Shown here: piece by piece, positions 1 through 64,000 of the stretch
Layout of the letters: every line of letters begins with the position of its first letter
Numbering within the stretch: the stretch's first letter is position 1
Assembly: GCF_018614195.1 (NCBI RefSeq)
Contig: NZ_JAGGOT010000013.1
Coordinates: 339-64,338, forward strand
Direction of reading: 5' to 3'
DNA: 64,000 nt
Source of the DNA: Streptomyces sp. ISL-43
Lineage (GTDB): Bacteria; Actinomycetota; Actinomycetes; Streptomycetales; Streptomycetaceae
The notes under the pieces: model-generated
What the model was told of the DNA's origin: nothing
Seen by the model: only the letters and a program-made list of their open reading frames with translations
The model's database searches: none
Position numbers and translations under genes: made by a program

Positions 1-1
1 T

Positions 2-1201
2 GACGAGCGTGGTGGCTTCCGCGGCGGTCGTGATGACCGTGGTGGGGACCGTCCGTCGTTCCCGCGCCGTGACGATCGTGGTGGGGACCGTCCGTCCTTC
101 CCGCGTCGTGATGACGAGCGTGGTGGCTTCCGCGGTGGCCGTGACGACCGTGGTGGCGACCGCCCCTCGTACCCCCGTCGTGACGACCGGGGTGGCGACC
201 GCGGTGGGTTCCGCGGCCGTGACGACCGTGGCGGCGACCGCGACTTCCGCGCGGACCGGGATCCGGTCAAGCGGCTTCCGATCGACGACGACGTCACCGG
301 CTTCGAGATCGACTCCGACGTTCGCCAGGAGCTGCTGAGCCTGCCGAAGGGTCTGGCGGAGGAAGTCTCCAAGAACCTGGTCATGGTGGCCCGGCTGATC
401 GACGAGGACCCGGAGCAGGCGTACGCGTACTCGCGCATCGCCCTGCGTCTGGCCTCCCGTGTCGCCGCCGTGCGCGAGGCCGCCGGCTTCGCCGCGTACG
501 CCACGCAGAAGTACGCCGAGGCGATCGCGGAGTTCCGCGCCGCCAAGCGGATGACCGGTTCGGTCGAGCTGTGGCCCGTCATCGCCGACTGCGAGCGCGG
601 CCTCGGCCGTCCGGAGCGGGCGCTGGCCATGGCCGGCGAGCCCGAGGTGCAGAAGCTGGACAAGGCCGGCCAGGTCGAGATGCGACTCGTCGCGGCCGGT
701 GCCCGGCGGGACATGGACCAGCTCGACGCCGCCATCGTGACCCTGCAGAGCCCGGAGCTGGCCTCCAGCTCCGTGCAGCCGTGGACGGCGCGCCTGCGGT
801 ACGCCTACGCGGACGCCCTGCTGGCGGCCGGCCGTGAGGACGAGGCGCGCGAGTGGTTCGCCAAGACCCTCGAGGCCGACAAGGACGGGGCCACGGACGC
901 CTCCGACCGGCTCGCCGAGCTGGACGGTGTCGAGTTCGTCGACGCCTCCGCCGACGACGAGGACGGGGCCGACGCCGGCATCGACGCCGATGACGACCTC
1001 GATGAGGACGACGACGCGAACGACCCCGAGGTCATGGCGGCGGAGCGTGCCTCCGACCAGGCCGAGTACTACGACGAGGACGACGAGGAGTACGAGGGCG
1101 ACGCCGAAGTCGACGCCACCGACGAGATCGTCGTCCTGGACGAGGACGAGGACGAGGACGGCCGCGACCGCGATGAGGACCAGGACCGCGACAAGGCCTG
1201 A
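2..1201 (+). CDS. TPR-containing protein with RGG/DRGG-repeat N-terminus (5' end outside window)
   Basis: Role unknown; it may be RNA- or protein-binding. The reading frame is open from base 2, so the true start lies to the left. The first ~85 visible residues are a low-complexity Arg/Gly/Asp tract with repeated DDRGGDR and RGGFRG units. A globular helical part follows (from about base 300) with TPR-like helices, including AAGFAAYATQKYAEAIAEF and a later YADALLAAGREDEARE helix. The last ~90 residues are an extreme Asp/Glu-rich tail. The charge therefore runs from basic and glycine-rich through helical to acidic. The stop at 1199-1201 is followed by a strong terminator. The TPR part looks conserved in Streptomyces; the flanks are fast-evolving disordered sequence. 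Confidence 0.85.
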   Translation, partial: DERGGFRGGRDDRGGDRPSFPRRDDRGGDRPSFPRRDDERGGFRGGRDDRGGDRPSYPRRDDRGGDRGGFRGRDDRGGDRDFRADRDPVKRLPIDDDVTGFEIDSDVRQELLSLPKGLAEEVSKNLVMVARLIDEDPEQAYAYSRIALRLASRVAAVREAAGFAAYATQKYAEAIAEFRAAKRMTGSVELWPVIADCERGLGRPERALAMAGEPEVQKLDKAGQVEMRLVAAGARRDMDQLDAAIVTLQSPELASSSVQPWTARLRYAYADALLAAGREDEAREWFAKTLEADKDGATDASDRLAELDGVEFVDASADDEDGADAGIDADDDLDEDDDANDPEVMAAERASDQAEYYDEDDEEYEGDAEVDATDEIVVLDEDEDEDGRDRDEDQDRDKA

Positions 1202-1211
1202 GTGAACTGAG

Positions 1212-1245
1212 AAAGGGCGGTACCCCACCGGGGGTACCGCCCTTT
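1212..1245. terminator. Bidirectional hairpin terminator
   Basis: A perfect 15-bp stem (1212-1226 with 1231-1245) and a 4-base loop, followed by a T run on the + strand. It sits between the convergent TPR gene and the DUF1015 gene and can serve both. Confidence 0.9.
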
Positions 1246-1254
1246 TTTTGTCCC

Positions 1255-2526
1255 TCAGTCCAGGCTGCGCAGTACCAGGCCGGTGGCCGGCTTCGGGCCG
1301 AAGGAGGTGGACTTGCGGGGCATCGTCACGCCCTGGCGGGCCAGCTCCCGGACGATGGCCTCCCGTACGGGATGCAGCAGGACCGCCGTGCCGCCGTTGC
1401 GCTCGGCCATCTCGACGGTGGCCTCGGTGTCGTGGATGTACGTGATCTGGTCCGCGGTGTCGGGGATGTCCCAGAGGGTGTCCAGCAGCGTCGCGTGGAG
1501 CACGGTGGCGTCCAGCCGGCGCCAGGCCTCCGGTCGGTCGTGGCGGACCGTGCGGTCGATGAGGGCCGGGTCGGGGTCGGTGACCAGGTGGAACGTGCCA
1601 TCGCCGGCGAGGAGGAAGGCGTTGCCGCGCTCGGCGGCGTCGTCCAGGGCCTCCATGGCCAGTGGCAGCGGGCCGTCGACCGCTCGGACCCGGAAGTGGC
1701 CGTCGAGGGCGGCCAGGGCCTCGGCGAGCGGCAGGCGGCGGAGCATCCGGTGGATGGCGCGCACCTGGAGCGGATAGCGGGCCGTGTCCACGAGGAGGAC
1801 CAGGCCGAAGTCCCACGCGGTGGGGGAGCCGTGCTCCTCCTGGAGGCGCAGGTACGTCGCCCAGCGGTGGTGTCCGTCGGCGATCAGGGCCTGGCGGTGG
1901 CCCAGGTCGGCGGTGATCGCCGCCAGGTCGGCGGGGTCCGTGACGGCCCACAGCCGGTGCCGGAACCCGTCCTCGGTGGTGGTGGCGAAGAGTGGAGCGC
2001 TCCGGGACGTGCGCTCGACGACGGCCGTGGCGCCGGCCGCGGGGTCGTCGCCGAGGTAGGTGAGGAGGAGCGGCTCGAGATTGGCCGAAGTGGCTCGCAT
2101 CAGGCCGGCGCGGTCGGTGACCACGTGGGGCATGACGTCCTCGTGGGGGAGGACGATGCCGGCGTCGGCGGTGGAGAGGGCGAGGGCGCCGATGATGCCG
2201 CGCTGGAGCAGGCCGCCCTTGCACTGCTCGTAGACGTAGAGCGCGGGCTCGGGGTCGGCGCTGAGGATGCCGTCGGCGAGCCAGTCGCGCAGGGTGTGCG
2301 CCGCCTGCCGGTTGCGCGCGTCGGGGGTGTCGGCCTGCGGAAGGATCAGGCGGACGATGTTGTGCGGGTCGGCGGACTCCAGGTGGTTGAGTCCGTCGGG
2401 GCGCACGACCACGTCGTACGGCGGCGAGGTGACGGCGGCCAGGCTGCCGACACGCTCGGGGACATAGCGCAGGCCATGGAACGGGATCAGGCGCAGTCCA
2501 TGGTCCGCGGTGCCAGATGTGGTCAT
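1255..2526 (-). CDS. DUF1015 family protein
   Basis: A 423-residue member of the DUF1015 family (COG4198), whose biochemical function is not established. Family hallmarks are the N-terminal SPPYDVV motif (about residues 34-40) and the central ADGHHRW motif (about 215-222), which has the look of an active-site or ligand-binding segment. No signal peptide or membrane helix is seen, so it is probably cytoplasmic. The ATG at 2526 has no Shine-Dalgarno; instead TACGAT lies exactly 6 nt upstream (2533-2538 on the minus strand), which suggests a leaderless transcript. The gene is divergent from the HAD phosphatase and convergent with the TPR gene. Confidence 0.88.
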   Translation of the reverse strand: MTTSGTADHGLRLIPFHGLRYVPERVGSLAAVTSPPYDVVVRPDGLNHLESADPHNIVRLILPQADTPDARNRQAAHTLRDWLADGILSADPEPALYVYEQCKGGLLQRGIIGALALSTADAGIVLPHEDVMPHVVTDRAGLMRATSANLEPLLLTYLGDDPAAGATAVVERTSRSAPLFATTTEDGFRHRLWAVTDPADLAAITADLGHRQALIADGHHRWATYLRLQEEHGSPTAWDFGLVLLVDTARYPLQVRAIHRMLRRLPLAEALAALDGHFRVRAVDGPLPLAMEALDDAAERGNAFLLAGDGTFHLVTDPDPALIDRTVRHDRPEAWRRLDATVLHATLLDTLWDIPDTADQITYIHDTEATVEMAERNGGTAVLLHPVREAIVRELARQGVTMPRKSTSFGPKPATGLVLRSLD

Positions 2527-2532
2527 TGGTGC

Positions 2533-2538
2533 ATCGTA
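2533..2538 (-). promoter_or_regulatory. Candidate -10 box of a leaderless promoter (DUF1015 gene)
   Basis: TACGAT (TANNNT form) ends 6 nt before the ATG and no ribosome binding site lies between. Typical geometry of leaderless actinobacterial transcripts; inferred from spacing only. Confidence 0.5.
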
Positions 2539-2641
2539 AGACGCGTCTCGCCATGCGGGATGATCGGGGGAGTACGGAAACCGGACAAGATCGATCTCCC
2601 CCAGCTACCGCTGGGAGGGGCCCCCAGGAGGAGCGGACACC

Positions 2642-3736
2642 ATGACCCGGCAGAGCAGGACCAGTCCCGCGGGCAGTGAGCGCAGTCTGCACCAGGCGTA
2701 CGACACGGCCCTGCTGGACCTCGACGGGGTGGTGTACGCGGGCGGGGAGGCCATCGCGCACGCCGTGGACTCGCTCGCCGCGGCCCGGGCCGACGGGATG
2801 CGACTCGCGTACGTCACGAACAACGCGCTGCGCACTCCGGACGCGGTCGCGGAGCATCTGAGCGAGCTCGGGATCCCGACGGAGGCGGGCGAGGTGATCA
2901 CCTCCGCGCAGGCGGTGGCCCGCCTCATCGCCGAACAGGTGGAGCCGGGGTCGAAGGTGCTGGTGATCGGCGGCGAGGGGCTGCGGGTCGCGCTGCGCGA
3001 GCGCGGGCTGGTGCCGGTGGACTCCGCCGAGGAGGAGGGCCTCGCGGCGGTCGTCCAGGGGTACGGGGGGCCCGACCTGCCGTGGGGGCGGTTCGCGGAG
3101 GCCTCGTACGCGATCAACCGCGGGGTGCCGTGGTACGCCTCGAACACCGATCTGACGATTCCGGGGGCACGGGGGATCGCGCCGGGCAACGGGGCGGCGG
3201 TGGAGGTCGTACGGATCGCCACGGGCGCGGAGCCGCAGGTGGCGGGCAAGCCGCTGCCCCCGATGCACCGCGAGACCGTGCTGCGGACCGGGGCGAAGCG
3301 GCCGCTGGTGGTCGGGGACCGGCTGGACACCGACATCGAGGGCGCCTTCAACGGGGAGGTGGACTCGCTGCTCGTGCTGACCGGGGTGACCGACGGGGCG
3401 CAGTTGCTGCGGGCCGAGCCGAAGTACCGGCCGACGTACGTGGACCGGGACCTGCGGGGGATGCTGACCGGGCAGCCGGAGGTGGTGGCGGCCGGCGAGG
3501 GGACCGACGGCGCCGACGGGGGCTTCCGCTGCGGGCGCTGGACCGCTGCGGTCCTCGACGGACGGTTGGAACTGACGCGGGTGCTCACCGTCACGCCGGA
3601 GGGGAAGGCCGTGGACGGGCCGGCCGGGGATCCGCTCGACGGGCTGCGGGCGCTGTGCGCGGCGGCGTGGACGCACGCCGGGGACGGCTCTTGCACGCTG
3701 GACGCGAGCAAGGCCCTTGACGAGCTGGGTCTGTAG
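2642..3736 (+). CDS. HAD-superfamily IIA (NagD-like) phosphatase
   Basis: A predicted sugar- or nucleotide-phosphate phosphatase of the HAD IIA (NagD/PGP) subfamily, cytoplasmic. Motif I is LLDLDGVVY with nucleophile Asp26 and acid/base Asp28. Motif II is YVTNNA (Thr59). The IIA cap domain follows, then the motif III lysine in GKPLPP, and motif IV VVGDRLDTDIEGA. At 364 residues it is about 100 longer than a minimal NagD; the extra C-terminal ~90 residues carry a small conserved-looking segment (FRCGRWTAAVLDG). The ATG has a strong ribosome binding site (aggagg at 8-10 nt) and a short hairpin upstream (2600-2615). Substrate cannot be told from sequence. Confidence 0.9.
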   Translation: MTRQSRTSPAGSERSLHQAYDTALLDLDGVVYAGGEAIAHAVDSLAAARADGMRLAYVTNNALRTPDAVAEHLSELGIPTEAGEVITSAQAVARLIAEQVEPGSKVLVIGGEGLRVALRERGLVPVDSAEEEGLAAVVQGYGGPDLPWGRFAEASYAINRGVPWYASNTDLTIPGARGIAPGNGAAVEVVRIATGAEPQVAGKPLPPMHRETVLRTGAKRPLVVGDRLDTDIEGAFNGEVDSLLVLTGVTDGAQLLRAEPKYRPTYVDRDLRGMLTGQPEVVAAGEGTDGADGGFRCGRWTAAVLDGRLELTRVLTVTPEGKAVDGPAGDPLDGLRALCAAAWTHAGDGSCTLDASKALDELGL

Positions 3737-3794
3737 CCGGCGGGCCCGGGCCTTCGGCGGGGCGGTACGGGCCGTTCGCGGGAATCCGGCGGGT

Positions 3795-3813
3795 AGAGGG
3801 TAGGCTAACCTAA
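3795..3813. promoter_or_regulatory. Iron box (DmdR/DtxR-type operator)
   Basis: Positions 3795-3813 match the 19-bp actinobacterial iron-box consensus at 16 of 19 positions; the right 13 bases (3801-3813) match exactly. It ends 5 nt before the GTG of the first permease gene and contains possible -10 hexamers (TAGGCT 3801-3806, TAACCT 3806-3811), so repressor binding would block initiation. This predicts derepression under iron starvation. Confidence 0.85.
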
Positions 3814-3818
3814 CTTTC

Positions 3819-4865
3819 GTGTTGGTCGAGAGTCCCCCCGAACAGAGCGCGGCGCCGGCCGCCGCCACCCGCTCGCGCCACGGCGCGCGAGCCGCCGGTC
3901 TGCTGGCCGCCTTCGGCGTGCTGGCGCTGATCGCGGTGGCGAGCATTGCGGTCGGCGCCAAGCAGATGCCGATCGAAGAGGTCTGGCACGGCCTGTTCCA
4001 CTACTCGGGGACGACCTCCGACGTCGTCGTGCGCGACCTGCGGGTCCCGCGCACCCTCCTCGGACTGCTCGTCGGCCTCGGCCTCGGCCTGTCCGGCGCC
4101 GTGATGCAGGCGCTGACCCGCAACCCGCTGGCGGAGCCCGGCATCCTCGGCGTCAACGCCGGCGCCGCGGCCGCCGTCGTATCGGCCATCAGCTTCCTCG
4201 GCGCCGACTCGCTGAGCGAGTTCGTGTGGTGGGCCTTCCTCGGCGCCGCCGTCGTCTCGGTCGTCGTGTACGTCCTCGGCGGCAGCCGCAGCGCCACGCC
4301 CGTGCGCCTCGCGCTCGCCGGTACGGCGGCCAGCGCGGCCCTGCTCGGCTACATCAACGCCGTGCAGCTGATGGACAGCAAGGCGCTGGACAAGCTCCGC
4401 TTCTGGACGGTGGGTTCGCTGGCCTCCGCCAACATGGAGACGGTCAAGCAGGTGGCGCCCTTCCTGCTCGTCGGCGCCGTGCTCGCGCTCACGCTGGGCC
4501 GGCCGCTCAACGCCATGGCCATGGGCGACGACACCGCGCGGGCGCTCGGCGCGAACCTGACGCGGACCCGGGTCGGCGCGATGATCGCCATCACCCTGCT
4601 GTGCGGGGCCGCGACCGCCGCCTGCGGGCCGATCGTCTTCGTCGGCCTGATGATCCCGCACCTCGTACGGGTCTTCACCGGTCCGGACATGCGCTGGGTG
4701 CTCGCGTACTCGGCGGTGCTCTCGCCCGTGCTGCTGCTCGGCGCCGACGTCATCGGCCGGGTCGTCACCCGGCCCGCCGAACTCCAGGTCGGCATCGTCA
4801 CCGCCCTCATCGGCGGACCCGTCTTCATCTACCTCGTCCGGCGCAAGAGGATGGCCCAGCTGTGA
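3819..4865 (+). CDS. FecCD-type iron-siderophore ABC transporter permease, subunit 1
   Basis: A 348-residue integral membrane permease of the FecCD/BtuC family, half of the channel of a ferric-siderophore importer. It has a cytoplasmic N-terminus, about nine or ten hydrophobic helices, the family RDLRVPRTLLGLLVG segment near residue 70, the ALTRNPLAEPGILGVN loop, and the ATPase-contacting loop around ALGANLTRTRVG. The GTG at 3819 lies 7 nt downstream of a TANNNT hexamer inside the iron box and has no Shine-Dalgarno, so the transcript is probably leaderless. It overlaps the second permease by 4 bp. No substrate-binding lipoprotein gene is in the cluster. Confidence 0.92.
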   Translation: MLVESPPEQSAAPAAATRSRHGARAAGLLAAFGVLALIAVASIAVGAKQMPIEEVWHGLFHYSGTTSDVVVRDLRVPRTLLGLLVGLGLGLSGAVMQALTRNPLAEPGILGVNAGAAAAVVSAISFLGADSLSEFVWWAFLGAAVVSVVVYVLGGSRSATPVRLALAGTAASAALLGYINAVQLMDSKALDKLRFWTVGSLASANMETVKQVAPFLLVGAVLALTLGRPLNAMAMGDDTARALGANLTRTRVGAMIAITLLCGAATAACGPIVFVGLMIPHLVRVFTGPDMRWVLAYSAVLSPVLLLGADVIGRVVTRPAELQVGIVTALIGGPVFIYLVRRKRMAQL

Positions 4866-5938
4866 CAGTGACCGACGCACCCGGCAAGGCACGCCCCGGC
4901 CGGGCCGGGCCCCGGCCGGTGCACCTGCCCGGCGGGATATCGCTGCGGGTGGAGCGGCGGGCGCTGGGCGTGGGGGTGCTCCTGCTGGTGCTCGCGCTGG
5001 CGCTGGCCGTCCTGCTCATCGGCACCGGCGACTTCGACATCGCGCCGTGGGACGTCGTACAGACCCTGCTGGGCAACGGCACGCCCGCGCACGACTTCAT
5101 CATCAACGACCTGCGGCTGCCCAGGGTCCTGGTCGCCCTGCTCGTCGGCGCGGCCCTCGGCATGGCCGGCGCCGTCTTCCAGTCCGTCTCGCGCAACCCG
5201 CTCGGCTCCCCGGACCTGCTGGGCTTCGGCTACGGCTCGGCGGTCGGCGCGCTGGTCGTCATCATCCTGTTCAACGGCGGCGCAGGCCAAGTGGCCGTCG
5301 GGGCCCTGCTGGGCGGTCTGGTGGCCGGCCTCGCCGTCTACCTGCTCGCCTACAAGCAGGGCATCCACGGGTACCGCCTGGTGCTCGTCGGCATCGGCGC
5401 CTCCGCGATGCTGATCGCCGTCATCCAGTACCTGCTGACGAAGGCGCAGCTGGTCGAGGCCACCCGCGCGATGGTCTGGCTGACCGGCTCGCTGGCCGGC
5501 CGGGACTGGGCGCAGGTCTGGCCGCTGCTCGGCGTCTGCGCGGTGCTCTTCCCGCTGGCCCTCGGCCAGAGCCGGGCCCTGCGGATGATCGAGATGGGTG
5601 ACGACGCGGCGTACGCCCTCGGGGTGCGGGTGGAGCGGACCCGGCTGCTCCTGATGGTGGCGGCGATCCTGCTGACCACCGCGGCGAGCGCCGCGGCCGG
5701 GCCGATCAGCTTCGTCGCGCTCGCCGCGCCGCAGCTGGCACGCCGGCTGACCCGGTCGCCCGGGGCCGGCCTGCTGACCGCCGCGCTGATGGGCGCCGTA
5801 CTGCTGCTGGTGTCCGACTGGGCCTCGCAGCGGGCCTTCGGCGCCGACCAGCTGCCGGTGGGCGTGGTGACGGGCCTGGTCGGCGGCGTCTACCTGCTCT
5901 GGCTGCTCGTCACCGAGCGCAAGGCGGGACGTATATGA
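4862..5938 (+). CDS. FecCD-type iron-siderophore ABC transporter permease, subunit 2
   Basis: A 358-residue FecCD-family permease, the second half of the importer channel. I chose GTG 4862 because it overlaps the upstream stop as GTGA. The ~45 residues before the first helix are basic and cytoplasmic. Family features are NDLRLPRVLVALLVG, SRNPLGSPDLLG and the ALGVRVERTRLLL coupling segment. It overlaps the ATPase gene by ATGA (5935-5938), so translation of all three genes is probably coupled. The two permeases are paralogous but clearly diverged, consistent with a heterodimeric channel. Confidence 0.92.
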   Translation: MTVTDAPGKARPGRAGPRPVHLPGGISLRVERRALGVGVLLLVLALALAVLLIGTGDFDIAPWDVVQTLLGNGTPAHDFIINDLRLPRVLVALLVGAALGMAGAVFQSVSRNPLGSPDLLGFGYGSAVGALVVIILFNGGAGQVAVGALLGGLVAGLAVYLLAYKQGIHGYRLVLVGIGASAMLIAVIQYLLTKAQLVEATRAMVWLTGSLAGRDWAQVWPLLGVCAVLFPLALGQSRALRMIEMGDDAAYALGVRVERTRLLLMVAAILLTTAASAAAGPISFVALAAPQLARRLTRSPGAGLLTAALMGAVLLLVSDWASQRAFGADQLPVGVVTGLVGGVYLLWLLVTERKAGRI

Positions 5939-6771
5939 GCAACCAGAGGAGCAGGCAAGTGCAGCGGCTGACCGCGCAGAACGTGACCCTCGGCTACGAC
6001 CAGCGGGTCATCGCCGAGAACCTGTCGGTGGAGATCCCGGACAACTCCTTCACCGTGATCGTCGGCCCCAACGCCTGCGGCAAGTCCACCCTGCTGCGCG
6101 CCCTGTCGCGGATGCTGAAGCCCTCGCAGGGGCGGGTGCTGCTGGACGGGCAGGCCATCGGGTCGATGCCGGCCAAGAAGGTCGCCAAGACGCTGGGCCT
6201 GCTGCCGCAGTCCTCCATCGCGCCCGACGGGATCACGGTCGCCGACCTCGTCTCGCGCGGCCGCTACCCGCACCAGGGGATGCTGCGGCAGTGGTCGGGG
6301 GAGGACGAGCGGATCGTGAGCGAGTCGATGGCCTCCACCGGAGTCGGCGAGCTCGCCGACCGGGCCGTGGACGAGTTGTCGGGCGGGCAGCGCCAGCGCG
6401 TGTGGATCGCGATGGCCCTGGCCCAGCAGACGCCGTTGCTGCTGCTGGACGAGCCGACCACGTACCTCGACATCCAGCACCAGATCGACGTCCTGGACCT
6501 GTGCGCGGAGCTGCACGAGAACCAGGGACGGACGCTGGTGGCCGTGCTGCACGATCTGAACCACGCCGCCCGCTACGCCACGCACCTGATCGCGATGCGG
6601 GGCGGGAAGGTCGTCGCCGAGGGGCCGCCGGCAGAGGTGGTCACGGCGGAGCTGGTGGAGCGGGTGTTCGGGCTGCGCTGCCAGATCATCGACGACCCGG
6701 AGACGGGTACCCCGCTGGTGATCCCCGCCGCGCGGGTGGGCCGTGCCCGTGCGGCGGCTCGCGCCGAGTAG
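5935..6771 (+). CDS. Iron-siderophore ABC transporter ATP-binding protein (FecE/FepC type)
   Basis: A 278-residue ATPase that powers the importer. Walker A is GPNACGKS at residues 44-51, the Q-loop Gln is at about 92 (LLPQSS), the signature LSGGQ at 148-152, Walker B LLLLDEP at 168-174, and the H-loop is in VLHDLNHAARYA. The Ala-Cys in the P-loop is usual for FepC-like proteins. It is the last gene of the iron-box operon; a hairpin follows at 6775-6805. An iron-siderophore role follows from the family plus the iron box; the particular siderophore is not predictable. Confidence 0.92.
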   Translation: MSNQRSRQVQRLTAQNVTLGYDQRVIAENLSVEIPDNSFTVIVGPNACGKSTLLRALSRMLKPSQGRVLLDGQAIGSMPAKKVAKTLGLLPQSSIAPDGITVADLVSRGRYPHQGMLRQWSGEDERIVSESMASTGVGELADRAVDELSGGQRQRVWIAMALAQQTPLLLLDEPTTYLDIQHQIDVLDLCAELHENQGRTLVAVLHDLNHAARYATHLIAMRGGKVVAEGPPAEVVTAELVERVFGLRCQIIDDPETGTPLVIPAARVGRARAAARAE

Positions 6772-6774
6772 CGG

Positions 6775-6805
6775 GGGGCGGAGCTGTTCGCCGGGGCTCC
6801 GCCCC
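6775..6805. terminator. Hairpin between convergent genes
   Basis: A 10-bp GC stem (6775-6784 with 6796-6805) and an 11-base loop directly after the ATPase stop codon. No T run, as is common in Streptomyces. Confidence 0.5.
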
Positions 6806-6880
6806 GGACCCCGCGCCTCGAACGCGGGCGGGGCCGGAGGTGCCCGGCGGGGTTGGATCCGCTCCGCGGGGCCGTTCTTC

Positions 6881-7228
6881 CTACAGCAGGCTCTTGAGCC
6901 GTAGGAGGTCGCGGAAGCCGGCCTCGAGGCGGATCCGGCCGGAGGCCCAGGCCTTGGCGAACTTCAGCTCGCCCGCCACCAGCGAGACCAGGTCGTCGCC
7001 GGTCAAGGCGAGCCGGATCTCGGCCTTGGCGGGCGGTGGCCCGGGGACCACCACGTCCACCCGGATCCGGCCTGTGTCGAGGCGGCCCGTGAACGTCCGG
7101 TCCAGGTCGGTGATGTGGCAGCTCAGCGAGCGGTCGAGCGCGGTCGCACCGCGCATGTCGCCTTCGGCGCGCGCCAGATTGTCGGAGAGTCGGTCGAGTG
7201 CCGCACGGCACTCCTCGGTCGTAGCCAT
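6881..7228 (-). CDS. SCP2 sterol-binding-fold protein
   Basis: A 115-residue cytoplasmic protein resembling the SCP-2 lipid-transfer fold, seen in the order of beta-strand-rich segments ending in a GELKFAKAWASGRIRLEAGF motif close to the C-terminus (compare the family's G.L.........G.(V/I)...G). The likely ligand is a hydrophobic small molecule, but this is inferred. I placed the start at ATG 7228; the frame stays open much further upstream with no better signal. It is divergent from the small acidic-protein gene at 7293. Confidence 0.75.
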   Translation of the reverse strand: MATTEECRAALDRLSDNLARAEGDMRGATALDRSLSCHITDLDRTFTGRLDTGRIRVDVVVPGPPPAKAEIRLALTGDDLVSLVAGELKFAKAWASGRIRLEAGFRDLLRLKSLL

Positions 7229-7280
7229 CGTGATCACGACCGTACCGCAGAGCCGTGCGTGGTCGCGGCGCGCTACGGGG

Positions 7281-7286
7281 TAGCGT
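7281..7286 (+). promoter_or_regulatory. Candidate -10 box of a leaderless promoter (small protein gene)
   Basis: TAGCGT lies exactly 6 nt upstream of ATG 7293, with no Shine-Dalgarno. The same hexamer and spacing occur before the Rpf-like gene at 44830. Confidence 0.5.
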
Positions 7287-7292
7287 CGGGGC

Positions 7293-7613
7293 ATGACCGA
7301 CGAAGTGCCCGACGCGCCACAGGACCCGCCCGCGCGGGCCGCCGCCGAAGCCTCCGAGTCCGCCGGGACGGCCGCCCGCACCGAGGTCCCGGACGCAGCC
7401 GCCGAGTCCGCCGGGCCGGCCGCGCTGGGCGTCGTACGCACCCCCACCGGGCACGCCGAGGTGGACGCCGGGCTGGAGCGGCTGGCGGACGCGGACCACC
7501 TCCCGGCGCACGGACACGTCGAGGTGTACGAGGATGTGCACAGGGGGCTGCGCTCCGCGCTGACCGCGCTGGACGCGCCCACCTGCCCCCGTCGTGACGA
7601 AAACAGGAGCTGA
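7293..7613 (+). CDS. Small conserved hypothetical protein upstream of tlyA
   Basis: A 106-residue protein of unknown function. The N-terminal ~50 residues are Ala/Glu/Pro-rich and probably disordered. The C-terminal half holds a compact segment, HAEVDAGLERLADADHLP then HVEVYEDVHRGLRSALTAL, predicted to be two amphipathic helices. It ends 7 nt before the chosen tlyA start, so it is the first gene of a tlyA-nadK transcription unit. It starts at an apparent leaderless ATG. Its constant place before tlyA in Streptomyces (from memory) is the main reason to accept it. Confidence 0.7.
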   Translation: MTDEVPDAPQDPPARAAAEASESAGTAARTEVPDAAAESAGPAALGVVRTPTGHAEVDAGLERLADADHLPAHGHVEVYEDVHRGLRSALTALDAPTCPRRDENRS

Positions 7614-7620
7614 ACCGAAC

Positions 7621-8436
7621 GTGGCAGGAGTGGCACGCCGCCGCCTGGACGCCGAACTGGTACGCCGCAGCATGGCCCGCTCGCGCGAGCACGCCGCGCA
7701 GCTGATCGCCGCCGGCCGGGTCACGGTGGGCGGCAATACGGCGACGAAGGCGGCCACCCAGGTCGAGACCAGTGCGGCCCTCGTCGTCCTCAAGGACGAC
7801 AGCGACCCCGACTACGTCTCACGGGGCGGCCACAAGCTGGCGGGCGCGCTGGCGGCCTTCCAGCCGCGGGGGCTGCTCGTCGAGGGCCGCCGGGCGCTGG
7901 ACGCGGGCGCGTCGACCGGCGGTTTCACGGACGTGCTCCTGCGCGCGGGCGTCGCCCACGTGATGGCCGTCGACGTCGGTTACGGGCAGCTCGCCTGGTC
8001 GCTGCAGAGCGACGACCGGGTCACCGTCAAGGACCGTACGAACGTGCGCGAGCTGACCGTCGAGCAGCTCGACGGGGTCCCCGTCGACCTGGTCGTCGGC
8101 GACCTGTCCTTCATCTCGATCGGCCTGGTGCTGCCGGCGCTCGTACGCTGCTGCGCGCCGGGCGCGGACCTGGTGCTGATGGTCAAGCCGCAGTTCGAGG
8201 TGGGCAAGGACCGCCTCGGCAGCGGCGGCGTGGTGCGCAGTACGGAGCTGCGGGCCGAGGCCGTACGGGACGTCGCGGCGCAGGCCTGGAAGCTCGGCCT
8301 GGGCGTGGTCGGGGTGACCGCGAGCCCGCTCCCCGGCCCCTCGGGCAACGTCGAGTATTTTCTGTGGCTGCGGGCGGGGGCACCGGCACTCGACCCGGCG
8401 GATGTTGACCGTGCAGTGGCGGAGGGGCCGCAGTGA
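7621..8436 (+). CDS. tlyA: TlyA family rRNA (cytidine-2'-O)-methyltransferase
   Basis: By family, methylates the 2'-O of cytidine in 16S and/or 23S rRNA using SAM; in mycobacteria this activity makes ribosomes sensitive to capreomycin. An S4 RNA-binding domain (residues ~5-65) precedes an FtsJ-type methyltransferase with SAM motif DAGASTGGFTD (94-104). The K-D-K-E tetrad is suggested by Lys72 (GGHKLAGAL), Asp161 (GDLSF), Lys189 (VKPQFE) and a later Glu. I chose GTG 7621 (271 aa, near the mycobacterial length), 11 nt after AGGAG; a GTG at 7594 would add nine residues. It overlaps nadK by 4 bp. Confidence 0.92.
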   Translation: MAGVARRRLDAELVRRSMARSREHAAQLIAAGRVTVGGNTATKAATQVETSAALVVLKDDSDPDYVSRGGHKLAGALAAFQPRGLLVEGRRALDAGASTGGFTDVLLRAGVAHVMAVDVGYGQLAWSLQSDDRVTVKDRTNVRELTVEQLDGVPVDLVVGDLSFISIGLVLPALVRCCAPGADLVLMVKPQFEVGKDRLGSGGVVRSTELRAEAVRDVAAQAWKLGLGVVGVTASPLPGPSGNVEYFLWLRAGAPALDPADVDRAVAEGPQ

Positions 8437-9404
8437 CCAGGCTTTCGAGGGATTCAGCACAGTCGGGGGAACCAGCACAGTCGCAGGACCCGGAGCAGTC
8501 GGGACCGTCAGGGGTCCGGACCGTCTTCCTGCTCGCGCACACCGGACGGCCGGCGGCCATCCGCAGCGCCGAGCTGGTCGTACAGGGTCTGCTGCGCAGC
8601 GGACTGGGCGTACGGGTGCTGCGGCAAGAGGCGGTGGACCTGCCGCTGCCGCCCGAGGTGGAGCTCGTGGCCGAGTGCACGCCGGCCGTGCTCGACGGGT
8701 GCGAGTTGCTGATCGTGCTGGGCGGTGACGGGACCCTGCTGCGCGGCGCGGAGTTCGCGCGGGGCTCGGGGGTGCCGATGCTCGGCGTCAACCTGGGCCG
8801 GGTGGGGTTCCTCGCGGAGGCCGAGCGGGACGACCTGGACAAGGTCGTGGACCGGGTCGTGACGCGGGACTACGAGGTCGAGGAGCGGATGACCCTCGAC
8901 GTGGTCGTGCGGACCAACGGGGACGTGGTGCACCGGGACTGGGCGCTGAACGAGGCGGCCGTCCAGAAGGTGTCCCCGGAGCGGATGCTGGAGGTGGTCC
9001 TGGAGATCGACGGGCGCCCGGTCTCCGGCTTCGGCTGTGACGGGATCGTCTGCGCGACGCCGACGGGCTCGACGGCGTACGCCTTCTCGGCCGGCGGGCC
9101 GGTGGTCTGGCCGGAGGTGGAGGCGCTGCTGATGGTGCCGATCAGCGCGCACGCGCTGTTCGCGAAGCCGCTGGTGACCTCGCCGGACTCGGTGCTGGCC
9201 GTGGAGGTGCAGACCGGGACCCCGCACGGGGTGCTGTGGTGCGACGGGCGGCGGACCTTGGAACTGCCGGCCGGGGCGCGGGTGGAGGTCCGGCGCGGGA
9301 CGGTGCCGGTGCGGCTCGCGCGGCTGCACCACGCGTCGTTCACGGACCGGCTCGTCGCCAAGTTCGCGCTGCCGGTGTCCGGGTGGCGCGGGGCGCCGCA
9401 CTAG
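8433..9404 (+). CDS. nadK: NAD kinase
   Basis: Phosphorylates NAD to NADP in the cytosol. The GGDGT motif is at residues 97-101, the NE segment in ALNEAAVQ near residue 170, and the conserved TPTGSTAYAFSAGGP stretch near 208-222. The N-terminal ~28 residues (Gln/Ser-rich) precede the fold and are probably disordered. GTG 8433 overlaps the tlyA stop as GTGA, so translation is likely coupled. The tlyA-nadK-recN order is a conserved actinobacterial arrangement. Three imperfect 12-bp direct repeats follow the stop codon. Confidence 0.95.
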   Translation: MTRLSRDSAQSGEPAQSQDPEQSGPSGVRTVFLLAHTGRPAAIRSAELVVQGLLRSGLGVRVLRQEAVDLPLPPEVELVAECTPAVLDGCELLIVLGGDGTLLRGAEFARGSGVPMLGVNLGRVGFLAEAERDDLDKVVDRVVTRDYEVEERMTLDVVVRTNGDVVHRDWALNEAAVQKVSPERMLEVVLEIDGRPVSGFGCDGIVCATPTGSTAYAFSAGGPVVWPEVEALLMVPISAHALFAKPLVTSPDSVLAVEVQTGTPHGVLWCDGRRTLELPAGARVEVRRGTVPVRLARLHHASFTDRLVAKFALPVSGWRGAPH

Positions 9405-9424
9405 CCGGTGTGGCGGCTGCGGGG

Positions 9425-9460
9425 CCGGTCGTCGTGCCGGTCGTCGAGCCGGTCGCCGCG
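9425..9460. repeat. 12-bp direct repeats after nadK
   Basis: Three consecutive 12-base units at 9425-9436, 9437-9448 and 9449-9460 share the core ccggtcg, followed by related 10-base units to about 9500. Non-coding; one of several short GC tandem repeats in this window that start just after a stop codon. Confidence 0.7.
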
Positions 9461-9580
9461 GATTGTCGCGGGTCGTCGCGGGTTCGCGCGGGTCGTCGCA
9501 CCTGTGGGCACACGGGTTCCGTACCTCGGGTGTACGTAAATAGCATGATTGTTCGACTGGCTCTGGGCGGGTGACGTCAC

Positions 9581-11353
9581 ATGGCACCCGTGAAACCTCG
9601 GTATCGTCGTCCCGTGCTTGAGGAGATGCGGATACGGTCGCTCGGGGTCATCGACGACGCGGTGGTCGAGCTGTCGCCCGGTTTCACCGCGGTGACCGGC
9701 GAGACCGGCGCGGGCAAGACGATGGTCGTCACCAGCCTCGGGCTGCTGCTCGGCGGGCGCGCCGACCCGGCGCTGGTACGGATCGGGGCCAAAGCGGCGG
9801 TCGTCGAAGGCCGCATCGTCATGCGCCCGGACGCCCCCGCCGCGCTGCGCGCCGAGGAAGCCGGCGCCGAGCTCGACGACGGCGCCCTGCTGATCAGCCG
9901 GACCGTCTCCGCCGAGGGCCGCTCGCGCGCCCACGTAGGCGGCCGCTCCGTACCCGTCGGACTCCTCGCCGAACTCGCCGAGGACCTCGTCGCCGTCCAC
10001 GGCCAGACCGACCAGCAGGGCCTGCTCCGGCCTGCCCGGCAGCGCCAGGCCCTCGACCGGTACGCGGGCGACGCGGTCGCCGTCCCGCTGGAGAAGTACG
10101 CCGCCGCCCACCGGCGGCTGCGCGCGGTCTCCGCGGAGCTGGAGGAGATCACCACCCGGGCCCGGGAACGCGCCCAGGAGGCCGATCTGCTGCGCTTCGG
10201 GCTCGACGAGATCGCCGCCGTGGAGCCGGTCGCCGGTGAGGACGTCGAGCTGGCGGCGGAGGCCGAACGCCTCGGCCATGCCGAATCCCTGGCCTCGGCC
10301 GCGCAGGTCGCGCACGCGGCCCTCGCCGGCAACGTGGAGGACCCCGAGGGCGTCGACGCGGGCGCGCTCGTCGCCGGGGCGCACCGCGCGCTGGAATCCG
10401 TACGCTCCCACGACCCGGCGCTCGGCGCGCTCGCCGAGCGGATCGGGGAGCTGGGCATCCTGCTCGGGGACGTGGCCGGGGAGCTGGCCGGATACGCCGA
10501 CGACCTGGACGCCGACCCGCTGCGGCTGGCGGCCGTCGAGGAGCGGCGGGCGGCGCTGACCCAGCTGACGCGCAAGTACGGCTCCGCGGACAACACGGTC
10601 GACTCCGTACTGGAGTGGGCCGAGCGGGGCTCCGTACGGCTGCTGGAGCTGGACGGCGACGACGAGCGGATCGACGAGCTGACCGCGGAACGCGACGGGC
10701 TGCGGACGGAACTCTCCGCGCTGGCCCAGGCGTTGACCGACGCGCGGGGCGAGGCGGCGACCCGCTTCGCGTCGGCGGTCACCGAGGAGCTGGCCTCGCT
10801 GGCGATGCCGCACGCGCGGGTCACCATCGACATCCGCCAGACCGAGGACCCCGACGGGGTCGAGGTCGGAGGGCGGCTCGTCGCGTATGGGCCCTCGGGC
10901 ACCGACGAGGTCGAACTGCTGCTCGCCCCGCACCCCGGGGCCCAGCCCCGGCCGATCGCCAAGGGCGCGTCGGGCGGTGAGCTGTCCCGGGTGATGCTGG
11001 CCGTCGAGGTCGTCTTCGCGGGCTCCGACCCGGTGCCCACGTACCTCTTCGACGAGGTCGACGCCGGCGTCGGCGGCAAGGCCGCCATCGAGGTCGGGCG
11101 GCGGCTCGCGAAACTGGCCAAGTCGGCGCAGGTGGTGGTCGTCACCCACCTGCCGCAGGTGGCGGCCTTCGCGGACCGGCAGCTGCTGGTCGAGAAGACC
11201 AACGACGGTTCCGTGACGCGGAGCGGCGTCACCGTCCTGGAGGGCGAGGACCGGATCCGCGAGCTGTCGCGGATGCTGGCCGGCCACGAGGACTCGCTGT
11301 CGGCGCGGGCGCACGCGGAGGAACTGCTCGCGGCCGCGCAGGGCTCGGCGTAG
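9581..11353 (+). CDS. recN: DNA repair protein RecN
   Basis: An SMC-like ATPase acting in double-strand-break repair. Walker A GETGAGKT is at residues 40-47 from ATG 9581. A central region is rich in Glu/Arg/Leu and coiled-coil-like, with the long helices from about 150 to 380. The C-terminal signature ASGGELSRVMLA and Walker B YLFDEVDAGVGG complete the head, so it is full length. The start is uncertain: ATG 9581 has only a weak purine stretch, and GTG 9614 would give the common N-terminus MLEEMRIRSLG. No clear LexA site is seen upstream; TAGCAT at 9541-9546 is a possible -10. Confidence 0.93.
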   Translation: MAPVKPRYRRPVLEEMRIRSLGVIDDAVVELSPGFTAVTGETGAGKTMVVTSLGLLLGGRADPALVRIGAKAAVVEGRIVMRPDAPAALRAEEAGAELDDGALLISRTVSAEGRSRAHVGGRSVPVGLLAELAEDLVAVHGQTDQQGLLRPARQRQALDRYAGDAVAVPLEKYAAAHRRLRAVSAELEEITTRARERAQEADLLRFGLDEIAAVEPVAGEDVELAAEAERLGHAESLASAAQVAHAALAGNVEDPEGVDAGALVAGAHRALESVRSHDPALGALAERIGELGILLGDVAGELAGYADDLDADPLRLAAVEERRAALTQLTRKYGSADNTVDSVLEWAERGSVRLLELDGDDERIDELTAERDGLRTELSALAQALTDARGEAATRFASAVTEELASLAMPHARVTIDIRQTEDPDGVEVGGRLVAYGPSGTDEVELLLAPHPGAQPRPIAKGASGGELSRVMLAVEVVFAGSDPVPTYLFDEVDAGVGGKAAIEVGRRLAKLAKSAQVVVVTHLPQVAAFADRQLLVEKTNDGSVTRSGVTVLEGEDRIRELSRMLAGHEDSLSARAHAEELLAAAQGSA

Positions 11354-11507
11354 TCGTCAGGCTGATGCCCCGCTAGCCCGTGTGGGTGAGGATCGGGGGT
11401 GCGGAGCGTATCTCCTACGGGATCCGCACCCGTATGGTCCCGGAACGCGCGTGCGGACTGGCATTCTGGGCGACGTCTCTGCCTCCCTCACCCTGGAGCT
11501 TCGGCCC

Positions 11508-12581
11508 GTGAGCAGCTCCCCGGTATCCGTCCCCGTCCTTCGCACCGTCCAGGTACTCGCGGGCGCGAGCGGTGGCGCGCACGTGCGGTCACTGGCCACC
11601 GGGCTCGCCGCGCGGGGCGTACGGGTCACCGTGTGCGCCCCCGTCGAAGCGGAGGGGGAGTACGACTTCACCAGCGCCGGAGCGCGGTTCACCCCGGACG
11701 CGGTGAGCGCGCTGCGGGCCGCCTGCGTCGAGGCCGACGTCGTGCACGCGCACGGCGTACGGGCCGGCATGCGGGCGGCGCTCGCCCTGCGCGGGCGGCG
11801 GGTCCCGCTGGTCGTCAGCTGGCACGGTGCCGGCCCCGGCGCCGGCCGGCTGAGCCTGCTGCTGGAACGGCACGTGGCCCGGGCGGCGGCCGTCGTCCTC
11901 GGCACCTCCTCGACGCAGGTCGACCTGGCCCGGCTGCGCGGGGCCCGGGACGCGCGGCTGGCGGCGGTGGCGGTGCCGGAGGGGCCGGCGGGGCCCGCGA
12001 CCGTTTCGGACCCGGGTAAGACCCGGGCGGAACTGGGCGTCGTGGGGCGGCCGTTGCTGATCGCGGTCGGGAGCCTGGTGCCCCGGCGCGGGTACTCCGT
12101 ACTGCTGGACGCGGCGCGGGCGTGGCGGACGCTGGACCCGATGCCGCTGCTGGTGATCGCGGGGGAGGGCCCGATGCGGGCGGAACTCACGCGGCGCATC
12201 CACGAGGAGGGCCTGCCCGTACGGCTGCTCGGGCGCCGGCGCGATGCCGCGCGGCTGCTGGCGGCGGCGGACGTGGCAGTACTGCCGAGCCGGTGGGAGG
12301 CGCGGTCCCCGCTGGCGCAGGAGGCTCTGCGGGTGGGAGTGCCGCTGGTGGCGACGGCGGTGGGCGGTGTCCCCGAGCTGGTGGGGGAGGCGGGTGTGCT
12401 GGTGCCGTACGGCGACGCGGGGGCGCTGGCCGCGGCGGTCTCGGGGCTGCTGGCGGATCCCGCGCGGCGGGCGGCCCTGGCTTCGGCGGGGCGCGCGCAG
12501 GCGGCGACGTGGCCGTCGGAGGACGACACGGTCGCGCAGGTCCTGTCGGTGTACGACGAACTGACGTCGCGTCGCCGTTAG
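11508..12581 (+). CDS. GT4-type glycosyltransferase
   Basis: A 357-residue GT-B glycosyltransferase. The N-terminal half has the acceptor-side Rossmann fold, including a Gly-rich VLAGASGGAHVRSLATGL and DVVHAHGVRAGM. The C-terminal half has VIAGEGPMRAEL and the GT4 donor-sugar motif with EARSPLAQEAL (E-x7-E-like) followed by VGGVPELV. Donor and acceptor are unknown; retaining chemistry with a nucleotide sugar follows from the family. I chose GTG 11508, 10 nt after ggag; the frame is open upstream to 11382. The isolated position gives no pathway clue. Confidence 0.82.
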   Translation: MSSSPVSVPVLRTVQVLAGASGGAHVRSLATGLAARGVRVTVCAPVEAEGEYDFTSAGARFTPDAVSALRAACVEADVVHAHGVRAGMRAALALRGRRVPLVVSWHGAGPGAGRLSLLLERHVARAAAVVLGTSSTQVDLARLRGARDARLAAVAVPEGPAGPATVSDPGKTRAELGVVGRPLLIAVGSLVPRRGYSVLLDAARAWRTLDPMPLLVIAGEGPMRAELTRRIHEEGLPVRLLGRRRDAARLLAAADVAVLPSRWEARSPLAQEALRVGVPLVATAVGGVPELVGEAGVLVPYGDAGALAAAVSGLLADPARRAALASAGRAQAATWPSEDDTVAQVLSVYDELTSRRR

Positions 12582-12621
12582 CCTTCGGGCCGGAGCCGGG
12601 GTGGGGCCTTGCCGGTCCGGC

Positions 12622-12639
12622 CCGGTCCGGCCGGACCGG
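12622..12639. terminator. Palindrome between convergent genes
   Basis: An 18-bp perfect GC palindrome between the glycosyltransferase and the PucR-type regulator gene, which converge here. Plausible shared terminator; no T run. Confidence 0.4.
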
Positions 12640-12716
12640 ACCCGCGGGGTGCGCCGCTGCGCGGTGCGCGACCCTCCCCGCCCTTCCCCCGTACCCCGGG
12701 CCTGCGCCCGGACGCG

Positions 12717-14336
12717 TCAAGAAGTGGTGTGGCGGCGGGCGCGGAGGGCCAGGCTGAGGGAGAGGACCGTTTCCGGGTCGTCCAGGTCCGCGCCCAGGAG
12801 CTCCGAGATGCGGGCCAGGCGGTTGTACAGGGTCTGGCGGTTCAGGTGGAGCTCACGGGCCGTCTCCGCCTTGCGGCCCGCGTGGGCCAGGTACGTCTCC
12901 AGGGTGGGGAGCAGCGGTGGCCGGGAGACGGTGTCGTGCACCCGCAGGGACCCGATCGCGCGGTCCACGAACGCCGCCAGGTCGGGGTGTTCCCGTAGCC
13001 GCCACAGCAGCAGGTCGATGTCCAGGCGCCGCGCGTCGTACCAGGGCCGGGCGGGAAGCCCGTGCGCCGCCGTGGCCGTCTCCGCCGCGTGGCGCAGGCC
13101 CGCCGAGGCCGCCGCCCAGCTGCCGCAGACGCCGACGACCACCGCCGGCGGAGCCCCCGCCCGATCCAGGCCCGCCCGTTCGACACCGGCCCGTAGCGCC
13201 GCCGCCACCCGGTCCGCCACGGTCGTGCGTTCGGCGTCGGTGCGCAGGGAGACCAGCAGGGGCACCCGGCCCTCCACCGGGCGGACCCCGAGGAGGACGG
13301 GGACGCCGACCGAGGAGAGTTCCTCCAGGACCGCCCGGGCCAGTACCGCCCAGTTCCCCGACGGGGCCAGCTCCGAGGACAGCCGCATGACGACGGGCAG
13401 CAGGGGGCCGGATCCCGGTTTGAAGCCCAGGACGCGGGCCTGGGCGGGGGCGTCCTCGGCCGAGATCCGGCCCTCCGCCAGGTCGGTCAGGAAGTCGCCG
13501 CGGCCGCGCGCCGCGAGCTCGTCCTCCTGGCGGGCCTGCATCAGGACGACGGCCAGTACGCCCGCCGTCCGTTCCGCCGCCATCCCGTGCACGGGCAGCA
13601 GCGGGGACGACACGCCCAGCAGGACCAGCCGGGCCCGGACCGACCCCGTGCCGTGGCCGCCGCCGGGTACGTCGATCACCACGGCGTTGGCGGACGGGTC
13701 GGCCGGGTTCTGGCCGCGCAGGCCCTCCCACACCTGGAGCGGATCCGCGGCGGCCTCGCCCGAGGCCGGTCCGGCGGCGTAGAGCAGCTGTCCGTCGGGA
13801 GTTTCCAGGAAGACCGGATTCGCGGTGAAGTCGGCCAGGATGTGCAGGACTTGGGGGATCCCGCCGCCGCCGAGGAGGGCTTCCGTGCAGCGCCGGTGGA
13901 TCTCCTCGGCCCGCTGGAGCAGGGCGTAGTGGTGGTTGACGATCTCGGTGTGGACCTCCTCCGTGACGGTCACGAAGGGGACTTCCCGGTGCAGCTGGAC
14001 GAGGGGGAGTCCGACCGCCCGCGCCGTCTCGACCAGCGTCGCCGGGAGCCGGGTGAAGCGCGGGCCCAGTTCGACGACCAGTGCGGCGATCCCGCGGTCC
14101 GCGAGGCGGCGTACGAAGGCGCGCTGCTCGGCGGGCCGGGTGCCGAGGCCGAGGCCCGTGGTCAGCAGCAGCTCGCCGCCCTTGAGCAGGGACGCGATGT
14201 TGGGGACCTCGCCGGCGTGCACCCAGCGCACGGTGCGGCCCAGCCGGTCGGCGCAGGCCACGACCTCCGGCAGTCCGCTGCGCAGCCCCGGCAGTTCCAG
14301 TGCCCGCTGAACCGTGATCCCGCCCTGGTTGTCCAT
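12717..14336 (-). CDS. PucR family transcriptional regulator
   Basis: A 539-residue regulator. The N-terminal PucR domain (about residues 8-125) contains the typical WVHAGEVPNIASLLKGGELLLTTG pattern. A middle region of GGDEF-like fold follows, then a C-terminal HTH (PucR C-terminal type) in which ETARELHLNRQTLYNRLARI is the recognition region and RRH lies at the end. PucR relatives often sense purine, amine or amino-acid metabolites and activate neighbouring catabolic genes. It is divergent from the permease-amine oxidase pair and is the obvious candidate regulator for them. TACCGT lies 7 nt before the ATG, so it may be leaderless. Confidence 0.9.
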   Translation of the reverse strand: MDNQGGITVQRALELPGLRSGLPEVVACADRLGRTVRWVHAGEVPNIASLLKGGELLLTTGLGLGTRPAEQRAFVRRLADRGIAALVVELGPRFTRLPATLVETARAVGLPLVQLHREVPFVTVTEEVHTEIVNHHYALLQRAEEIHRRCTEALLGGGGIPQVLHILADFTANPVFLETPDGQLLYAAGPASGEAAADPLQVWEGLRGQNPADPSANAVVIDVPGGGHGTGSVRARLVLLGVSSPLLPVHGMAAERTAGVLAVVLMQARQEDELAARGRGDFLTDLAEGRISAEDAPAQARVLGFKPGSGPLLPVVMRLSSELAPSGNWAVLARAVLEELSSVGVPVLLGVRPVEGRVPLLVSLRTDAERTTVADRVAAALRAGVERAGLDRAGAPPAVVVGVCGSWAAASAGLRHAAETATAAHGLPARPWYDARRLDIDLLLWRLREHPDLAAFVDRAIGSLRVHDTVSRPPLLPTLETYLAHAGRKAETARELHLNRQTLYNRLARISELLGADLDDPETVLSLSLALRARRHTTS

Positions 14337-14412
14337 ATCGCGGACGGTACCGGCCGCCTTGTTCCCGGCACATCACCGGGCGGTTACGGAGCCCGATGTG
14401 TCCCCATCCGGC

Positions 14413-14427
14413 CCGACAACTCGTCGG
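14413..14427. promoter_or_regulatory. Inverted repeat in the PucR/permease divergent promoter region
   Basis: 5-bp arms (ccgac / gtcgg) separated by 5 bases, about 90 bp from both start codons. A possible operator for the PucR-type regulator; weak evidence from position and symmetry only. Confidence 0.3.
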
Positions 14428-14517
14428 CCCGGCAAGGCGATTATCGGACCACATGCCGATTGTGGCGTGCGTCACGCGAGGAGAGAGTGGCGCCCTCACG
14501 AACAGGAACGAGGAGCC

Positions 14518-16074
14518 ATGAGCGCAGATACCAGCCAAGGCACGAGCGGGGATACGGCAGGCACCACCTCCGGGGCTTCGGGAGCCCCGGGGGTCCAGCG
14601 GCTCAAGGCCAATTCGGTCGGTCTGGTCGGCGTCGTGTTCATGGCGGTCGCCACCGCCGCCCCGATCACCGCCATGACCGGGAACCTCCCCATCGCCGTC
14701 GGCTTCGGCAACGGCGTCGGGGCTCCCGCCGGCTACCTCTTCGCGACCGTCGTCCTCACCGTCTTCGCCGTCGGCTACGTGGCCATGGCCAAGCGGATCA
14801 CGGCCGCCGGCGCCTTCTACGGCTACATCTCGCACGGCCTCGGCCGGATCGCCGGCATGGCCTCCGGCATGCTCGCGGTCCTCGCCTACATCGTCTTCGA
14901 GGCCTCGATCGTCGGCGTCTTCTCCTACTTCGCCAAGACCACCGTCCACGACCAGCTCGGCGTCGACCTGCCCTGGATCGTCTACGCGGCCGGCATGCTC
15001 GCGATCACCGCCGCCCTCGCGCACTTCGACATCAACTTCACCGCCAAGGCACTCGGCGTGATGCTCGTCGCCGAGATCGCCGTCCTCTTCGCCGTGGCCA
15101 CCGCCGTACTGATAGCGGGCGGCGGCCCGGACGGCATCCCGGTCGAACCCGTCAACCCGAAGAACGCCTTCACCGGCACCTCCGCCGGGCTCGGCCTCTT
15201 CTTCGCCTTCTGGTCCTGGGTCGGCTTCGAGTCCACCGCCATGTACGGGGAGGAGTCCCGGAACCCGAAGAAGGTCATCCCCAAGGCGACCCTGATCTCC
15301 GTGGTGGGCGTCGGCCTCTTCTACATCTACGTCTCCTGGATGACCATCGCCGGCAACGGCCTCGCCGAGTCGGTGGAGCTCTCCGCCTCCGCGAGCCCGC
15401 TCGACCTGTTCTTCGCGCCCACCGAGACCTTCATCGGCGCCTGGGCCGTCGACGCCTTCCAGTGGCTGCTGCTCACCGGCTCCTTCGCCTGCGGCATGGC
15501 CTTCCACCAGTGCGCCGCCCGCTACCTGTACGCCATCGGCCGCGAGGGCTTCCTGCACCCGGGCCTGGGCCGGACGCACGCCAAGCACGGTTCCCCGTAC
15601 GTCTCCTCCCTGGTGCAGACGGCCATCGCCACCGCCCTGGTCGCGCTGTTCTGGCTGACCGGGCAGGACCCGTACATCCACCTGTACACGCTGCTCGCGA
15701 TCCTCGGCACGATGGCGATCCTCATCGTCCAGACCCTGTGCTCCTTCGCGGTGATCGGCTACTTCCGCAAGAACCACCCCGAGGACCGGCACTGGTTCCG
15801 CACCTTCACGGCACCGCTGCTCGGCGGGATCGCCATGGCCGCCGTGGTCGTCCTGCTGCTGGTCAACATGAAGACCGCGGCCGGGCTCGCCGCCGACTCG
15901 TTCTTCTTCACGCTGATCCCCTGGATCGTCGGAGCCGTGTTCTTCGGCGGGCTGGGACTCGGCCTGTGGCTGAAGTACAAGGCCCCCCAGCGCTACGAGA
16001 TCATCGGCCGCGTCGTCCTGGAGGACGCCGCCGAGCGCACCGAAGAGCCCGCCGCCTCCATCGCGAACGTCTGA
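14518..16074 (+). CDS. APC family amino acid/amine permease
   Basis: A 518-residue secondary transporter of the APC superfamily with about 12 hydrophobic helices, importing an amino acid or amine. The N-terminal ~38 residues are a Thr/Ser/Gly-rich cytoplasmic tail. The first helix shows the APC pattern GVVFMAVATAAPITAMTGN. Later segments include FFAFWSWVGFESTAMYGEE, the family's FxxFxGFE-like motif that lines the substrate path. ATG 14518 has a good ribosome binding site (gaggagcc). The amine oxidase gene begins 15 nt after the stop, so uptake and oxidation of the same substrate are likely coupled. Confidence 0.9.
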   Translation: MSADTSQGTSGDTAGTTSGASGAPGVQRLKANSVGLVGVVFMAVATAAPITAMTGNLPIAVGFGNGVGAPAGYLFATVVLTVFAVGYVAMAKRITAAGAFYGYISHGLGRIAGMASGMLAVLAYIVFEASIVGVFSYFAKTTVHDQLGVDLPWIVYAAGMLAITAALAHFDINFTAKALGVMLVAEIAVLFAVATAVLIAGGGPDGIPVEPVNPKNAFTGTSAGLGLFFAFWSWVGFESTAMYGEESRNPKKVIPKATLISVVGVGLFYIYVSWMTIAGNGLAESVELSASASPLDLFFAPTETFIGAWAVDAFQWLLLTGSFACGMAFHQCAARYLYAIGREGFLHPGLGRTHAKHGSPYVSSLVQTAIATALVALFWLTGQDPYIHLYTLLAILGTMAILIVQTLCSFAVIGYFRKNHPEDRHWFRTFTAPLLGGIAMAAVVVLLLVNMKTAAGLAADSFFFTLIPWIVGAVFFGGLGLGLWLKYKAPQRYEIIGRVVLEDAAERTEEPAASIANV

Positions 16075-16089
16075 GAAGGAGCCACCGCC

Positions 16090-17730
16090 ATGGCCCGTAC
16101 GCCACTGATGCACGCGCTGCGCCGGCTCGCCGCCGAACACGCCGCCGCCCGCCGGCTCGGCCTGCCCGTCGCTGAGGTGCGCGGCTCCACCCGCCGCCAG
16201 CTCCTCGGCCGGGCCGCCGCCCTAGGCCTCGGCACCGCCCTCGCCTCCTCCGCGGGCGCCGCCGCGAGCGCCCACGCCGTGGAGGCCGCCCTCCCCGACA
16301 AGAAGCCCGTGACCCCCGCCCGCGTGGCGATCGTCGGCGCCGGCATCTCGGGGCTGACCGCCGCCCTCACCCTCAAGGACGCGGGTGTCGCCTACACGCT
16401 CTACGAGGCCAACCCGAGCCGCGTCGGCGGCCGGATGTGGAGCCAGCGCTCCCTGTGGGCGTACGGGCAGACCTCCGAGATCGGCGGAGAGCTGATCGAC
16501 ACCAGCCACAAGAAGATCCTGGAGCTGTGCCGCCGCTTCGGCCTGTCCGTCGAGGACTTCCTCGGCGGCGGCCCGAACGGCGCGGAGGAGGTCCTCTGGT
16601 TCGACGGGTCCTACTACTCGCGCACCCAGGCCGACGAGGACTTCAAGGCCGTCTACCAGGCGCTGCGCCGCGACCTCCAGGAGGCCGGCGAGGTCTCCTG
16701 GAACTCCTCGACCCCGTCAGGCACCGCCCTCGACAACATGACGCTGCACGAGTGGATCGAGACCCGGATCCCCGGCGGCCACGGCTCGCAGCTCGGCCGC
16801 TTCATCGACGTCGCGTACAACGTCGAGTACGGGGCCGACACCGATCAGCAGTCCGCCCTCGCGCTGGTCCTGCTGATGGGCTACCAGACCAACCCCGGCA
16901 ACTTCAACGTCTGGGGCCTGTCCAACGAGCGCTACCACATCACCGGTGGCAACGATCAGCTGCCGAACGCCATCGCCCAGGCCCTCCCCGCCGGCTCCCT
17001 CGTGATGGGCCGCGAGCTGGTCGCCGTACGCGTGTCCGCCGACGGCACGCAGACGCTGACCTTCAACGACGCGGGCGCCACGCGCACGGTCGTCGCCGAC
17101 CACACCGTCCTGTGCCTGCCGCTGCCGATCCTCCAGCGGATCGACATCAGCGGGGCCGGCTTCGACCCGCTGATGCGGAACCTCCTGCGCGATGCCCGGA
17201 TGGGCTACTGCACCAAGCTCAACATGCAGTTCACCAGCCGCCCCTGGCGCGGCACCGGCCCCTGGCCGGGGGTCTCCGCCGGGGACTGCTTCACCGACAC
17301 CGACGTCCAGCAGACCTGGGACACCACCAAGATCCAGTCCGGCAACGCGGGCATCCTGCTCCAGTACGGCGGCGGCGGCCTGGCCGGCTCGCTCACCCCG
17401 GGAAGCCCCTTCGCCACCGACTCGGACCCCTACGTACGCGCCCTCGCGGGCCGGATGCTCACCGGGATCGACGCCTTCTTCCCCGGCACCAAGGCGGCCT
17501 GGACCGGGCGGGCGCAGCTGTCGGCCTGGCACCGCAACCCGTACTCGCTCGGCGCGTACTCGTACTGGCCGACCGGCTACCTGCACAAGTACGCCAAGTA
17601 CGAGGGCACCGCGCAGGGCCGGATCCACATCGGCGGCGAGCACTGCAGCTACGACTTCCAGGGCTTCATGGAAGGCGGGGCGACCGAGGGGGAGCGGGCG
17701 GCGAAGGAGGTGATCACCGCCCTGAGCTGA
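16090..17730 (+). CDS. Tat-exported flavin monoamine oxidase
   Basis: A 546-residue FAD-dependent amine or L-amino-acid oxidase releasing aldehyde or keto acid, ammonia and H2O2. The N-terminus has a twin-arginine signal, STRRQLLGRAAALG, followed by a hydrophobic Ala-rich stretch with likely cleavage near AHA (residue ~62). The dinucleotide-binding motif is VAIVGAGISGLTAA with Glu of YEANPSRVGGRM closing the ADP site. The C-terminal FAD segment is HIGGEHCSYDFQGFMEGG. Export is unusual beside a permease: the enzyme may act on extracellular substrate while the permease takes up product or leftover substrate. Substrate unknown. Confidence 0.9.
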   Translation: MARTPLMHALRRLAAEHAAARRLGLPVAEVRGSTRRQLLGRAAALGLGTALASSAGAAASAHAVEAALPDKKPVTPARVAIVGAGISGLTAALTLKDAGVAYTLYEANPSRVGGRMWSQRSLWAYGQTSEIGGELIDTSHKKILELCRRFGLSVEDFLGGGPNGAEEVLWFDGSYYSRTQADEDFKAVYQALRRDLQEAGEVSWNSSTPSGTALDNMTLHEWIETRIPGGHGSQLGRFIDVAYNVEYGADTDQQSALALVLLMGYQTNPGNFNVWGLSNERYHITGGNDQLPNAIAQALPAGSLVMGRELVAVRVSADGTQTLTFNDAGATRTVVADHTVLCLPLPILQRIDISGAGFDPLMRNLLRDARMGYCTKLNMQFTSRPWRGTGPWPGVSAGDCFTDTDVQQTWDTTKIQSGNAGILLQYGGGGLAGSLTPGSPFATDSDPYVRALAGRMLTGIDAFFPGTKAAWTGRAQLSAWHRNPYSLGAYSYWPTGYLHKYAKYEGTAQGRIHIGGEHCSYDFQGFMEGGATEGERAAKEVITALS

Positions 17731-17762
17731 GCTGAGCTGGGCCGGGGCCGGGGACGGGGCGG

Positions 17763-19172
17763 CTACGCGGGCTCGATGTTGTGGTTGAAGCGGAAGACGT
17801 TGTCCGGGTCGTACCGTCGCTTCAGCCCGCCCAGCCGCTGGATGTTCTCGGCGCCGAGGCCCGCGACCACCCGGTCCTTGCCCTCGTCCCCGGTGAAGTT
17901 GAGGTAGACCGCGCCGGTGCTCCACGGCTGGACGTCGGCGCGGACGTCCTTGACCCACTGGCGGCACCGGTCGTCGTCGGCGGGGTTTTCCCACGCGCCG
18001 AAGGGGTGCACCGCCCAGGGCGCGTCGCGGAAGGGCACCGGGTAGTCCTTCGGCCCGTCGGCGATCGCGCCGCCCTGGGGCCAGACGACGTGCTGGGTGC
18101 CGGACGGCACCGGCATCGAGTCGGCGCGCGCGCAGAAGACGTCCACGAACTCGTCGGGCACACCGGTCAGGTACTCGGCCGACCAGTAGTTCCGCATCCC
18201 CGGCGGGTCGTCGAGCATGGACTGCAGGCCGGCGTACGGGATGGCCGTGACCATCTCCACCTCGTGCGGGATCGCCAGCAGCGGCTCGACAAGTCTGCGC
18301 ATCTCCTCCTCGGGGCCCGCGTACGTCAGGAGGGCGCCGGCCAGCAGCCGGCCGACCAGTTGCGGCGGGACGAATTCCTCGGGCGGCCCGGTCAGGTACA
18401 TGGCCGCGCCGCTCGCTTCGCGCGGCGCCACCGCGATGACGTCCCGGTACGTACGGACCACCTCGTGCCCGTGCTCCGGCAGGTACATCACGAACGCGAT
18501 CGACATGGCCGGCAGGTCGTGCAGCCGCAGGGTCAGCGAGGTGGCGATACCGAAGTTCCCGCCGCCGCCGTGAAGCCCCCAGAACAGCTCGGGGTTGTCC
18601 TCCGCGGTCGCGTGGACCTGGTCACCGTCCGCGGTGACCAGGTCCACGCCCAGCAGGTTGTCCACCGCCAGCCCGAACTTGCGGTCCAGCCAGCCGGAAC
18701 CGCCACCCAGGACGAAGCCGCCGACGCCGGTGGTGGAGACCCGGCCGCCGGTGGTGGCCAGCGCGTAGGGTTCGCAGGCCCGGTCCAGGTGGCCCATGGT
18801 GGCCCCGCCCCCGACGTACGCGGCCTTGGCGGCCGGATGGACCGTCACCTCGTTCATCCGGCGCATGTCCACGACCAGGCCGCCGTCGTTGAGGGACATC
18901 CCGGCCACACTGTGCCCGCCGCCGCGCACCGCGATCTTCAGGTCCAGGTCCCTCGCGAACCGCACGGCGGTGACCACGTCTGCCACGCTCTCGCACTGGG
19001 CGATGACCGCGGGCCTGCGGTCGATCATGCCGTTGTAGAGGGCCCGGGCCTCGTCGTACCCGGGATCCTCCGGGGTGAGGACCCCACCGGCCAGATCTTC
19101 GCGGAGCGCGGTCAGGGCCGCGCCCGCCTTCGAGAGGGGAGCCATGGCTGACCCCATTCCGCGCGGGGGCAT
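17763..19172 (-). CDS. Berberine-bridge-type FAD-linked oxidoreductase
   Basis: A 469-residue oxidase of the PCMH-type FAD/BBE family. The FAD-linking histidine is in RGGGHSVAG (residue ~87). The loop that in bicovalent enzymes carries a cysteine reads GGRVSTTGVGG here, with no Cys, so FAD is probably held by one bond. The C-terminal BBE motif LKRRYDPDNVFRFNHNI is intact. No signal peptide is seen. Of three in-frame ATGs, I chose 19172 because ggaggg lies 5 nt upstream. Relatives act on sugars, alkaloids or polyketides; the substrate here is unknown. The 177-bp gap to the next gene makes it a separate unit. Confidence 0.88.
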   Translation of the reverse strand: MPPRGMGSAMAPLSKAGAALTALREDLAGGVLTPEDPGYDEARALYNGMIDRRPAVIAQCESVADVVTAVRFARDLDLKIAVRGGGHSVAGMSLNDGGLVVDMRRMNEVTVHPAAKAAYVGGGATMGHLDRACEPYALATTGGRVSTTGVGGFVLGGGSGWLDRKFGLAVDNLLGVDLVTADGDQVHATAEDNPELFWGLHGGGGNFGIATSLTLRLHDLPAMSIAFVMYLPEHGHEVVRTYRDVIAVAPREASGAAMYLTGPPEEFVPPQLVGRLLAGALLTYAGPEEEMRRLVEPLLAIPHEVEMVTAIPYAGLQSMLDDPPGMRNYWSAEYLTGVPDEFVDVFCARADSMPVPSGTQHVVWPQGGAIADGPKDYPVPFRDAPWAVHPFGAWENPADDDRCRQWVKDVRADVQPWSTGAVYLNFTGDEGKDRVVAGLGAENIQRLGGLKRRYDPDNVFRFNHNIEPA

Positions 19173-19252
19173 AGGACCCCTCCAGCCTAGGCGCGCACGG
19201 GGAAGGGGGCGCGGCGGGACGGGGAACGCGGTGAGTCGGCGCGGCGCGGCGT

Positions 19253-19284
19253 GACGGCGGTGAGGCGGGACGGCGGTGAGGCGG
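19253..19284. repeat. 16-bp tandem repeat
   Basis: Two adjacent copies of a 16-base unit (gacggcggtgaggcgg) in the gap between the GH15 stop and the oxidoreductase start. No coding content. Confidence 0.6.
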
Positions 19285-19306
19285 GACGGACGGCCGTGCG
19301 GCGGCG

Positions 19307-19339
19307 CCGGTGCCGGGGGAGCGGGCCCCCCGGCACCGG
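19307..19339 (-). terminator. Hairpin terminator of the GH15 gene
   Basis: A perfect 13-bp GC stem (19307-19319 with 19327-19339) and a 7-base loop, 11 nt beyond the GH15 stop codon in its direction of transcription. Confidence 0.7.
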
Positions 19340-19349
19340 GCGTACTCCG

Positions 19350-21155
19350 TCAGCCCCCGTACGCCCCGCTCGCCGTCAGTCGCAGGGCCGTGTCGATCAG
19401 GGGCACGTGACTGAAAGCCTGCGGGAAGTTGCCGACCTGCCGCTGGAGCTTCGGATCCCATTCCTCCGCCAGGAGGCCCAGGTCGTTGCGGAGCGACAGC
19501 AGCTTCTCGAAGAGGCGGCGGGCCTCGTCGACGCGGCCGATCATCGCCAGGTCGTCGGCCATCCAGAACGAGCACGCGAGGAAGGCCCCCTCGTCGCCCT
19601 CCAGGCCGTCCACCCCCGCCTCCTCGCCCGCCGTCGGATAGCGCAGGATGAAGCCGTCCTGGGTCGACAGCTCGCGCTGGATCGCCTCGATCGTGCCGAT
19701 CACCCGCTTGTCGTCCGGCGGCAGGAAGCCCATCTGCGGGATCAGCAGCAGGGAGGCGTCCAACTCCTTCGACCCGTACGACTGCGTGAAGGTGTTGCGC
19801 TCCTTGTCGTACCCCTTCTCGCAGACGTCCTGGTGGATCTCGTCGCGCAGCTCGCGCCACCGCTCCAGCGGACCGTCCGCGTCCCCGCTCTCGATCAGCT
19901 TGATCGTGCGGTCCACGGCCACCCACGCCATCACCTTCGAGTGCACGAAGTGCCGGCGCGGGCCGCGCACCTCCCAGATGCCCTCGTCGGGCTGGTCCCA
20001 GTGGGTCTCCAGGTAGCGGATGAGCTTGAGCTGCAGCAGCGAGGCGTAGTCGTTGCGCGCCAGGCCCGTCATGTGGCCCAGGTGCAGGGCCTCGGTGACC
20101 TCGCCGTACACGTCGAGCTGCAGTTGGCCGGCGGCGCCGTTGCCGACCCGGACCGGGCGCGAGTTCTCGTACCCGGGGAGCCAGTCCAGCTCGGTTTCGC
20201 CGAGCTCCCGCTCGCCCGCGATCCCGTACATGATCTGCAGGTTCTCCGGGTCGCCGGCGACCGCGCGCAGCAGCCAGTCCCGCCAGGCGGAGGCCTCGTC
20301 GCGGTAGCCGGTGCGCAGCAGCGAGGAGAGGGTGATGGCGGCGTCGCGCAGCCACGTGTAGCGGTAGTCCCAGTTGCGGACGCCGCCGATCTCCTCCGGG
20401 AGGGAGGTGGTCGGCGCGGCGACGATCCCGCCCGTGGGGGCGTACGTCAGCGCCTTGAGGGTGATCAGCGAGCGGATCACCGCCTCCCGGTAGGGCCCGT
20501 GGTACGTGCACTGCTCGACCCAGTCGCGCCAGAACTCGGTGGTGGAGGCCAGCGCGGCCTCGGCGTCGGGAGTCTCCGGAGCACCCCGGTGCGAGGGCTG
20601 CCAGCTGATGCTGAAGGTCATCCGGTCGCCGGGCCCGACGGTGAAGTCCGAGTACGTCGTCAGGTCCTTGCCGTACGTCTGGGCCTCGGTGTCCAGCCAG
20701 ACCGAGTCGGGGCCCGCGACGGCCACCGTGCGGCCGTCGACCTTGTGGACCCAGGGCACGACGCGCCCGTAGCTGAAGCGCATGCGCAGGGCCGAGCGCA
20801 TGCGGACGCGACCGCTGACCCCCTCCACGATGCGGATGAGCTGCGGTGCGTGGTCCTCGCGGGGAGGCATGAAATCGATCACACGGACCGTGCCGCGCGG
20901 GGTCTCCCATTCCGACTCCAGCACCAGCGAGTCACCGCGGTAGCGGCGCCGGGTGGCGCGGGGGGCTTCCGTGCCCGCCGGGAACGCCGGGCCGACCCGC
21001 CAGAAACCGTGATCTTCGGTACCGAGGATGCTCGCGAACACGGCATGGGAGTCGAAACGGGGCAGACACAACCAGTCCACAGCCCCGTCCCGGCAGACCA
21101 ACGCCGCCGTCTGCATGTCCCCGATCAGTGCGTAATCCTCGATGCGCCCTGACAC
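19350..21155 (-). CDS. Glycoside hydrolase family 15 protein (trehalase/glucoamylase-like)
   Basis: A 601-residue cytosolic GH15 protein. The N-terminal beta-sandwich (to about residue 210) contains the family opening IEDYALIGDMQTAALVCRDG and WLCLPRFDS. The (alpha/alpha)6 catalytic domain follows, with GGVRNWDYRYTWLRDAA and ACSFWMADDLAMIGR. Related actinobacterial proteins have been shown to be trehalases, so trehalose or another alpha-glucoside is the best guess. No signal peptide is present. GTG 21155 is preceded by ggag at 8 nt; an upstream ATG (21254) would add unconserved residues. Confidence 0.85.
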   Translation of the reverse strand: MSGRIEDYALIGDMQTAALVCRDGAVDWLCLPRFDSHAVFASILGTEDHGFWRVGPAFPAGTEAPRATRRRYRGDSLVLESEWETPRGTVRVIDFMPPREDHAPQLIRIVEGVSGRVRMRSALRMRFSYGRVVPWVHKVDGRTVAVAGPDSVWLDTEAQTYGKDLTTYSDFTVGPGDRMTFSISWQPSHRGAPETPDAEAALASTTEFWRDWVEQCTYHGPYREAVIRSLITLKALTYAPTGGIVAAPTTSLPEEIGGVRNWDYRYTWLRDAAITLSSLLRTGYRDEASAWRDWLLRAVAGDPENLQIMYGIAGERELGETELDWLPGYENSRPVRVGNGAAGQLQLDVYGEVTEALHLGHMTGLARNDYASLLQLKLIRYLETHWDQPDEGIWEVRGPRRHFVHSKVMAWVAVDRTIKLIESGDADGPLERWRELRDEIHQDVCEKGYDKERNTFTQSYGSKELDASLLLIPQMGFLPPDDKRVIGTIEAIQRELSTQDGFILRYPTAGEEAGVDGLEGDEGAFLACSFWMADDLAMIGRVDEARRLFEKLLSLRNDLGLLAEEWDPKLQRQVGNFPQAFSHVPLIDTALRLTASGAYGG

Positions 21156-21609
21156 GTTGCATCTCCAGTCCGAACGGCCACGTCCGCCCCGAGGGGCGCT
21201 TGCATTGCGCGGTGGCGCGGTCACCCGTGGGTGGGGATCTCGCGTCGAGCCCATGATTCCGCATACGGCTCGGGTAGGCCGGTTGACGGACTGCCCGGGA
21301 GCGGAATTCGCAATATCCGAGCAGGATATGTCGGCACCCTAGTGAGCTCCCCAAGCCTGCGAAGAATGTGGCTCGACCAAACGGGTGAGCAGCCGAAACG
21401 CCGCCGCGACACTCCGGCGCGCACGGTCGGGGGGCGTGGCCGGAGGCGGACCGGCCCGGGCGCTGATAGGCTGGTACCCCGTGGACCGGTGGTCTGCCTG
21501 TGCGAATCAGGAGCCCCGAAACCGCAGCTTCGGCGCCCCCTGAGACCCTTCCGGATCGACGGAGACCGGCGCCGGACGCACCTCACTTCGCGACCACGGG
21601 AGCCCCCTC
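21156..21609. other. Intergenic region between GH15 gene and pyrG
   Basis: 454 bp with no supported gene. It must hold the two divergent promoters. TAGGCT at 21467-21472 is the best -10 candidate for pyrG, giving a leader of about 130 nt; its -35 is not clear. TTGACG at 21283-21288 lacks a well-spaced -10. I see no recognisable riboswitch or convincing attenuator in the pyrG leader. Confidence 0.5.
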
Positions 21610-23268
<1,659 letters not shown>

Positions 23269-23318
23269 CCGCAGGGCGTCCGGCGGCGCGGAACGCGTGA
23301 CGCCGACCGCATAACGTA

Positions 23319-23354
23319 GACAGCCGGGGTACGGAGATCCGTACCCCGGCTGTC
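23319..23354. terminator. Terminator hairpin after pyrG
   Basis: A perfect 16-bp stem (23319-23334 with 23339-23354) and a 4-base loop in the 110-bp gap between pyrG and the Nudix gene, without a T run. Confidence 0.75.
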
Positions 23355-23378
23355 GCGCGTTGTGGAGGGCTTCGGGGC

Positions 23379-24011
23379 ATGGACATCAAGGACACGGCGG
23401 AATCCTGGGAGACGGTGTCGACGGGGCGGCCGTTCCAGGGCGCGAAGACGGCGGTGGCCTCCGACGAGGTCCGGATGCCGGACGGGTCCGTGGCCCGCCG
23501 CGACTACCAGGTGCACCCGGGATCGGTGTGCGTGCTGGCCCTGGACGACGAGGGGCGGGCGCTGGTGCTGAGCCAGTACCGCCACCCGGTGCGCCGGCGG
23601 CTGTGGGAGCTCCCGGCGGGGCTGCTGGACGTCGTGGGGGAGAACCCGCTGCACGGGGCGCAGCGCGAGCTGTACGAGGAGGCGCACGTCAAGGCCGAGG
23701 ACTGGCGGGTGCTGGCCGACTTCTACGCCTCGCCCGGCGGATCGGACGAGGCGATCCGGATCTTCCTCGCGCGGGGCGTCTCGGACGCGGACGGCGAGCG
23801 GTACGCGGAGTCCGGGTCGGAGGAGGCCGACATGGAACTGGCGTGGGTGCCGCTCGCGGAGCTGGTGCGGGGCGTACTGGCGGGCGAGCTCGGCAACCCG
23901 GGGATGGTGACCGGCGTCCTGGCCCTGTCGGCGGCCCTCGCCGCCGAGAACGGCCTCGACTCCCTGCGCCCGGCCCAGGCCCCCTGGCCGGCCCGCCCCT
24001 ACGAGGCGTAG
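23379..24011 (+). CDS. Nudix hydrolase, ADP-ribose pyrophosphatase type
   Basis: A 210-residue enzyme predicted to cleave ADP-ribose (or a related NDP-sugar) to AMP and ribose 5-phosphate. The Nudix box lies at about residues 81-105: LPAGLLDVVGENPLHGAQ then RELYEEAHV, with one extra residue between the first Gly and Glu, as in other actinobacterial ADPRases. The upstream segment (VLSQYRHPVRRRLWELPAG) is the substrate-binding strand of this subfamily. The ATG is 24 nt beyond the pyrG terminator hairpin. It is one of several NAD/ADP-ribose-related genes in this window. Confidence 0.9.
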   Translation: MDIKDTAESWETVSTGRPFQGAKTAVASDEVRMPDGSVARRDYQVHPGSVCVLALDDEGRALVLSQYRHPVRRRLWELPAGLLDVVGENPLHGAQRELYEEAHVKAEDWRVLADFYASPGGSDEAIRIFLARGVSDADGERYAESGSEEADMELAWVPLAELVRGVLAGELGNPGMVTGVLALSAALAAENGLDSLRPAQAPWPARPYEA

Positions 24012-24150
24012 GAGCCAGGGCGGGGCCGAACGAGGCCGTGGTGTGACCATCCGCTGATCCGATCGGGCGATTTGTCCGCCGCGCTCCACCCTGCCCGTCG
24101 CTCTGCGTGAACTACGCTCGCAATCCGAAGGCAGCGAGAGGAGCGGATCC

Positions 24151-26115
24151 GTGGCGGATTTCGTCGGGCGGCGGCGTGAGCTCAAGGAGCTGCGCGAGGA
24201 CATCGCGCGGACCGGGCTCGACACCCTCTCCGGTCGCAAGGCCAAGGCGCCGCGCGCCCGCGTCCTGCTCGTCGCCGGGCGGCCCGGTTCGGGCCGGACC
24301 GCCCTCGCCGAAGCACTGGTGCGCGAGATCGCCGACGACTACCCCGACGGCGTGCTCCGGGTCCGGCTCAGCACCCCCACCGGCGAGGGCGTCCCCACCG
24401 ACCGGGCCGTGCGCACCCTCCTGGAGGCGCTCGGGCTGCCCACCCCGCCCGGCGCCGCCGAGGACGAGCTCAGCTCCGACCTGCGCGCGGCCCTCGCCGG
24501 GCGGCGGGCCGTCCTCCTGGTCGACGACGCCCTCGACCCCCACCAGGTCGACGCCCTGCTGCCCGACACCCCCGAGTGCCTGGTCGTCGTCACCTCCGAG
24601 GGCCCCCTGACCGGGATTCCGGATGTCCGCCCCTGCACCCTCGGCGGCCTCGACACCCCCTCCGCCGTCCGCATGCTCGTCCATCGCATCGGCGACATCC
24701 GCGTCGCCAACGACCCCCGCGCCGCCGAGGCCCTCGCCGAGGAGTGCGGCGGCCAGCCCGCCGCCCTGAGCCTGGCGGGCGGTTGGCTCGCCGCCCGGCC
24801 CAAGGCCTCCGTCGCGGACGTGGCCAAGCAGCTCCACGACATGCCCGCCGCCACCAGCGGCCCGCTCGCGCGCACCTTCCGGCTCGTCTACGAGTCCCTC
24901 CCGCAGCCCGCCCAGCGGACCCTGCGGCTGCTTCCGCTTGCTCCGGCCGGCCTCGTCGACTCGCACACCGCCTCCGCGCTCGCCGGCTGCTCCGTGGCCG
25001 CCGCCCAGTCGATCCTGGAGGACTTCGCGGCGCTGGGCCTGCTGCGGTCGGCCTCCGACGGGCTGTTCCTGCTCCCCGGCTGCCTCACGCCCCTGCTCCA
25101 GGCCCTGTTGGAGGCCAAGGAGCGCCCCGCGGAGGTGCAGCTGGCGCGGGCCCGGATGCTGGAGCGCGCCGTACGGCTGCTGGTCTCCTGCCGGGCGATG
25201 ACCGAGGAGGACGAGGACCTCGTACGGGAGAAGCTGGACGGGCTGCCGCGCACCATGCGCTTCGCCGACCGGCGGGCCGCCGCCACCTGGCTGGACACCC
25301 GGCTGCCCGCACTGTCGGCGGCGGCCACCCTGGCCGTCGCCGACGGGGAGCTCGACACCCTGGCCCGCCGCTTCGTCGCAGCCCTCGCACGGGCCCTCTC
25401 CGACCACCGGGGCACCGCCGGGGCGGCCCCCGAGCTGTACGGGCTGCACCGGCTCGTCCTGGACGTGGCCGAGCGGCGCGATCTGTACCGGGAACAGGCC
25501 GCCGCGCTGCTGAACCTCGCCGATCTGGACGCCGAGACCGGCCGCACCCAGGAGGCGCTGGAGCGCTACCGGGCCGCGCTGGACGCCGGAAGGGCGGCGA
25601 ACGATCCGTACGCGGCGGGCCGCGCGATGGAATCCGTAGGCGGCGCGTACCAGGAGCTCGCCGACTGGCACCGGGCCTCCGACTGGTTCGGCCGGGCCCT
25701 GTCCCACGCCCTCGCGCGCGGGGAGCGCGCGGACGAGGCGCGGCTGTACGGGCGGCTCGGGAACGTGCACACCTATGCCGGCCGGTACGGGGACGCGCTG
25801 CGGAGCTGGCGGGCCGCCTCGGCCGGCTACCGGAAGCTGGCCGATGTCCCGGGCCAGGCAAAGGCGTTGAGCGAGATGGCGCGGATCCAGGAGTACGCGG
25901 GGCGGCCCGAGGAATCGCTGCACACCTGCCGGGAGGCGGTGGAGATCGCGCGCAAGGCCGGAGACCTGCGGCTTCAGGCCGCACTGCAGGTGCGCCTCGC
26001 GGACACGCTCGACCGGCTCGGCGACCCCGCGGCCGCCAGGCTGCACAGGTCCGCGGCCGACAGATTGCTGGGAGATGACCCCGCAGCCTGCGAAATCCGT
26101 AGTGGTTCCGACTGA
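24151..26115 (+). CDS. STAND-like ATPase with TPR C-terminus
   Basis: A 654-residue cytosolic protein of unknown role. It begins with FVGRRRELKELREDIA, the lead-in typical of AAA/NB-ARC-like signalling ATPases. The P-loop-like VAGRPGSGRTALAEAL (residues ~43-58) has Arg where Walker A has Lys. A Walker B-like LLVDDA is near 121-126, and AEECGGQPAALSLAGGWL resembles the NB-ARC GLPL region. The C-terminal third has at least four TPR-like pairs (ALERYRAALDAG, ASDWFGRALSHA, ALRSWRAASAGY, SLHTCREAVEIA). GTG 24151 has gagagga upstream. ATP binding may be lost or altered. It is conserved next to ald in Streptomyces (from memory). Confidence 0.82.
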   Translation: MADFVGRRRELKELREDIARTGLDTLSGRKAKAPRARVLLVAGRPGSGRTALAEALVREIADDYPDGVLRVRLSTPTGEGVPTDRAVRTLLEALGLPTPPGAAEDELSSDLRAALAGRRAVLLVDDALDPHQVDALLPDTPECLVVVTSEGPLTGIPDVRPCTLGGLDTPSAVRMLVHRIGDIRVANDPRAAEALAEECGGQPAALSLAGGWLAARPKASVADVAKQLHDMPAATSGPLARTFRLVYESLPQPAQRTLRLLPLAPAGLVDSHTASALAGCSVAAAQSILEDFAALGLLRSASDGLFLLPGCLTPLLQALLEAKERPAEVQLARARMLERAVRLLVSCRAMTEEDEDLVREKLDGLPRTMRFADRRAAATWLDTRLPALSAAATLAVADGELDTLARRFVAALARALSDHRGTAGAAPELYGLHRLVLDVAERRDLYREQAAALLNLADLDAETGRTQEALERYRAALDAGRAANDPYAAGRAMESVGGAYQELADWHRASDWFGRALSHALARGERADEARLYGRLGNVHTYAGRYGDALRSWRAASAGYRKLADVPGQAKALSEMARIQEYAGRPEESLHTCREAVEIARKAGDLRLQAALQVRLADTLDRLGDPAAARLHRSAADRLLGDDPAACEIRSGSD

Positions 26116-26167
26116 GATTATTGCTTTGCAAGGCTAGACAGCGACTCATCCTTCATTAGACTGGCTT

Positions 26168-26187
26168 CACCAGGTCATCCCCTGGTG
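26168..26187. promoter_or_regulatory. Inverted repeat upstream of ald
   Basis: 7-bp arms (caccagg / cctggtg) with a 6-base spacer, about 75 bp before the ald start, in a locally AT-richer region. Possible operator for ald control, or a weak terminator of the preceding gene. TTGCGT (about 26195) and TGTATG with a 17-base spacer form a weak promoter just downstream. Confidence 0.4.
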
Positions 26188-26261
26188 CATCCCGTTGCGT
26201 GTTCTTGTAAACGGGTTTGTATGGAAGTACCCCGAAACATTCCCTGAGCCAAGGACCGTGA

Positions 26262-27383
<1,122 letters not shown>

Positions 27384-27413
27384 GGCGTCAACGACTGACG
27401 TCAATCTCACGTA

Positions 27414-27447
27414 TCCGGCCGGACCTTGCCCGCAAGGTCCGGCCGGA
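27414..27447 (+). terminator. Terminator hairpin after ald
   Basis: A perfect 14-bp stem (27414-27427 with 27434-27447) and a 6-base loop, 30 nt after the ald stop codon. Confidence 0.8.
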
Positions 27448-27604
27448 CGCGTTCCCGGCGTGCCCGGAGGGGCCGTTCAACTCGCCTCGAACGTAACCCT
27501 TTAACCCTTTCGCACACCCGCGAAACTTCCCGGCGACAGCTCGGACGCCCTTGACAGCGAGGTGTTCGGTTGCCGACACATCGTGCCGGGTCCGACGGAT
27601 TGTG

Positions 27605-27634
27605 TTGCCGCTGGGCGGTGACACGCCATAGAGT
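27605..27634 (+). promoter_or_regulatory. Candidate promoter of the parA-scpAB operon
   Basis: TTGCCG (27605-27610) and TAGAGT (27629-27634) with an 18-base spacer, about 75 nt upstream of the GTG start. A TTGACA at about 27550 lacks a good -10 partner. Confidence 0.4.
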
Positions 27635-27709
27635 CGCCAACCGTCGGCATGGTGCCACGCTGACCTATCGATAAGTGTCCTGGTCACGTCCGAGGAGGTA
27701 AGACGACTT

Positions 27710-28870
27710 GTGAATGAGTCGACATTTGCTCCTGGGGGTGGTCGAGCAGGAGTGCCTGCGCGGGGTCAAAGCCCTGCCGGAATCGAAGCGGTCGGCTCCG
27801 TCGCAGTCCGCACCTTCGCAAACCACCAGCACATGACGACGCCCCGAAAGAGCATGGACGGCCTAGACGTGAACTCCAGGGCCGGCGACCCGAGCGGCGA
27901 CAAGCCCGTGGGTTTCGCCGACTACGACCAGGTGCCCGAGGGGCACTTCTACGACCCCGACGCGGAATACGAGCCCGACCCCGAGTACGCGGCCACTCTC
28001 GCCCCCGACGCTGCCCGCCAGCGCCGAGAGCGGATCGGTCCGACCGGACGGCCGCTGCCGTACTTCCCGATCCCAGGTCCGCTGACCGACCACGGTCCGG
28101 CGAAGATCATCGCGATGTGCAACCAGAAGGGCGGCGTGGGCAAGACCACGTCGACCATCAACCTGGGTGCCGCGCTCGCCGAGTACGGGCGCCGCGTGCT
28201 GCTCGTCGACTTCGACCCGCAGGGCGCACTGTCCGTGGGTCTCGGCGTGAATCCGATGGAGCTCGACCTGACGGTCTACAACCTGCTCATGGAGCGGGGC
28301 ATGTCGGCCGACGAGGTGCTGCTCAAGACGGCGGTCCCCAACATGGACCTGCTGCCGAGCAACATCGACCTGTCCGCTGCCGAAGTGCAGTTGGTCAGCG
28401 AGGTCGCGCGCGAGTCGACCCTGCAGCGGGCACTGAAGCCCCTGATGGCCGACTACGACTACATCGTGATCGACTGTCAGCCCTCGCTCGGTCTGCTGAC
28501 CGTGAACGCCCTGACGGCGGCTCACAGGGTCATCGTTCCGCTGGAGTGCGAGTTCTTCGCGCTGCGCGGTGTGGCCCTGCTGACCGAGACCATCGAGAAG
28601 GTGCAGGAGCGGCTCAACCCGGAGCTGGAGCTCGACGGCATCCTCGCCACGATGTACGACTCCCGTACGGTGCACAGCCGTGAGGTGCTGGCGCGCGTCG
28701 TCGAGGCCTTCGACGACCACGTCTACCACACGGTCATCGGCCGCACGGTGCGCTTCCCGGAGACCACGGTCGCCGGCGAGCCGATCACCACGTACGCCTC
28801 CAACTCCGTCGGCGCCGCCGCCTATCGCCAGCTGGCCAGGGAGGTGCTCGCCCGGTGTCCCGCCGAGTGA
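27710..28870 (+). CDS. ParA-family ATPase (chromosome-partitioning type)
   Basis: A Soj/ParA-like ATPase of 386 residues, but not the canonical parA beside parB near the origin. The first ~130 residues are an extension (Asp/Pro/Tyr-rich around FADYDQVPEGHFYDPDAEY). The ATPase core has the deviant Walker A NQKGGVGKTT (about residues 138-147), Walker A' LLVDFDPQGALS and Walker B YDYIVIDCQPSLG. GTG 27710 has GAGGAGG at 27692-27698. Its 3' end overlaps a small gene with a ribbon-helix-helix-like C-terminus, then come scpA and scpB, so a role in chromosome organisation together with condensin is likely by context. Confidence 0.92.
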   Translation: MNESTFAPGGGRAGVPARGQSPAGIEAVGSVAVRTFANHQHMTTPRKSMDGLDVNSRAGDPSGDKPVGFADYDQVPEGHFYDPDAEYEPDPEYAATLAPDAARQRRERIGPTGRPLPYFPIPGPLTDHGPAKIIAMCNQKGGVGKTTSTINLGAALAEYGRRVLLVDFDPQGALSVGLGVNPMELDLTVYNLLMERGMSADEVLLKTAVPNMDLLPSNIDLSAAEVQLVSEVARESTLQRALKPLMADYDYIVIDCQPSLGLLTVNALTAAHRVIVPLECEFFALRGVALLTETIEKVQERLNPELELDGILATMYDSRTVHSREVLARVVEAFDDHVYHTVIGRTVRFPETTVAGEPITTYASNSVGAAAYRQLAREVLARCPAE

Positions 28871-29355
28871 GTCTGCCCGGAGCCGACGAACTGTTCCGTA
28901 CGACCGGGGGGATGGCGCTGACGTCGTCGTCGGCGTCCTCGGCTTCCTCGGCGCGGGGCGTGGAGCACGCGGCGACAGCCGCGGAGGGCACGGCGGGTGA
29001 GGGCCGCAGCCGGGAGGCTGGGGCCGGTACGGAGCCGGGCGTGGGCGCGCAGCGGCGGTCGCAGGAAGGTTCCGGTGGCGCGGTCCCGGCCCCGGCCCCC
29101 GGCCGGGGCAAGGGGCAGGGCCGGGGTGCCAACCGGCGGCCCAGCGGGCGCGAGCGGCACGACGAGAAGATCACGGTCTACGTCTCCGCCGAGGAGCTCA
29201 TGGACCTGGAACACGCGCGGCTGGTGCTGCGCGGGGAGCACGGCCTCGCGGTCGACCGCGGCCGGATCGTCCGTGAGGCGGTCGCCGTGGTCCTGGCGGA
29301 CCTGGAGTCCCGCGGCGACGCGAGCATCCTGGTGCGCCGCCTGCGCGGCCGCTGA
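28855..29355 (+). CDS. Small protein with ribbon-helix-helix-like C-terminal domain
   Basis: A 166-residue protein overlapping the parA-like gene by 16 bp. Residues ~15-105 are low complexity (Ser, Ala, Gly, then Gly/Arg/Pro). The last ~60 residues begin EKITVYVSAEELMDLEHARL and continue with RGRIVREAVAVVLADLE, which reads as a beta-strand and two helices, the layout of ribbon-helix-helix DNA-binding domains. By analogy with ParG/omega-type partners of ParA, it may be the DNA-binding partner of the upstream ATPase; this is an inference. Disordered N-termini are also usual in such partners. Confidence 0.75.
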   Translation: MSRRVSLPGADELFRTTGGMALTSSSASSASSARGVEHAATAAEGTAGEGRSREAGAGTEPGVGAQRRSQEGSGGAVPAPAPGRGKGQGRGANRRPSGRERHDEKITVYVSAEELMDLEHARLVLRGEHGLAVDRGRIVREAVAVVLADLESRGDASILVRRLRGR

Positions 29356-29466
29356 CCGAGCGCGGGCGCACGGACCGGCAGCCCCGGCCCGGCCGGCCTG
29401 CGGTCGGCTCCGGCCGGACCCCGGGCCCGCCCGGGGCGGGTCCCCGCGCCGCGGCAGGGGCCGCGC

Positions 29467-30699
29467 GTGGGAGCCTTGGCCCTGGCCCTGCCGGCCGCTC
29501 CCTCCGTACCACCCTGGACCGCGATGCCCTCTCCCGCCGAACCCGGCCTTCCCCAGACTCCGTCCGGGGGGACCCCCGGGTCCCGTCGCCCGCTCGGCCG
29601 CGGCCCGGGTGTCCCCGTACCGGTGGAGGAGGGGGCGTCATCCGTTCCCGGTCCCGTTCCCGGTCCCGTCCCCGGGCCTCCGGCCGGGGAGAGCGCCCCA
29701 CCCGCGGCCGTAACGGCCCCGGAGGGCGCCGAAGGCCCCGTACCGCCCCACGCGGCCGCACCGGCCCCGGAGGGCGCCGAAGGCCCCGTACCGCCCCAGG
29801 AGGGCCCTGACGCGCCCGAGGGCGCCCCCAGGGCGCCCGGCGCGCGGGAGCGGGCCCAGGGAGCGCCCGGGGCGTCCGGGCGGGCCCACGGGGCGCCTGG
29901 GGGCGACGGGCGGTTCACGTTGCGGCTGGACAACTTCGAGGGCCCCTTCGATCTGCTGCTGCAGTTGATCTCGCGGCACAAGCTCGACGTGACCGAGGTC
30001 GCGCTGTCGCAGGTCACCGACGAGTTCATGGCGCACATCCGCTCCATGGGGCCCGACTGGGACCTCGACCAGACGACCGAGTTCCTCGTCGTCGCCGCCA
30101 CCCTGCTCGACCTGAAGGCCGCCCGGCTGCTGCCCGTCGCCGAGGTCGAGGACGAGGCCGACCTCGCGCTGCTGGAGGCCAGGGACCTGCTCTTCGCGCG
30201 GCTGCTGCAGTACCGGGCGTACAAGCGGATCGCCGAGATCTTCCAGGAGCGGGCCGAGACCGAGGGGAAGCGCTACCCGCGCACCGTGGGCCTGGAGGCC
30301 CACCTGGCAGAGCTGCTGCCCGAGGTGGTCATCGGCATCGGCGGCGACGGACTGGCGAGGCTCGCGGTCAAGGCCATGCAGCCCAGAGCGACGCCCCAGG
30401 TGTACGTGGACCACATCCACGCGCCGCTCGTCAGCGTCCGGGAGCAGGCCGGGCTGGTCGTGGCCCTGCTGAAGGCGCGCGGCGAGGCCACCTTCCAGGA
30501 GCTCACCGAGGACGCCGGCGACACCCTGACCGTCGTGGCGCGCTTCCTGGCCCTCCTGGAGCTCTACCGGGAGAAGGCGGTGGTCCTGGACCAGGAGGAG
30601 GCCCTGGGGACGCTCACCGTGCGCTGGAGCGGCGGGGACGGGGACGGCATGCCGAGGGTGACGGACGAGTTCGACCGGATCGTGGAGGTCAAGGAATGA
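29467..30699 (+). CDS. scpA: Segregation and condensation protein A
   Basis: The kleisin subunit of the SMC-ScpAB condensin. The conserved part starts only at about residue 148 (FTLRLDNFEGPFDLLLQLI), followed by KLDVTEVALSQVTDEFMAHI, a middle acidic linker, and the C-terminal winged helix (VVALLKARGEATFQEL and VARFLALLELYREKAV). The first ~145 residues are Pro/Ala/Gly-rich with repeats such as PVPGPVPGP and two copies of APEGAEGPVPP. The start is uncertain: GTG 29467 or ATG 29524; translation could even begin closer to the domain. It overlaps scpB by ATGA. Confidence 0.9.
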   Translation: MGALALALPAAPSVPPWTAMPSPAEPGLPQTPSGGTPGSRRPLGRGPGVPVPVEEGASSVPGPVPGPVPGPPAGESAPPAAVTAPEGAEGPVPPHAAAPAPEGAEGPVPPQEGPDAPEGAPRAPGARERAQGAPGASGRAHGAPGGDGRFTLRLDNFEGPFDLLLQLISRHKLDVTEVALSQVTDEFMAHIRSMGPDWDLDQTTEFLVVAATLLDLKAARLLPVAEVEDEADLALLEARDLLFARLLQYRAYKRIAEIFQERAETEGKRYPRTVGLEAHLAELLPEVVIGIGGDGLARLAVKAMQPRATPQVYVDHIHAPLVSVREQAGLVVALLKARGEATFQELTEDAGDTLTVVARFLALLELYREKAVVLDQEEALGTLTVRWSGGDGDGMPRVTDEFDRIVEVKE

Positions 30700-31373
30700 G
30701 CGGGACGCGGGCTCACACGGAGGCGCAGCCGCAGCCGCGGGCGCGGGCTCAGGCGACGGAGGTGGCCGGGCTGGCCCTGAAGCCGGCCCTGGAGGCCGTC
30801 CTCATGGTCGTGGACGAGCCGGCGACCGAGGCGCACCTCGCCAAGGTGCTGGAGCGGAGCCCGAGGGAGATCGCGGACGCGCTGCGCGAGCTCGTGGACG
30901 AGTACGACCTTCAGGGCCGCGGATTCGAATTGCGGCTCGTCGCGGGGGGCTGGCGGTTCTACAGCCGGGGGGACTTCGCCCCGGCCGTGGAGGCCTTCGT
31001 ACTGGACGGCCAGCAGGCCCGTCTCACCCAGGCGGCGCTGGAGACCATGGCCGTCGTCGCGTACCGCCAGCCGGTCAGCCGGTCGAGGGTCTCGGCGGTC
31101 CGCGGAGTGAACTGCGACGGGGTCATGCGCACCCTCCTCCAGCGGGGTCTGGTGGAGGAGGCGGGGACGGAACCCGAAACAGGTGCGATCCTGTACAGGA
31201 CGACGAACTACTTTCTGGAGCGGATGGGCCTGCGTGGCCTGGACGAGCTCCCGGAGCTCGCGCCCTTCCTCCCCGAGGCGGACGCGATCGAAGCCGAGAC
31301 GCAAGAGGGTGTTCCGTCGTTCGATCCGGATGCACCGGATACCGATGAAGACGACAAGACGACGGAACTTTGA
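30696..31373 (+). CDS. scpB: Segregation and condensation protein B
   Basis: A 225-residue partner of ScpA in the SMC complex. Two winged-helix domains: the first is around LKPALEAVLMVVDEPATEAHLAKVL, the second includes QARLTQAALETMAVVAYRQPVSR then VRGVNCDGVMRTLLQRGLV, a family hallmark. The N-terminal 24 residues and the acidic C-terminal tail (DPDAPDTDEDD) are extensions. ATG 30696 overlaps the scpA stop, and its own stop overlaps the ATG of the pseudouridine synthase (TGATG), so the three are translationally coupled. Confidence 0.95.
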   Translation: MSGTRAHTEAQPQPRARAQATEVAGLALKPALEAVLMVVDEPATEAHLAKVLERSPREIADALRELVDEYDLQGRGFELRLVAGGWRFYSRGDFAPAVEAFVLDGQQARLTQAALETMAVVAYRQPVSRSRVSAVRGVNCDGVMRTLLQRGLVEEAGTEPETGAILYRTTNYFLERMGLRGLDELPELAPFLPEADAIEAETQEGVPSFDPDAPDTDEDDKTTEL

Positions 31374-32899
31374 TGCGAAGCAGCGGCAACGGCAACGGTG
31401 GCGGCAACAGGAACAGCGGCGGCGGTGGCGGCGGCGGGCGTGGTAATGCCCGCGGCGGCAGCTCCAGCGGCGGCGGTGGCTACCGCGGTGGCGGCTCCGG
31501 CGGTGGCAGCGGCTCCGGCGGCGGCTACCGCGGCGGCAGCTCCAGCGGCGGCTCCGGCGGCTCCGGCGGCGGCGGTGGCTACCGCGGTGGCGGCTCCGGC
31601 GGCGGCAGCTCCAGCGGTGGCTACCGCTCGGGCGGCAGCGGCTCGGGCGGCAGCTCCGGCGGCGGCTACCGCAGTGGCGGCTCCGGCAGCGGCGGCTCCG
31701 GCGGCGGCTACCGCTCCGGCGGCTCCGGCAGCGGTGGCGGCTACCAGGGCGGCGGCTCCGGCGGTGGCTACCAGGGCGGCGGCTCCGGCGGCTACCAGGG
31801 TGGCGGCTCCGACCGCGACCGCGAGCCCGCGCCCCGCATCCGCAACCCCCGCCCCGAGGAGCGTCGCTACGACGTGGGTCCCGAGGGCGAGCGCAACGGT
31901 CGCGGTGGCGCCAAGGCGGGCGGCGGCGGTGCCCGCGGCGCGGCCGACGGCAGCCGCGGCGGTGCCCGCGGTGACGCGGCGCGCGGTGGTGCCAAGGGCG
32001 GCCCCAAGAGCCCCAGGACCCCCGGCATCGGCGGAGCCGGCGGCCCGCGCCGCGGCCCCGGCAGCCGCAGCGGCCAGTCCAAGCCGCGCGAGCTGGAGGC
32101 GCGGATCGAGGAGCGCGTGCGCGACCGGTACGCCGACAAGCCCGTGATCAAGACCCCGAAGACCTTCCCCGGCGCGGAGGAGGAGGGCGAGCGTCTGCAG
32201 AAGGTCCTCGCCCGGGCCGGCATGGGTTCGCGCCGTGCGTGCGAGGAGCTCATCGAGCAGGCCCGTGTCGAGGTCAACGGCGAGATCGTGCTGTCGCAGG
32301 GCAAGCGCGTCCTGCCGAAGGACGAGATCAAGGTGGACGGCCTGACCGTCGCCACCCAGTCGTACCTGTTCTTCGCGCTGAACAAGCCCGCCGGCGTCGT
32401 CTCCACGATGGAGGACCCGGACGGCCGCCAGTGCCTCGGCGACTACGTCACCAACCGTGAGACGCGTCTCTTCCACGTCGGTCGGCTCGACACCGAGACC
32501 GAGGGCATCATCCTGCTCACCAACCACGGTGAGCTGGCCCACCGCCTCACGCACCCGAAGTACGGCGTGAAGAAGACCTACGTCGCCGCCATCACCGGCC
32601 CGCTGCCGCGCGAGATCGGCAAGCGCCTCAAGGACGGCATCGAGCTGGAGGACGGGTACGCCCGCGCCGACCACTTCCGCGTCGTCGACCAGGTCGGCAA
32701 GAACTACCTGGTCGAGGTGACCCTCCACGAGGGCCGCAAGCACATCGTCCGCCGCATGATGGCGGAGGCCGGCTTCCCCGTCGAGAAGCTCGTCCGGACC
32801 GCCTTCGGCCCGATCGAGCTCGGCGACCAGAAGTCCGGCTGGCTGCGCCGCCTGACCAACACCGAGGTCGGCATGCTCATGCGCGAGGTCGGTCTGTAA
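31373..32899 (+). CDS. rluB: RluB/RsuA-type rRNA pseudouridine synthase with long Gly-rich N-terminus
   Basis: Isomerises a uridine to pseudouridine in rRNA (23S, if RluB-like). The enzyme proper starts at about residue 265: an S4 domain (RLQKVLARAGMGSRRACEELI) then the catalytic domain with FALNKPAGVVSTM and the catalytic Asp in HVGRLDTETEGIIL, ending LVRTAFGPIELGD. Before it lie ~145 residues of almost pure Gly/Ser with repeated GGGYRGGGSGGG-like units, then ~100 residues rich in Arg/Gly/Ala. The tail could bind RNA. At 508 residues it is about twice the usual length. ATG 31373 overlaps the scpB stop. Confidence 0.92.
   Translation: MRSSGNGNGGGNRNSGGGGGGGRGNARGGSSSGGGGYRGGGSGGGSGSGGGYRGGSSSGGSGGSGGGGGYRGGGSGGGSSSGGYRSGGSGSGGSSGGGYRSGGSGSGGSGGGYRSGGSGSGGGYQGGGSGGGYQGGGSGGYQGGGSDRDREPAPRIRNPRPEERRYDVGPEGERNGRGGAKAGGGGARGAADGSRGGARGDAARGGAKGGPKSPRTPGIGGAGGPRRGPGSRSGQSKPRELEARIEERVRDRYADKPVIKTPKTFPGAEEEGERLQKVLARAGMGSRRACEELIEQARVEVNGEIVLSQGKRVLPKDEIKVDGLTVATQSYLFFALNKPAGVVSTMEDPDGRQCLGDYVTNRETRLFHVGRLDTETEGIILLTNHGELAHRLTHPKYGVKKTYVAAITGPLPREIGKRLKDGIELEDGYARADHFRVVDQVGKNYLVEVTLHEGRKHIVRRMMAEAGFPVEKLVRTAFGPIELGDQKSGWLRRLTNTEVGMLMREVGL
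31430..31815 (+). repeat. Gly/Ser/Tyr-coding low-complexity repeat inside rluB
   Basis: About 385 bp of degenerate repeats built on ggcggctccggcggcggc and gctaccgcggtggc units, coding GGGYRGG, GGSGGG and GGYQGG blocks. Slippage-prone; copy number is likely to vary between strains. Confidence 0.85.
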
Positions 32900-32939
32900 G
32901 GACCGGCTGCTCCTCCTCGTACGACTCCTCGTACGACCG

Positions 32940-32971
32940 AAACCCGCGGTGCCCTTCGGCACCGCGGGTTT
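32940..32971 (+). terminator. Terminator after rluB
   Basis: A perfect 14-bp stem (32940-32953 with 32958-32971), a 4-base cttc loop and adjacent Ts. It ends the parA-scpA-scpB-rluB unit just before the pnuC promoter. Confidence 0.85.
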
Positions 32972-32977
32972 TCGTGC

Positions 32978-33006
32978 TTGTGCCGACCCCTGGTCTTCTT
33001 TATAGT
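32978..33006 (+). promoter_or_regulatory. Promoter of the pnuC-nadR-nrtR operon
   Basis: -35 TTGTGC (32978-32983), a 17-base spacer and -10 TATAGT (33001-33006), placing transcription start near 33013. Unusually consensus-like for Streptomyces and overlapped by the operator palindrome. Confidence 0.75.
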
Positions 33007-33021
33007 CAACCTGACTATAAA
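32999..33021. promoter_or_regulatory. NrtR-type operator palindrome
   Basis: Perfect inverted repeat with 10-bp arms (32999-33008 and 33012-33021) and a 3-base spacer; the arms read tttatagtca and tgactataaa. It covers the -10 box and start point of the operon that encodes an NrtR homologue, so autorepression is the natural reading. Assignment to NrtR is inferred from context. Confidence 0.75.
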
Positions 33022-33041
33022 GAGAGCGAGGGGTCGTCATC

Positions 33042-33650
33042 ATGGGGTGGCAGACGAGCTGGACCGAGGTCCTCGGATTCGCCACGGGGGCGCTGTGCGT
33101 CTGGCTGGTCGCCCGGCAGCACATCGCCAACTGGCCGATCGGCATCGCCAACAACGTCTTCTTCATCGTGCTCTTCGCCCAGGCCGAGCTCTACGCCGAC
33201 GCCGGGCTGCAGATCGTCTTCATCGCCCTCGCCGCGTACGGCTGGTGGTCCTGGACCCACGGGGGTGGACCAGGAACCGCCGAGGCACTGCCGGTGCGCC
33301 GCACGACGGCCGCCGAGTGGGCCGCGCTGGGCGCGGCGGGGGCGGTGGGGGTGCTCGGCCTGACGCTCCTGCTGAGCCGGGCCACCGACTCCACCGTCCC
33401 GTTCTGGGACGCGGCGACCACCGGACTCTCGCTCATGGCCACCTACGGGCAGTGCCGCAAGCTCCTGGAGTCCTGGTGGCTGTGGATCGCCGCCGACCTC
33501 GTCTACATCCCGCTGTACGTCTACAAGGGGCTCTACCTCACCGCCCTGCTCTACGCCGTCTTCCTCGCCCTGTGCGTGGCCGGACTGCTCGGCTGGCGCC
33601 GGGCGCTCCCCGCGCGCGGCACCCGCGAGGCCCTGGGAGCGACGGCGTGA
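33042..33650 (+). CDS. pnuC: Nicotinamide riboside transporter PnuC
   Basis: A 202-residue membrane protein with about seven hydrophobic segments that brings nicotinamide riboside into the cell by facilitated diffusion, trapping it by phosphorylation. The N-terminal segment WTEVLGFATGALCVWLVARQ and NWPIGIANNVFFIVLF are typical of PnuC, as is the YGWWSW motif. ATG 33042 has gcgagggg as ribosome binding site and lies about 20 nt after the operator. Its stop overlaps nadR by 4 bp, putting uptake and the first phosphorylation in one unit. Confidence 0.93.
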   Translation: MGWQTSWTEVLGFATGALCVWLVARQHIANWPIGIANNVFFIVLFAQAELYADAGLQIVFIALAAYGWWSWTHGGGPGTAEALPVRRTTAAEWAALGAAGAVGVLGLTLLLSRATDSTVPFWDAATTGLSLMATYGQCRKLLESWWLWIAADLVYIPLYVYKGLYLTALLYAVFLALCVAGLLGWRRALPARGTREALGATA

Positions 33651-34798
33651 AGCGCCACGGAGGGGCGAAGTACGGGCACGGCCTGGTGCTCGGCAAGTTC
33701 TATCCGCCGCACGCCGGCCACCACCACCTGGTGCGCACCGCCCAGGACCAGTGCGAGCGGCTGACCGTGCTGGTGTGCGCCGCCTCGGTGGAGTCGGTGC
33801 CGCTGGCCGACCGGGTCGCCTGGATGCGCGAGGCGCATCCCGGCGCCGACGTGGTCGGCGCGGTCGACGACATCCCGGTCGACCTGCGCGACCCGGAGAT
33901 CTGGGAGGCCCACATGGCGGTCTTCCGGGGCGCGGTGCGCCGACGGGTCGACGCCGTCTTCACCTCGGAGGCCTACGGGGGCGAGCTCGCGCGGCGGTTC
34001 GGGGCCGAGGAGGTCTGCGTCGACCGGGAGCGCACCCTCTTCCCGGTGTCCGGGACGGCGGTACGGGCGGACCCGGTCGGGAACTGGGAGTTCCTGGGAC
34101 CCGCCGTACGGGCCGCCCTGACCCGGCGGATCGTCGTACTCGGCGCCGAGTCCACCGGGACGACGACGCTGTCGCGGGCCCTGGCGGCCCACTGGCGGCG
34201 GCGCGGCGGGGTGTGGGCGAAGACGGGCTGGGTGGCGGAGTACGGCCGGCAGTACAGCGAGGAGCGGCTCGCGGCGGCGCGCGCGGCGGACCCCGCGGCG
34301 ACGTGGGCCGACGTGAGCTTCACCTCGGCCGAGTTCCCGGTCATCGCCCGGCGCCAGGACGCGCAGGAGGATCGGGCGGCCCGGCTGGGATCGCCGGTGC
34401 TCTTCTGCGACACCGACTCCTTCGCCACCGGCATCTGGCACGAGCGGTACACGGGCGGGCGCAACGAGGAGGTCGAGCGGATCGCCGCCGGCACGCACCG
34501 GGACCTGTACCTGCTCACCGACCACGCGGACGTGCCCTTCGAGGACGACGGGCTGCGCGACGGAGAGCACCTGAGGCCGTGGATGACCGCGCGGTTCCGG
34601 GAGGAGCTGGAGCGGACCGGGAGACGCTTCCTGGTGGTGCGCGGGGACCGGGAGGCCCGGCTGGCGGCGGCCGTGTCGGCCGTCGACGCACTGCTCGCGG
34701 AGGGCCGGCACTTCGCGGACCCGCTTCCGGAGCGGGTACGGGGTCCGCTGCCGGAGCAGGCCTCGGAGCCGGACCGCGTACGGGAGCAGGGCCGATGA
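33647..34798 (+). CDS. nadR: NadR-like NMN adenylyltransferase / ribosylnicotinamide kinase
   Basis: A 383-residue bifunctional enzyme predicted to phosphorylate nicotinamide riboside to NMN and adenylate NMN to NAD. The N-terminal nucleotidyltransferase domain has GLVLGKFYPPHAGHHHLV (HxGH-type motif); the ISTxxR-like counterpart is VSGTAVRADP. The C-terminal kinase domain starts at about residue 160 with VVLGAESTGTTTLSRAL, in which Thr stands where Walker A normally has Lys, followed by the acidic segment FCDTDSFATGIWHE. It lacks the E. coli NadR N-terminal DNA-binding domain, so regulation is left to nrtR. GTG 33647 overlaps pnuC. Confidence 0.93.
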   Translation: MKRHGGAKYGHGLVLGKFYPPHAGHHHLVRTAQDQCERLTVLVCAASVESVPLADRVAWMREAHPGADVVGAVDDIPVDLRDPEIWEAHMAVFRGAVRRRVDAVFTSEAYGGELARRFGAEEVCVDRERTLFPVSGTAVRADPVGNWEFLGPAVRAALTRRIVVLGAESTGTTTLSRALAAHWRRRGGVWAKTGWVAEYGRQYSEERLAAARAADPAATWADVSFTSAEFPVIARRQDAQEDRAARLGSPVLFCDTDSFATGIWHERYTGGRNEEVERIAAGTHRDLYLLTDHADVPFEDDGLRDGEHLRPWMTARFREELERTGRRFLVVRGDREARLAAAVSAVDALLAEGRHFADPLPERVRGPLPEQASEPDRVREQGR

Positions 34799-35544
34799 GT
34801 GACGCCGGACAGGACTACGACCCGTACGCGTTCGAGCCGTTCGCGGTGACCGTCGACCTCGCCGTCTTCACCGTCCGCGGCGGGACCCTGCACGTGCTGC
34901 TGATCCGGCGCGGGCAGGAACCGTACGCGGGCGCCTGGGCGCTCCCCGGCGGCTTCGTACTGCCCCGGGAATCCGCGGAGACGGCCGCCCGGCGCGAACT
35001 GGCCGAGGAGACCGGCCTGTCGGCGGACGTGATCGCCGCCCTGCACCTGGACCAGCTGCGCACCTACAGCGAACCGGACCGGGACCCCCGGATGCGGGTC
35101 GTCTCGGTGGCCTTCACCGCGCTCGTCCCCGACCTGCCCGAACCGGCGGCCGGGGGCGGCGGAGACGCCGACCGGGCCCGCTGGGTGCCGGTGGGGGAGG
35201 CGGGCCCGTCGGCGGGCCTCGCCTTCGACCACGCGGTGATCCTGGCGGACGCCCGGGAGCGGGTCGGCGCGAAGCTGGAGTACAGCTGCCTGGCCACCGC
35301 CTTCTGCCCGCCCGAATTCACCCTCGGCGAGCTCCAGGCCGTCTACGAGACCGTCTGGAACACCGCCCTGGACCGGCCCAACTTCCGGCGCAAGGTGCTG
35401 GCCACGCCCGGATTCGTCGAGGCCGTGCCCGGCGCCGCCCGGCTCACCGGCGGCCGCGGGAAACCGGCCGCGCTGTACCGGCCCGGGCCCGCCACCACCC
35501 TGCACCCGCCCCTGCTCCGCCCCTCGGAAGGACACACACGATGA
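34795..35544 (+). CDS. nrtR: Nudix-related transcriptional regulator NrtR
   Basis: A 249-residue repressor of NAD metabolism, ligand-responsive (typically ADP-ribose). The N-terminal Nudix domain contains an intact-looking box: GGFVLPRESAETAAR then RELAEETGL, with every consensus acidic residue in place. The C-terminal winged helix begins PPEFTLGELQAVYETVW and contains LDRPNFRRKVL and the final GGRGKPAALYRPG typical of the family. It lies in the operon it should control. ATG 34795 overlaps the nadR stop as ATGA. An intact Nudix box raises the possibility of residual hydrolase activity. Confidence 0.93.
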   Translation: MSDAGQDYDPYAFEPFAVTVDLAVFTVRGGTLHVLLIRRGQEPYAGAWALPGGFVLPRESAETAARRELAEETGLSADVIAALHLDQLRTYSEPDRDPRMRVVSVAFTALVPDLPEPAAGGGGDADRARWVPVGEAGPSAGLAFDHAVILADARERVGAKLEYSCLATAFCPPEFTLGELQAVYETVWNTALDRPNFRRKVLATPGFVEAVPGAARLTGGRGKPAALYRPGPATTLHPPLLRPSEGHTR

Positions 35545-36560
35545 CGACGACCACGAAGCGGGCGGCTACGGGCGCCCTGCTCGGACTGGCCCTGGGAGAC
35601 GCCCTGGGCTTTCCCACGGAGTTCAACGACGTGCCGGGGATCCTTGCCAAGACCGGCCCCTGGCGGTCCATGGCCCTCCCCCGCCCGGCGATCGTCACGG
35701 ACGACACCCAGATGACCCTGGCCTTCGCCCGGGGCATACGGACCGCCGCCGACCGCGGCCGGGTGGGCCCCCTGCGCCTGGCCCGGCCGGTCCGGGAGGA
35801 GTTCGTCGACTGGTACCACTCCCCGGAGAACAACCGGGCCCCGGGCAACACCTGCCTGAAGGCCTGCAGCCTGCTGAACCTGCCCGAGCGGGACTGGCGC
35901 GACGCCAGCCAGCTGGGCTCCAAGGGCTGCGGCGCGAACATGCGGGTGGCGCCGGCCGGACTGGTGCCCGGCTGGACGGAGGAGGAGCGGGCCGGCGCGG
36001 CCCAGCTCCAGTCGGCCCTCACCCACGGCCACCCGACGGCGCTGGCCGCCTCCGACCTGACGGCCCGTGCGGTGTTCCTGCTGGCGCGGGGCACGGAGGT
36101 GACCGGCCTGGTCGGGCAGCTGCGCTCGTACGCCCTGGAGAACCGCACCCGCTACCACGAGCGCTGGCTCGGCGACCTGTGGACGCGTACGTCGTCCGAC
36201 GCCTCGCCGGAGTCCTTCATCGCACGCGGCTGGGACGAGTGCCTGGGCGTCCTGGACCGCCTGGCCGCGGCCCTGCGCTCGCCTTCCCCGGAGACGGACC
36301 CCTGCCTGACGACGGGCGACGGCTGGATCGCCGAAGAGGCCCTGGCCACGGCCCTGCAGTGCTTCCTGCTCTTCCCGGAGGAACCCCTCCTCGCCCTGCG
36401 CCGCGCGGCCTGCACGAAGGGCGACTCCGACTCCATCGCCTGCCTCGCCGGCGCCTTCGCGGGCGCCCACCTCGGCGCGGACGCCTGGCCCCGCGACTGG
36501 GAGGGCCGCATCGAGTACCGCGCCGAACTGCTGGCCTTCGGCGCCCTCTGGGACGCCTGA
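35541..36560 (+). CDS. ADP-ribosylglycohydrolase family protein
   Basis: A 339-residue DraG/ARH3-type hydrolase predicted to remove ADP-ribose from proteins, nucleic acids or small molecules, using paired Mg ions. Metal-binding motifs are VTDDTQMTLAF (about residues 52-62) and GDSDSIACLAGAFAGA near residue 295. It starts with AATGALLGLALGDALGFPTEF, the family opening. It overlaps nrtR by ATGA. The link to NAD salvage makes sense: release of ADP-ribose would supply the NrtR ligand and recycle NAD pieces. It ends 7 bp from a convergent nucleotidyltransferase gene. Confidence 0.93.
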   Translation: MTTTTKRAATGALLGLALGDALGFPTEFNDVPGILAKTGPWRSMALPRPAIVTDDTQMTLAFARGIRTAADRGRVGPLRLARPVREEFVDWYHSPENNRAPGNTCLKACSLLNLPERDWRDASQLGSKGCGANMRVAPAGLVPGWTEEERAGAAQLQSALTHGHPTALAASDLTARAVFLLARGTEVTGLVGQLRSYALENRTRYHERWLGDLWTRTSSDASPESFIARGWDECLGVLDRLAAALRSPSPETDPCLTTGDGWIAEEALATALQCFLLFPEEPLLALRRAACTKGDSDSIACLAGAFAGAHLGADAWPRDWEGRIEYRAELLAFGALWDA

Positions 36561-36567
36561 CCCATAC

Positions 36568-37275
36568 TCAGCCGAGGGCAGAGGCGCGGCGGGTGCGGAG
36601 GAGGAAGTCCTCCACTCGGGGAAGGTCCGCGGTCTCGGGGAGGGGGGTCGTCGACAGGGCGGACTCGGACTGGGTCATCAGGCGGGTCATCCAGGCGTCG
36701 ACCTCGTCCCAGGTGAGTTCGCCGCGGCGCACTGCCAGGAGGCGGTCGCGGTAGGGGCCCGCGTCGATGACCAGGTGTCCCGTGCGCAGCAGGTCGCGGC
36801 AGGACAGGAGCAGGCGCAGCAGGTGCATGGCGTGCTTCCAGCGCGGGACGCCGTGGTTGCGGAGGTCCCCGAGGAGCTTGCCGCGCTGGGAGATCGCGTA
36901 CCGGCTGAAGGTGGTGTGGGCCTGGCGGGAGAGGAACGCCCCGCGGAGCGCGAGGAGTTCCTCTCCGGCCGGGGTGAGGTGTTCCACGACGGGGGAGTGG
37001 AGGCACTCCAGGATGTTCGGGTTGGCGCGCAGGGCGAGCTCGCAGAAGCGCTCCAGCTCCCAGGAGAACTCCTCCTCCCGCGGCCCGTCCACGTGCGTCG
37101 GGGGCTTGGCGAGGCCCCAGAACAGAGGCGTCGGGGCGAGGTAGACACCGCGCCGGTCGGTGTCGCTCGCCTCCGTGGCCAGGCCGAACGCCCTCGAACC
37201 CATCACGCACGAGTAGATCGTGTGGTCCCTGACCAGGGTGAGTTCGAGCGGCTCGGGCGTCGGCTTGTCGTTCAT
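36568..37275 (-). CDS. RlaP-type DNA polymerase beta superfamily nucleotidyltransferase
   Basis: A 235-residue predicted nucleotidyltransferase. The active-site motif CVMGSRAFGLATEASDTDRRG (about residues 19-39) has the GSxxxG and DxD pattern of the pol-beta superfamily. The C-terminal helical part includes KHAMHLLRLLL and is typical of RlaP proteins, named for association with RNA repair ligases. No RNA ligase or repair partner is adjacent; the neighbour is an ADP-ribosylglycohydrolase. The ATG has no Shine-Dalgarno, and TAGGCT lies 6 nt upstream, so a leaderless transcript is likely. Substrate unknown. Confidence 0.85.
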   Translation of the reverse strand: MNDKPTPEPLELTLVRDHTIYSCVMGSRAFGLATEASDTDRRGVYLAPTPLFWGLAKPPTHVDGPREEEFSWELERFCELALRANPNILECLHSPVVEHLTPAGEELLALRGAFLSRQAHTTFSRYAISQRGKLLGDLRNHGVPRWKHAMHLLRLLLSCRDLLRTGHLVIDAGPYRDRLLAVRRGELTWDEVDAWMTRLMTQSESALSTTPLPETADLPRVEDFLLRTRRASALG

Positions 37276-37281
37276 CCGGGG

Positions 37282-37287
37282 AGCCTA
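37282..37287 (-). promoter_or_regulatory. Candidate -10 box of a leaderless promoter (RlaP-like gene)
   Basis: TAGGCT on the minus strand, 6 nt upstream of ATG 37275, with no ribosome binding site between. The promoter overlaps the 3' end region of the Rieske gene. Confidence 0.5.
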
Positions 37288-37303
37288 GGCGGGCGGCCCG
37301 CGG

Positions 37304-37774
37304 CTACGCGAGCGAGATTTCGCCCGTCGGGGAGACGGTGATCTTCTTCTCCGCGAGCGGCTTGGTGGCCGGGCCGTGTGCCACCGCGCCGTCGGCCACC
37401 TTGTACTTGCTGCCGTGGCACGGGCAGTCGATGGTGCCGGCCTCCACCTTGTTCACGAGGCAGCCCTGGTGCGTGCACACCGCCGTGAAGCAGCGGAAGT
37501 TGCCGGCCGTCGGCTGGGTGACCACCAGCTTCTCGTCCTTGAGGACCGTGCCGCCGCCCACGGGTACCTCGGAGGACTTGAGCAGGGCCTTCTGGGTGGA
37601 CGAGGCGGGCGGGGACACGGGCGCCGACCCGGAGGTCGGCGCCGTGGGCGCGCTCCCCCCGGTCTCCGGCTTCTTCTCTTCGGCTCCGCCGCACGCGGTG
37701 AGCACACCGCCTGCCAGGGCGCTCGCTCCGGCCGTGAGTACCGTGCGCCGGGCGGTGCGGATGGGGTCGCTCAT
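37304..37774 (-). CDS. Rieske [2Fe-2S] lipoprotein
   Basis: A 156-residue exported redox protein. The N-terminus has TARRTVLTAGASALAGGVLTAC: a twin arginine, a hydrophobic stretch and a lipobox (LTAC, Cys ~28). A Ser/Thr/Pro linker follows. The cluster motifs are CTHQGC and CPCHGS, the Rieske Cys-His pairs, spaced as in soluble Rieske domains. ATG 37774 has GAGGAG 5 nt upstream. No oxidase, cytochrome b or oxygenase partner is nearby, so its electron partner is unknown. Surface anchoring by lipid is inferred from the lipobox. Confidence 0.9.
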   Translation of the reverse strand: MSDPIRTARRTVLTAGASALAGGVLTACGGAEEKKPETGGSAPTAPTSGSAPVSPPASSTQKALLKSSEVPVGGGTVLKDEKLVVTQPTAGNFRCFTAVCTHQGCLVNKVEAGTIDCPCHGSKYKVADGAVAHGPATKPLAEKKITVSPTGEISLA

Positions 37775-37856
37775 GAAATCTCCTCGGGTGATCGTCGGGA
37801 TGGCGAGAGGCATCCTGGCGTTTGACGGGCCTCAGGCAAACCCGCCACGCGTGTTC

Positions 37857-38198
37857 TCAGCCCTCCGGCGGCCAGGGGATGAGTCCCTCCGGGGCGCCGG
37901 GGGCGCGTACGACCTCCCACACGCGGATGACGGCGTCCCGGTTCAACGGCCCGTGGACATGCGGGTAGCGGGCCCCGGATTCACCCTCCCGGCGGACCTC
38001 CGCGGTCAGGGCGAGCTCGTCGAGTTCCACGGCGAGCAGGGTCCCCCGTACGCCGCCGTAGTGGGAGCCGGCGATCGCGAGGGCCGTCTCCCGGTCCGCC
38101 GAACAGTGCACGAAACCCTCGGAGTCGAGGGAGGGCGGGGTGTAGGGGAGGTCGGGCGCGGCGGTCCAGTCGGCGAGCGGTACGAGGTGGAAGATCAT
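37857..38198 (-). CDS. DUF952 family protein
   Basis: A 113-residue cytosolic protein. It opens IFHLVPLADWTAA and contains DSEGFVHCSADRETAL and YPHVHGPLNRDAVI, the family pattern of DUF952 (conserved His and Arg residues; no established function, possibly related to ADP-ribosyltransferase-like folds). It stands alone, upstream of and codirectional with the Rieske gene with an 82-bp gap. The start codon lacks a clear Shine-Dalgarno; TAGAAC 7 nt upstream may be a weak leaderless -10. Confidence 0.85.
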   Translation of the reverse strand: MIFHLVPLADWTAAPDLPYTPPSLDSEGFVHCSADRETALAIAGSHYGGVRGTLLAVELDELALTAEVRREGESGARYPHVHGPLNRDAVIRVWEVVRAPGAPEGLIPWPPEG

Positions 38199-38335
38199 GC
38201 CGATCGTTCTACCGCAGCGGCCGCGCGGTGCTGCGCCAGGTGGCAGACGCGCCCCGATTGGGTGACATTGTCCGTGTCTCGAAGCCGGGTGGCCGCTTTC
38301 CGTGCGCCCCCGGTCCCTCTTCGAAAGGCAGCACC

Positions 38336-38785
38336 ATGGCGGGTAACGACCTCGGCTCCCTTCTCGGCGGCCTCCTCGGTGGCGGCAGCGGCGGACAGGG
38401 CGGCAGCGGCGGTGGCGGCAACATCCTCGGCTCCCTTCTGGGCGCGCTCATGGGCGGCGGTGGCGCCGGCGGCGCCCAGGCGGCCGGCGGCGCGCGGAAC
38501 AACCCGCTGGGCGGACTGATGGACATGCTGACCAAGTCGGGCCTGGTCGACCAGGCCCAGTCCTGGGTGGGCACCGGCGAGAACAAGCCGGTCACGGGTG
38601 CGCAGATCGCCGAGGCCCTGCCGGACGAGACGCTGCAGAAGGTCGCCGCGCAGGCGGGAGTCTCCCCGGAGCAGGCGGTCGACGAGATCGCGCAGCAGCT
38701 GCCGCAGGCCGTGGACAAGCTGAGCCCCCAGGGCTCGCTGCCGAGCGGCTCGCTGGAGGACATCATCAAGCAGCAGCAGCTGTAA
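38336..38785 (+). CDS. YidB-like (DUF937) small protein
   Basis: A 149-residue protein of unknown function. The N-terminal half is Gly-rich with repeats of LGSLLGGLLGGG and LGSLLGALMGGG. The C-terminal half carries the conserved YidB/DUF937 segment: QSWVGTGENKPVTGAQIAEALPDETLQKVAAQAG and an SPEQAVDEIAQQLPQAVDKLSP helix. No signal peptide is visible. ATG 38336 is preceded by gaaaggcag. It is monocistronic, facing tyrA with a 123-bp gap. Confidence 0.85.
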   Translation: MAGNDLGSLLGGLLGGGSGGQGGSGGGGNILGSLLGALMGGGGAGGAQAAGGARNNPLGGLMDMLTKSGLVDQAQSWVGTGENKPVTGAQIAEALPDETLQKVAAQAGVSPEQAVDEIAQQLPQAVDKLSPQGSLPSGSLEDIIKQQQL

Positions 38786-38908
38786 CGCGGAACCCGCCTA
38801 CACCGAGGGCCCGGCCGCCCGTCCCACCGGACGGACCGCCGGGCCCTCGCGCCGTCCGCGCTGGCTACCCTGAGGCAGCACCGCCGTCGCACACCCCTGG
38901 AGCACCCC

Positions 38909-39997
38909 GTGAGAACCGCCGTCGTCATCGGAACCGGACTGATCGGCACCTCCGCGGCGCTCGCCCTGTCCGCCCGCGGCATCGCCGTCCACCTGGCCGA
39001 CCGCGACCCGGGACAGGCCCGTACGGCCGCCGCGCTGGGCGCCGGCACGGAGGAGGCCTACGAGGGCCGGGCCGACCTCGCGATCATCGCCGTTCCGCCC
39101 GCCCACGTGGCCGCCGCCCTCGCCGACGCGATCGGCCGGGGCCTGGCGCGCGCCTACGTGGACGTCGCCAGCGTCAAGGGCGGACCGCGACGGGAGCTGG
39201 ACGCGCTCGGCGTGGACACCAGGGAGTACATCGGCACGCACCCGATGGCGGGCAAGGAGCAGTCCGGGCCGCTCGCCGCCTCGGCGGACCTGTTCGAGGG
39301 CCGGCCGTGGGTGCTGACGCCGACCCGTGAGACCGGCCACGAGGTGCTGAACCTGGCGCTGGAGCTGGTGGCGCTGTGCCGGGCCGTCCCGGTGGTCATG
39401 GACGCCGACGCGCACGACCGCGCCGTCGCACTGGTCTCGCACACCCCGCAGCTCGTCTCCAGCATGGTCGCGGCCCGGCTGGAGGAGGCCGACGAGACCG
39501 CGGTGCGGCTGTGCGGGCAGGGCATCCGGGACGTGACGCGGATCGCCGCCTCCGACCCGAGAATGTGGGTGGAGATCCTCTCGGCGAACCCGGGCCCGGT
39601 CGCGGACGTGCTGGCCGGGATCGCCGCCGACCTGGACGAGACCGTACAAGCCCTGCGGGGCCTGCAGTCCGCCGACGAGGGCAAGCGCCGGGGCGGGGCG
39701 GCCGGCATCGAGGACGTGCTGCGCCGCGGCAACGCCGGCCGGGTCCGGGTGCCGGGCAAGCACGGGGCTGCGCCGACGGCGTACGAGACGGTGGCCGTGC
39801 TCATCTCCGACCAGCCCGGGGAGCTCGCGCGGATCTTCGCCGACGCCGGGCGGGCCGGGGTCAACATCGAAGACGTACGGATCGAGCACGCGACGGGACA
39901 GCAGGCGGGCCTGGTCCAGCTGATGGTCGAGCCCCGGGCGGTGGCGGGCCTCCAGGCCGAGCTGCGCGAACGCGGCTGGGCACTGCGCCAGTCATAG
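38909..39997 (+). CDS. tyrA: Prephenate dehydrogenase
   Basis: Oxidatively decarboxylates prephenate to 4-hydroxyphenylpyruvate in tyrosine synthesis, using NAD(P). The N-terminal Rossmann site is VVIGTGLIGTSAALAL. The catalytic His lies in YIGTHPMAGKEQSGP (about residue 112), and SHTPQLVSS is the second conserved His segment. The C-terminal ~70 residues form an ACT-like domain (ISDQPGELARIFADAGRAGVNIEDVRIEH), pointing to allosteric control, probably by tyrosine. GTG 38909 has ctggag upstream. The cmk gene follows after 153 bp. Confidence 0.94.
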   Translation: MRTAVVIGTGLIGTSAALALSARGIAVHLADRDPGQARTAAALGAGTEEAYEGRADLAIIAVPPAHVAAALADAIGRGLARAYVDVASVKGGPRRELDALGVDTREYIGTHPMAGKEQSGPLAASADLFEGRPWVLTPTRETGHEVLNLALELVALCRAVPVVMDADAHDRAVALVSHTPQLVSSMVAARLEEADETAVRLCGQGIRDVTRIAASDPRMWVEILSANPGPVADVLAGIAADLDETVQALRGLQSADEGKRRGGAAGIEDVLRRGNAGRVRVPGKHGAAPTAYETVAVLISDQPGELARIFADAGRAGVNIEDVRIEHATGQQAGLVQLMVEPRAVAGLQAELRERGWALRQS

Positions 39998-40150
39998 GCC
40001 CGGGCCGTCACGGCGGGGCCCGGCCCTCGGACGCCGGGACGCGGGCGGCCCGGCCGCCCGGCGGGCGGCGGCGAAAAGCCCGGTAACCTGGGGGAGGGGC
40101 GCTATTGGCGCGCCCGGACACGTACGCGCAACCAGGAAGGTGCCCGCACC

Positions 40151-40858
40151 GTGGAAACCGTAGCTCCGTCCGCCGTGATCGTCGCCATCGACGGTCCCTC
40201 CGGCACGGGCAAGTCCAGCACTTCCAAGGCCGTGGCCGCCAAGCTCGCGCTGCGCTACCTGGACACCGGTGCCCAGTACCGGGCCATCACCTGGTGGATG
40301 ATCACCAACGGTGTCGACACCGACGACCCGCAGGCCATCGCGCTCGCGGCGGGCAAGCCGGCCATCGTGTCCGGCACCGACCCGTCCGCTCCCACCATCA
40401 CCGTCGACGGCCTGGACGCCTCCGGCCCGATCCGGACCCAGGAGGTCACCTCCAAGGTCAGCGCCGTGAGCGCCGTCCCCGAGGTGCGCACCCTGATCAC
40501 GGAGCTCCAGCGGTCCATCGCCGCCGAGGCGGCGGAGGAAGCCGGCGGGATCGTCGTCGAGGGCCGGGACATCGGCACCACCGTCCTGCCCGACGCCGAC
40601 CTCAAGATCTTCCTCACCGCCTCCGCCGAGGCCCGCGCCGCCCGCCGCAGTGGCGAGCTGCGCGGCAAGGAGGCCGCGGACCTCGCGGCCACCAGGGAGG
40701 CGCTGATCAAGCGCGACGCCGCCGACTCGGGCCGCAAGACCTCCCCGCTGGCCAAGGCCGGCGACGCGGTCGAGGTGGACACCACCGAGCTCAGCCTCGA
40801 CCAGGTCATCGAGTGCGTCGTGACCTTGGTGGAGGAGAAGCGGGCGGGCCGCAAGTGA
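40151..40858 (+). CDS. cmk: Cytidylate kinase
   Basis: Phosphorylates CMP and dCMP to diphosphates. P-loop IDGPSGTGKSST (about residues 14-25), TGAQYRAITW as the NMP-binding segment, IVVEGRDIGTTVLPDADLKIFLTAS and RDAADSGRKTSPL are all standard. Residue count 235. The start is GTG 40151 with aaggtgcccgcacc before it. TAACCT at 40083-40088 may be the promoter -10. It overlaps plsC by 4 bp, and der follows 75 bp after plsC; the cmk-plsC-der order is widely conserved in actinobacteria. Confidence 0.95.
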   Translation: METVAPSAVIVAIDGPSGTGKSSTSKAVAAKLALRYLDTGAQYRAITWWMITNGVDTDDPQAIALAAGKPAIVSGTDPSAPTITVDGLDASGPIRTQEVTSKVSAVSAVPEVRTLITELQRSIAAEAAEEAGGIVVEGRDIGTTVLPDADLKIFLTASAEARAARRSGELRGKEAADLAATREALIKRDAADSGRKTSPLAKAGDAVEVDTTELSLDQVIECVVTLVEEKRAGRK

Positions 40859-41502
40859 GCGGTACGCCCTCCCTCAAGGGTGCGGCGGTCGGCCGGCGGA
40901 TCGGCATCGGGCTCATGTACGGCCTCTGGCGGCCGCGCGTGCTGGGGGCCTGGAAGGTCCCCGCCGCCGGCCCCGTCATCCTGGCCGTGAATCACTCGCA
41001 CAACATCGACGGGCCCATGGTCATGGGCACCGCCCCCCGGCCGCTGCACTTCCTGATCAAGAAGGAGGCGTACGTCGGCCCGCTCGGCCCCTTCCTCGAA
41101 GGGATCGGGCAGGTGAAGGTGGACCGCTCCGGCGCCGACCGGGGCGCCATCAGCCGCGCGCTGGGCGTCCTGGAGAACGGCGGAGCCCTGGGGATCTTCC
41201 CCGAGGGCACCCGCGGCGAGGGCGATTTCGCCTCGCTGCGCGCGGGCCTCGCGTACTTCGCAGTCCGCGCCGGCGCGCCCATCGTGCCGGTCGCCGTCCT
41301 GGGCAGCACCGAGGGCCGGGGCCGCGTCGTCAAGGCGCTGCCGCCGCTCAGGAGCAGGGTCGACATCGTCTTCGGCGATGCCTTCGACGCCGGGGACGGC
41401 AGTGGCCGCCGTACCCGTACCGCGCTGGACCAGGCCACCGTACGCATCCAGGACCGGCTGACCGCCCACCTGGCCGATGCCAAGCGCCTCACCGGGCGCT
41501 GA
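40855..41502 (+). CDS. plsC: 1-acylglycerol-3-phosphate acyltransferase (PlsC family)
   Basis: A 215-residue acyltransferase, predicted to make phosphatidate in membrane lipid synthesis. The catalytic HX4D motif is in VNHSHNIDGPMV (His and Asp), block II IGQVKVDR, block III IFPEGTRGEGDF and block IV IVPVAVLG. It is shorter than some PlsC proteins, with no long transmembrane N-terminus, so it probably binds the membrane peripherally. I chose GTG 40855 since it overlaps the cmk stop as GTGA. Confidence 0.92.
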   Translation: MSGTPSLKGAAVGRRIGIGLMYGLWRPRVLGAWKVPAAGPVILAVNHSHNIDGPMVMGTAPRPLHFLIKKEAYVGPLGPFLEGIGQVKVDRSGADRGAISRALGVLENGGALGIFPEGTRGEGDFASLRAGLAYFAVRAGAPIVPVAVLGSTEGRGRVVKALPPLRSRVDIVFGDAFDAGDGSGRRTRTALDQATVRIQDRLTAHLADAKRLTGR

Positions 41503-41577
41503 GCGAGACTTGACCTAGTAGTGGAACCGCGCTGCGCGGGCCCCACCGATCACCACGAACGACGAGGAACGGACTTC

Positions 41578-43038
41578 ATGAACGACCAGCACGACCACGG
41601 AGCACTTGGCGATGCCGAGTACGCGGAGTTCATGGAGCTCGCCGCGGAAGAGGGCTTCGACATCGAGGACGTCGAAGGCGCGATCGAGGAAGCCGGCCAC
41701 GGTCCGCTGCCCGTTCTCGCCGTCGTCGGCCGGCCGAACGTCGGCAAGTCGACCCTGGTGAACCGGATCATCGGCCGCCGCGAGGCGGTCGTCGAGGACA
41801 AGCCCGGCGTCACCCGCGACCGCGTCACCTACGAGGCCGAGTGGGCCGGCCGCCGGTTCAAGGTCGTCGACACCGGCGGCTGGGAGCAGGACGTCCTCGG
41901 CATCGACGCCTCCGTCGCCGCCCAGGCCGAATACGCCATCGAGACCGCCGACGCGGTCGTCTTCGTCGTGGACGCCAAGGTCGGCGCCACCGACACCGAC
42001 GAGGCCGTCGTCCGGCTGCTGCGCAAGGCCGGCAAGCCCGTCGTCCTGTGCGCCAACAAGGTCGACGGCCAGAGCGGCGAGTCCGACGCGGCCTCCCTGT
42101 GGTCCCTGGGCCTCGGCTACCCGCACCCGGTCTCCTCCCTGCACGGCCGCGGCACCGGCGACATGCTCGACGCCGTCCTGGAGGCCCTCCCGGAGGCGCC
42201 CGCGCAGACCTTCGGCACCGCCGTCGGCGGCCCGCGCCGGATCGCGCTCATCGGCCGCCCGAACGTCGGCAAGTCCTCCCTCTTGAACAAGGTCGCCAAG
42301 GAGGACCGCGTCGTCGTCAACGAGATGGCCGGCACCACCCGCGACCCGGTCGACGAGCTGATCCAGCTCGGCGGGGTCACCTGGAAGTTCATCGACACCG
42401 CGGGCATCCGCAAGAAGGTCCACCTCCAGCAGGGCGCCGACTACTACGCCTCGCTGCGTACGGCCGCCGCCGTGGAGAAGGCGGAGGTCGCGGTCATCCT
42501 GATCGACACGACCGAGAACATCTCCGTCCAGGACCAGCGCATCATCACCATGGCCGTCGAGGCGGGCCGCGCGATCGTGATCGCGTACAACAAGTGGGAC
42601 AACCTCGACGAGGAGCGCCGCTACTACCTCGAGCGCGAGATCGAGACCGAGATGCAGCAGGTCGCCTGGGCGCCCCGGGTGAACGTCTCGGCGCTCACCG
42701 GCCGCCACATGGAGAAGCTGGTCCCAGCGATCGAGACCGCGCTCGCGGGCTGGGAGACGCGTGTCCCGACCGGCCGGCTGAACGCCTTCCTCGGCGAGGT
42801 CGTCGCGGCCCACCCGCACCCGATCCGCGGCGGCAAGCAGCCCCGCATCCTGTTCGGCACCCAGGCGGGCAGCAAGCCGCCGCGGTTCGTCCTCTTCGCC
42901 TCGGGCTTCCTGGAGCACGGCTACCGGCGCTTCATCGAGCGCCGCCTGCGCGAGGAGTTCGGCTTCGAGGGGACCCCGATCCACATCTCGGTGCGGGTGC
43001 GCGAGAAGCGCGGCGCGCAGCACAAGCGAAAGATGTAG
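41578..43038 (+). CDS. der: Ribosome-associated GTPase Der (EngA)
   Basis: A tandem GTPase needed for 50S ribosome assembly. After an acidic ~40-residue N-terminal extension, domain G1 has [15 protein letters not shown] and NKVD. G2 has [14 protein letters not shown] and NKWD. The C-terminal KH-like domain begins about residue 395 with [15 protein letters not shown] and ends in the basic [10 protein letters not shown]. Full length at 486 residues. ATG 41578 follows gacgaggaacggacttc. A hairpin terminator lies right after the stop. Confidence 0.96.
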
Positions 43039-43046
43039 TGGCGGTA

Positions 43047-43069
43047 CGCCGGGGCTAGTAGCCCCGGCG
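43047..43069. terminator. Bidirectional terminator overlapping a stop codon
   Basis: A 23-base palindrome with 9-bp GC stem (43047-43055 with 43061-43069), directly after der. It contains the TAG stop (43055-43057) of the convergent minus-strand gene in its loop and stem, so one element serves both genes. Confidence 0.7.
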
Positions 43070-43483
43070 CGGAGCGGGCGGCAGGGCCGCCGGGACGTGC
43101 TGCGTCCCGGTCTGGTGCTGGCGCCCGTTCGCGTATCCGGTGCCGGTCGAGGCGCCCGCGTACGAGTACTGCGGCTGCGGGGTGTAGGAGGGCTGCCAGG
43201 CGTCCGCCGGCTGCCACGAGGAACCGTTCCAGCCGGCGGCGTAGGAGGCCCCGGCGCCGACGCCGTAGGTGCCGGAGCCGGTCGGGTACGCGCCGGAGCC
43301 GATGGGGTACGTGCCCGTGGCGTACGCGCCGCCGTAGGAGAAGGCCGTGAAGCCGAGGTCCTCCTCGCCCGTGCGGTCGCCCGGCAGGGCCCGGAAGGCG
43401 CGCAGGTACTCCGAGTACAGCGTGTCGTAGATCGGGGTGTGTGAGGCGGCCGGAGCGCGGCCCAGCTCCCGTGCGGGGCGCAT
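43055..43483 (-). CDS. Hypothetical Tyr/Gly/Pro-rich protein
   Basis: A protein of unknown function, 142 residues from ATG 43483. The N-terminal third has the most conserved-looking part: HTPIYDTLYSEYLRAFRALPGDRTGEEDLGFTAF. The rest is low complexity, rich in Tyr, Gly, Ser and Thr (YPIGSGAYPTGSGTYG), then Gln/Pro-rich, likely disordered. No signal peptide. The start is uncertain: an in-frame GTG at 43537 gives an N-terminus MHSYDVSRAP; neither has a clear ribosome binding site. It is convergent with der. Confidence 0.65.
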   Translation of the reverse strand: MRPARELGRAPAASHTPIYDTLYSEYLRAFRALPGDRTGEEDLGFTAFSYGGAYATGTYPIGSGAYPTGSGTYGVGAGASYAAGWNGSSWQPADAWQPSYTPQPQYSYAGASTGTGYANGRQHQTGTQHVPAALPPAPRRGY

Positions 43484-43597
43484 CGGGGGGACGCTGCTCG
43501 GATGGGACGGGGCGCGGGAGACATCGTAGGAATGCACGTATCGCCCAACGAACCCGGCGCCCCACGGATGCGGGGTCGCGGGGCGCAAAACGCAGAT

Positions 43598-43635
43598 CGC
43601 CGGGGGTGCGCGGGACGGACCGCGCACCCCCGGCG
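43598..43635 (-). terminator. Strong hairpin terminator
   Basis: A perfect 16-bp stem (43598-43613 with 43620-43635) and a 6-base loop, about 115 nt downstream of the minus-strand gene ending at 43750. Confidence 0.75.
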
Positions 43636-43749
43636 CACGCCGCCCGGCCCCCTGGACGGGGAGCGGACGGCCGTTCCTGGGGACGGAAGGGTGTCAGGGC
43701 TTTCGCGGGCTCTCCGGGGCCCTGGGGCCTTCGGGGGACCGCGGGGGCG

Positions 43750-44544
43750 TCAGGCGCCCGGGGTGCCCGCCAGCGGCATCGAGGCGGCCACCAGCTTGCC
43801 GTTGCGCGCGGCCTTGTCCAGGGCGTCGCGGAGCAGGTCCTCGCGGGGCTGCTGGCCGATGGAGTCGACGGGGGCCGCGTAGACCAGGACGCGCTGCGTC
43901 TTGTTGACGGCGGCCCGCCAGCCGTCGGTGACCGACAGCGGCCGGTGCGCCTGCCACCAGGCGACCTGGCCGGGCTGGAGCACGGAGTGCAGCTGGCCGG
44001 CGGCGAGCAGGATCGACCAGCCGCTCAGCGGGGACGGGACCTCGTCGGTGTCGGTGACGGGGATGAAGCCCTGCTCGATGAGGAGCGGGAGGAAGTCGTC
44101 GCCGGGACCGGTGGTGCCGGGGCGGGCGATGGGCGCGGTGGGCTCCACGACCAGGGCGGGGTGCAGCTCCCCGTTGATGAGGATCAGGCCGCTCGTGATG
44201 CCGAGGACCGCCTGGCCGCCGGGCACGGACTGCGGTACGTCGCCGGCCGGGGAGGCCGGGGCGGGGCTGTCGCCGGTGATGGAGCGGACGGCGCCCTGGA
44301 GTTCGGCCTCGGGGACGGAGACGACCTGCGAGGGGATGCAGCCGGCGTGGGCGAAGGCGAGGACGGCGGTCTCGTCGCCGACGAACAGCACGGTGCTGGT
44401 CTGCTCGCGCTCGGAGTCGCCGGGGGTGCGGCAGGAAGTGCAGTCGTAACTGCCCGGGGACCCGTCTCCGGCGAGCAGCCGCTCGGCCTCCTCGTCGCCG
44501 ATCTCGGCACGTACCTCATCACTGACTTCGAGCATGCGCGGCAC
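43750..44544 (-). CDS. Conserved hypothetical protein with a CxxC motif
   Basis: A 264-residue soluble protein that I do not recognise with confidence; some features suggest a distant relation to SseB-like or bacterial defence-neutral housekeeping proteins, but no motif settles it. Residues 35-38 form a CTSC pair. Two similar modules seem to follow: one around VLGITSGLILINGELHPALVVEP and one around FLPLLIEQGFIPV and WSILLAAGQLHSVLQPG, both mixed alpha/beta. GTG 44544 has gaggag 9 nt upstream; ATG 44535 is the alternative. It is divergent from the Rpf-like gene across 285 bp. Confidence 0.75.
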   Translation of the reverse strand: MPRMLEVSDEVRAEIGDEEAERLLAGDGSPGSYDCTSCRTPGDSEREQTSTVLFVGDETAVLAFAHAGCIPSQVVSVPEAELQGAVRSITGDSPAPASPAGDVPQSVPGGQAVLGITSGLILINGELHPALVVEPTAPIARPGTTGPGDDFLPLLIEQGFIPVTDTDEVPSPLSGWSILLAAGQLHSVLQPGQVAWWQAHRPLSVTDGWRAAVNKTQRVLVYAAPVDSIGQQPREDLLRDALDKAARNGKLVAASMPLAGTPGA

Positions 44545-44817
44545 GGGGTGGCTCCTCGGACTAGGCGTGCGGGGCCGGGGGGTTCCGGCTCGCCGGGCTC
44601 AACGGGGGAGCGGCGGCCGGGGTCACGCCGTTTGAGGGAACGGAATCGAACCGGACCCCCGAAGGAGTGAACGGTCCGACCGGGTCGTTGTTTTCGTGCC
44701 AACTGTTTTTTGGTTGTGCGCAGTTGCTGGTCGGTGCTGGTCGTTTGGCCGGTGAGCCGAGCGGGTGGGCGCGCGCGGCTCGCGGTGTGGCGGGCCGGGG
44801 GCCGCTTCGGGGCTGCG

Positions 44818-45552
<735 letters not shown>

Positions 45553-45554
45553 CC

Positions 45555-45598
45555 CGGCGCCCGGTCGGCGCCCGGTCGGCGCCCGGTCGGCGCCCGGT
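45555..45598. repeat. 11-bp tandem repeat, four copies
   Basis: Four perfect copies of cggcgcccggt at 45555-45565, 45566-45576, 45577-45587 and 45588-45598, just after the Rpf-like stop and before the WYL regulator gene. Confidence 0.9.
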
Positions 45599-45652
45599 CG
45601 GGGTGCGGGGAGCCGGTTCGGGGGACCGCCCCGCTACCGGCAGACTGCGGGG

Positions 45653-46645
45653 ATGCTTGAGACCTCCGCGCGGCTGTTGCGCCTGTTGTCGCTGTTGCAG
45701 GCCCACCGGGAATGGACCGGGGCCGATCTGGCCGATCGGCTCGGGGTGACGCCCCGCACCGTGCGGCGGGACGTGGACCGGCTGCGGGAGCTCGGCTACC
45801 CCGTGAACGCCAGTCCGGGGACCGGGGGCGGCTACCAGCTGGGGGCGGGGGCCGAGCTGCCGCCGCTGCTGCTCGACGACGACGAGGCCGTCGCGGTGGC
45901 CGTGGGGCTGCGCACCGCCGCCGGCAACGGCGTCGAGGGGATCGGGGAGGCCTCCGTACGGGCCCTGGCCAAGCTGGAGCAGGTGCTGCCGTCCCGGCTG
46001 CGGGGGCGGGTGTCGGCCCTGAACCGGTTCACCGTGCCGCTGCTGAGGGGCCCGGGGTCGACCACGGTCGACCCCGGCGTGCTGACCGAGCTCGCCGTCG
46101 TCTGCCGCGACGCCGAGCGGCTGCGCTTCGGGTACCGGGACCACCGGGGCACCGTCACCCGCCGGACCGTCGAGCCGCACCGGCTGGTGTGCACCGAGCG
46201 CCGCTGGTACCTCGTGGCGTGGGACCTGGACCGGGGGGACTGGCGGACCTTCCGGGCCGACCGGATCGAGCCCAGGCCACCGCACGGCCCGCGCTTCACC
46301 CCTCGCCCGCCGCCCGCCGAGAACCTCGCCGCGTACGTGTCCGAGGGCATCGCGCAGCGCGTGTACGCGGCCCGGGCCGTGGTGCGGCTGCGGGTGCCGG
46401 CGGCGGAGGCCGCGCAGATCATCAGGCCGGCCGACGGGGTCCTGGAGCCCCTCGACGAGGAGAGCTGCCTCCTGCGGACGGGGGCGGTGAACCTCGATGT
46501 CCTGGTGATTCACATCATGCTGATCGGGTGTGAGTTCGAAGTCGTCGAGCCGGTCGAGCTGACGGACCGGATCAGGGCTGCGCGAGATCTCCTCGGAAGG
46601 TCCCTGGAACCTCGCGAAGGGGCCCCGGAAGTGAAGAAGATGTAA
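45653..46645 (+). CDS. WYL-domain transcriptional regulator (YafY type)
   Basis: A 330-residue regulator. The N-terminal winged helix (about residues 5-60) reads RLLRLLSLLQAHREWTGADLADRLGVTPRTVRRDVDRLRELGYPV. The WYL domain (about 140-215) contains RFGYRDHRG, TVEPHRLVCTERRWYLVAWD and DWRTFRADRI. A C-terminal WCX-like part follows. WYL proteins bind nucleic-acid or small-molecule ligands and often control DNA-damage or defence genes; the target here is unknown. The ATG has only a weak ribosome binding site (gcgggg). Confidence 0.92.
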   Translation: MLETSARLLRLLSLLQAHREWTGADLADRLGVTPRTVRRDVDRLRELGYPVNASPGTGGGYQLGAGAELPPLLLDDDEAVAVAVGLRTAAGNGVEGIGEASVRALAKLEQVLPSRLRGRVSALNRFTVPLLRGPGSTTVDPGVLTELAVVCRDAERLRFGYRDHRGTVTRRTVEPHRLVCTERRWYLVAWDLDRGDWRTFRADRIEPRPPHGPRFTPRPPPAENLAAYVSEGIAQRVYAARAVVRLRVPAAEAAQIIRPADGVLEPLDEESCLLRTGAVNLDVLVIHIMLIGCEFEVVEPVELTDRIRAARDLLGRSLEPREGAPEVKKM

Positions 46646-46698
46646 GGGAACAGAGGGGGGTCGGGCACCGGGTCCGGCCGGAATTCCGGGGAGTTAGA

Positions 46699-46724
46699 GG
46701 GGAATTCGAAAGAGAATTTACCCC
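46699..46724 (+). terminator. Imperfect hairpin after the WYL regulator gene
   Basis: gggg-aattc pairs with gaatt-(ta bulge)-cccc around a 6-base loop, in an AT-richer patch 54 bp after the stop. Possible terminator. Confidence 0.4.
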
Positions 46725-46872
46725 GGGCGTGTCGCGGGCCGGGAAAGGAATGCGCCGCCGAACTCGGAGGCGGAACGACTGTCGACGACTCGTGACACAA
46801 GCGTGACCCGGTACGGAGGAATCCCAGGGCGCGCCGCTGACGGCGCGGACCCGCGGCGGCCGAGGGACGACG

Positions 46873-46907
46873 ACGGCGGGCCCCGGTCGTCGACCGGGGC
46901 CCGCCGT
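46873..46907. terminator. Hairpin terminator between convergent genes
   Basis: A perfect 14-bp stem (46873-46886 with 46894-46907) and a 7-base loop, 31 bp beyond the stop of the PAP2 gene on the minus strand. Confidence 0.75.
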
Positions 46908-46937
46908 GGACGCGGAGGGTGTGCGTACCGTCCGGGG

Positions 46938-48023
46938 TCAGCCGCCGGTGGCCGGGCGGGCAGCCGCGCCGCGCGAGGGGGCGCGCTCGGCGTGGGCCGG
47001 GCGGCGGCTGCCGACCGGGGTGGCCGGGGTCCGCTCGGACCGGATCAGGTGCTGACGGGCGGTGAGGTGGATGGCGGGCCGGGCCGCCGGGTGGTGTGCG
47101 GCCGGCAGGGACGGCGCCGCGGCCGGGGTGACGGGCTCCTGCGGCTCGGTGGGACCCGCGGAGCCGGCGGCCGGCTCGGCGGCGCGCTGGAGGCGCCACT
47201 TGCCGCCCGCGGAGAGCAGCGGGACGAGCAGGCCGGTGAGGGCCTCGGGCACCTGCCCGGCCTCCACGAGGGAGCGCAGCCGGGCGCGCGCCTCGAACAC
47301 GTAGGCCTCGACCTGGGCGATGAGCGGCTCGCACCACGGCAGGGCCAGCAGCACGAGCAGACCGGCGGACCAGCCGAGCAGGACGTCGCTGACCCAGTGG
47401 GTGCCGAGGTACACGGTGGTGGCGCCGACGCTCAGCGAGACCACGGCGGAGACCACGGACAGCACGCGCCGGGTGACCACGGTGGAGGCCAGGTAGGCCA
47501 GGATTCCCCAGGTCACGACGGCGTTGGCGGTGTGGCCGGAAGGAAATATATCGCCGCCCGCGAAGAGTTCGGCGGAGCCGATCTGCGTCGCGTAGTGGGG
47601 GCCGAGCCGGCCGAGGCCGAGCTTCACGGCGCCGACGGTGATGTTGAGCAGCAGCAGCGCCACGCCGAGGGTGATCAGCGGGCGCAGGGTGTGCTGGCGC
47701 CAGGAGCGCCAGCCGAGCCAGGCGGCGACCATGACCGCGGTGGGTCCGCGCTGGCCCAGGACGACGAGGTAGTCGAGGAAGGCGTGCAGCTGCGGCCACT
47801 GCTCGTAGGGCCGGAAGAACATGACCTGCCAGTCCAGGCGGACGAGCCAGGAGGTGGTCAGGACCGCGACGACGATCGCGAGGTAGAAGCCGAGGGTCGC
47901 TCCGAGGAGCACGACGCGGTGCCGGCTCATCCGCGGTGTTTGCAGATGAGCCGGTCGCTCTGGTTCCCGGTCCAGCCGGGCGAACACCCGCTCCAGTCTG
48001 GGCAGGATTTGGTCGGTACGCAC
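46938..48023 (-). CDS. PAP2 superfamily membrane phosphatase
   Basis: A 361-residue integral membrane protein with about five or six helices and the three PAP2 motifs: KLGLGRLGP (KxxxxxxRP-like, ending GP), FPSGHTA and GTHWVSDVLLG (catalytic His). It probably dephosphorylates a lipid phosphate, such as phosphatidic acid or undecaprenyl diphosphate, outside the membrane. The C-terminal ~110 residues are soluble and disordered, Ala/Pro/His-rich, on the cytoplasmic side. The first motif deviates (GP for RP), which may matter for phosphate binding. Confidence 0.9.
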   Translation of the reverse strand: MRTDQILPRLERVFARLDREPERPAHLQTPRMSRHRVVLLGATLGFYLAIVVAVLTTSWLVRLDWQVMFFRPYEQWPQLHAFLDYLVVLGQRGPTAVMVAAWLGWRSWRQHTLRPLITLGVALLLLNITVGAVKLGLGRLGPHYATQIGSAELFAGGDIFPSGHTANAVVTWGILAYLASTVVTRRVLSVVSAVVSLSVGATTVYLGTHWVSDVLLGWSAGLLVLLALPWCEPLIAQVEAYVFEARARLRSLVEAGQVPEALTGLLVPLLSAGGKWRLQRAAEPAAGSAGPTEPQEPVTPAAAPSLPAAHHPAARPAIHLTARQHLIRSERTPATPVGSRRPAHAERAPSRGAAARPATGG

Positions 48024-48174
48024 TCAATCGACGTTACCGCGCGCCGATGGGCACCCCGGTCGAATCGCGGGCTTTGTGATGACCATGTGATGTGGAGTTG
48101 GTCTCATGCGGGACTTAATTCCCGGTATTCGGACTTTGGTTGGAGCCGGTTCGGTCCCTTGGTCCGGTCCATTT

Positions 48175-48250
48175 CCCCGCATGGTTAGCGGGGATTTATC
48201 ACCATGGGTCAATTCTTTTGCTCAAAGATGGAGCGGAATGATCCATTCCG
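48175..48250. other. Inverted repeats in the AT-richer gap upstream of the PAP2 gene
   Basis: The 263-bp gap 48024-48286 is lower in GC than its surroundings and holds no supported gene. It has two hairpin-forming repeats: ccccgc/gcgggg (48175-48180, 48188-48193) and cggaatg/cattccg (48234-48240, 48244-48250). The second may end the mannosyltransferase transcript or be an operator. Confidence 0.4.
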
Positions 48251-48286
48251 TGATCTCGGCCTGCGAAGGCGTCCTGCGGAGGTGTC

Positions 48287-49402
48287 CTACGGAGGCCCCG
48301 AGCCGTTCAGCCAGAAGGCCCCGTACACCGCCGAGGCGACGGCGAGCGCGCCCAGCGCCGCGGCCGCCCGGCCCGTCCGCCACCGGGCGAGCGCCACCGC
48401 CGGCGGGATCAGCAGGGGGAAGGCGGGGAGCAGCAGCCGGGGCTTGGAGCCGAAGTACCCCGACGCGCACAGGGCCAGCGCCACCACGATTCCGCAGTAC
48501 ACCAGCAGCGGCACGGGCTGGCGCCGCCGTACGCAGAGCACGTACAGCCACAGCACCAGCGCGACCCCCGCGATCAGCCCGATCCCGGCGGGGAACGCCG
48601 GCGAGGCCAGCCGCGCACCGATGAACCGGGCGAAGGCCCGGCCGCCGTCGAAGCCGTTGCCCCAGCCGGCCTGGACGTCCAGGTAGCCGGCCGGGCCGCC
48701 GCCGGTGCGGGCGCCGACCCACAGGGCGTAGCCCGCCGCGCCGAGCGGGGCCAGCAGGGCTCCCGCCGCCGCCCGCCAGGAGCGCTCCCCGCGCCGCGCC
48801 GCCAGGGCGACGGCCACCCACACCGCCGCCACCACAGCCGCTCCGACCGGGCGGGTCAGCCCCGCCGCGGCCGCGAGCAGGCCCGCGCTCAGCCAGTGCC
48901 CGCGCAGGACCCCGTACAGGCTCCAGACGGCGAGCGCGGTGAACAGCGACTCGCTGTACGCCATCGACTGCACGATCGCGACGGGCAGCGCGGCCCAGAG
49001 CGCGACGGCGAGCACCGCGGCCCGGCGGCCGTGGAGCAGGTCGGCGACCGCGAAGATCCCCCAGGCCGCGGCGAGGCCGGCGAGCGCCGACACCACCAGG
49101 CCCGCCGATCCGTGGCCGAGTCCGGTGACGGCCGAGACGAGCCGCTCCAGCCAGGGCAGCAAGGGGAAGAAGGCCAGGTTGGAATGGACGTCGCCGTTCG
49201 GCAGGGCGATCTCGTACCCGTACCCCTCGGCGGCGATGCGGGCGTACCAGAGGGAGTCCCAGCGAGCCGAGAGCAGCGTGTGCGCACTGCTGCCGGCCAC
49301 CGCCCCCCACACCGCGAGCACGGCCAGCCCGAACAGCCGGACCGCGGCGAAGACGGCCAGGGCGGGCGCGGCCCGACGGAATCCAAGATCTTTCACGGGC
49401 AT
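48287..49402 (-). CDS. PIG-V-like membrane mannosyltransferase
   Basis: A 371-residue polytopic membrane protein with about nine or ten helices. The first periplasmic loop has SARWDSLWYARIAAEGYGYE, the RWDSxWY pattern of PIG-V/GT-C type polyprenol-phosphate-mannose-dependent transferases, and HSNLAFFPLLPWLER follows. It probably transfers a sugar to a lipid or protein on the outer face. Start is uncertain: ATG 49402 or GTG 49396. The latter lies 7 nt after GATAAT, a fit for a leaderless transcript. The frame stays open far upstream without coding character. Confidence 0.8.
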   Translation of the reverse strand: MPVKDLGFRRAAPALAVFAAVRLFGLAVLAVWGAVAGSSAHTLLSARWDSLWYARIAAEGYGYEIALPNGDVHSNLAFFPLLPWLERLVSAVTGLGHGSAGLVVSALAGLAAAWGIFAVADLLHGRRAAVLAVALWAALPVAIVQSMAYSESLFTALAVWSLYGVLRGHWLSAGLLAAAAGLTRPVGAAVVAAVWVAVALAARRGERSWRAAAGALLAPLGAAGYALWVGARTGGGPAGYLDVQAGWGNGFDGGRAFARFIGARLASPAFPAGIGLIAGVALVLWLYVLCVRRRQPVPLLVYCGIVVALALCASGYFGSKPRLLLPAFPLLIPPAVALARWRTGRAAAALGALAVASAVYGAFWLNGSGPP

Positions 49403-49728
49403 GATTATCGACGGCGAGGCCGGGTCCGAGCGGGCGCGCCCGGCCGGGGACCGCCGGGCGCGAGCGTGCGAGTACGCGCGGGCGCGGACGCGCGTGCGCA
49501 CCCGCGGGGAGTGATGGGGAGTGATGGGGTTGGCGTGAAACGAGTGGCGCACACCACAGTGCGGCCCGCGCCGGGATGAGAGCTTGACCACGTGTCGGAC
49601 AGCCGAACTCGCGTACGCTGACCCTCCACTCGCGTGTCGACGCCGGACCCCGTAGGACGCCACCTTCCCCCCTTGTGGCCCGAAGACGCTGTCCGCCGAG
49701 TGCGAGGGACCACCTGGGAGGTACATGC

Positions 49729-51447
49729 ATGTCGGGTACGAACGCGACCGGCGACAGGAACCCTTCCCCCTGGCAGCGACTGCGGCGACTCGGCGCGGCC
49801 TCCGGCGGGGCCAACCGCTGGGCCGTCCTGGCGGTCCTGTGCGTCAGCCTGGTGCTCGTCGCGCTCGACGCGACGATCCTGCACGTCGCCGTTCCCTCCG
49901 TCACCGAAGACCTGCGGCCCGGCTCGATGGAGCTGCTGTGGATCGTCGACGCCTACCCGCTCGTGTGCGCCGCCCTCCTGATCCTCTTCGGCACCCTCGG
50001 TGACCGCGTCGGCCGGCGCCGCGTCCTGCTCCTCGGCTACGGGCTCTTCGGCGCGGCCTCGGCCGTCGCCGCCCTCGCCGACAGCGCCCAGGTCCTCATC
50101 GCCGCCCGGGCCCTGCTCGGCGTCGGCGGCGCGATGATCATGCCGGCCACCCTGTCGATCCTGCGCCAGGTCTTCCCCGACCGGCGCGAGCGGGCGCTCG
50201 CCATCGGCATCTGGACCGCCGTCGCCGCCATCGGCGCGGCCGGCGGACCGGTCCTCGGCGGCTTCCTGGTCCAGCACTTCTGGTGGGGCTCCGTCTTCCT
50301 CATCAACATCCCGCTGATGATCCTGATCCTGCCGCTGGGCCGCTGGATCCTGCCCGAGTCCAAGGGATCCTCCGACGGGCCGTGGGACGTGCTCGGCGCG
50401 CTCATGGCCGCCGGCGGAGTGCTCGGCGCGGTCCTCGGCGTCAAGCGGATCGGCGTGGAGCGCCAGCTCGCCGATCCCGGTGCGCTGGTCCCGCTGCTGG
50501 TCGGAGTGGCGCTGCTGGTGCTCTTCGTACGCCGGCAGAAGCGGCGCGCGCACCCGCTGATCGACATGCGGATGTTCTCCCGGCCGGCCTTCACCACCTC
50601 GGTGGGCTGCATCGTCCTGGCCATGCTGGCGCTGGTCGGGCTGGAGCTGATCGCCGTCCAGTACCTGCAGCTGGTGCTGAACCTGAGCCCGCTGGAGACC
50701 GGACTGCGGCTGCTGCCGCTCACCTTCGCCGCGATGGCTGCGGGCGCGACCGGCTCGTACACGCTGGCCCGGACCGGGCCGCGCCGGATGGTCTCGCTGG
50801 GCTTCGTGCTCACCGCGCTCGCCGTGCTGCTGCTGACCCTCATGGGCCAGCACGACCGGCCGGTACTGCTGACGGTGGGCTTCATCCTGCTCGGCTTCGG
50901 GCTGCAGACCACGCTGTTCGCGGCCTACGAGTCGATGCTGAGCGAGGCGCCGGCGGCCACGGCGGGCGGCGCGGCCTCGATAGGCGAGACCTCGTACCAG
51001 CTGGGCGCGGGCATGGGCATCGCGCTGCTGGGCAGCGTGATGAACGCGGCCTACGCGCCCGGTCTGGCCCGGGTGCCGGGAGTGAGCGCCGCCGAATCGG
51101 CGGGCGCCGCGCACTCGCTGGGCGAGGCGTACCAGATCGCGGCGCGCCTCGGCGGGCCCGCCGGGGACTCGCTGTACTCGGCGGCCCGGCACTCCTTCGT
51201 GCACGGGCTGCACGTGACGCTGCTGGTGAGCGCGGTGCTGCTGTTCGCGGGGGCGGCGATGGCACTGAGGCTGCCGCGGGCGATGGAGTGCGCGGAGCCC
51301 GAGACCGGGCCCGAGGCCGGGCCGGTACGCGTGCCCGCGCGGCCGGGGGCCGAGGCGCCGGCCGCGGCGCCGGGCGGGGGCGCGCGGATTCCCGCCCAGT
51401 CCTCGGCCGAAGCCGACCGCGATCCGGCGGTCGGCCACCCGGCCTGA
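49729..51447 (+). CDS. DHA2-type (14-TM) MFS drug exporter
   Basis: A 572-residue proton-coupled exporter with 14 predicted helices, EmrB/QacA-like. Motif A is LGDRVGRRRVLLLGYG, motif B includes ARALLGVGGAMIMPATLS, motif C is IGAAGGPVLGG, and the DHA2-type helix 1 has LDATILHVAVPS. The cytoplasmic C-terminal tail (~65 residues) is Ala/Pro/Glu-rich. ATG 49729 has gggagg at 8 nt. No TetR or MarR regulator lies next to it. Substrate unknown; related proteins export antibiotics and cationic toxins. Confidence 0.9.
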   Translation: MSGTNATGDRNPSPWQRLRRLGAASGGANRWAVLAVLCVSLVLVALDATILHVAVPSVTEDLRPGSMELLWIVDAYPLVCAALLILFGTLGDRVGRRRVLLLGYGLFGAASAVAALADSAQVLIAARALLGVGGAMIMPATLSILRQVFPDRRERALAIGIWTAVAAIGAAGGPVLGGFLVQHFWWGSVFLINIPLMILILPLGRWILPESKGSSDGPWDVLGALMAAGGVLGAVLGVKRIGVERQLADPGALVPLLVGVALLVLFVRRQKRRAHPLIDMRMFSRPAFTTSVGCIVLAMLALVGLELIAVQYLQLVLNLSPLETGLRLLPLTFAAMAAGATGSYTLARTGPRRMVSLGFVLTALAVLLLTLMGQHDRPVLLTVGFILLGFGLQTTLFAAYESMLSEAPAATAGGAASIGETSYQLGAGMGIALLGSVMNAAYAPGLARVPGVSAAESAGAAHSLGEAYQIAARLGGPAGDSLYSAARHSFVHGLHVTLLVSAVLLFAGAAMALRLPRAMECAEPETGPEAGPVRVPARPGAEAPAAAPGGGARIPAQSSAEADRDPAVGHPA

Positions 51448-51611
51448 CACCGCCGGGGATACCGCCGAAGACACCGGCGCGGGCGCCGGCCGGTGGCCGC
51501 CGGGGCCGCCGCCGGCCGGGCGGCCGCCGAAGCCGGGGGTGGACCCGGGGCCGGGGCACCGACAAACTTGCAGCGCTAGGTTTCACCGTCCGGCCTGCCA
51601 GGAGGCGCTTC

Positions 51612-52781
51612 GTGTCCTTCGTTCCCACCGATCCGCTCGGGCTCGACGAGCTCCTCACGCCCGAGGACCTCGCCATCCGCGACACCGTCCGCGGCTGGGC
51701 CGCCGACCGGGTGCTGCCCCACATCGCCGAGTGGTACGAGAACGGCGAGCTGCCCGGAATCCGGGAGCTCGCCAAAGAGCTCGGAGCGCTCGGAGCCCTC
51801 GGGATGTCGCTCCAGGGATACGGCTGCGCCGGAGCGAGCGCCGTCCAGTACGGGCTCGCCTGCCTGGAGCTGGAGGCCGCCGACTCGGGGATCCGCTCGC
51901 TGGTCTCCGTACAGGGGTCGCTCGCGATGTACGCGATCTGGAAGTACGGCTCCGAGGAGCAGAAGCAGCGCTGGCTGCCCGGCATGGCCGCCGGCGAGCT
52001 CATCGGCTGCTTCGGGCTGACCGAGCCGGACGTCGGCTCCGACCCGGGCGCGATGCGTACGTACGCGAAGCGCGAGGGCGGCGACTGGGTGCTCAACGGG
52101 CGCAAGATGTGGATCACCAACGGAAGCGTCGCGTCGGTGGCCGTGGTCTGGGCGCAGACCGACGAGGGGATCCGCGGGTTCGCCGTGCCCACGGACACCG
52201 CCGGCTTCTCCGCGCCCGAGATCAAGCACAAGTGGTCCCTGCGCGCCTCGGTGACCAGCGAGCTGGTCATGGACGACGTACGGCTGCCCGCCGACGCGGT
52301 GCTCCCGGGAGTGAGGGGCCTCAAGGGGCCGCTCGGCTGTCTCAGCCACGCGCGGTACGGGATCGTGTGGGGCTCCATGGGAGCGGCCCGTGCCAGCTTC
52401 GAGGCGGCTCTGGACTACTCGAAGACGCGCGAGCAGTTCGGCCGGCCGATCGGCGGGTTCCAGCTCACCCAGGCCAAGCTCGCCGACATGGCGCTGGAAC
52501 TCCACAAGGGGATCCTGCTCGCCCACCACCTCGGCCGGCGCATGGACGCGGGCACCCTGCGCCCGGAGCAGATCAGTTTCGGCAAGCTCAACAACGTCCG
52601 CGAAGCCATCGAGATCTGTCGCACCGCGCGGACGATCCTCGGTGCCAACGGGATCTCGCTCGAGTACCCCGTCATGCGGCACGCCACCAACCTCGAATCG
52701 GTCCTCACCTACGAGGGCACCGTCGAGATGCACCAGCTGGTGCTGGGCAAGGCGCTCACCGGGCTCGACGCCTTCCGTTAG
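51612..52781 (+). CDS. Acyl-CoA dehydrogenase, glutaryl-CoA dehydrogenase-like
   Basis: A 389-residue FAD-dependent acyl-CoA dehydrogenase. The N-terminal helical domain has the GYG and SVQGSLAMYAI pattern; the middle domain has CFGLTEPDVGSDPGAM and WVLNGRKMWITNG. The C-terminal domain holds the likely catalytic Glu in VLTYEGTVEMHQLVLGKALTG, closest to glutaryl-CoA dehydrogenases, which act in lysine/tryptophan breakdown. Decarboxylation cannot be confirmed by eye. GTG 51612 has aggagg 6 nt upstream. It lies alone. Confidence 0.9.
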   Translation: MSFVPTDPLGLDELLTPEDLAIRDTVRGWAADRVLPHIAEWYENGELPGIRELAKELGALGALGMSLQGYGCAGASAVQYGLACLELEAADSGIRSLVSVQGSLAMYAIWKYGSEEQKQRWLPGMAAGELIGCFGLTEPDVGSDPGAMRTYAKREGGDWVLNGRKMWITNGSVASVAVVWAQTDEGIRGFAVPTDTAGFSAPEIKHKWSLRASVTSELVMDDVRLPADAVLPGVRGLKGPLGCLSHARYGIVWGSMGAARASFEAALDYSKTREQFGRPIGGFQLTQAKLADMALELHKGILLAHHLGRRMDAGTLRPEQISFGKLNNVREAIEICRTARTILGANGISLEYPVMRHATNLESVLTYEGTVEMHQLVLGKALTGLDAFR

Positions 52782-52827
52782 GCCAGGGAGGACCGGGAGA
52801 ACCGGAGGCGGCCGGTGAGGGCCTCGC

Positions 52828-53280
52828 TCAGCTCTGGTTGAAGAAGTCGCGCGAGCGGCCGCCGGACTCGCCGCTCACGATCTGGGTGTCGGCCGGGGTC
52901 AGCAGGAAGACCCTGGTCGCCACCCGCTCGATCGAACCGCGCAGGCCGAAGGTCAGACCGGCCGCGAAGTCGACCACGCGCTTCGCGTCGCCCGGGTCCA
53001 TCGACGACAGGTTCACGATGACCGGGACACCGTCGCGGAACAGCTCGCCGATGCCGCGCGCGTCACGGAAACCGTCCGGCGTGACCGTCGCGATGCGGCG
53101 GCCCTGCTCGACGGCGGACTCCGACGCCACCTTGACGCGCGGGTCGGTGACCCACTGCTCGCCGGGGCCGACCACCGAACCCCCCTGCGGGGCCTCCGCG
53201 TAGTCGTCGTCGTAGTAACGCTCGTCGTCGCTGTCCTCTACGAGACCCAGCCAGGCACTCGCCTTGCGCACCGAACCCAT
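52828..53280 (-). CDS. sflA: SepF-like cell division protein (SflA type)
   Basis: A 150-residue SepF-family protein. The N-terminus [16 protein letters not shown] is an amphipathic membrane-binding helix. An acidic Tyr/Asp linker follows, then the SepF core: [34 protein letters not shown]. SepF proteins anchor FtsZ to the membrane. This copy is not beside ftsZ; from memory, the S. coelicolor orthologue in this chromosomal block is SflA, which with SflB affects FtsZ placement and hyphal branching. ATG 53280 has AAAGGAGG 5 nt upstream. The symbol is by synteny and is tentative. Confidence 0.88.
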
Positions 53281-53563
53281 GGACGCCTCCTTTCATCGCG
53301 GTCAGTCTGTCTTCTCTTCCGCGTCCCTATCGTCGTCCATGATGCTGACAACGCGCCAAGTGGATAGTCGCCGCGCAGGGGTTTCGTGACGGTACTGGTG
53401 CAGAACATCCGTTGCACGGTCAAGGATCCTGGCGGCTACCGCTGCTGACTGAGTGAAAATACGACCAGTGCCGCCGTACGGGTGACCGAGGGGGACGTAC
53501 GGGTGAAGGGCAGTGCTCGCTACGATGCCCGTCGAGCACGCGTATGACACACGGGGGATCACC

Positions 53564-54712
53564 ATGTTCGGCATCGTCAGGCCCTGCACGCACCGGCTGG
53601 GGGAGCGGTTCAAGACGGAGTGGATGGCCCATCTGTGCGGGCTGTGCCTGGCACTTCGGGGGGACCACGGCCAGTTCGCGAGGATCGTCACCAACTACGA
53701 CGGGCTGCTCGTCTCGGTCCTGACGGAGGCTCAGTCCGGACCCGCCGCGAGCGGCCGCCGCACCGCCGGCCCCTGTCCGCTGCGCGGGATGCGCACGGCG
53801 ACGGTGGCCGAGGGCGAGGGAGCCAGGCTCGCCGCCGCCGTCTCGCTCGTATTGGCCTCCGCGAAGGTACGGGACCACGTGGCCGACCGGGACGGGCTGT
53901 TGGCCCGCGCTCCGATCGCCCTCGCCGCGCGCCGGGTGGCCCGGGGCTGGGACCGGGCCGGCGCCCGCACCGGGGCCTCGCTCGGCTTCGACACGGCCGT
54001 GCTCGTCGACGCCGTGGACCGGCAGGCGGGCATCGAGACCCTGGCCGGCCCCGGCACGCCGGTGCTCGTCGTGACCGAGCCGACCGAGACCGCGACGGCC
54101 GCCGCCTTCGCCCATACCGCGACCCTCGCCGCAAGGCCAGGCAACGCCCCCGCGCTCGCCGAGGCGGGCCGCTACTTCGGCCGGCTCGCGCACCTGCTGG
54201 ACGCCGTGGAGGACCAGGCCCGCGACGCGGCGGCGGGCGCCTGGAACCCGCTGACCGCCACCGGGACCTCCCGCGCCGAGGCGCGCAGGCTCTGCGACGA
54301 CGCGCTCCACGGCATCCGGCTGGCACTGCGCGAGGCGGAGTTCACGGACGCCGGCCTGGCCCACCGGCTGCTGGTGCACGAGCTGCGCACCTCGGTGGAC
54401 CGGGCCTTCGGGACCGCGAGCTGCGCCCACACCGTGACGGACTCCGCCGGCCAGGGCGGCTTCGGCCCGCCCCCGATCGGCTTCGGCCCGCCGCCGCCCC
54501 CGCAGAAGCCGCGCCGCGACCTGCTGTCGGGCTGCGCGGTGGCCCTCGGGCTGTTCTGCACCTGCCAGCTCTGCTGCACGGACCACGAGGGCCCGTGGTC
54601 CCGTGAGAAGAAGGACGCGTGGTGCGACAACTGCGACTGTGGGGGCTGTGACTGCGGAGGCTGCGACTGCGGGTGCGGCGACTGCTGCTGCTGTCCCTGC
54701 GACGGCTGCTGA
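53564..54712 (+). CDS. DUF5685 family protein with Cys-rich C-terminal tail
   Basis: A 382-residue protein of unknown function. The N-terminus MFGIVRPCTHRLGERFKTEWMAHLCGLCLALRGDHG has a conserved Cys pair with CGLC. A mostly helical middle part follows (AEAGRYFGRLAHLLDAVEDQARDA). After a Pro-rich linker (GFGPPPIGFGPPPPPQKP) comes a region with CAVALGLFCTCQLCC and finally a tail of CDNCDCGGCDCGGCDC type, about 16 Cys in the last 31 residues. That resembles a metal-binding or cross-linked tail. ATG 53564 follows cgggggatcacc. It is divergent from the SepF-like gene. Confidence 0.85.
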   Translation: MFGIVRPCTHRLGERFKTEWMAHLCGLCLALRGDHGQFARIVTNYDGLLVSVLTEAQSGPAASGRRTAGPCPLRGMRTATVAEGEGARLAAAVSLVLASAKVRDHVADRDGLLARAPIALAARRVARGWDRAGARTGASLGFDTAVLVDAVDRQAGIETLAGPGTPVLVVTEPTETATAAAFAHTATLAARPGNAPALAEAGRYFGRLAHLLDAVEDQARDAAAGAWNPLTATGTSRAEARRLCDDALHGIRLALREAEFTDAGLAHRLLVHELRTSVDRAFGTASCAHTVTDSAGQGGFGPPPIGFGPPPPPQKPRRDLLSGCAVALGLFCTCQLCCTDHEGPWSREKKDAWCDNCDCGGCDCGGCDCGCGDCCCCPCDGC

Positions 54713-54730
54713 GGGACCTTCAGCTCCGCC

Positions 54731-54774
54731 GCGGCTCCACCGCGGCTCCACCGCGGCTCCACCGCGGCTCCACC
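54731..54774. repeat. 11-bp tandem repeat, four copies
   Basis: Four perfect copies of gcggctccacc at 54731-54741, 54742-54752, 54753-54763 and 54764-54774, 18 bases after the DUF5685 stop and before the DUF1684 gene. Confidence 0.9.
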
Positions 54775-54863
54775 GCGGCGCTCCGCCCCGCCGCCGATCC
54801 GCGCAGGTCCGGACGGCGTACCGGGCGGTTTCCGGCGGGGCGGGCGTGGAAGGGTTGAGCGGC

Positions 54864-55679
54864 ATGAGCGCTGACGCAGACGACCCGGCCACCGCCTGGA
54901 AGCGGTGGCACGAGCACCGGGTTGCCACGGTGTCCGCCCCCTACGGTCCCCTCGCACTGACCGGGACCCACTGGCTCGCCGACTACCCGGAAGGTCGAAT
55001 TCCGGCCGTTCCGGGCCGCTGGCTCGCCACGGGCGGCGGGGTGGCCCTGACCGCGGCCCGGGACGAGGGGATCAGCCTGGACGGCGAGCCCTTCGCCGGT
55101 GACGCCGTACTCGCCGCCGAGGAGGCCCCGCCCTCGCACTCCCGGATCGCCGCAGGGGACGTACGGCTCGTCGTGCTCCGGCGCGAAGGGGACTGGGCGG
55201 TACGCGTCTTCGACCCCGCCGCCCCGGGCCGCGCGGCCTTCACGGGGATTGAGGCCACCCCGTACGACCCGGCGTACGCCGTGCCCGGGCGCTTCCGCTC
55301 CTACGGCGAGGAGCGGACCGTCCAGGTGCAGAACGCCGACGGGCGCTCGCGCGGGCTCGGCCTCGGCGGCGAGCTGAGCTTCGCGTTCGAGGGCGCCCGC
55401 CACGCCCTCCGGGTCGCCGTGGACGAGGAGGACGGCAGCCTCTGGGCCGTCATCGGCGATGCCACCGGGGGCCGTTCCAGCTACCGCTTCCGTTTCCTGA
55501 AGCCCGGAACCCCGGCGGCCGACGGCTCGATCACCGTGGACCTCAACCGGGTCCAGCTGCCGCCCTGTGCCTTCGCGGACCACTTCGTCTGCCCGTTCCC
55601 GCCGCCCGGGAACACCCTGCCCTTCGCGCTCGCGGCGGGCGAGAGGCGGCTGAAAGGCGCCCTTGCTGCCGTCACCTGA
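54864..55679 (+). CDS. DUF1684 family protein
   Basis: A 271-residue cytosolic protein of the DUF1684 family, with no known activity. Features of the family: an N-terminal helix WKRWHEHRVATVSAPYGPLALTGTHWL, beta-rich middle, GRSSYRFRFL, and a C-terminal VDLNRVQLPPCAFADHFVCPFPPPGNTLPF segment containing conserved Asn, Cys and Phe/Pro residues. ATG 54864 lies 6 nt after aagggttgagc. The upstream gap carries the 11-bp tandem repeats, so its promoter is not obvious. Confidence 0.88.
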   Translation: MSADADDPATAWKRWHEHRVATVSAPYGPLALTGTHWLADYPEGRIPAVPGRWLATGGGVALTAARDEGISLDGEPFAGDAVLAAEEAPPSHSRIAAGDVRLVVLRREGDWAVRVFDPAAPGRAAFTGIEATPYDPAYAVPGRFRSYGEERTVQVQNADGRSRGLGLGGELSFAFEGARHALRVAVDEEDGSLWAVIGDATGGRSSYRFRFLKPGTPAADGSITVDLNRVQLPPCAFADHFVCPFPPPGNTLPFALAAGERRLKGALAAVT

Positions 55680-55821
55680 CGCCAGCACACTCCCGACAGC
55701 GTCTCTCGGGGCTTGTCAGGGGCACGTCGAACGGCATTGCGTTCGTCGTGCCCCCGGCCGCCCTCCACGGGCTCCGGCACCCCACTCCGGCCGGGCCCCC
55801 GATCCCCTCGGAGGACGATAA

Positions 55822-56697
55822 GTGAGGATCACCCGCATCATCCGTTCCAGGCTCTTCGCCGTGGCCACCGGCATGGCCGCCGTGGCCACGCTCGCGGCCC
55901 CCGTCACCGCGCACGCCGACGGCGGTTTCAGCGCCGACCGGCTCGCCTCCGTCGGCGCCTCGGTGCTGCGCGCCGACGTCGCCGGCACCGCCTGGCACAC
56001 CGACCCCGCCACCGGGACCCTCGTGGTCACCGCCGACTCCACCGTCTCGGCCTCGGCCATCGCCAGAATCCGCCGCGAGGCCGGAGCGGACGCGGCCGCG
56101 CTGCGCATCGAGCGGACCCCCGGCAAGCTGACCAAGCTGCTCTCCGGCGGAGATGCCATCTACGCGTCCAGCTGGCGCTGTTCGCTCGGCTTCAACGTGC
56201 GCAGCGGCAGCACGTACTACATCCTCACCGCCGGTCACTGCACCGACGGCGCGGGCACCTGGTGGAGCAACTCCTCGCACACCACCGTCATCGGGTCCAC
56301 GGTCGGCTCCAGCTTCCCGACCAACGACTACGGCCTGATCAAGTACGCGAGCAACTCCCCGGTGCCGCCCGGCACCGTCGGGAGCCAGGACATCACCAGC
56401 GCCATCAACGCCACCGTGGGCCTGTCCGTGAAGCGGCGGGGCTCCACCACCGGCACCCACAGCGGCTCGGTGACCGGTCTCAACGCCACCGTCAACTACG
56501 GCGGCGGCGACATCGTCTACGGGATGATCAGGACCAACGTCTGCGCCGAGCCCGGCGACAGCGGCGGTCCGCTCTACTCCGGCACCCGCGCGGTCGGCCT
56601 CACCTCGGGAGGCAGCGGCAACTGCTCCTCGGGCGGCACCACGTTCTTCCAGCCGGTCGTCGAAGCGCTCAACGCGTACGGGGTCAGCGTCTACTAG
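55822..56697 (+). CDS. Secreted streptogrisin B-type serine protease
   Basis: A 291-residue preproenzyme of peptidase family S1 (chymotrypsin fold). Signal peptide about residues 1-32 (LAAPVTAHA), a short propeptide to about 106, and a mature domain of 185 residues beginning [10 protein letters not shown], the same size as streptogrisin B. The catalytic triad is His139 (TAGHC), Asp169 (TNDYG) and Ser247 (GDSGGP). The mature part is very close to known Streptomyces griseus proteases. It acts outside the cell in protein degradation. GTG 55822 is preceded by cggaggacgataa. Confidence 0.95.
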
Positions 56698-56720
56698 ATC
56701 CACGCGCCCCCGCCGCACCC

Positions 56721-56755
56721 CTGGACGTCCTCCCGCCTTCTGGGAGGATGTCCAG
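56721..56755 (+). terminator. Terminator hairpin after the protease gene
   Basis: A 14-bp stem with one G-T pair (56721-56734 with 56742-56755) and a 7-base loop, 24 bp after the protease stop and 35 bp before the next start. Confidence 0.7.
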
Positions 56756-56789
56756 GGCGTACGTGCCTACGGGGGAGGCAGGTTTCCAC

Positions 56790-57269
56790 ATGAAGCGAAT
56801 CGGCGTGACGGGACACCGCTCGATTCCGGACGAGGTGCTCGACCACGTCGAGGAGGGCCTGCGGGCCGTGCTGAGGGGCCACGAGGGGCCCCTGGAGGCA
56901 CTCTCCAGCCTCGCCGACGGAGCCGACCAGCTGTTCGCCTCCATCGCGCTGGAATGCGGCGCGGACCTCACCGTGGTCATCCCCAGCGGGGACTACGAGG
57001 AGGGCTTCGAGGGCGCCGAGGCCCTGGACCGCTACCGCGGGCTCAAGCGCCGGGCCACCCAGGAGGTCCGGATGGACTTCGCCCGCTCCACCGACGAGGC
57101 CTACTACGCGGCCGGCACCTACATCGCCGACTCCTGCGACCGCCTCGTGGCCGTCTGGGACGGCCTGCCGGCGCGCGGACACGGCGGCACCGCCGAGATC
57201 GTCGCCTACGCCCGCGCTCTCGGGAAGCCGGTCACCGTGATCTGGCGCGAGGGTGTGGCCCGGGACTGA
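56790..57269 (+). CDS. SLOG-like Rossmann-fold protein
   Basis: A 159-residue protein with a Rossmannoid fold resembling the SLOG superfamily (DprA/LOG-like), which senses or processes nucleotide-derived ligands. It starts KRIGVTGHRSIPDEV, has LSSLADGADQLFASIALECGADLTVVIP in the middle, and ends with CDRLVAVWDGLPARGHGGTAEIVAYARALGKPVTVIW. The GHGGTAEIV segment resembles the GGxGTxxE signature. ATG 56790 has gggggaggcag upstream. It is convergent with a DUF4231 membrane-protein gene; SLOG with SLATT-type proteins is a known pairing in conflict systems. No catalytic role is proven. Confidence 0.75.
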   Translation: MKRIGVTGHRSIPDEVLDHVEEGLRAVLRGHEGPLEALSSLADGADQLFASIALECGADLTVVIPSGDYEEGFEGAEALDRYRGLKRRATQEVRMDFARSTDEAYYAAGTYIADSCDRLVAVWDGLPARGHGGTAEIVAYARALGKPVTVIWREGVARD

Positions 57270-57270
57270 G

Positions 57271-57327
57271 CACGACCCGGGACCGGGCGCACGACCCGGG
57301 ACCGGGCGCACGACCCGGGACCGGGCG
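57271..57327. repeat. 19-bp tandem repeat, three copies
   Basis: Three perfect copies of a 19-base unit (cacgacccgggaccgggcg) at 57271-57289, 57290-57308 and 57309-57327, directly after the SLOG-like stop codon. Confidence 0.9.
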
Positions 57328-57351
57328 CGCGGCCCGGCACCCGGGCCGCGC
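57327..57351. terminator. Hairpin between convergent SLOG-like and DUF4231 genes
   Basis: An 11-bp GC stem (57327-57337 with 57341-57351) and a 3-base loop next to the tandem repeat. Confidence 0.5.
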
Positions 57352-57372
57352 CCCGCGCGGCCCGGCAAGAGC

Positions 57373-58281
57373 TCAACTGCTGTGCCGGGCCAGCCAGTCC
57401 GTGTGCTGCGGGGAGACGTAGCGCTCGGTCTCGTAGACCGAGGACGGCCACTGGGACTCGGTGATGGTGGTCTGCATCACGACCATCATCGCGGACAGGT
57501 CCTGCTCGATCAGGGTGTGCGCCTCGATCAGCGGGTGGTGGCGCCGCACCTCGTTCCAGGCGATCCCGGCCGCCGCCGCGGCGCTCAGCAGCCCGGTCAG
57601 CTTCGGCCCCGGACCCGATCCGAACGCCCCGATCAGCGCGAACAGCAGCGCCAGACACGTCAGCAGCACGATCGACCACGACCACAGGGCCGTCGCCCGC
57701 CGGGACACCTCCGTCTTGCGCTGGTACCAGTTGCGCTGCTCGATCAGCCGGTCGCGGACGTAGGTCTCCCTGCGGACCTGGTAGCCCAGCCCGCGCAGCC
57801 GGTGCATCGCGCCGGTGATCTCCCCGCCCTCCGGCACCAGCCCGGCCGTCCGAGGATCCTCCCAGCCCATCTTCCGCAGCTCGTCGAGACCCGCCTCGAG
57901 CCGGGTGCGGTACGTGGCCTCGGGCCCGGCGACGTCGCTGCCGAAGGGCGCTCCGTGGACGGCGTACCGCCAGGCCAGCGACTTGATGAACTCGGCGGCG
58001 CTGCGGTTGAGCTGCCACTGCGGGCGGGCCCGGCGCCGGGTCGCCCGTACGCCCACGGCCAGCACCCCCGCGTAGGACAAGGCGCTCAGCAGCCCGAAGA
58101 GGTACAGCGACCCGAGCCGCGGCCCGTCGGACAGGGCGGCCGCCACGGCCGCCGCGACGAGCAGCACCAGCTGGGCGCGGGTGGCCTGGGTCGACTCCCG
58201 CTGACGGGATATCGCCGCCTGGTCGGTGTGGTGGAAGAGGGCCGGCAGATCCTCGTTGCGAAAGGTCATGCTGTCACTCAC
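57373..58281 (-). CDS. DUF4231/SLATT-like membrane protein
   Basis: A 302-residue membrane protein with two pairs of hydrophobic helices: one around AQLVLLVAAAVAAALS and LYLFGLLSALSYAGVLAV (residues ~37-75), the other around WSWSIVLLTCLALLFALIGAF and LTGLLSAAAAAGIAWN (~200-245). Each pair is followed by a soluble helical region with arginine-rich stretches, giving a duplicated layout like tandem SLATT domains. SLATT proteins are proposed pore-forming effectors in nucleotide-triggered conflict systems. GTG 58281 has ctgggggg upstream. It lies 63 bp downstream of fxsT on the same strand. Confidence 0.82.
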   Translation of the reverse strand: MSDSMTFRNEDLPALFHHTDQAAISRQRESTQATRAQLVLLVAAAVAAALSDGPRLGSLYLFGLLSALSYAGVLAVGVRATRRRARPQWQLNRSAAEFIKSLAWRYAVHGAPFGSDVAGPEATYRTRLEAGLDELRKMGWEDPRTAGLVPEGGEITGAMHRLRGLGYQVRRETYVRDRLIEQRNWYQRKTEVSRRATALWSWSIVLLTCLALLFALIGAFGSGPGPKLTGLLSAAAAAGIAWNEVRRHHPLIEAHTLIEQDLSAMMVVMQTTITESQWPSSVYETERYVSPQHTDWLARHSS

Positions 58282-58344
58282 AGCGAACCCCCCAGTCTGA
58301 TATCGGTTCGGGGACGGCCCCCGCCGGGAGCCGCCCCCTCGGAA

Positions 58345-61300
58345 TCACACCGCCAGCGGCTCCAGGTCTCGGTGGACCCGCCGCTCGTCACGCGCGTACC
58401 GGGTCAGGCCGTGGTCCTCCCCGAGCAGCCGGGTCAGCTCGGCCACCGCCTCGGCCCGCACCCGGTTCGCCTCTTCCTTGCGGCCCATCATGTCCAGGCT
58501 GACCGCCATGTTGGAGGAGCTCGCCAGGGTCTCCGGGTGGTGGACGCCCAGCGCCTCGCGCAGCCGCATCACCGAGATCCGCTCCAGCTCCAGGGCGCCC
58601 TCCGGATCGCCCAGGTCGGCCCGGGCGTTGGCCAGGTTGAGGTTGGCGAAGATGGTGTGCGGGTGGTTGTCCCCCAGCACCACGCGCATGTGCTGGATGG
58701 CCTGGCGGAGCATCGGCTCCGCCGTGTCCGCCGCCCCCGTGCCCCAGTGGAACACCGCGAGGTTGTTGACCGCGGCCAGGGTGTACGGGTGCCGCTCGCC
58801 CGGCACCTTCATGAACTCCTCCACCACGTCCTGGGCCAGGCTCCGCGCCGCGCCCGGGTCCCCGGTGGCGAACAGATCCGAGGCCAGGTTGAGTTCGCAG
58901 GCGAGCAGGTCGGGGTTGACCGAGGTGTACTTGGCCCGGTAGCGGTTGCGGGTCGCGGTCGTCAGCCGCAGCGCGTCGTCCACGTCACCCGCCCTGCGCA
59001 GCGACACCGCCAGGTTCTTCGCCGCCGACAGGGTGCCCGGGAAGGCCCGGCCCAGCGTCCGCTTGTAGATGTCGTACGTCCGGCTCAGCAGCTGCACCGA
59101 GTCGTCGTAGCGGCCGACCTCGCGCAGGTCGCGGGCCAGGTTCTGGGCCGAGGACAGGGTGTACGGGTGGTCCGCGCCCAGCACCTCGGTGCGGCGGTCG
59201 AAGACCTCCTGGTCGATCTCCCTGGCGCGCGCGTACTGGCCGACCATGCGCAGGTTCAGCGCCAGGTTGTTCGCGGCGGCCAGGGTGCGGGGGTGCGCCT
59301 CGTGGAATATCTGGCTGAAGCCCTCGTGCGCGGCCGTCGCCAGTTCCATCGCCTCGCCGTACTGGCCGAGCGCGCCCAGGTCCATCGCCAGACCGCTGGT
59401 GGTCATGTACGTGTGCGGGTGCGAGGGGCCGAGCACGCTCCGCTGCCGTTCCAGCGTGTCCTCGCCCAGCTCCTTCGCCTCCACGAACCGGCCCTGCGAG
59501 CGCAGGATGTTGGAGAGGTGGAAGCGCAGGTACAGGTACTGGAGGTCGTCGCCGCCCAGGGTCTCGCGCCAGGTCTCGCGCAGCTCCTCGCCCAGCGCGT
59601 AGGCCGCCTTGAAGTCGCCGCGCTTCCAGAGGTAGCGCACGCGGTCGATCAGCAGCCGGCGGGTCTCCGGCTCCTTGCAGAAGCGGGCCTCCGAGGGGGT
59701 CAGGTGCGGCCAGATGGTGTTGAACCGAGGCCAGGTCTCGGGGTTGTCTATCGGCTCGTCGTCGTCGGGCCGGGCACCCGCCAGGATCTGGTGCACCGCG
59801 TGCCGGGCCTCGCGCTGCTCCTCCTCGGTCAGCTGCGCCCGGATCACGGCCTGGACCAGGCGGTGGACCTGGATGCTGTTGCCGACCTGGTCGACCTTGG
59901 CCATGGCGAACCGGCCGATCTCCCGGATCACCCGGCCCAGCATCAGCTTCTCCTGGAGCGAGGAGTCGTACGGCTTCAGCGCGTTGATCATCGCCTTGCT
60001 GTACAGCAGGTTCGCCGATATCGGCTCCGGCGCGAAGAAGGCGCACAACTGCAGCAGCCGGACGGCGGCGGGAGAGCGCGACTGGAGCCGTTCGATGGAC
60101 ACGTTCCAGGTGGCGGCCACCGGCTCCGGATAGCCGGGGGGCTGGTTCAGCCCCAGCACGCGGGCGGCCTGCTCCGCCAGCTGCTCCAGGTACGCGGACA
60201 CCGGCGTCGCGGTCTCCGCGATCCACGCGCCCGCCTGCTCGACGGCCAGCGGCAGGTCGCCGACCGCGACGGCCACCTGCTCGGCGTCGTCCTTGCTGAG
60301 CCCCGGGGCCCGGCGCTGGAGGTGCTCGATGGACTCCTCGCGCAGGAACACGTCCACCGGGAGGGCGTCCCCGTACTGGGACCAGGACTGGTTGCGGGAG
60401 GTGACCAGCACGTGCCCCGGACCGCCCGGCGGGAAGAACCGCTTGAGCGTCTCGGGGTCGTCGGCGTTGTCGAAGACCAGCAGCCAGCGCGAGGTGGGCA
60501 CGCCGCGCCGCAGCAGGTCGATGGCCTCCTGGGAGGCGGCCGACATGTCCTCGCCGGTCTGCGCGCCCAGGCGTACGGCCAGTTCCGCGAGGGCCGCGAC
60601 CACGTCGTCGGTCTGCTCCGCGGAGATCCACCACACCAGGTCGTAGTCGGCCATGAAGCGGTGCACGTACTCGAGCGCCACCTGGGTCTTGCCCACGCCG
60701 CCGAGCCCGAAGAGGGTCTGCGGCTGGGGCAGCACCACGGCCATGCCGCCGCCGAGCTGGTCGCGCATCCGCTCCAGCACGATGGAGCGGCCGGTGAAAC
60801 CGGGGTTGCGGGGCGGCGCGTTCCAGATCTTCGGAACGGTCCCGGGGAAGCGGGGACCGGGCGCGGAGGCGCTGGCCACGCTGTCGGGCAGGGCCATCGG
60901 CCGCTCCACTGCCCGCAGCAGCGCGTTGGTCGCGTGGACCTCGTCGAGCCGGAAGAGGTCGACGGGGTTGCGGTCGATGTAGGGCGTGGCGAGCCGTACG
61001 TCGCCCACCCGCAGCGGCACCAGCTGGCGCCGGCCCCCGGTCGGGTCCTCGGAGGCGGCCCGGTTCCACACGTCCACGGCGCGCGCGGACTTGAGGTAGG
61101 CGCTGGAGAGCAGCACCACGGTCCGGGCCGCCGTGTCGACGCTGATGCCCGCCCCGCCGATGGTGTCCCCGGACGAGGAGGAGGCTCCCGGGACCCGTTC
61201 CGCGGAGACGTCCTTGGGCACGACCCGGAAGCCGGCCCGGGTGAGCACCGACTCGATCCAGTCGGCCCACATCCGGTTCTCGGCGACGTAGGAGAGGAAG

Positions 61301-62349
61301 AGGTCGGCGGGCAGGGCCGGGCGGCGGCGGGTGAAGGCGTCCCGGATCCGCATCCGGACCTCTTCGGCGATGGCCGGCATGGAGACGATCTCGCCCTCGG
61401 TGACCACGGCGGTGAGCCGTTCGAAGGCGGAGAGCAGGGAGTTGGTGAGCCCGGCCTCGTCCCCGAAGGTCGCCAGCGTCTCCTCGTAGGCGTAGTAGGG
61501 GCGGTACGGGATCTCCACCGCGCCCCAGTAGGAGGTGAGTTCGTCCCCGATCAGGCCGTTGGGGAAGCGGTCGAACTTGATCCGGGCCAGCGCGCGGCCG
61601 GCGTCGGCCTTCTCCTTCTCGCCCTCGTCGATGCGCATCGGGACCGGGTAGATCTTGATGCCGCGGTCGTTGAACCGCTCGTCGATCTGCCGGGCCACGG
61701 AGGCGGCGCCGTCGATGGACTGGTCGGAGAGGGTGAAGCAGTCGACCAGGACGTCGGGGAGGTGCACGGTGCAGATGTCGGCTATGTCGGAGAGGCCGGT
61801 GCGGCTGTCGATCAGGACGTAGTCGTAGTTGCGTTTCATGTCGGCCCGTAAGGCGTCGAAGAAGAGGCCGCCGCCGAGCCGGTCGTAGAAGTTGTCCCAG
61901 TCGAAGGTGGAGACGGTCGCCGAGTACTCGCGGTTCTGCCGGCCCGCCGAGACGAAGTCGAGCGTGCCGCCGTCGGGGAACTCCCAGCCGAGGGTCTCCG
62001 GGGTGAGCGAGACGGCGTGCGGCTGGATCCGCGCGTAGTCCTTGTGCCAGTCGTCGGGGCGCTGCACCGGGCTGGTGGCCGCCCACGCGTACTCGCTGAT
62101 CAGGTCGATCACCCCGGTGGTGGCACCGAGGGTGGAGGGGTCCAGGAAGGGGTGGAAGAAGCGGTGCAGGCCGGGAGCCTCCAGGTCCCAGTCCACGGCG
62201 AGGACCCGCTTGCCGTTGGCGGCGAGGATCCAGGCGGTGTTGGCCAGCGCCATCGTGCGGCCCGTGCCGCCCTTGTACGAGTAGAAGGTGACGATGCGCC
62301 CCTCGCGCTGTCCGTCACGGCTGTTCCGGCTGTCACGACTCGCTGTCAT
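58345..62349 (-). CDS. fxsT: FxSxx-COOH system TPR protein FxsT (ParA-like + TIR + NB-ARC + TPR)
   Basis: A 1334-residue signalling protein. (1) A ParA/MinD-like ATPase, about residues 19-320, with YSYKGGTGRTMALAN (26-32, Arg in place of the second Lys), VDWDLEAPGLHRFF and VLIDSRTGLSDIAD. (2) A TIR domain, about 347-480, opening DLFLSYVAENRMWADWI. (3) An NB-ARC domain with P-loop GLGGVGKT (548-555), Walker B RWLLVFDNAD (621-630), VLVTSRNQSWS and GDLPLAVEQAGAWI. (4) More than ten TPRs from about 900 to 1310. It resembles plant and animal NLRs in layout. It is named for its association with FxSxx-COOH peptides. Its start overlaps the end of fxsC by 17 bp. Ligand and output unknown. Confidence 0.88.
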   Translation of the reverse strand: MTASRDSRNSRDGQREGRIVTFYSYKGGTGRTMALANTAWILAANGKRVLAVDWDLEAPGLHRFFHPFLDPSTLGATTGVIDLISEYAWAATSPVQRPDDWHKDYARIQPHAVSLTPETLGWEFPDGGTLDFVSAGRQNREYSATVSTFDWDNFYDRLGGGLFFDALRADMKRNYDYVLIDSRTGLSDIADICTVHLPDVLVDCFTLSDQSIDGAASVARQIDERFNDRGIKIYPVPMRIDEGEKEKADAGRALARIKFDRFPNGLIGDELTSYWGAVEIPYRPYYAYEETLATFGDEAGLTNSLLSAFERLTAVVTEGEIVSMPAIAEEVRMRIRDAFTRRRPALPADLFLSYVAENRMWADWIESVLTRAGFRVVPKDVSAERVPGASSSSGDTIGGAGISVDTAARTVVLLSSAYLKSARAVDVWNRAASEDPTGGRRQLVPLRVGDVRLATPYIDRNPVDLFRLDEVHATNALLRAVERPMALPDSVASASAPGPRFPGTVPKIWNAPPRNPGFTGRSIVLERMRDQLGGGMAVVLPQPQTLFGLGGVGKTQVALEYVHRFMADYDLVWWISAEQTDDVVAALAELAVRLGAQTGEDMSAASQEAIDLLRRGVPTSRWLLVFDNADDPETLKRFFPPGGPGHVLVTSRNQSWSQYGDALPVDVFLREESIEHLQRRAPGLSKDDAEQVAVAVGDLPLAVEQAGAWIAETATPVSAYLEQLAEQAARVLGLNQPPGYPEPVAATWNVSIERLQSRSPAAVRLLQLCAFFAPEPISANLLYSKAMINALKPYDSSLQEKLMLGRVIREIGRFAMAKVDQVGNSIQVHRLVQAVIRAQLTEEEQREARHAVHQILAGARPDDDEPIDNPETWPRFNTIWPHLTPSEARFCKEPETRRLLIDRVRYLWKRGDFKAAYALGEELRETWRETLGGDDLQYLYLRFHLSNILRSQGRFVEAKELGEDTLERQRSVLGPSHPHTYMTTSGLAMDLGALGQYGEAMELATAAHEGFSQIFHEAHPRTLAAANNLALNLRMVGQYARAREIDQEVFDRRTEVLGADHPYTLSSAQNLARDLREVGRYDDSVQLLSRTYDIYKRTLGRAFPGTLSAAKNLAVSLRRAGDVDDALRLTTATRNRYRAKYTSVNPDLLACELNLASDLFATGDPGAARSLAQDVVEEFMKVPGERHPYTLAAVNNLAVFHWGTGAADTAEPMLRQAIQHMRVVLGDNHPHTIFANLNLANARADLGDPEGALELERISVMRLREALGVHHPETLASSSNMAVSLDMMGRKEEANRVRAEAVAELTRLLGEDHGLTRYARDERRVHRDLEPLAV

Positions 62350-63742
62350 CCGCGTCCCCCCGGTCGTTGTCGTCGTTGTCGTCGGGCCCCGAGGCCGCTC
62401 CGCTCACACCGGCGGTGCCTGCCGTGTCGGCCGCGCCTGCCGTGGCGCCCCCGCCGCCCGCGTTCGGCGGGAAGGGGGCGCGCGGGGTGGGCGGCGGCCC
62501 GTTCATCCCCATCGGCCCGAGCAGCCGGGGCCGTTCGGCGCCCCCGGTGGGACTGCCGGCGGGCGGATAGACCTGTGCGTGCCTGAGGAACTGCTGGGCC
62601 GCCGCCTCCACCACCTGCGGCAGGATCTGGCCGAGCGTCTCCATGTTGGCGACGCCGTTGGCGGCGGCCCGGCAGGCGGCCCGGCCCTGGCTCATCTTGA
62701 CGGGCATCGTCTCTTCGAGCCGGTGGGCCAACTCGGTCTCCTTCGCGCGGCTCTGGTGGTCGTAGCGGTTCCACGGCACGACCACGTTGATCCACGGACG
62801 GGACTCCTGGTCGAAGGCGGCGAGGCGCTGCCGGCGCTGCTCGTCCTCCACCGCCCACCGGTCGACGATCAGGATCTCGGGCCGGGTCGGCGGCTGCTTG
62901 GAGTCGAAGTGTCCGGCCTCGTCGTCGAACGACCCCACGCTCGTCTGGTAGTTGAGGTTCCTGACCAGGTCCTCGGCCACGTAGGCGATGGGCCGCTGGG
63001 ACACCGGGTGGTACGGGTTCCACTCCAGTGCTCTGTCCCCGTAGTACTCGGGGCTGCGGCCCTCCGGCAGATCGTGCCGGGAGGCGGCGGCCACGGTGAT
63101 GTGCAGGGTGCGTGCGGTGCTGCTCGGGGAGCCGAAGGCGCTCGGCACCAGCCGGTAGTCCAGCGGGCGGATCGGATCGAGCCGGACGGTCTCGGCGACG
63201 CGGACGATCCGCTTGGCGAGCTCGTACACGGCGCTCTCGTACTGCTCGGCGTAACCGCGCAGTTTGATCAGGCCGTACAGCCCGTCGGTGACGTACCGCT
63301 CCCCGAAGGTGTTGTGGTTGAACTGCAACCGCTCGGCTGGGAGCGGTAGTTGGGTAGGAGGAACCGGCACCCATAAGGCGGGCACGATGGCCTCGGCCGG
63401 CTGGTTGCTGAGCGCCTCGTGCTGGATGGCGCGCTGCGCGAAGGCGAACCACTCCTTTCCGCACATCTCGCTGGCGAAGTAGCGCGGTGAGAACAGGGGG
63501 ACGAAGACCCGGCAGGTGGCGAGTGCCGTCCCGAGCCGTTCCGACCAGCCCTCACCGCTGCGTATCTCCCGGTCCATGAAGCCGGCTTCGGCTCCCGCGG
63601 GCAGATTCGTCAGCGCCATGACGTGGCTGCAGAGGTCGCGGAAGAGCCGCTCCACCCACATGTCCGGATCGGGTCCTCCGGCCCCGAACCTCGGTGTATG
63701 CGCATAACTGAGAAAAAAATAGGGCTGCACTGATGCGGGCAC
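62333..63742 (-). CDS. fxsC: TIR-like protein FxsC
   Basis: About 469 residues. The N-terminal TIR domain has PYFFLSYAHTPRFG (residues 7-20), EAGFMDREIRSGEGW, and VFVPLFSPRYFASEMCGKEW, with Glu97 at the position of the catalytic Glu of NAD-cleaving TIRs. A second alpha/beta region (~200-390) contains TLHITVAAASRH and WINVVVPWNRYD. The C-terminal ~80 residues are Pro/Gly-rich, then strongly acidic. Start is uncertain: GTG 63742 has gacgggggtcgt before it; GTG 63730 and two ATGs further up are alternatives. A run of seven A (63713-63719; T on the coding strand) lies in the first codons. Confidence 0.85.
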   Translation of the reverse strand: MPASVQPYFFLSYAHTPRFGAGGPDPDMWVERLFRDLCSHVMALTNLPAGAEAGFMDREIRSGEGWSERLGTALATCRVFVPLFSPRYFASEMCGKEWFAFAQRAIQHEALSNQPAEAIVPALWVPVPPTQLPLPAERLQFNHNTFGERYVTDGLYGLIKLRGYAEQYESAVYELAKRIVRVAETVRLDPIRPLDYRLVPSAFGSPSSTARTLHITVAAASRHDLPEGRSPEYYGDRALEWNPYHPVSQRPIAYVAEDLVRNLNYQTSVGSFDDEAGHFDSKQPPTRPEILIVDRWAVEDEQRRQRLAAFDQESRPWINVVVPWNRYDHQSRAKETELAHRLEETMPVKMSQGRAACRAAANGVANMETLGQILPQVVEAAAQQFLRHAQVYPPAGSPTGGAERPRLLGPMGMNGPPPTPRAPFPPNAGGGGATAGAADTAGTAGVSGAASGPDDNDDNDRGDADDSES

Positions 63743-63821
63743 ACGACCCCCGTCCCGAAGATGCGAGCGAAGAAACATCATTCCGGAGCTGCTTCGCCAC
63801 ATCCCCTCATCGTTCAGTCAA

Positions 63822-63998
63822 TCAGCGTCTGTTTTCGGTCATCCATTCAAGCGCGTGATCGACGGCATCCGGAAGGGAGAAGAGCATGGCCGGCGCTCTT
63901 CCCACATCCCCCCTGTGTACCCGGTCTTCCGGGAACGACCTGCCGATCTCGGCGAAATCGCTGTCATCCAGCGCGATGTCCTCGTACGCGGTCCACCC
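63822..63998 (-). CDS. C-terminal fragment of an unidentified protein (5' end beyond the window)
   Basis: A 58-residue C-terminus open to the right edge on the minus strand, ending at the TGA 63822-63824, 79 bp before fxsC and probably in the same operon. Visible features: WTAYEDIALDDSDFAEIG, a basic loop, then APAMLFSLPDAVDHALEWMTENRR, which looks like the end of an alpha/beta domain. Third-position GC bias is weaker than in the neighbours. In other FxSxx loci this place is often held by an effector-associated or ATPase protein, but too little is present to assign a family. Confidence 0.6.
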   Translation of the reverse strand, partial: GWTAYEDIALDDSDFAEIGRSFPEDRVHRGDVGRAPAMLFSLPDAVDHALEWMTENRR

Positions 63999-64000
63999 TT

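Follow-up and report, generated by a model that had tools for sequence, protein, structure and literature searches.

The 64-kb window analysed here, the whole stretch of Streptomyces sp. ISL-43 DNA under study, carries on its forward strand a four-gene operon in the order pnuC, nadR-like, nrtR and draG. Successive genes overlap through GTGA, ATGA and ATGA, in agreement with a sequence-only reading of the same DNA, which had described such overlaps among pnuC, nadR, nrtR and an ADP-ribosylglycohydrolase gene. The first gene (33042-33650) encodes a member of the nicotinamide riboside transporter family (NMN_transporter PF04973, 1.9e-58; PDB 4qtn, 1.3e-8) that passes TIGR01528 with 98.6 bits against a cut-off of 42.45. 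The RibM/PnuX riboflavin transporters of actinobacteria likewise belong to the PnuC family (PMC4418817); unlike them, pnuC here stands in an NAD gene context, without an FMN riboswitch match in 32800-36700. The second gene (33647-34798) encodes a NadR-like NMN adenylyltransferase/P-loop kinase-like protein with AAA_28 (PF13521) and CTP_transf_like (PF01467) domains and no HTH match, which scores 184.6 bits and falls under the TIGR01526 cut-off of 341.15. The NMNAT motif HxGH is present as PPHAGH or PPHTGH in 41/41 NadR-like proteins. The P-loop of the NadR kinase reads GxxxxGK, and its lysine is replaced by threonine in 39 of the 41, which makes the kinase step doubtful; in the other two the pattern found no P-loop.

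The regulator gene, nrtR (34795-35544), encodes a protein, NrtR1, that joins a NUDIX domain (PF00293, 84.5 bits) to an NrtR winged helix (NrtR_WHD, PF21906, 53.9 bits against a cut-off of 27). It is homologous to PDB entries 5bs6 and 3gz5, the latter of which, like 3gz6, is the Shewanella NrtR (locus SO_1979). These matches uphold the identification as NrtR. The score of 123.2 bits for NCBIfam NF050029 lies below the cut-off of 400, that family being a strict equivalog model narrower than the NrtR family. The Nudix signature is intact in NrtR1 and in 79/80 orthologues; the operon belongs to the NrtR kind, with an intact Nudix box. The last gene (35541-36560) encodes a DraG-like ADP-ribosylglycohydrolase (ADP_ribosyl_GH PF03747, 2.4e-61, 208 bits; PDB 2woe and ARH3 entries). 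Paired Asp motifs are characteristic of ADP-ribosylglycohydrolases, and [ST]DDTQM and GDSDS both occur in 80/80 orthologues; the cut-off for nitrogenase DraG proper (TIGR02662) is missed, at 67.9 versus 337 bits. Outside the operon lies a convergent neighbour on the reverse strand (36568-37275), a nucleotidyltransferase gene of the RlaP family (PF10127, 2.2e-31).

The gene content of the operon differs among relatives. Across 80 loci, nrtR-draG is present in all 80, pnuC in 38 and nadR in 41. The description of the locus as a self-contained NAD salvage operon is thus correct in part; the constant core is nrtR-draG and not NAD salvage. The same pseudouridine synthase gene lies upstream of the operon in 80/80 loci, at a distance of 3-4 kb in six of them.

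Ahead of pnuC we read a perfect 12-3-12 palindrome (32997-33023, assigned to neither strand), with arms at 32997-33008 and 33012-33023 and the spacer ACC, of which the 10-3-10 palindrome reported earlier (32999-33021) is a correct subset. With up to 3 mismatches allowed, a search of the window for its core, TATAGTCAN3TGACTATA, gave one match, versus 0.00 expected from 100 shuffles. The suggestion that the genome be searched for more copies yielded none: at the same tolerance, the palindrome is single in the whole 8.87 Mb genome. The left arm, which is nearly invariant while the right arm is more variable, contains TATAGT (33001-33006, forward strand), the likely -10 box. The likely -35 box, TTGTGC (32978-32983, forward strand), lies 17 bases upstream of it, with a conserved TTG that is found at a spacer of 17-18 bp in 78/80 loci and of 15-20 bp in 80/80; among 800 control windows taken further upstream, 7 had it. 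The proposal that the operator covers the -10 box is borne out by the fit of the left arm and this near-constant spacing. A sigma-70 consensus scan left the TTGTGC/TATAGT pair unscored and called 0 promoters, so the promoter call leans on conservation.

The sequence-only reading had made its operator claim depend on the presence of the site before orthologous operons, and in 80/80 orthologous loci the palindrome indeed precedes the first gene of the operon, be it pnuC (38), nrtR (38) or nadR (4). Among 150 genomes, the strict form of the operator is present in 94/99 with NrtR1 versus 5/51 without it (Fisher p 4e-27); when up to 3 mismatches are tolerated, the site is much less specific, occurring in 97/99 genomes with NrtR1 but also in 30/51 without. 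These data suggest that the palindrome behaves as an NrtR operator, as predicted. It is most unlikely that it is instead the target of another regulator. Such a reading could draw on the five genomes that have the strict site and in which NrtR1 was not found (five others show the reverse, NrtR1 without the strict site), and on the one other NrtR paralogue in the genome studied here. Against it stand the strong co-occurrence of strict site and NrtR1 and the related yet different sites (TAT[CT]GTCA...) ahead of pncB or a lone draG in seven genomes, six of which hold the paralogue only and one of which is a fragmented assembly without an NrtR_WHD match.

A second conserved feature, absent from the sequence-only reading, lies inside pnuC, on the forward strand at 33250-33274: a 25-nt RNA-type hairpin, CCTGGACCCACGGGGGTGGACCAGG. 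Silent positions of pnuC are constrained in this region. The apex is fixed (CC-N-AC-GGGG-GUGG), and the stem varies with pairing largely kept; covariation supports the stem in part, some covariation measures being no better than shuffles. The hairpin is retained in pnuC-less leaders at five separate places on the tree. It is missing from 33/80 loci and is therefore not essential. Under strict filters, it was found in 10/246 genomes of the class, nine of them in the genus, with one weak match elsewhere (E 0.009). Rfam 15 has no match over the hairpin up to E 5, and the single weak match in 32800-36700 lies elsewhere; nor did we find the hairpin named in literature titles, abstract starts or passages. 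In relatives, a second copy occurs upstream of a zinc-ribbon Nudix gene, often directly after a dipeptidase gene on the opposite strand.

Several explanations for the hairpin were considered. A dispersed repeat is rejected by its single copy in the genome studied here. Conservation of the peptide WTWTHGGGPG is rejected as the sole cause, since in 6 of the 13 leaders that lack pnuC no in-frame ATG/GTG/TTG stands between the operator and the hairpin; of these six, two encode R in place of W. The window holds 0 terminator-like sites, which argues against an intrinsic terminator there; the second copy, after the dipeptidase gene, could still be one. The idea that the apex is fixed because the two hairpin loci pair in antisense is weakened by the absence of the second copy from 28/51 genomes with the operon hairpin, and from this one. 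We lean towards the hairpin being a new, cis-acting RNA element that would exert a second, RNA-level control on Streptomyces NAD/ADP-ribose genes through a protein or small RNA.

We propose, as the probable overall picture, a model in which autorepression by NrtR1, release by ADP-ribose and an output of DraG, PnuC and the NadR-like enzyme are joined by a hairpin in the transcript. The predicted role of NrtR1 as an autorepressor is strongly supported by genome comparison: by binding the -10 palindrome, it would block the promoter of its own operon. Free ADP-ribose would build up upon NAD breakdown or ADP-ribosylation of macromolecules and, by analogy with characterised NrtRs, would act on the Nudix domain and cause NrtR1 to leave the DNA. 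ADP-ribose frees the NrtR of M. smegmatis (at 50 mM there; PMC6800001) and that of S. sobrinus (PMC12735969) from DNA. From the derepressed operon, DraG would remove ADP-ribose from adducts, and PnuC and the NadR-like enzyme, in part of the genus, would rebuild NAD. DraG activity could supply more ADP-ribose and thereby strengthen induction, a plausible feedback that PMC9503650 had put forward in general terms, and since its Nudix box is intact, NrtR1 may hydrolyse its own inducer and reset the system. The hairpin, in or before pnuC, is a probable binding site for an RNA-level regulator.

Two other readings are less likely. The operon might be a repair or defence module, in which NrtR and an ARG, often with RlaP, counter foreign or toxic ADP-ribosylation that also supplies their inducer, with PnuC and NadR as add-ons that refill NAD. 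Such induction logic was proposed earlier, as a general hypothesis, for systems of an ARG and a Nudix regulator, actinobacteria included (PMC9503650). The constancy of nrtR-draG, with pnuC and nadR optional, suits this reading, as does an RlaP-like fifth gene after draG on the same strand in 33/80 relatives (by Pfam on two examples), RlaP being an RNA-repair enzyme according to PMC7824862. Yet the one fixed pseudouridine synthase neighbour is unlike a mobile defence island, and Pfam reveals no coupled phosphatase, chaperone or nuclease domain among the operon genes of the window. We regard this reading as tentative. Similarly doubtful is a plain NAD feedback, in which NrtR1 would read NAD turnover only and DraG would be a co-regulated passenger with no effect on the signal. 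It has precedent in the NrtR family (PMC6800001, PMC12735969), but a passenger role leaves unexplained why draG is kept in 80/80 loci, many of which lack pnuC or nadR.

Like the systems built around an ARG and a Nudix or WYL regulator (PMC9503650), the four operon genes combine, by Pfam, an ARG with a Nudix regulator and no coupled ADP-ribosyltransferase gene. A little over 55% of those systems have a coupled phosphatase (PMC9503650); the window operon differs in lacking a phosphatase or chaperone and in having PnuC and NadR-like genes. Neither 'pnuC' nor 'RlaP' occurs in the main text of PMC9503650.

The NrtR regulons of M. smegmatis (MsNrtR), S. suis (a nadR-pnuC-nrtR cluster) and S. sobrinus (SsNrtR; pnuC, pncB) and the 3gz5/3gz6 protein share with NrtR1 a Nudix domain and a winged helix, an operator at NAD genes, autoregulation (predicted for NrtR1) and the salvage genes pnuC/nadR. 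Control by NrtR1 and its operator appears to be as in known systems, and what seems new here is the hairpin as a second cis-element. The M. smegmatis palindrome differs, reading GTTTTCGA-N7-TCGAAAAC (PMC6800001), and MsNrtR and SsNrtR have degenerate Nudix boxes and showed no activity (PMC6800001, PMC12735969), whereas the NrtR1 signature is intact. No Streptomyces NrtR regulon is named in the literature titles, abstract starts or passages covered, a set without Rodionov 2008 and Huang 2009.

With one operator, one regulator whose Nudix site is apparently live and one enzyme that may make the inducer, the operon offers a compact test bed for bacterial ADP-ribose signalling. Should the hairpin prove to be a regulatory RNA, it would represent an unrecognised RNA-level control of Streptomyces NAD/ADP-ribose genes, and an example of an RNA element that lives in coding sequence and survives the loss of pnuC.

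Unlike in the known NrtR regulons, draG is a constant partner in the Streptomyces NrtR1 operon. In other genera, 40/80 genomes have an NrtR_WHD match, and a neighbour search with Streptomyces proteins as queries placed a draG relative (28% identity) beside nrtR in 1 of the 30 loci listed and pncB in 1, so the nrtR-draG link is not general in that sample. One genome shows weak signs of NAD kinase as a second target.

The pnuC-nadR-nrtR-draG operon (33042-36560, forward strand) is real, and its kind is already known. The sequence-only reading described four overlapping genes, and these are joined by GTGA, ATGA and ATGA junctions; Pfam likewise supports their identities as PnuC, a NadR-like protein, a Nudix domain with an NrtR winged helix (NrtR1) and an ADP-ribosylglycohydrolase (DraG). 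The perfect 10-3-10 palindrome is also present, with arms that are longer than claimed at 12 bases (TCTTTATAGTCA-ACC-TGACTATAAAGA, 32997-33023, read from the sequence). With up to three mismatches allowed, the window has a single copy of the operator core, and the suggested search for further copies found it only once in the 8.87 Mb genome.

From named genomes, 483 nrtR relatives were confirmed, and we surveyed the operator in the best 80 of these, a sample biased to close relatives that includes one ‘Actinobacteria bacterium’ record and one MAG; the closest named loci are from Streptomyces (NrtR identity 85-93%). Absence of the site before orthologous operons had been named as evidence against the NrtR assignment; instead, the site lies ahead of the first operon gene in all 80 loci, and the assignment is well supported. 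Mismatches to its 16 fixed positions number zero in 3 loci, one in 26, two in 38, three in 11 and four in 2. The gene directly behind it is pnuC in 38 loci, nrtR in 38 and nadR in 4, and all 80 loci share a pseudouridine synthase gene (here rsuA; Pfam) upstream of the operon. Six loci (L090, L098, L099, L105, L124 and L129) have a gap of 3-4 kb between rsuA and the operon, and there the operator still adjoins nrtR. The left arm, TTTATAGTC, is almost without variation and the right arm is more variable, as expected if the left arm doubles as the -10 box. A scan for the sigma-70 consensus called no promoter at the operator; 78 of the 80 loci have a TTG at 17-18 bp upstream and all have one at 15-20 bp, compared to 7 of 800 control windows.

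The same pairing extends across the genus. NrtR1 holders, defined by a best E below 1e-85, make up 99 of 150 genomes; the weakest call (genome G080) has 72% identity and the next class about 61-64%. The strict site WATRGTCN5GACYMTW occurs in 94 of the 99 genomes with NrtR1 versus 5 of the 51 without (Fisher p 4e-27), and the reversed pattern in 6 of 150. Only this strict form is specific, since the loose site (up to three mismatches) is found in 97/99 holders and also in 30/51 genomes without NrtR1. These comparisons support NrtR1, its operator and its promoter as one putative unit. Since nearly all genomes of the 150 with any strict site have a single one, NrtR1 looks like a local autoregulator. 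One genome has a second strict operator (locus L245, about 3406-3424) before a Band_7 gene that is followed by a weakly NAD-kinase-like gene.

An NrtR paralogue, about 63% identical, is encoded elsewhere in the ISL-43 genome (G000:C68:101717-102454). Among the 30 loci listed by the loose-site search of the 150 genomes, seven have TAT[CT]GTCA-type sites, which precede a lone draG (L004, L021, L025, L029) or pncB (L014, L020, L030; pncB by Pfam). The paralogue is the sole NrtR in six of these seven genomes; in the seventh, the fragmented assembly G017, an NrtR_WHD match was not found. We infer that the paralogue reads these sites. A TACGGTCAGRCTGACGATA-like palindrome at about position 1500 in L006, L010, L017 and L019 lies between thioredoxin-like and flavin-reductase-like genes (Pfam for L017; ORF resemblance for the other three) and probably belongs to another regulator.

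As a ‘self-contained NAD salvage operon’, the locus fared less uniformly: the operon stands, but pnuC is present in only 38 of the 80 loci (including a short remnant in L078) and nadR in only 41. Since nrtR occurs with draG in all 80, the invariant unit pairs an ADP-ribose sensor with the enzyme that would be expected to free ADP-ribose. The NadR-like protein in the window has no HTH match in Pfam. HxGH is present in all 41 NadR-like proteins, and Thr replaces the P-loop Lys in 39 of the 41 orthologues (33647-34798 in the window; L052-L131), which calls into question the putative kinase step and hence nicotinamide riboside salvage. The paired Asp motifs of the ADP-ribosylglycohydrolase are intact in 80/80. 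The Nudix signature of NrtR1 is intact in 79/80 (L129 deviates), whereas NrtR of M. smegmatis (PMC6800001) and of S. sobrinus (PMC12735969) reportedly showed no activity. In the proposed circuit, NrtR1 would repress its own operon via the palindrome and ADP-ribose would free it from the operator; DraG would raise this inducer and NrtR1 might hydrolyse it. Such positive feedback has already been proposed in print for systems of an ADP-ribosylglycohydrolase and a Nudix regulator (PMC9503650), in a paper whose main text names neither pnuC nor RlaP. A same-strand gene resembling the RlaP nucleotidyltransferase family starts just behind draG in 33 of the 80 loci (two examples confirmed by Pfam). 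These fifth operon genes, L056:6749-7516 and L094:6758-7525 among them, in many loci face a convergent second RlaP gene; in the window, the sole RlaP gene behind draG is convergent.

The part of the operon that a specialist would not expect is a 25-nt hairpin inside pnuC (33250-33274, CCTGGACCCACGGGGGTGGACCAGG), marked by silent-site constraint in pnuC and by retention in leaders without pnuC. The former is the strongest evidence. Codons 74-77 read GGG GGT GGA CCA with few exceptions in 50 pnuC genes, and the constraint persists when the five from hairpin-found loci are removed (GGG 45/45, GGT 44/45, GGA 42/45, CCA 36/43 prolines). Among the 262 proline codons of these 45 genes, CCA is used 36 times, always at the hairpin; GGT is used 62 times, 44 of them at the hairpin position.

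If up to two departures from a relaxed motif are allowed, 47 of the 80 loci contain the hairpin: it is present in 37 of the 38 pnuC-bearing loci and in 10 of the 42 that lack this gene. We read 13 pnuC-less leaders in full (ten from the 80 loci, one from the loose-site search and two hairpin-pattern finds), and in each the hairpin sits between the operator and the next gene (e.g. L066, L075, L106, L128). Beyond it they share little, although some have remnants that resemble pnuC or one another. On an nrtR-draG tree (quick method), five changes are needed to account for the eight leaders that lack both pnuC and nadR, and well supported branches require all five; nadR is kept in two further hairpin leaders. 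A conserved peptide cannot be the sole cause of the hairpin, since no in-frame start was found in 6 of the 13 leaders.

An RNA structure is partly supported. The predicted fold of the hairpin is more stable than that of shuffles in the window copy (z -3.6) and in L066 (z -3.3), with a weaker effect in L108 (z -2.1). In 14 hand-chosen operon sequences, the covariation score was 0.153 versus 0.073 in shuffles (0/500 as high), with 9 further pair types versus 5.9 (5/500) and 4 both-side pair changes versus 2.5 (21/500). For a set of 22 that also covered the second copy, it was 0.299 versus 0.117 (0/500); pair types (11 versus 10.6, 284/500) and both-side changes (5 versus 4.3, 181/500) were not above shuffles. 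Slid alignments score lower in both sets, and the shuffle controls leave the relatedness of the sequences in place. The outermost pairs are often broken (column 5 with 37 unpaired in 9/22). The inner stem gives support neither way, since it is constant save three broken cells. Rfam returned no match to the hairpin.

Across the genus, the hairpin pattern matches in 74 of 150 genomes (reversed control, 9). Sorted by sequence, the operon type is found in 51, a second type in 39 and both in 23; the second-type stem differs in a compensating manner. Of the 99 genomes with NrtR1, 49 carry the operon type, compared to 2 of the 51 that lack NrtR1. When 246 genomes from the class were searched with a covariance model of the hairpin, nine members of the genus matched, and a single weak match came from outside it. 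The second type was sampled at 28 distinct loci, of which 26 come from the 39 genomes and two from the covariance-model search (30 rows, since two genomes appear twice). The same zinc-ribbon Nudix gene lies downstream in the same orientation in all 28, directly behind the hairpin in seven and with an intervening VanX-like dipeptidase gene (either strand) in the rest; being a single syntenic locus, these are counted as one event. In L149, L154 and L225-L244 (hairpin near the locus middle), this hairpin upstream of the zinc-ribbon Nudix gene is next to ChsH2-like/thiolase and dipeptidase genes.
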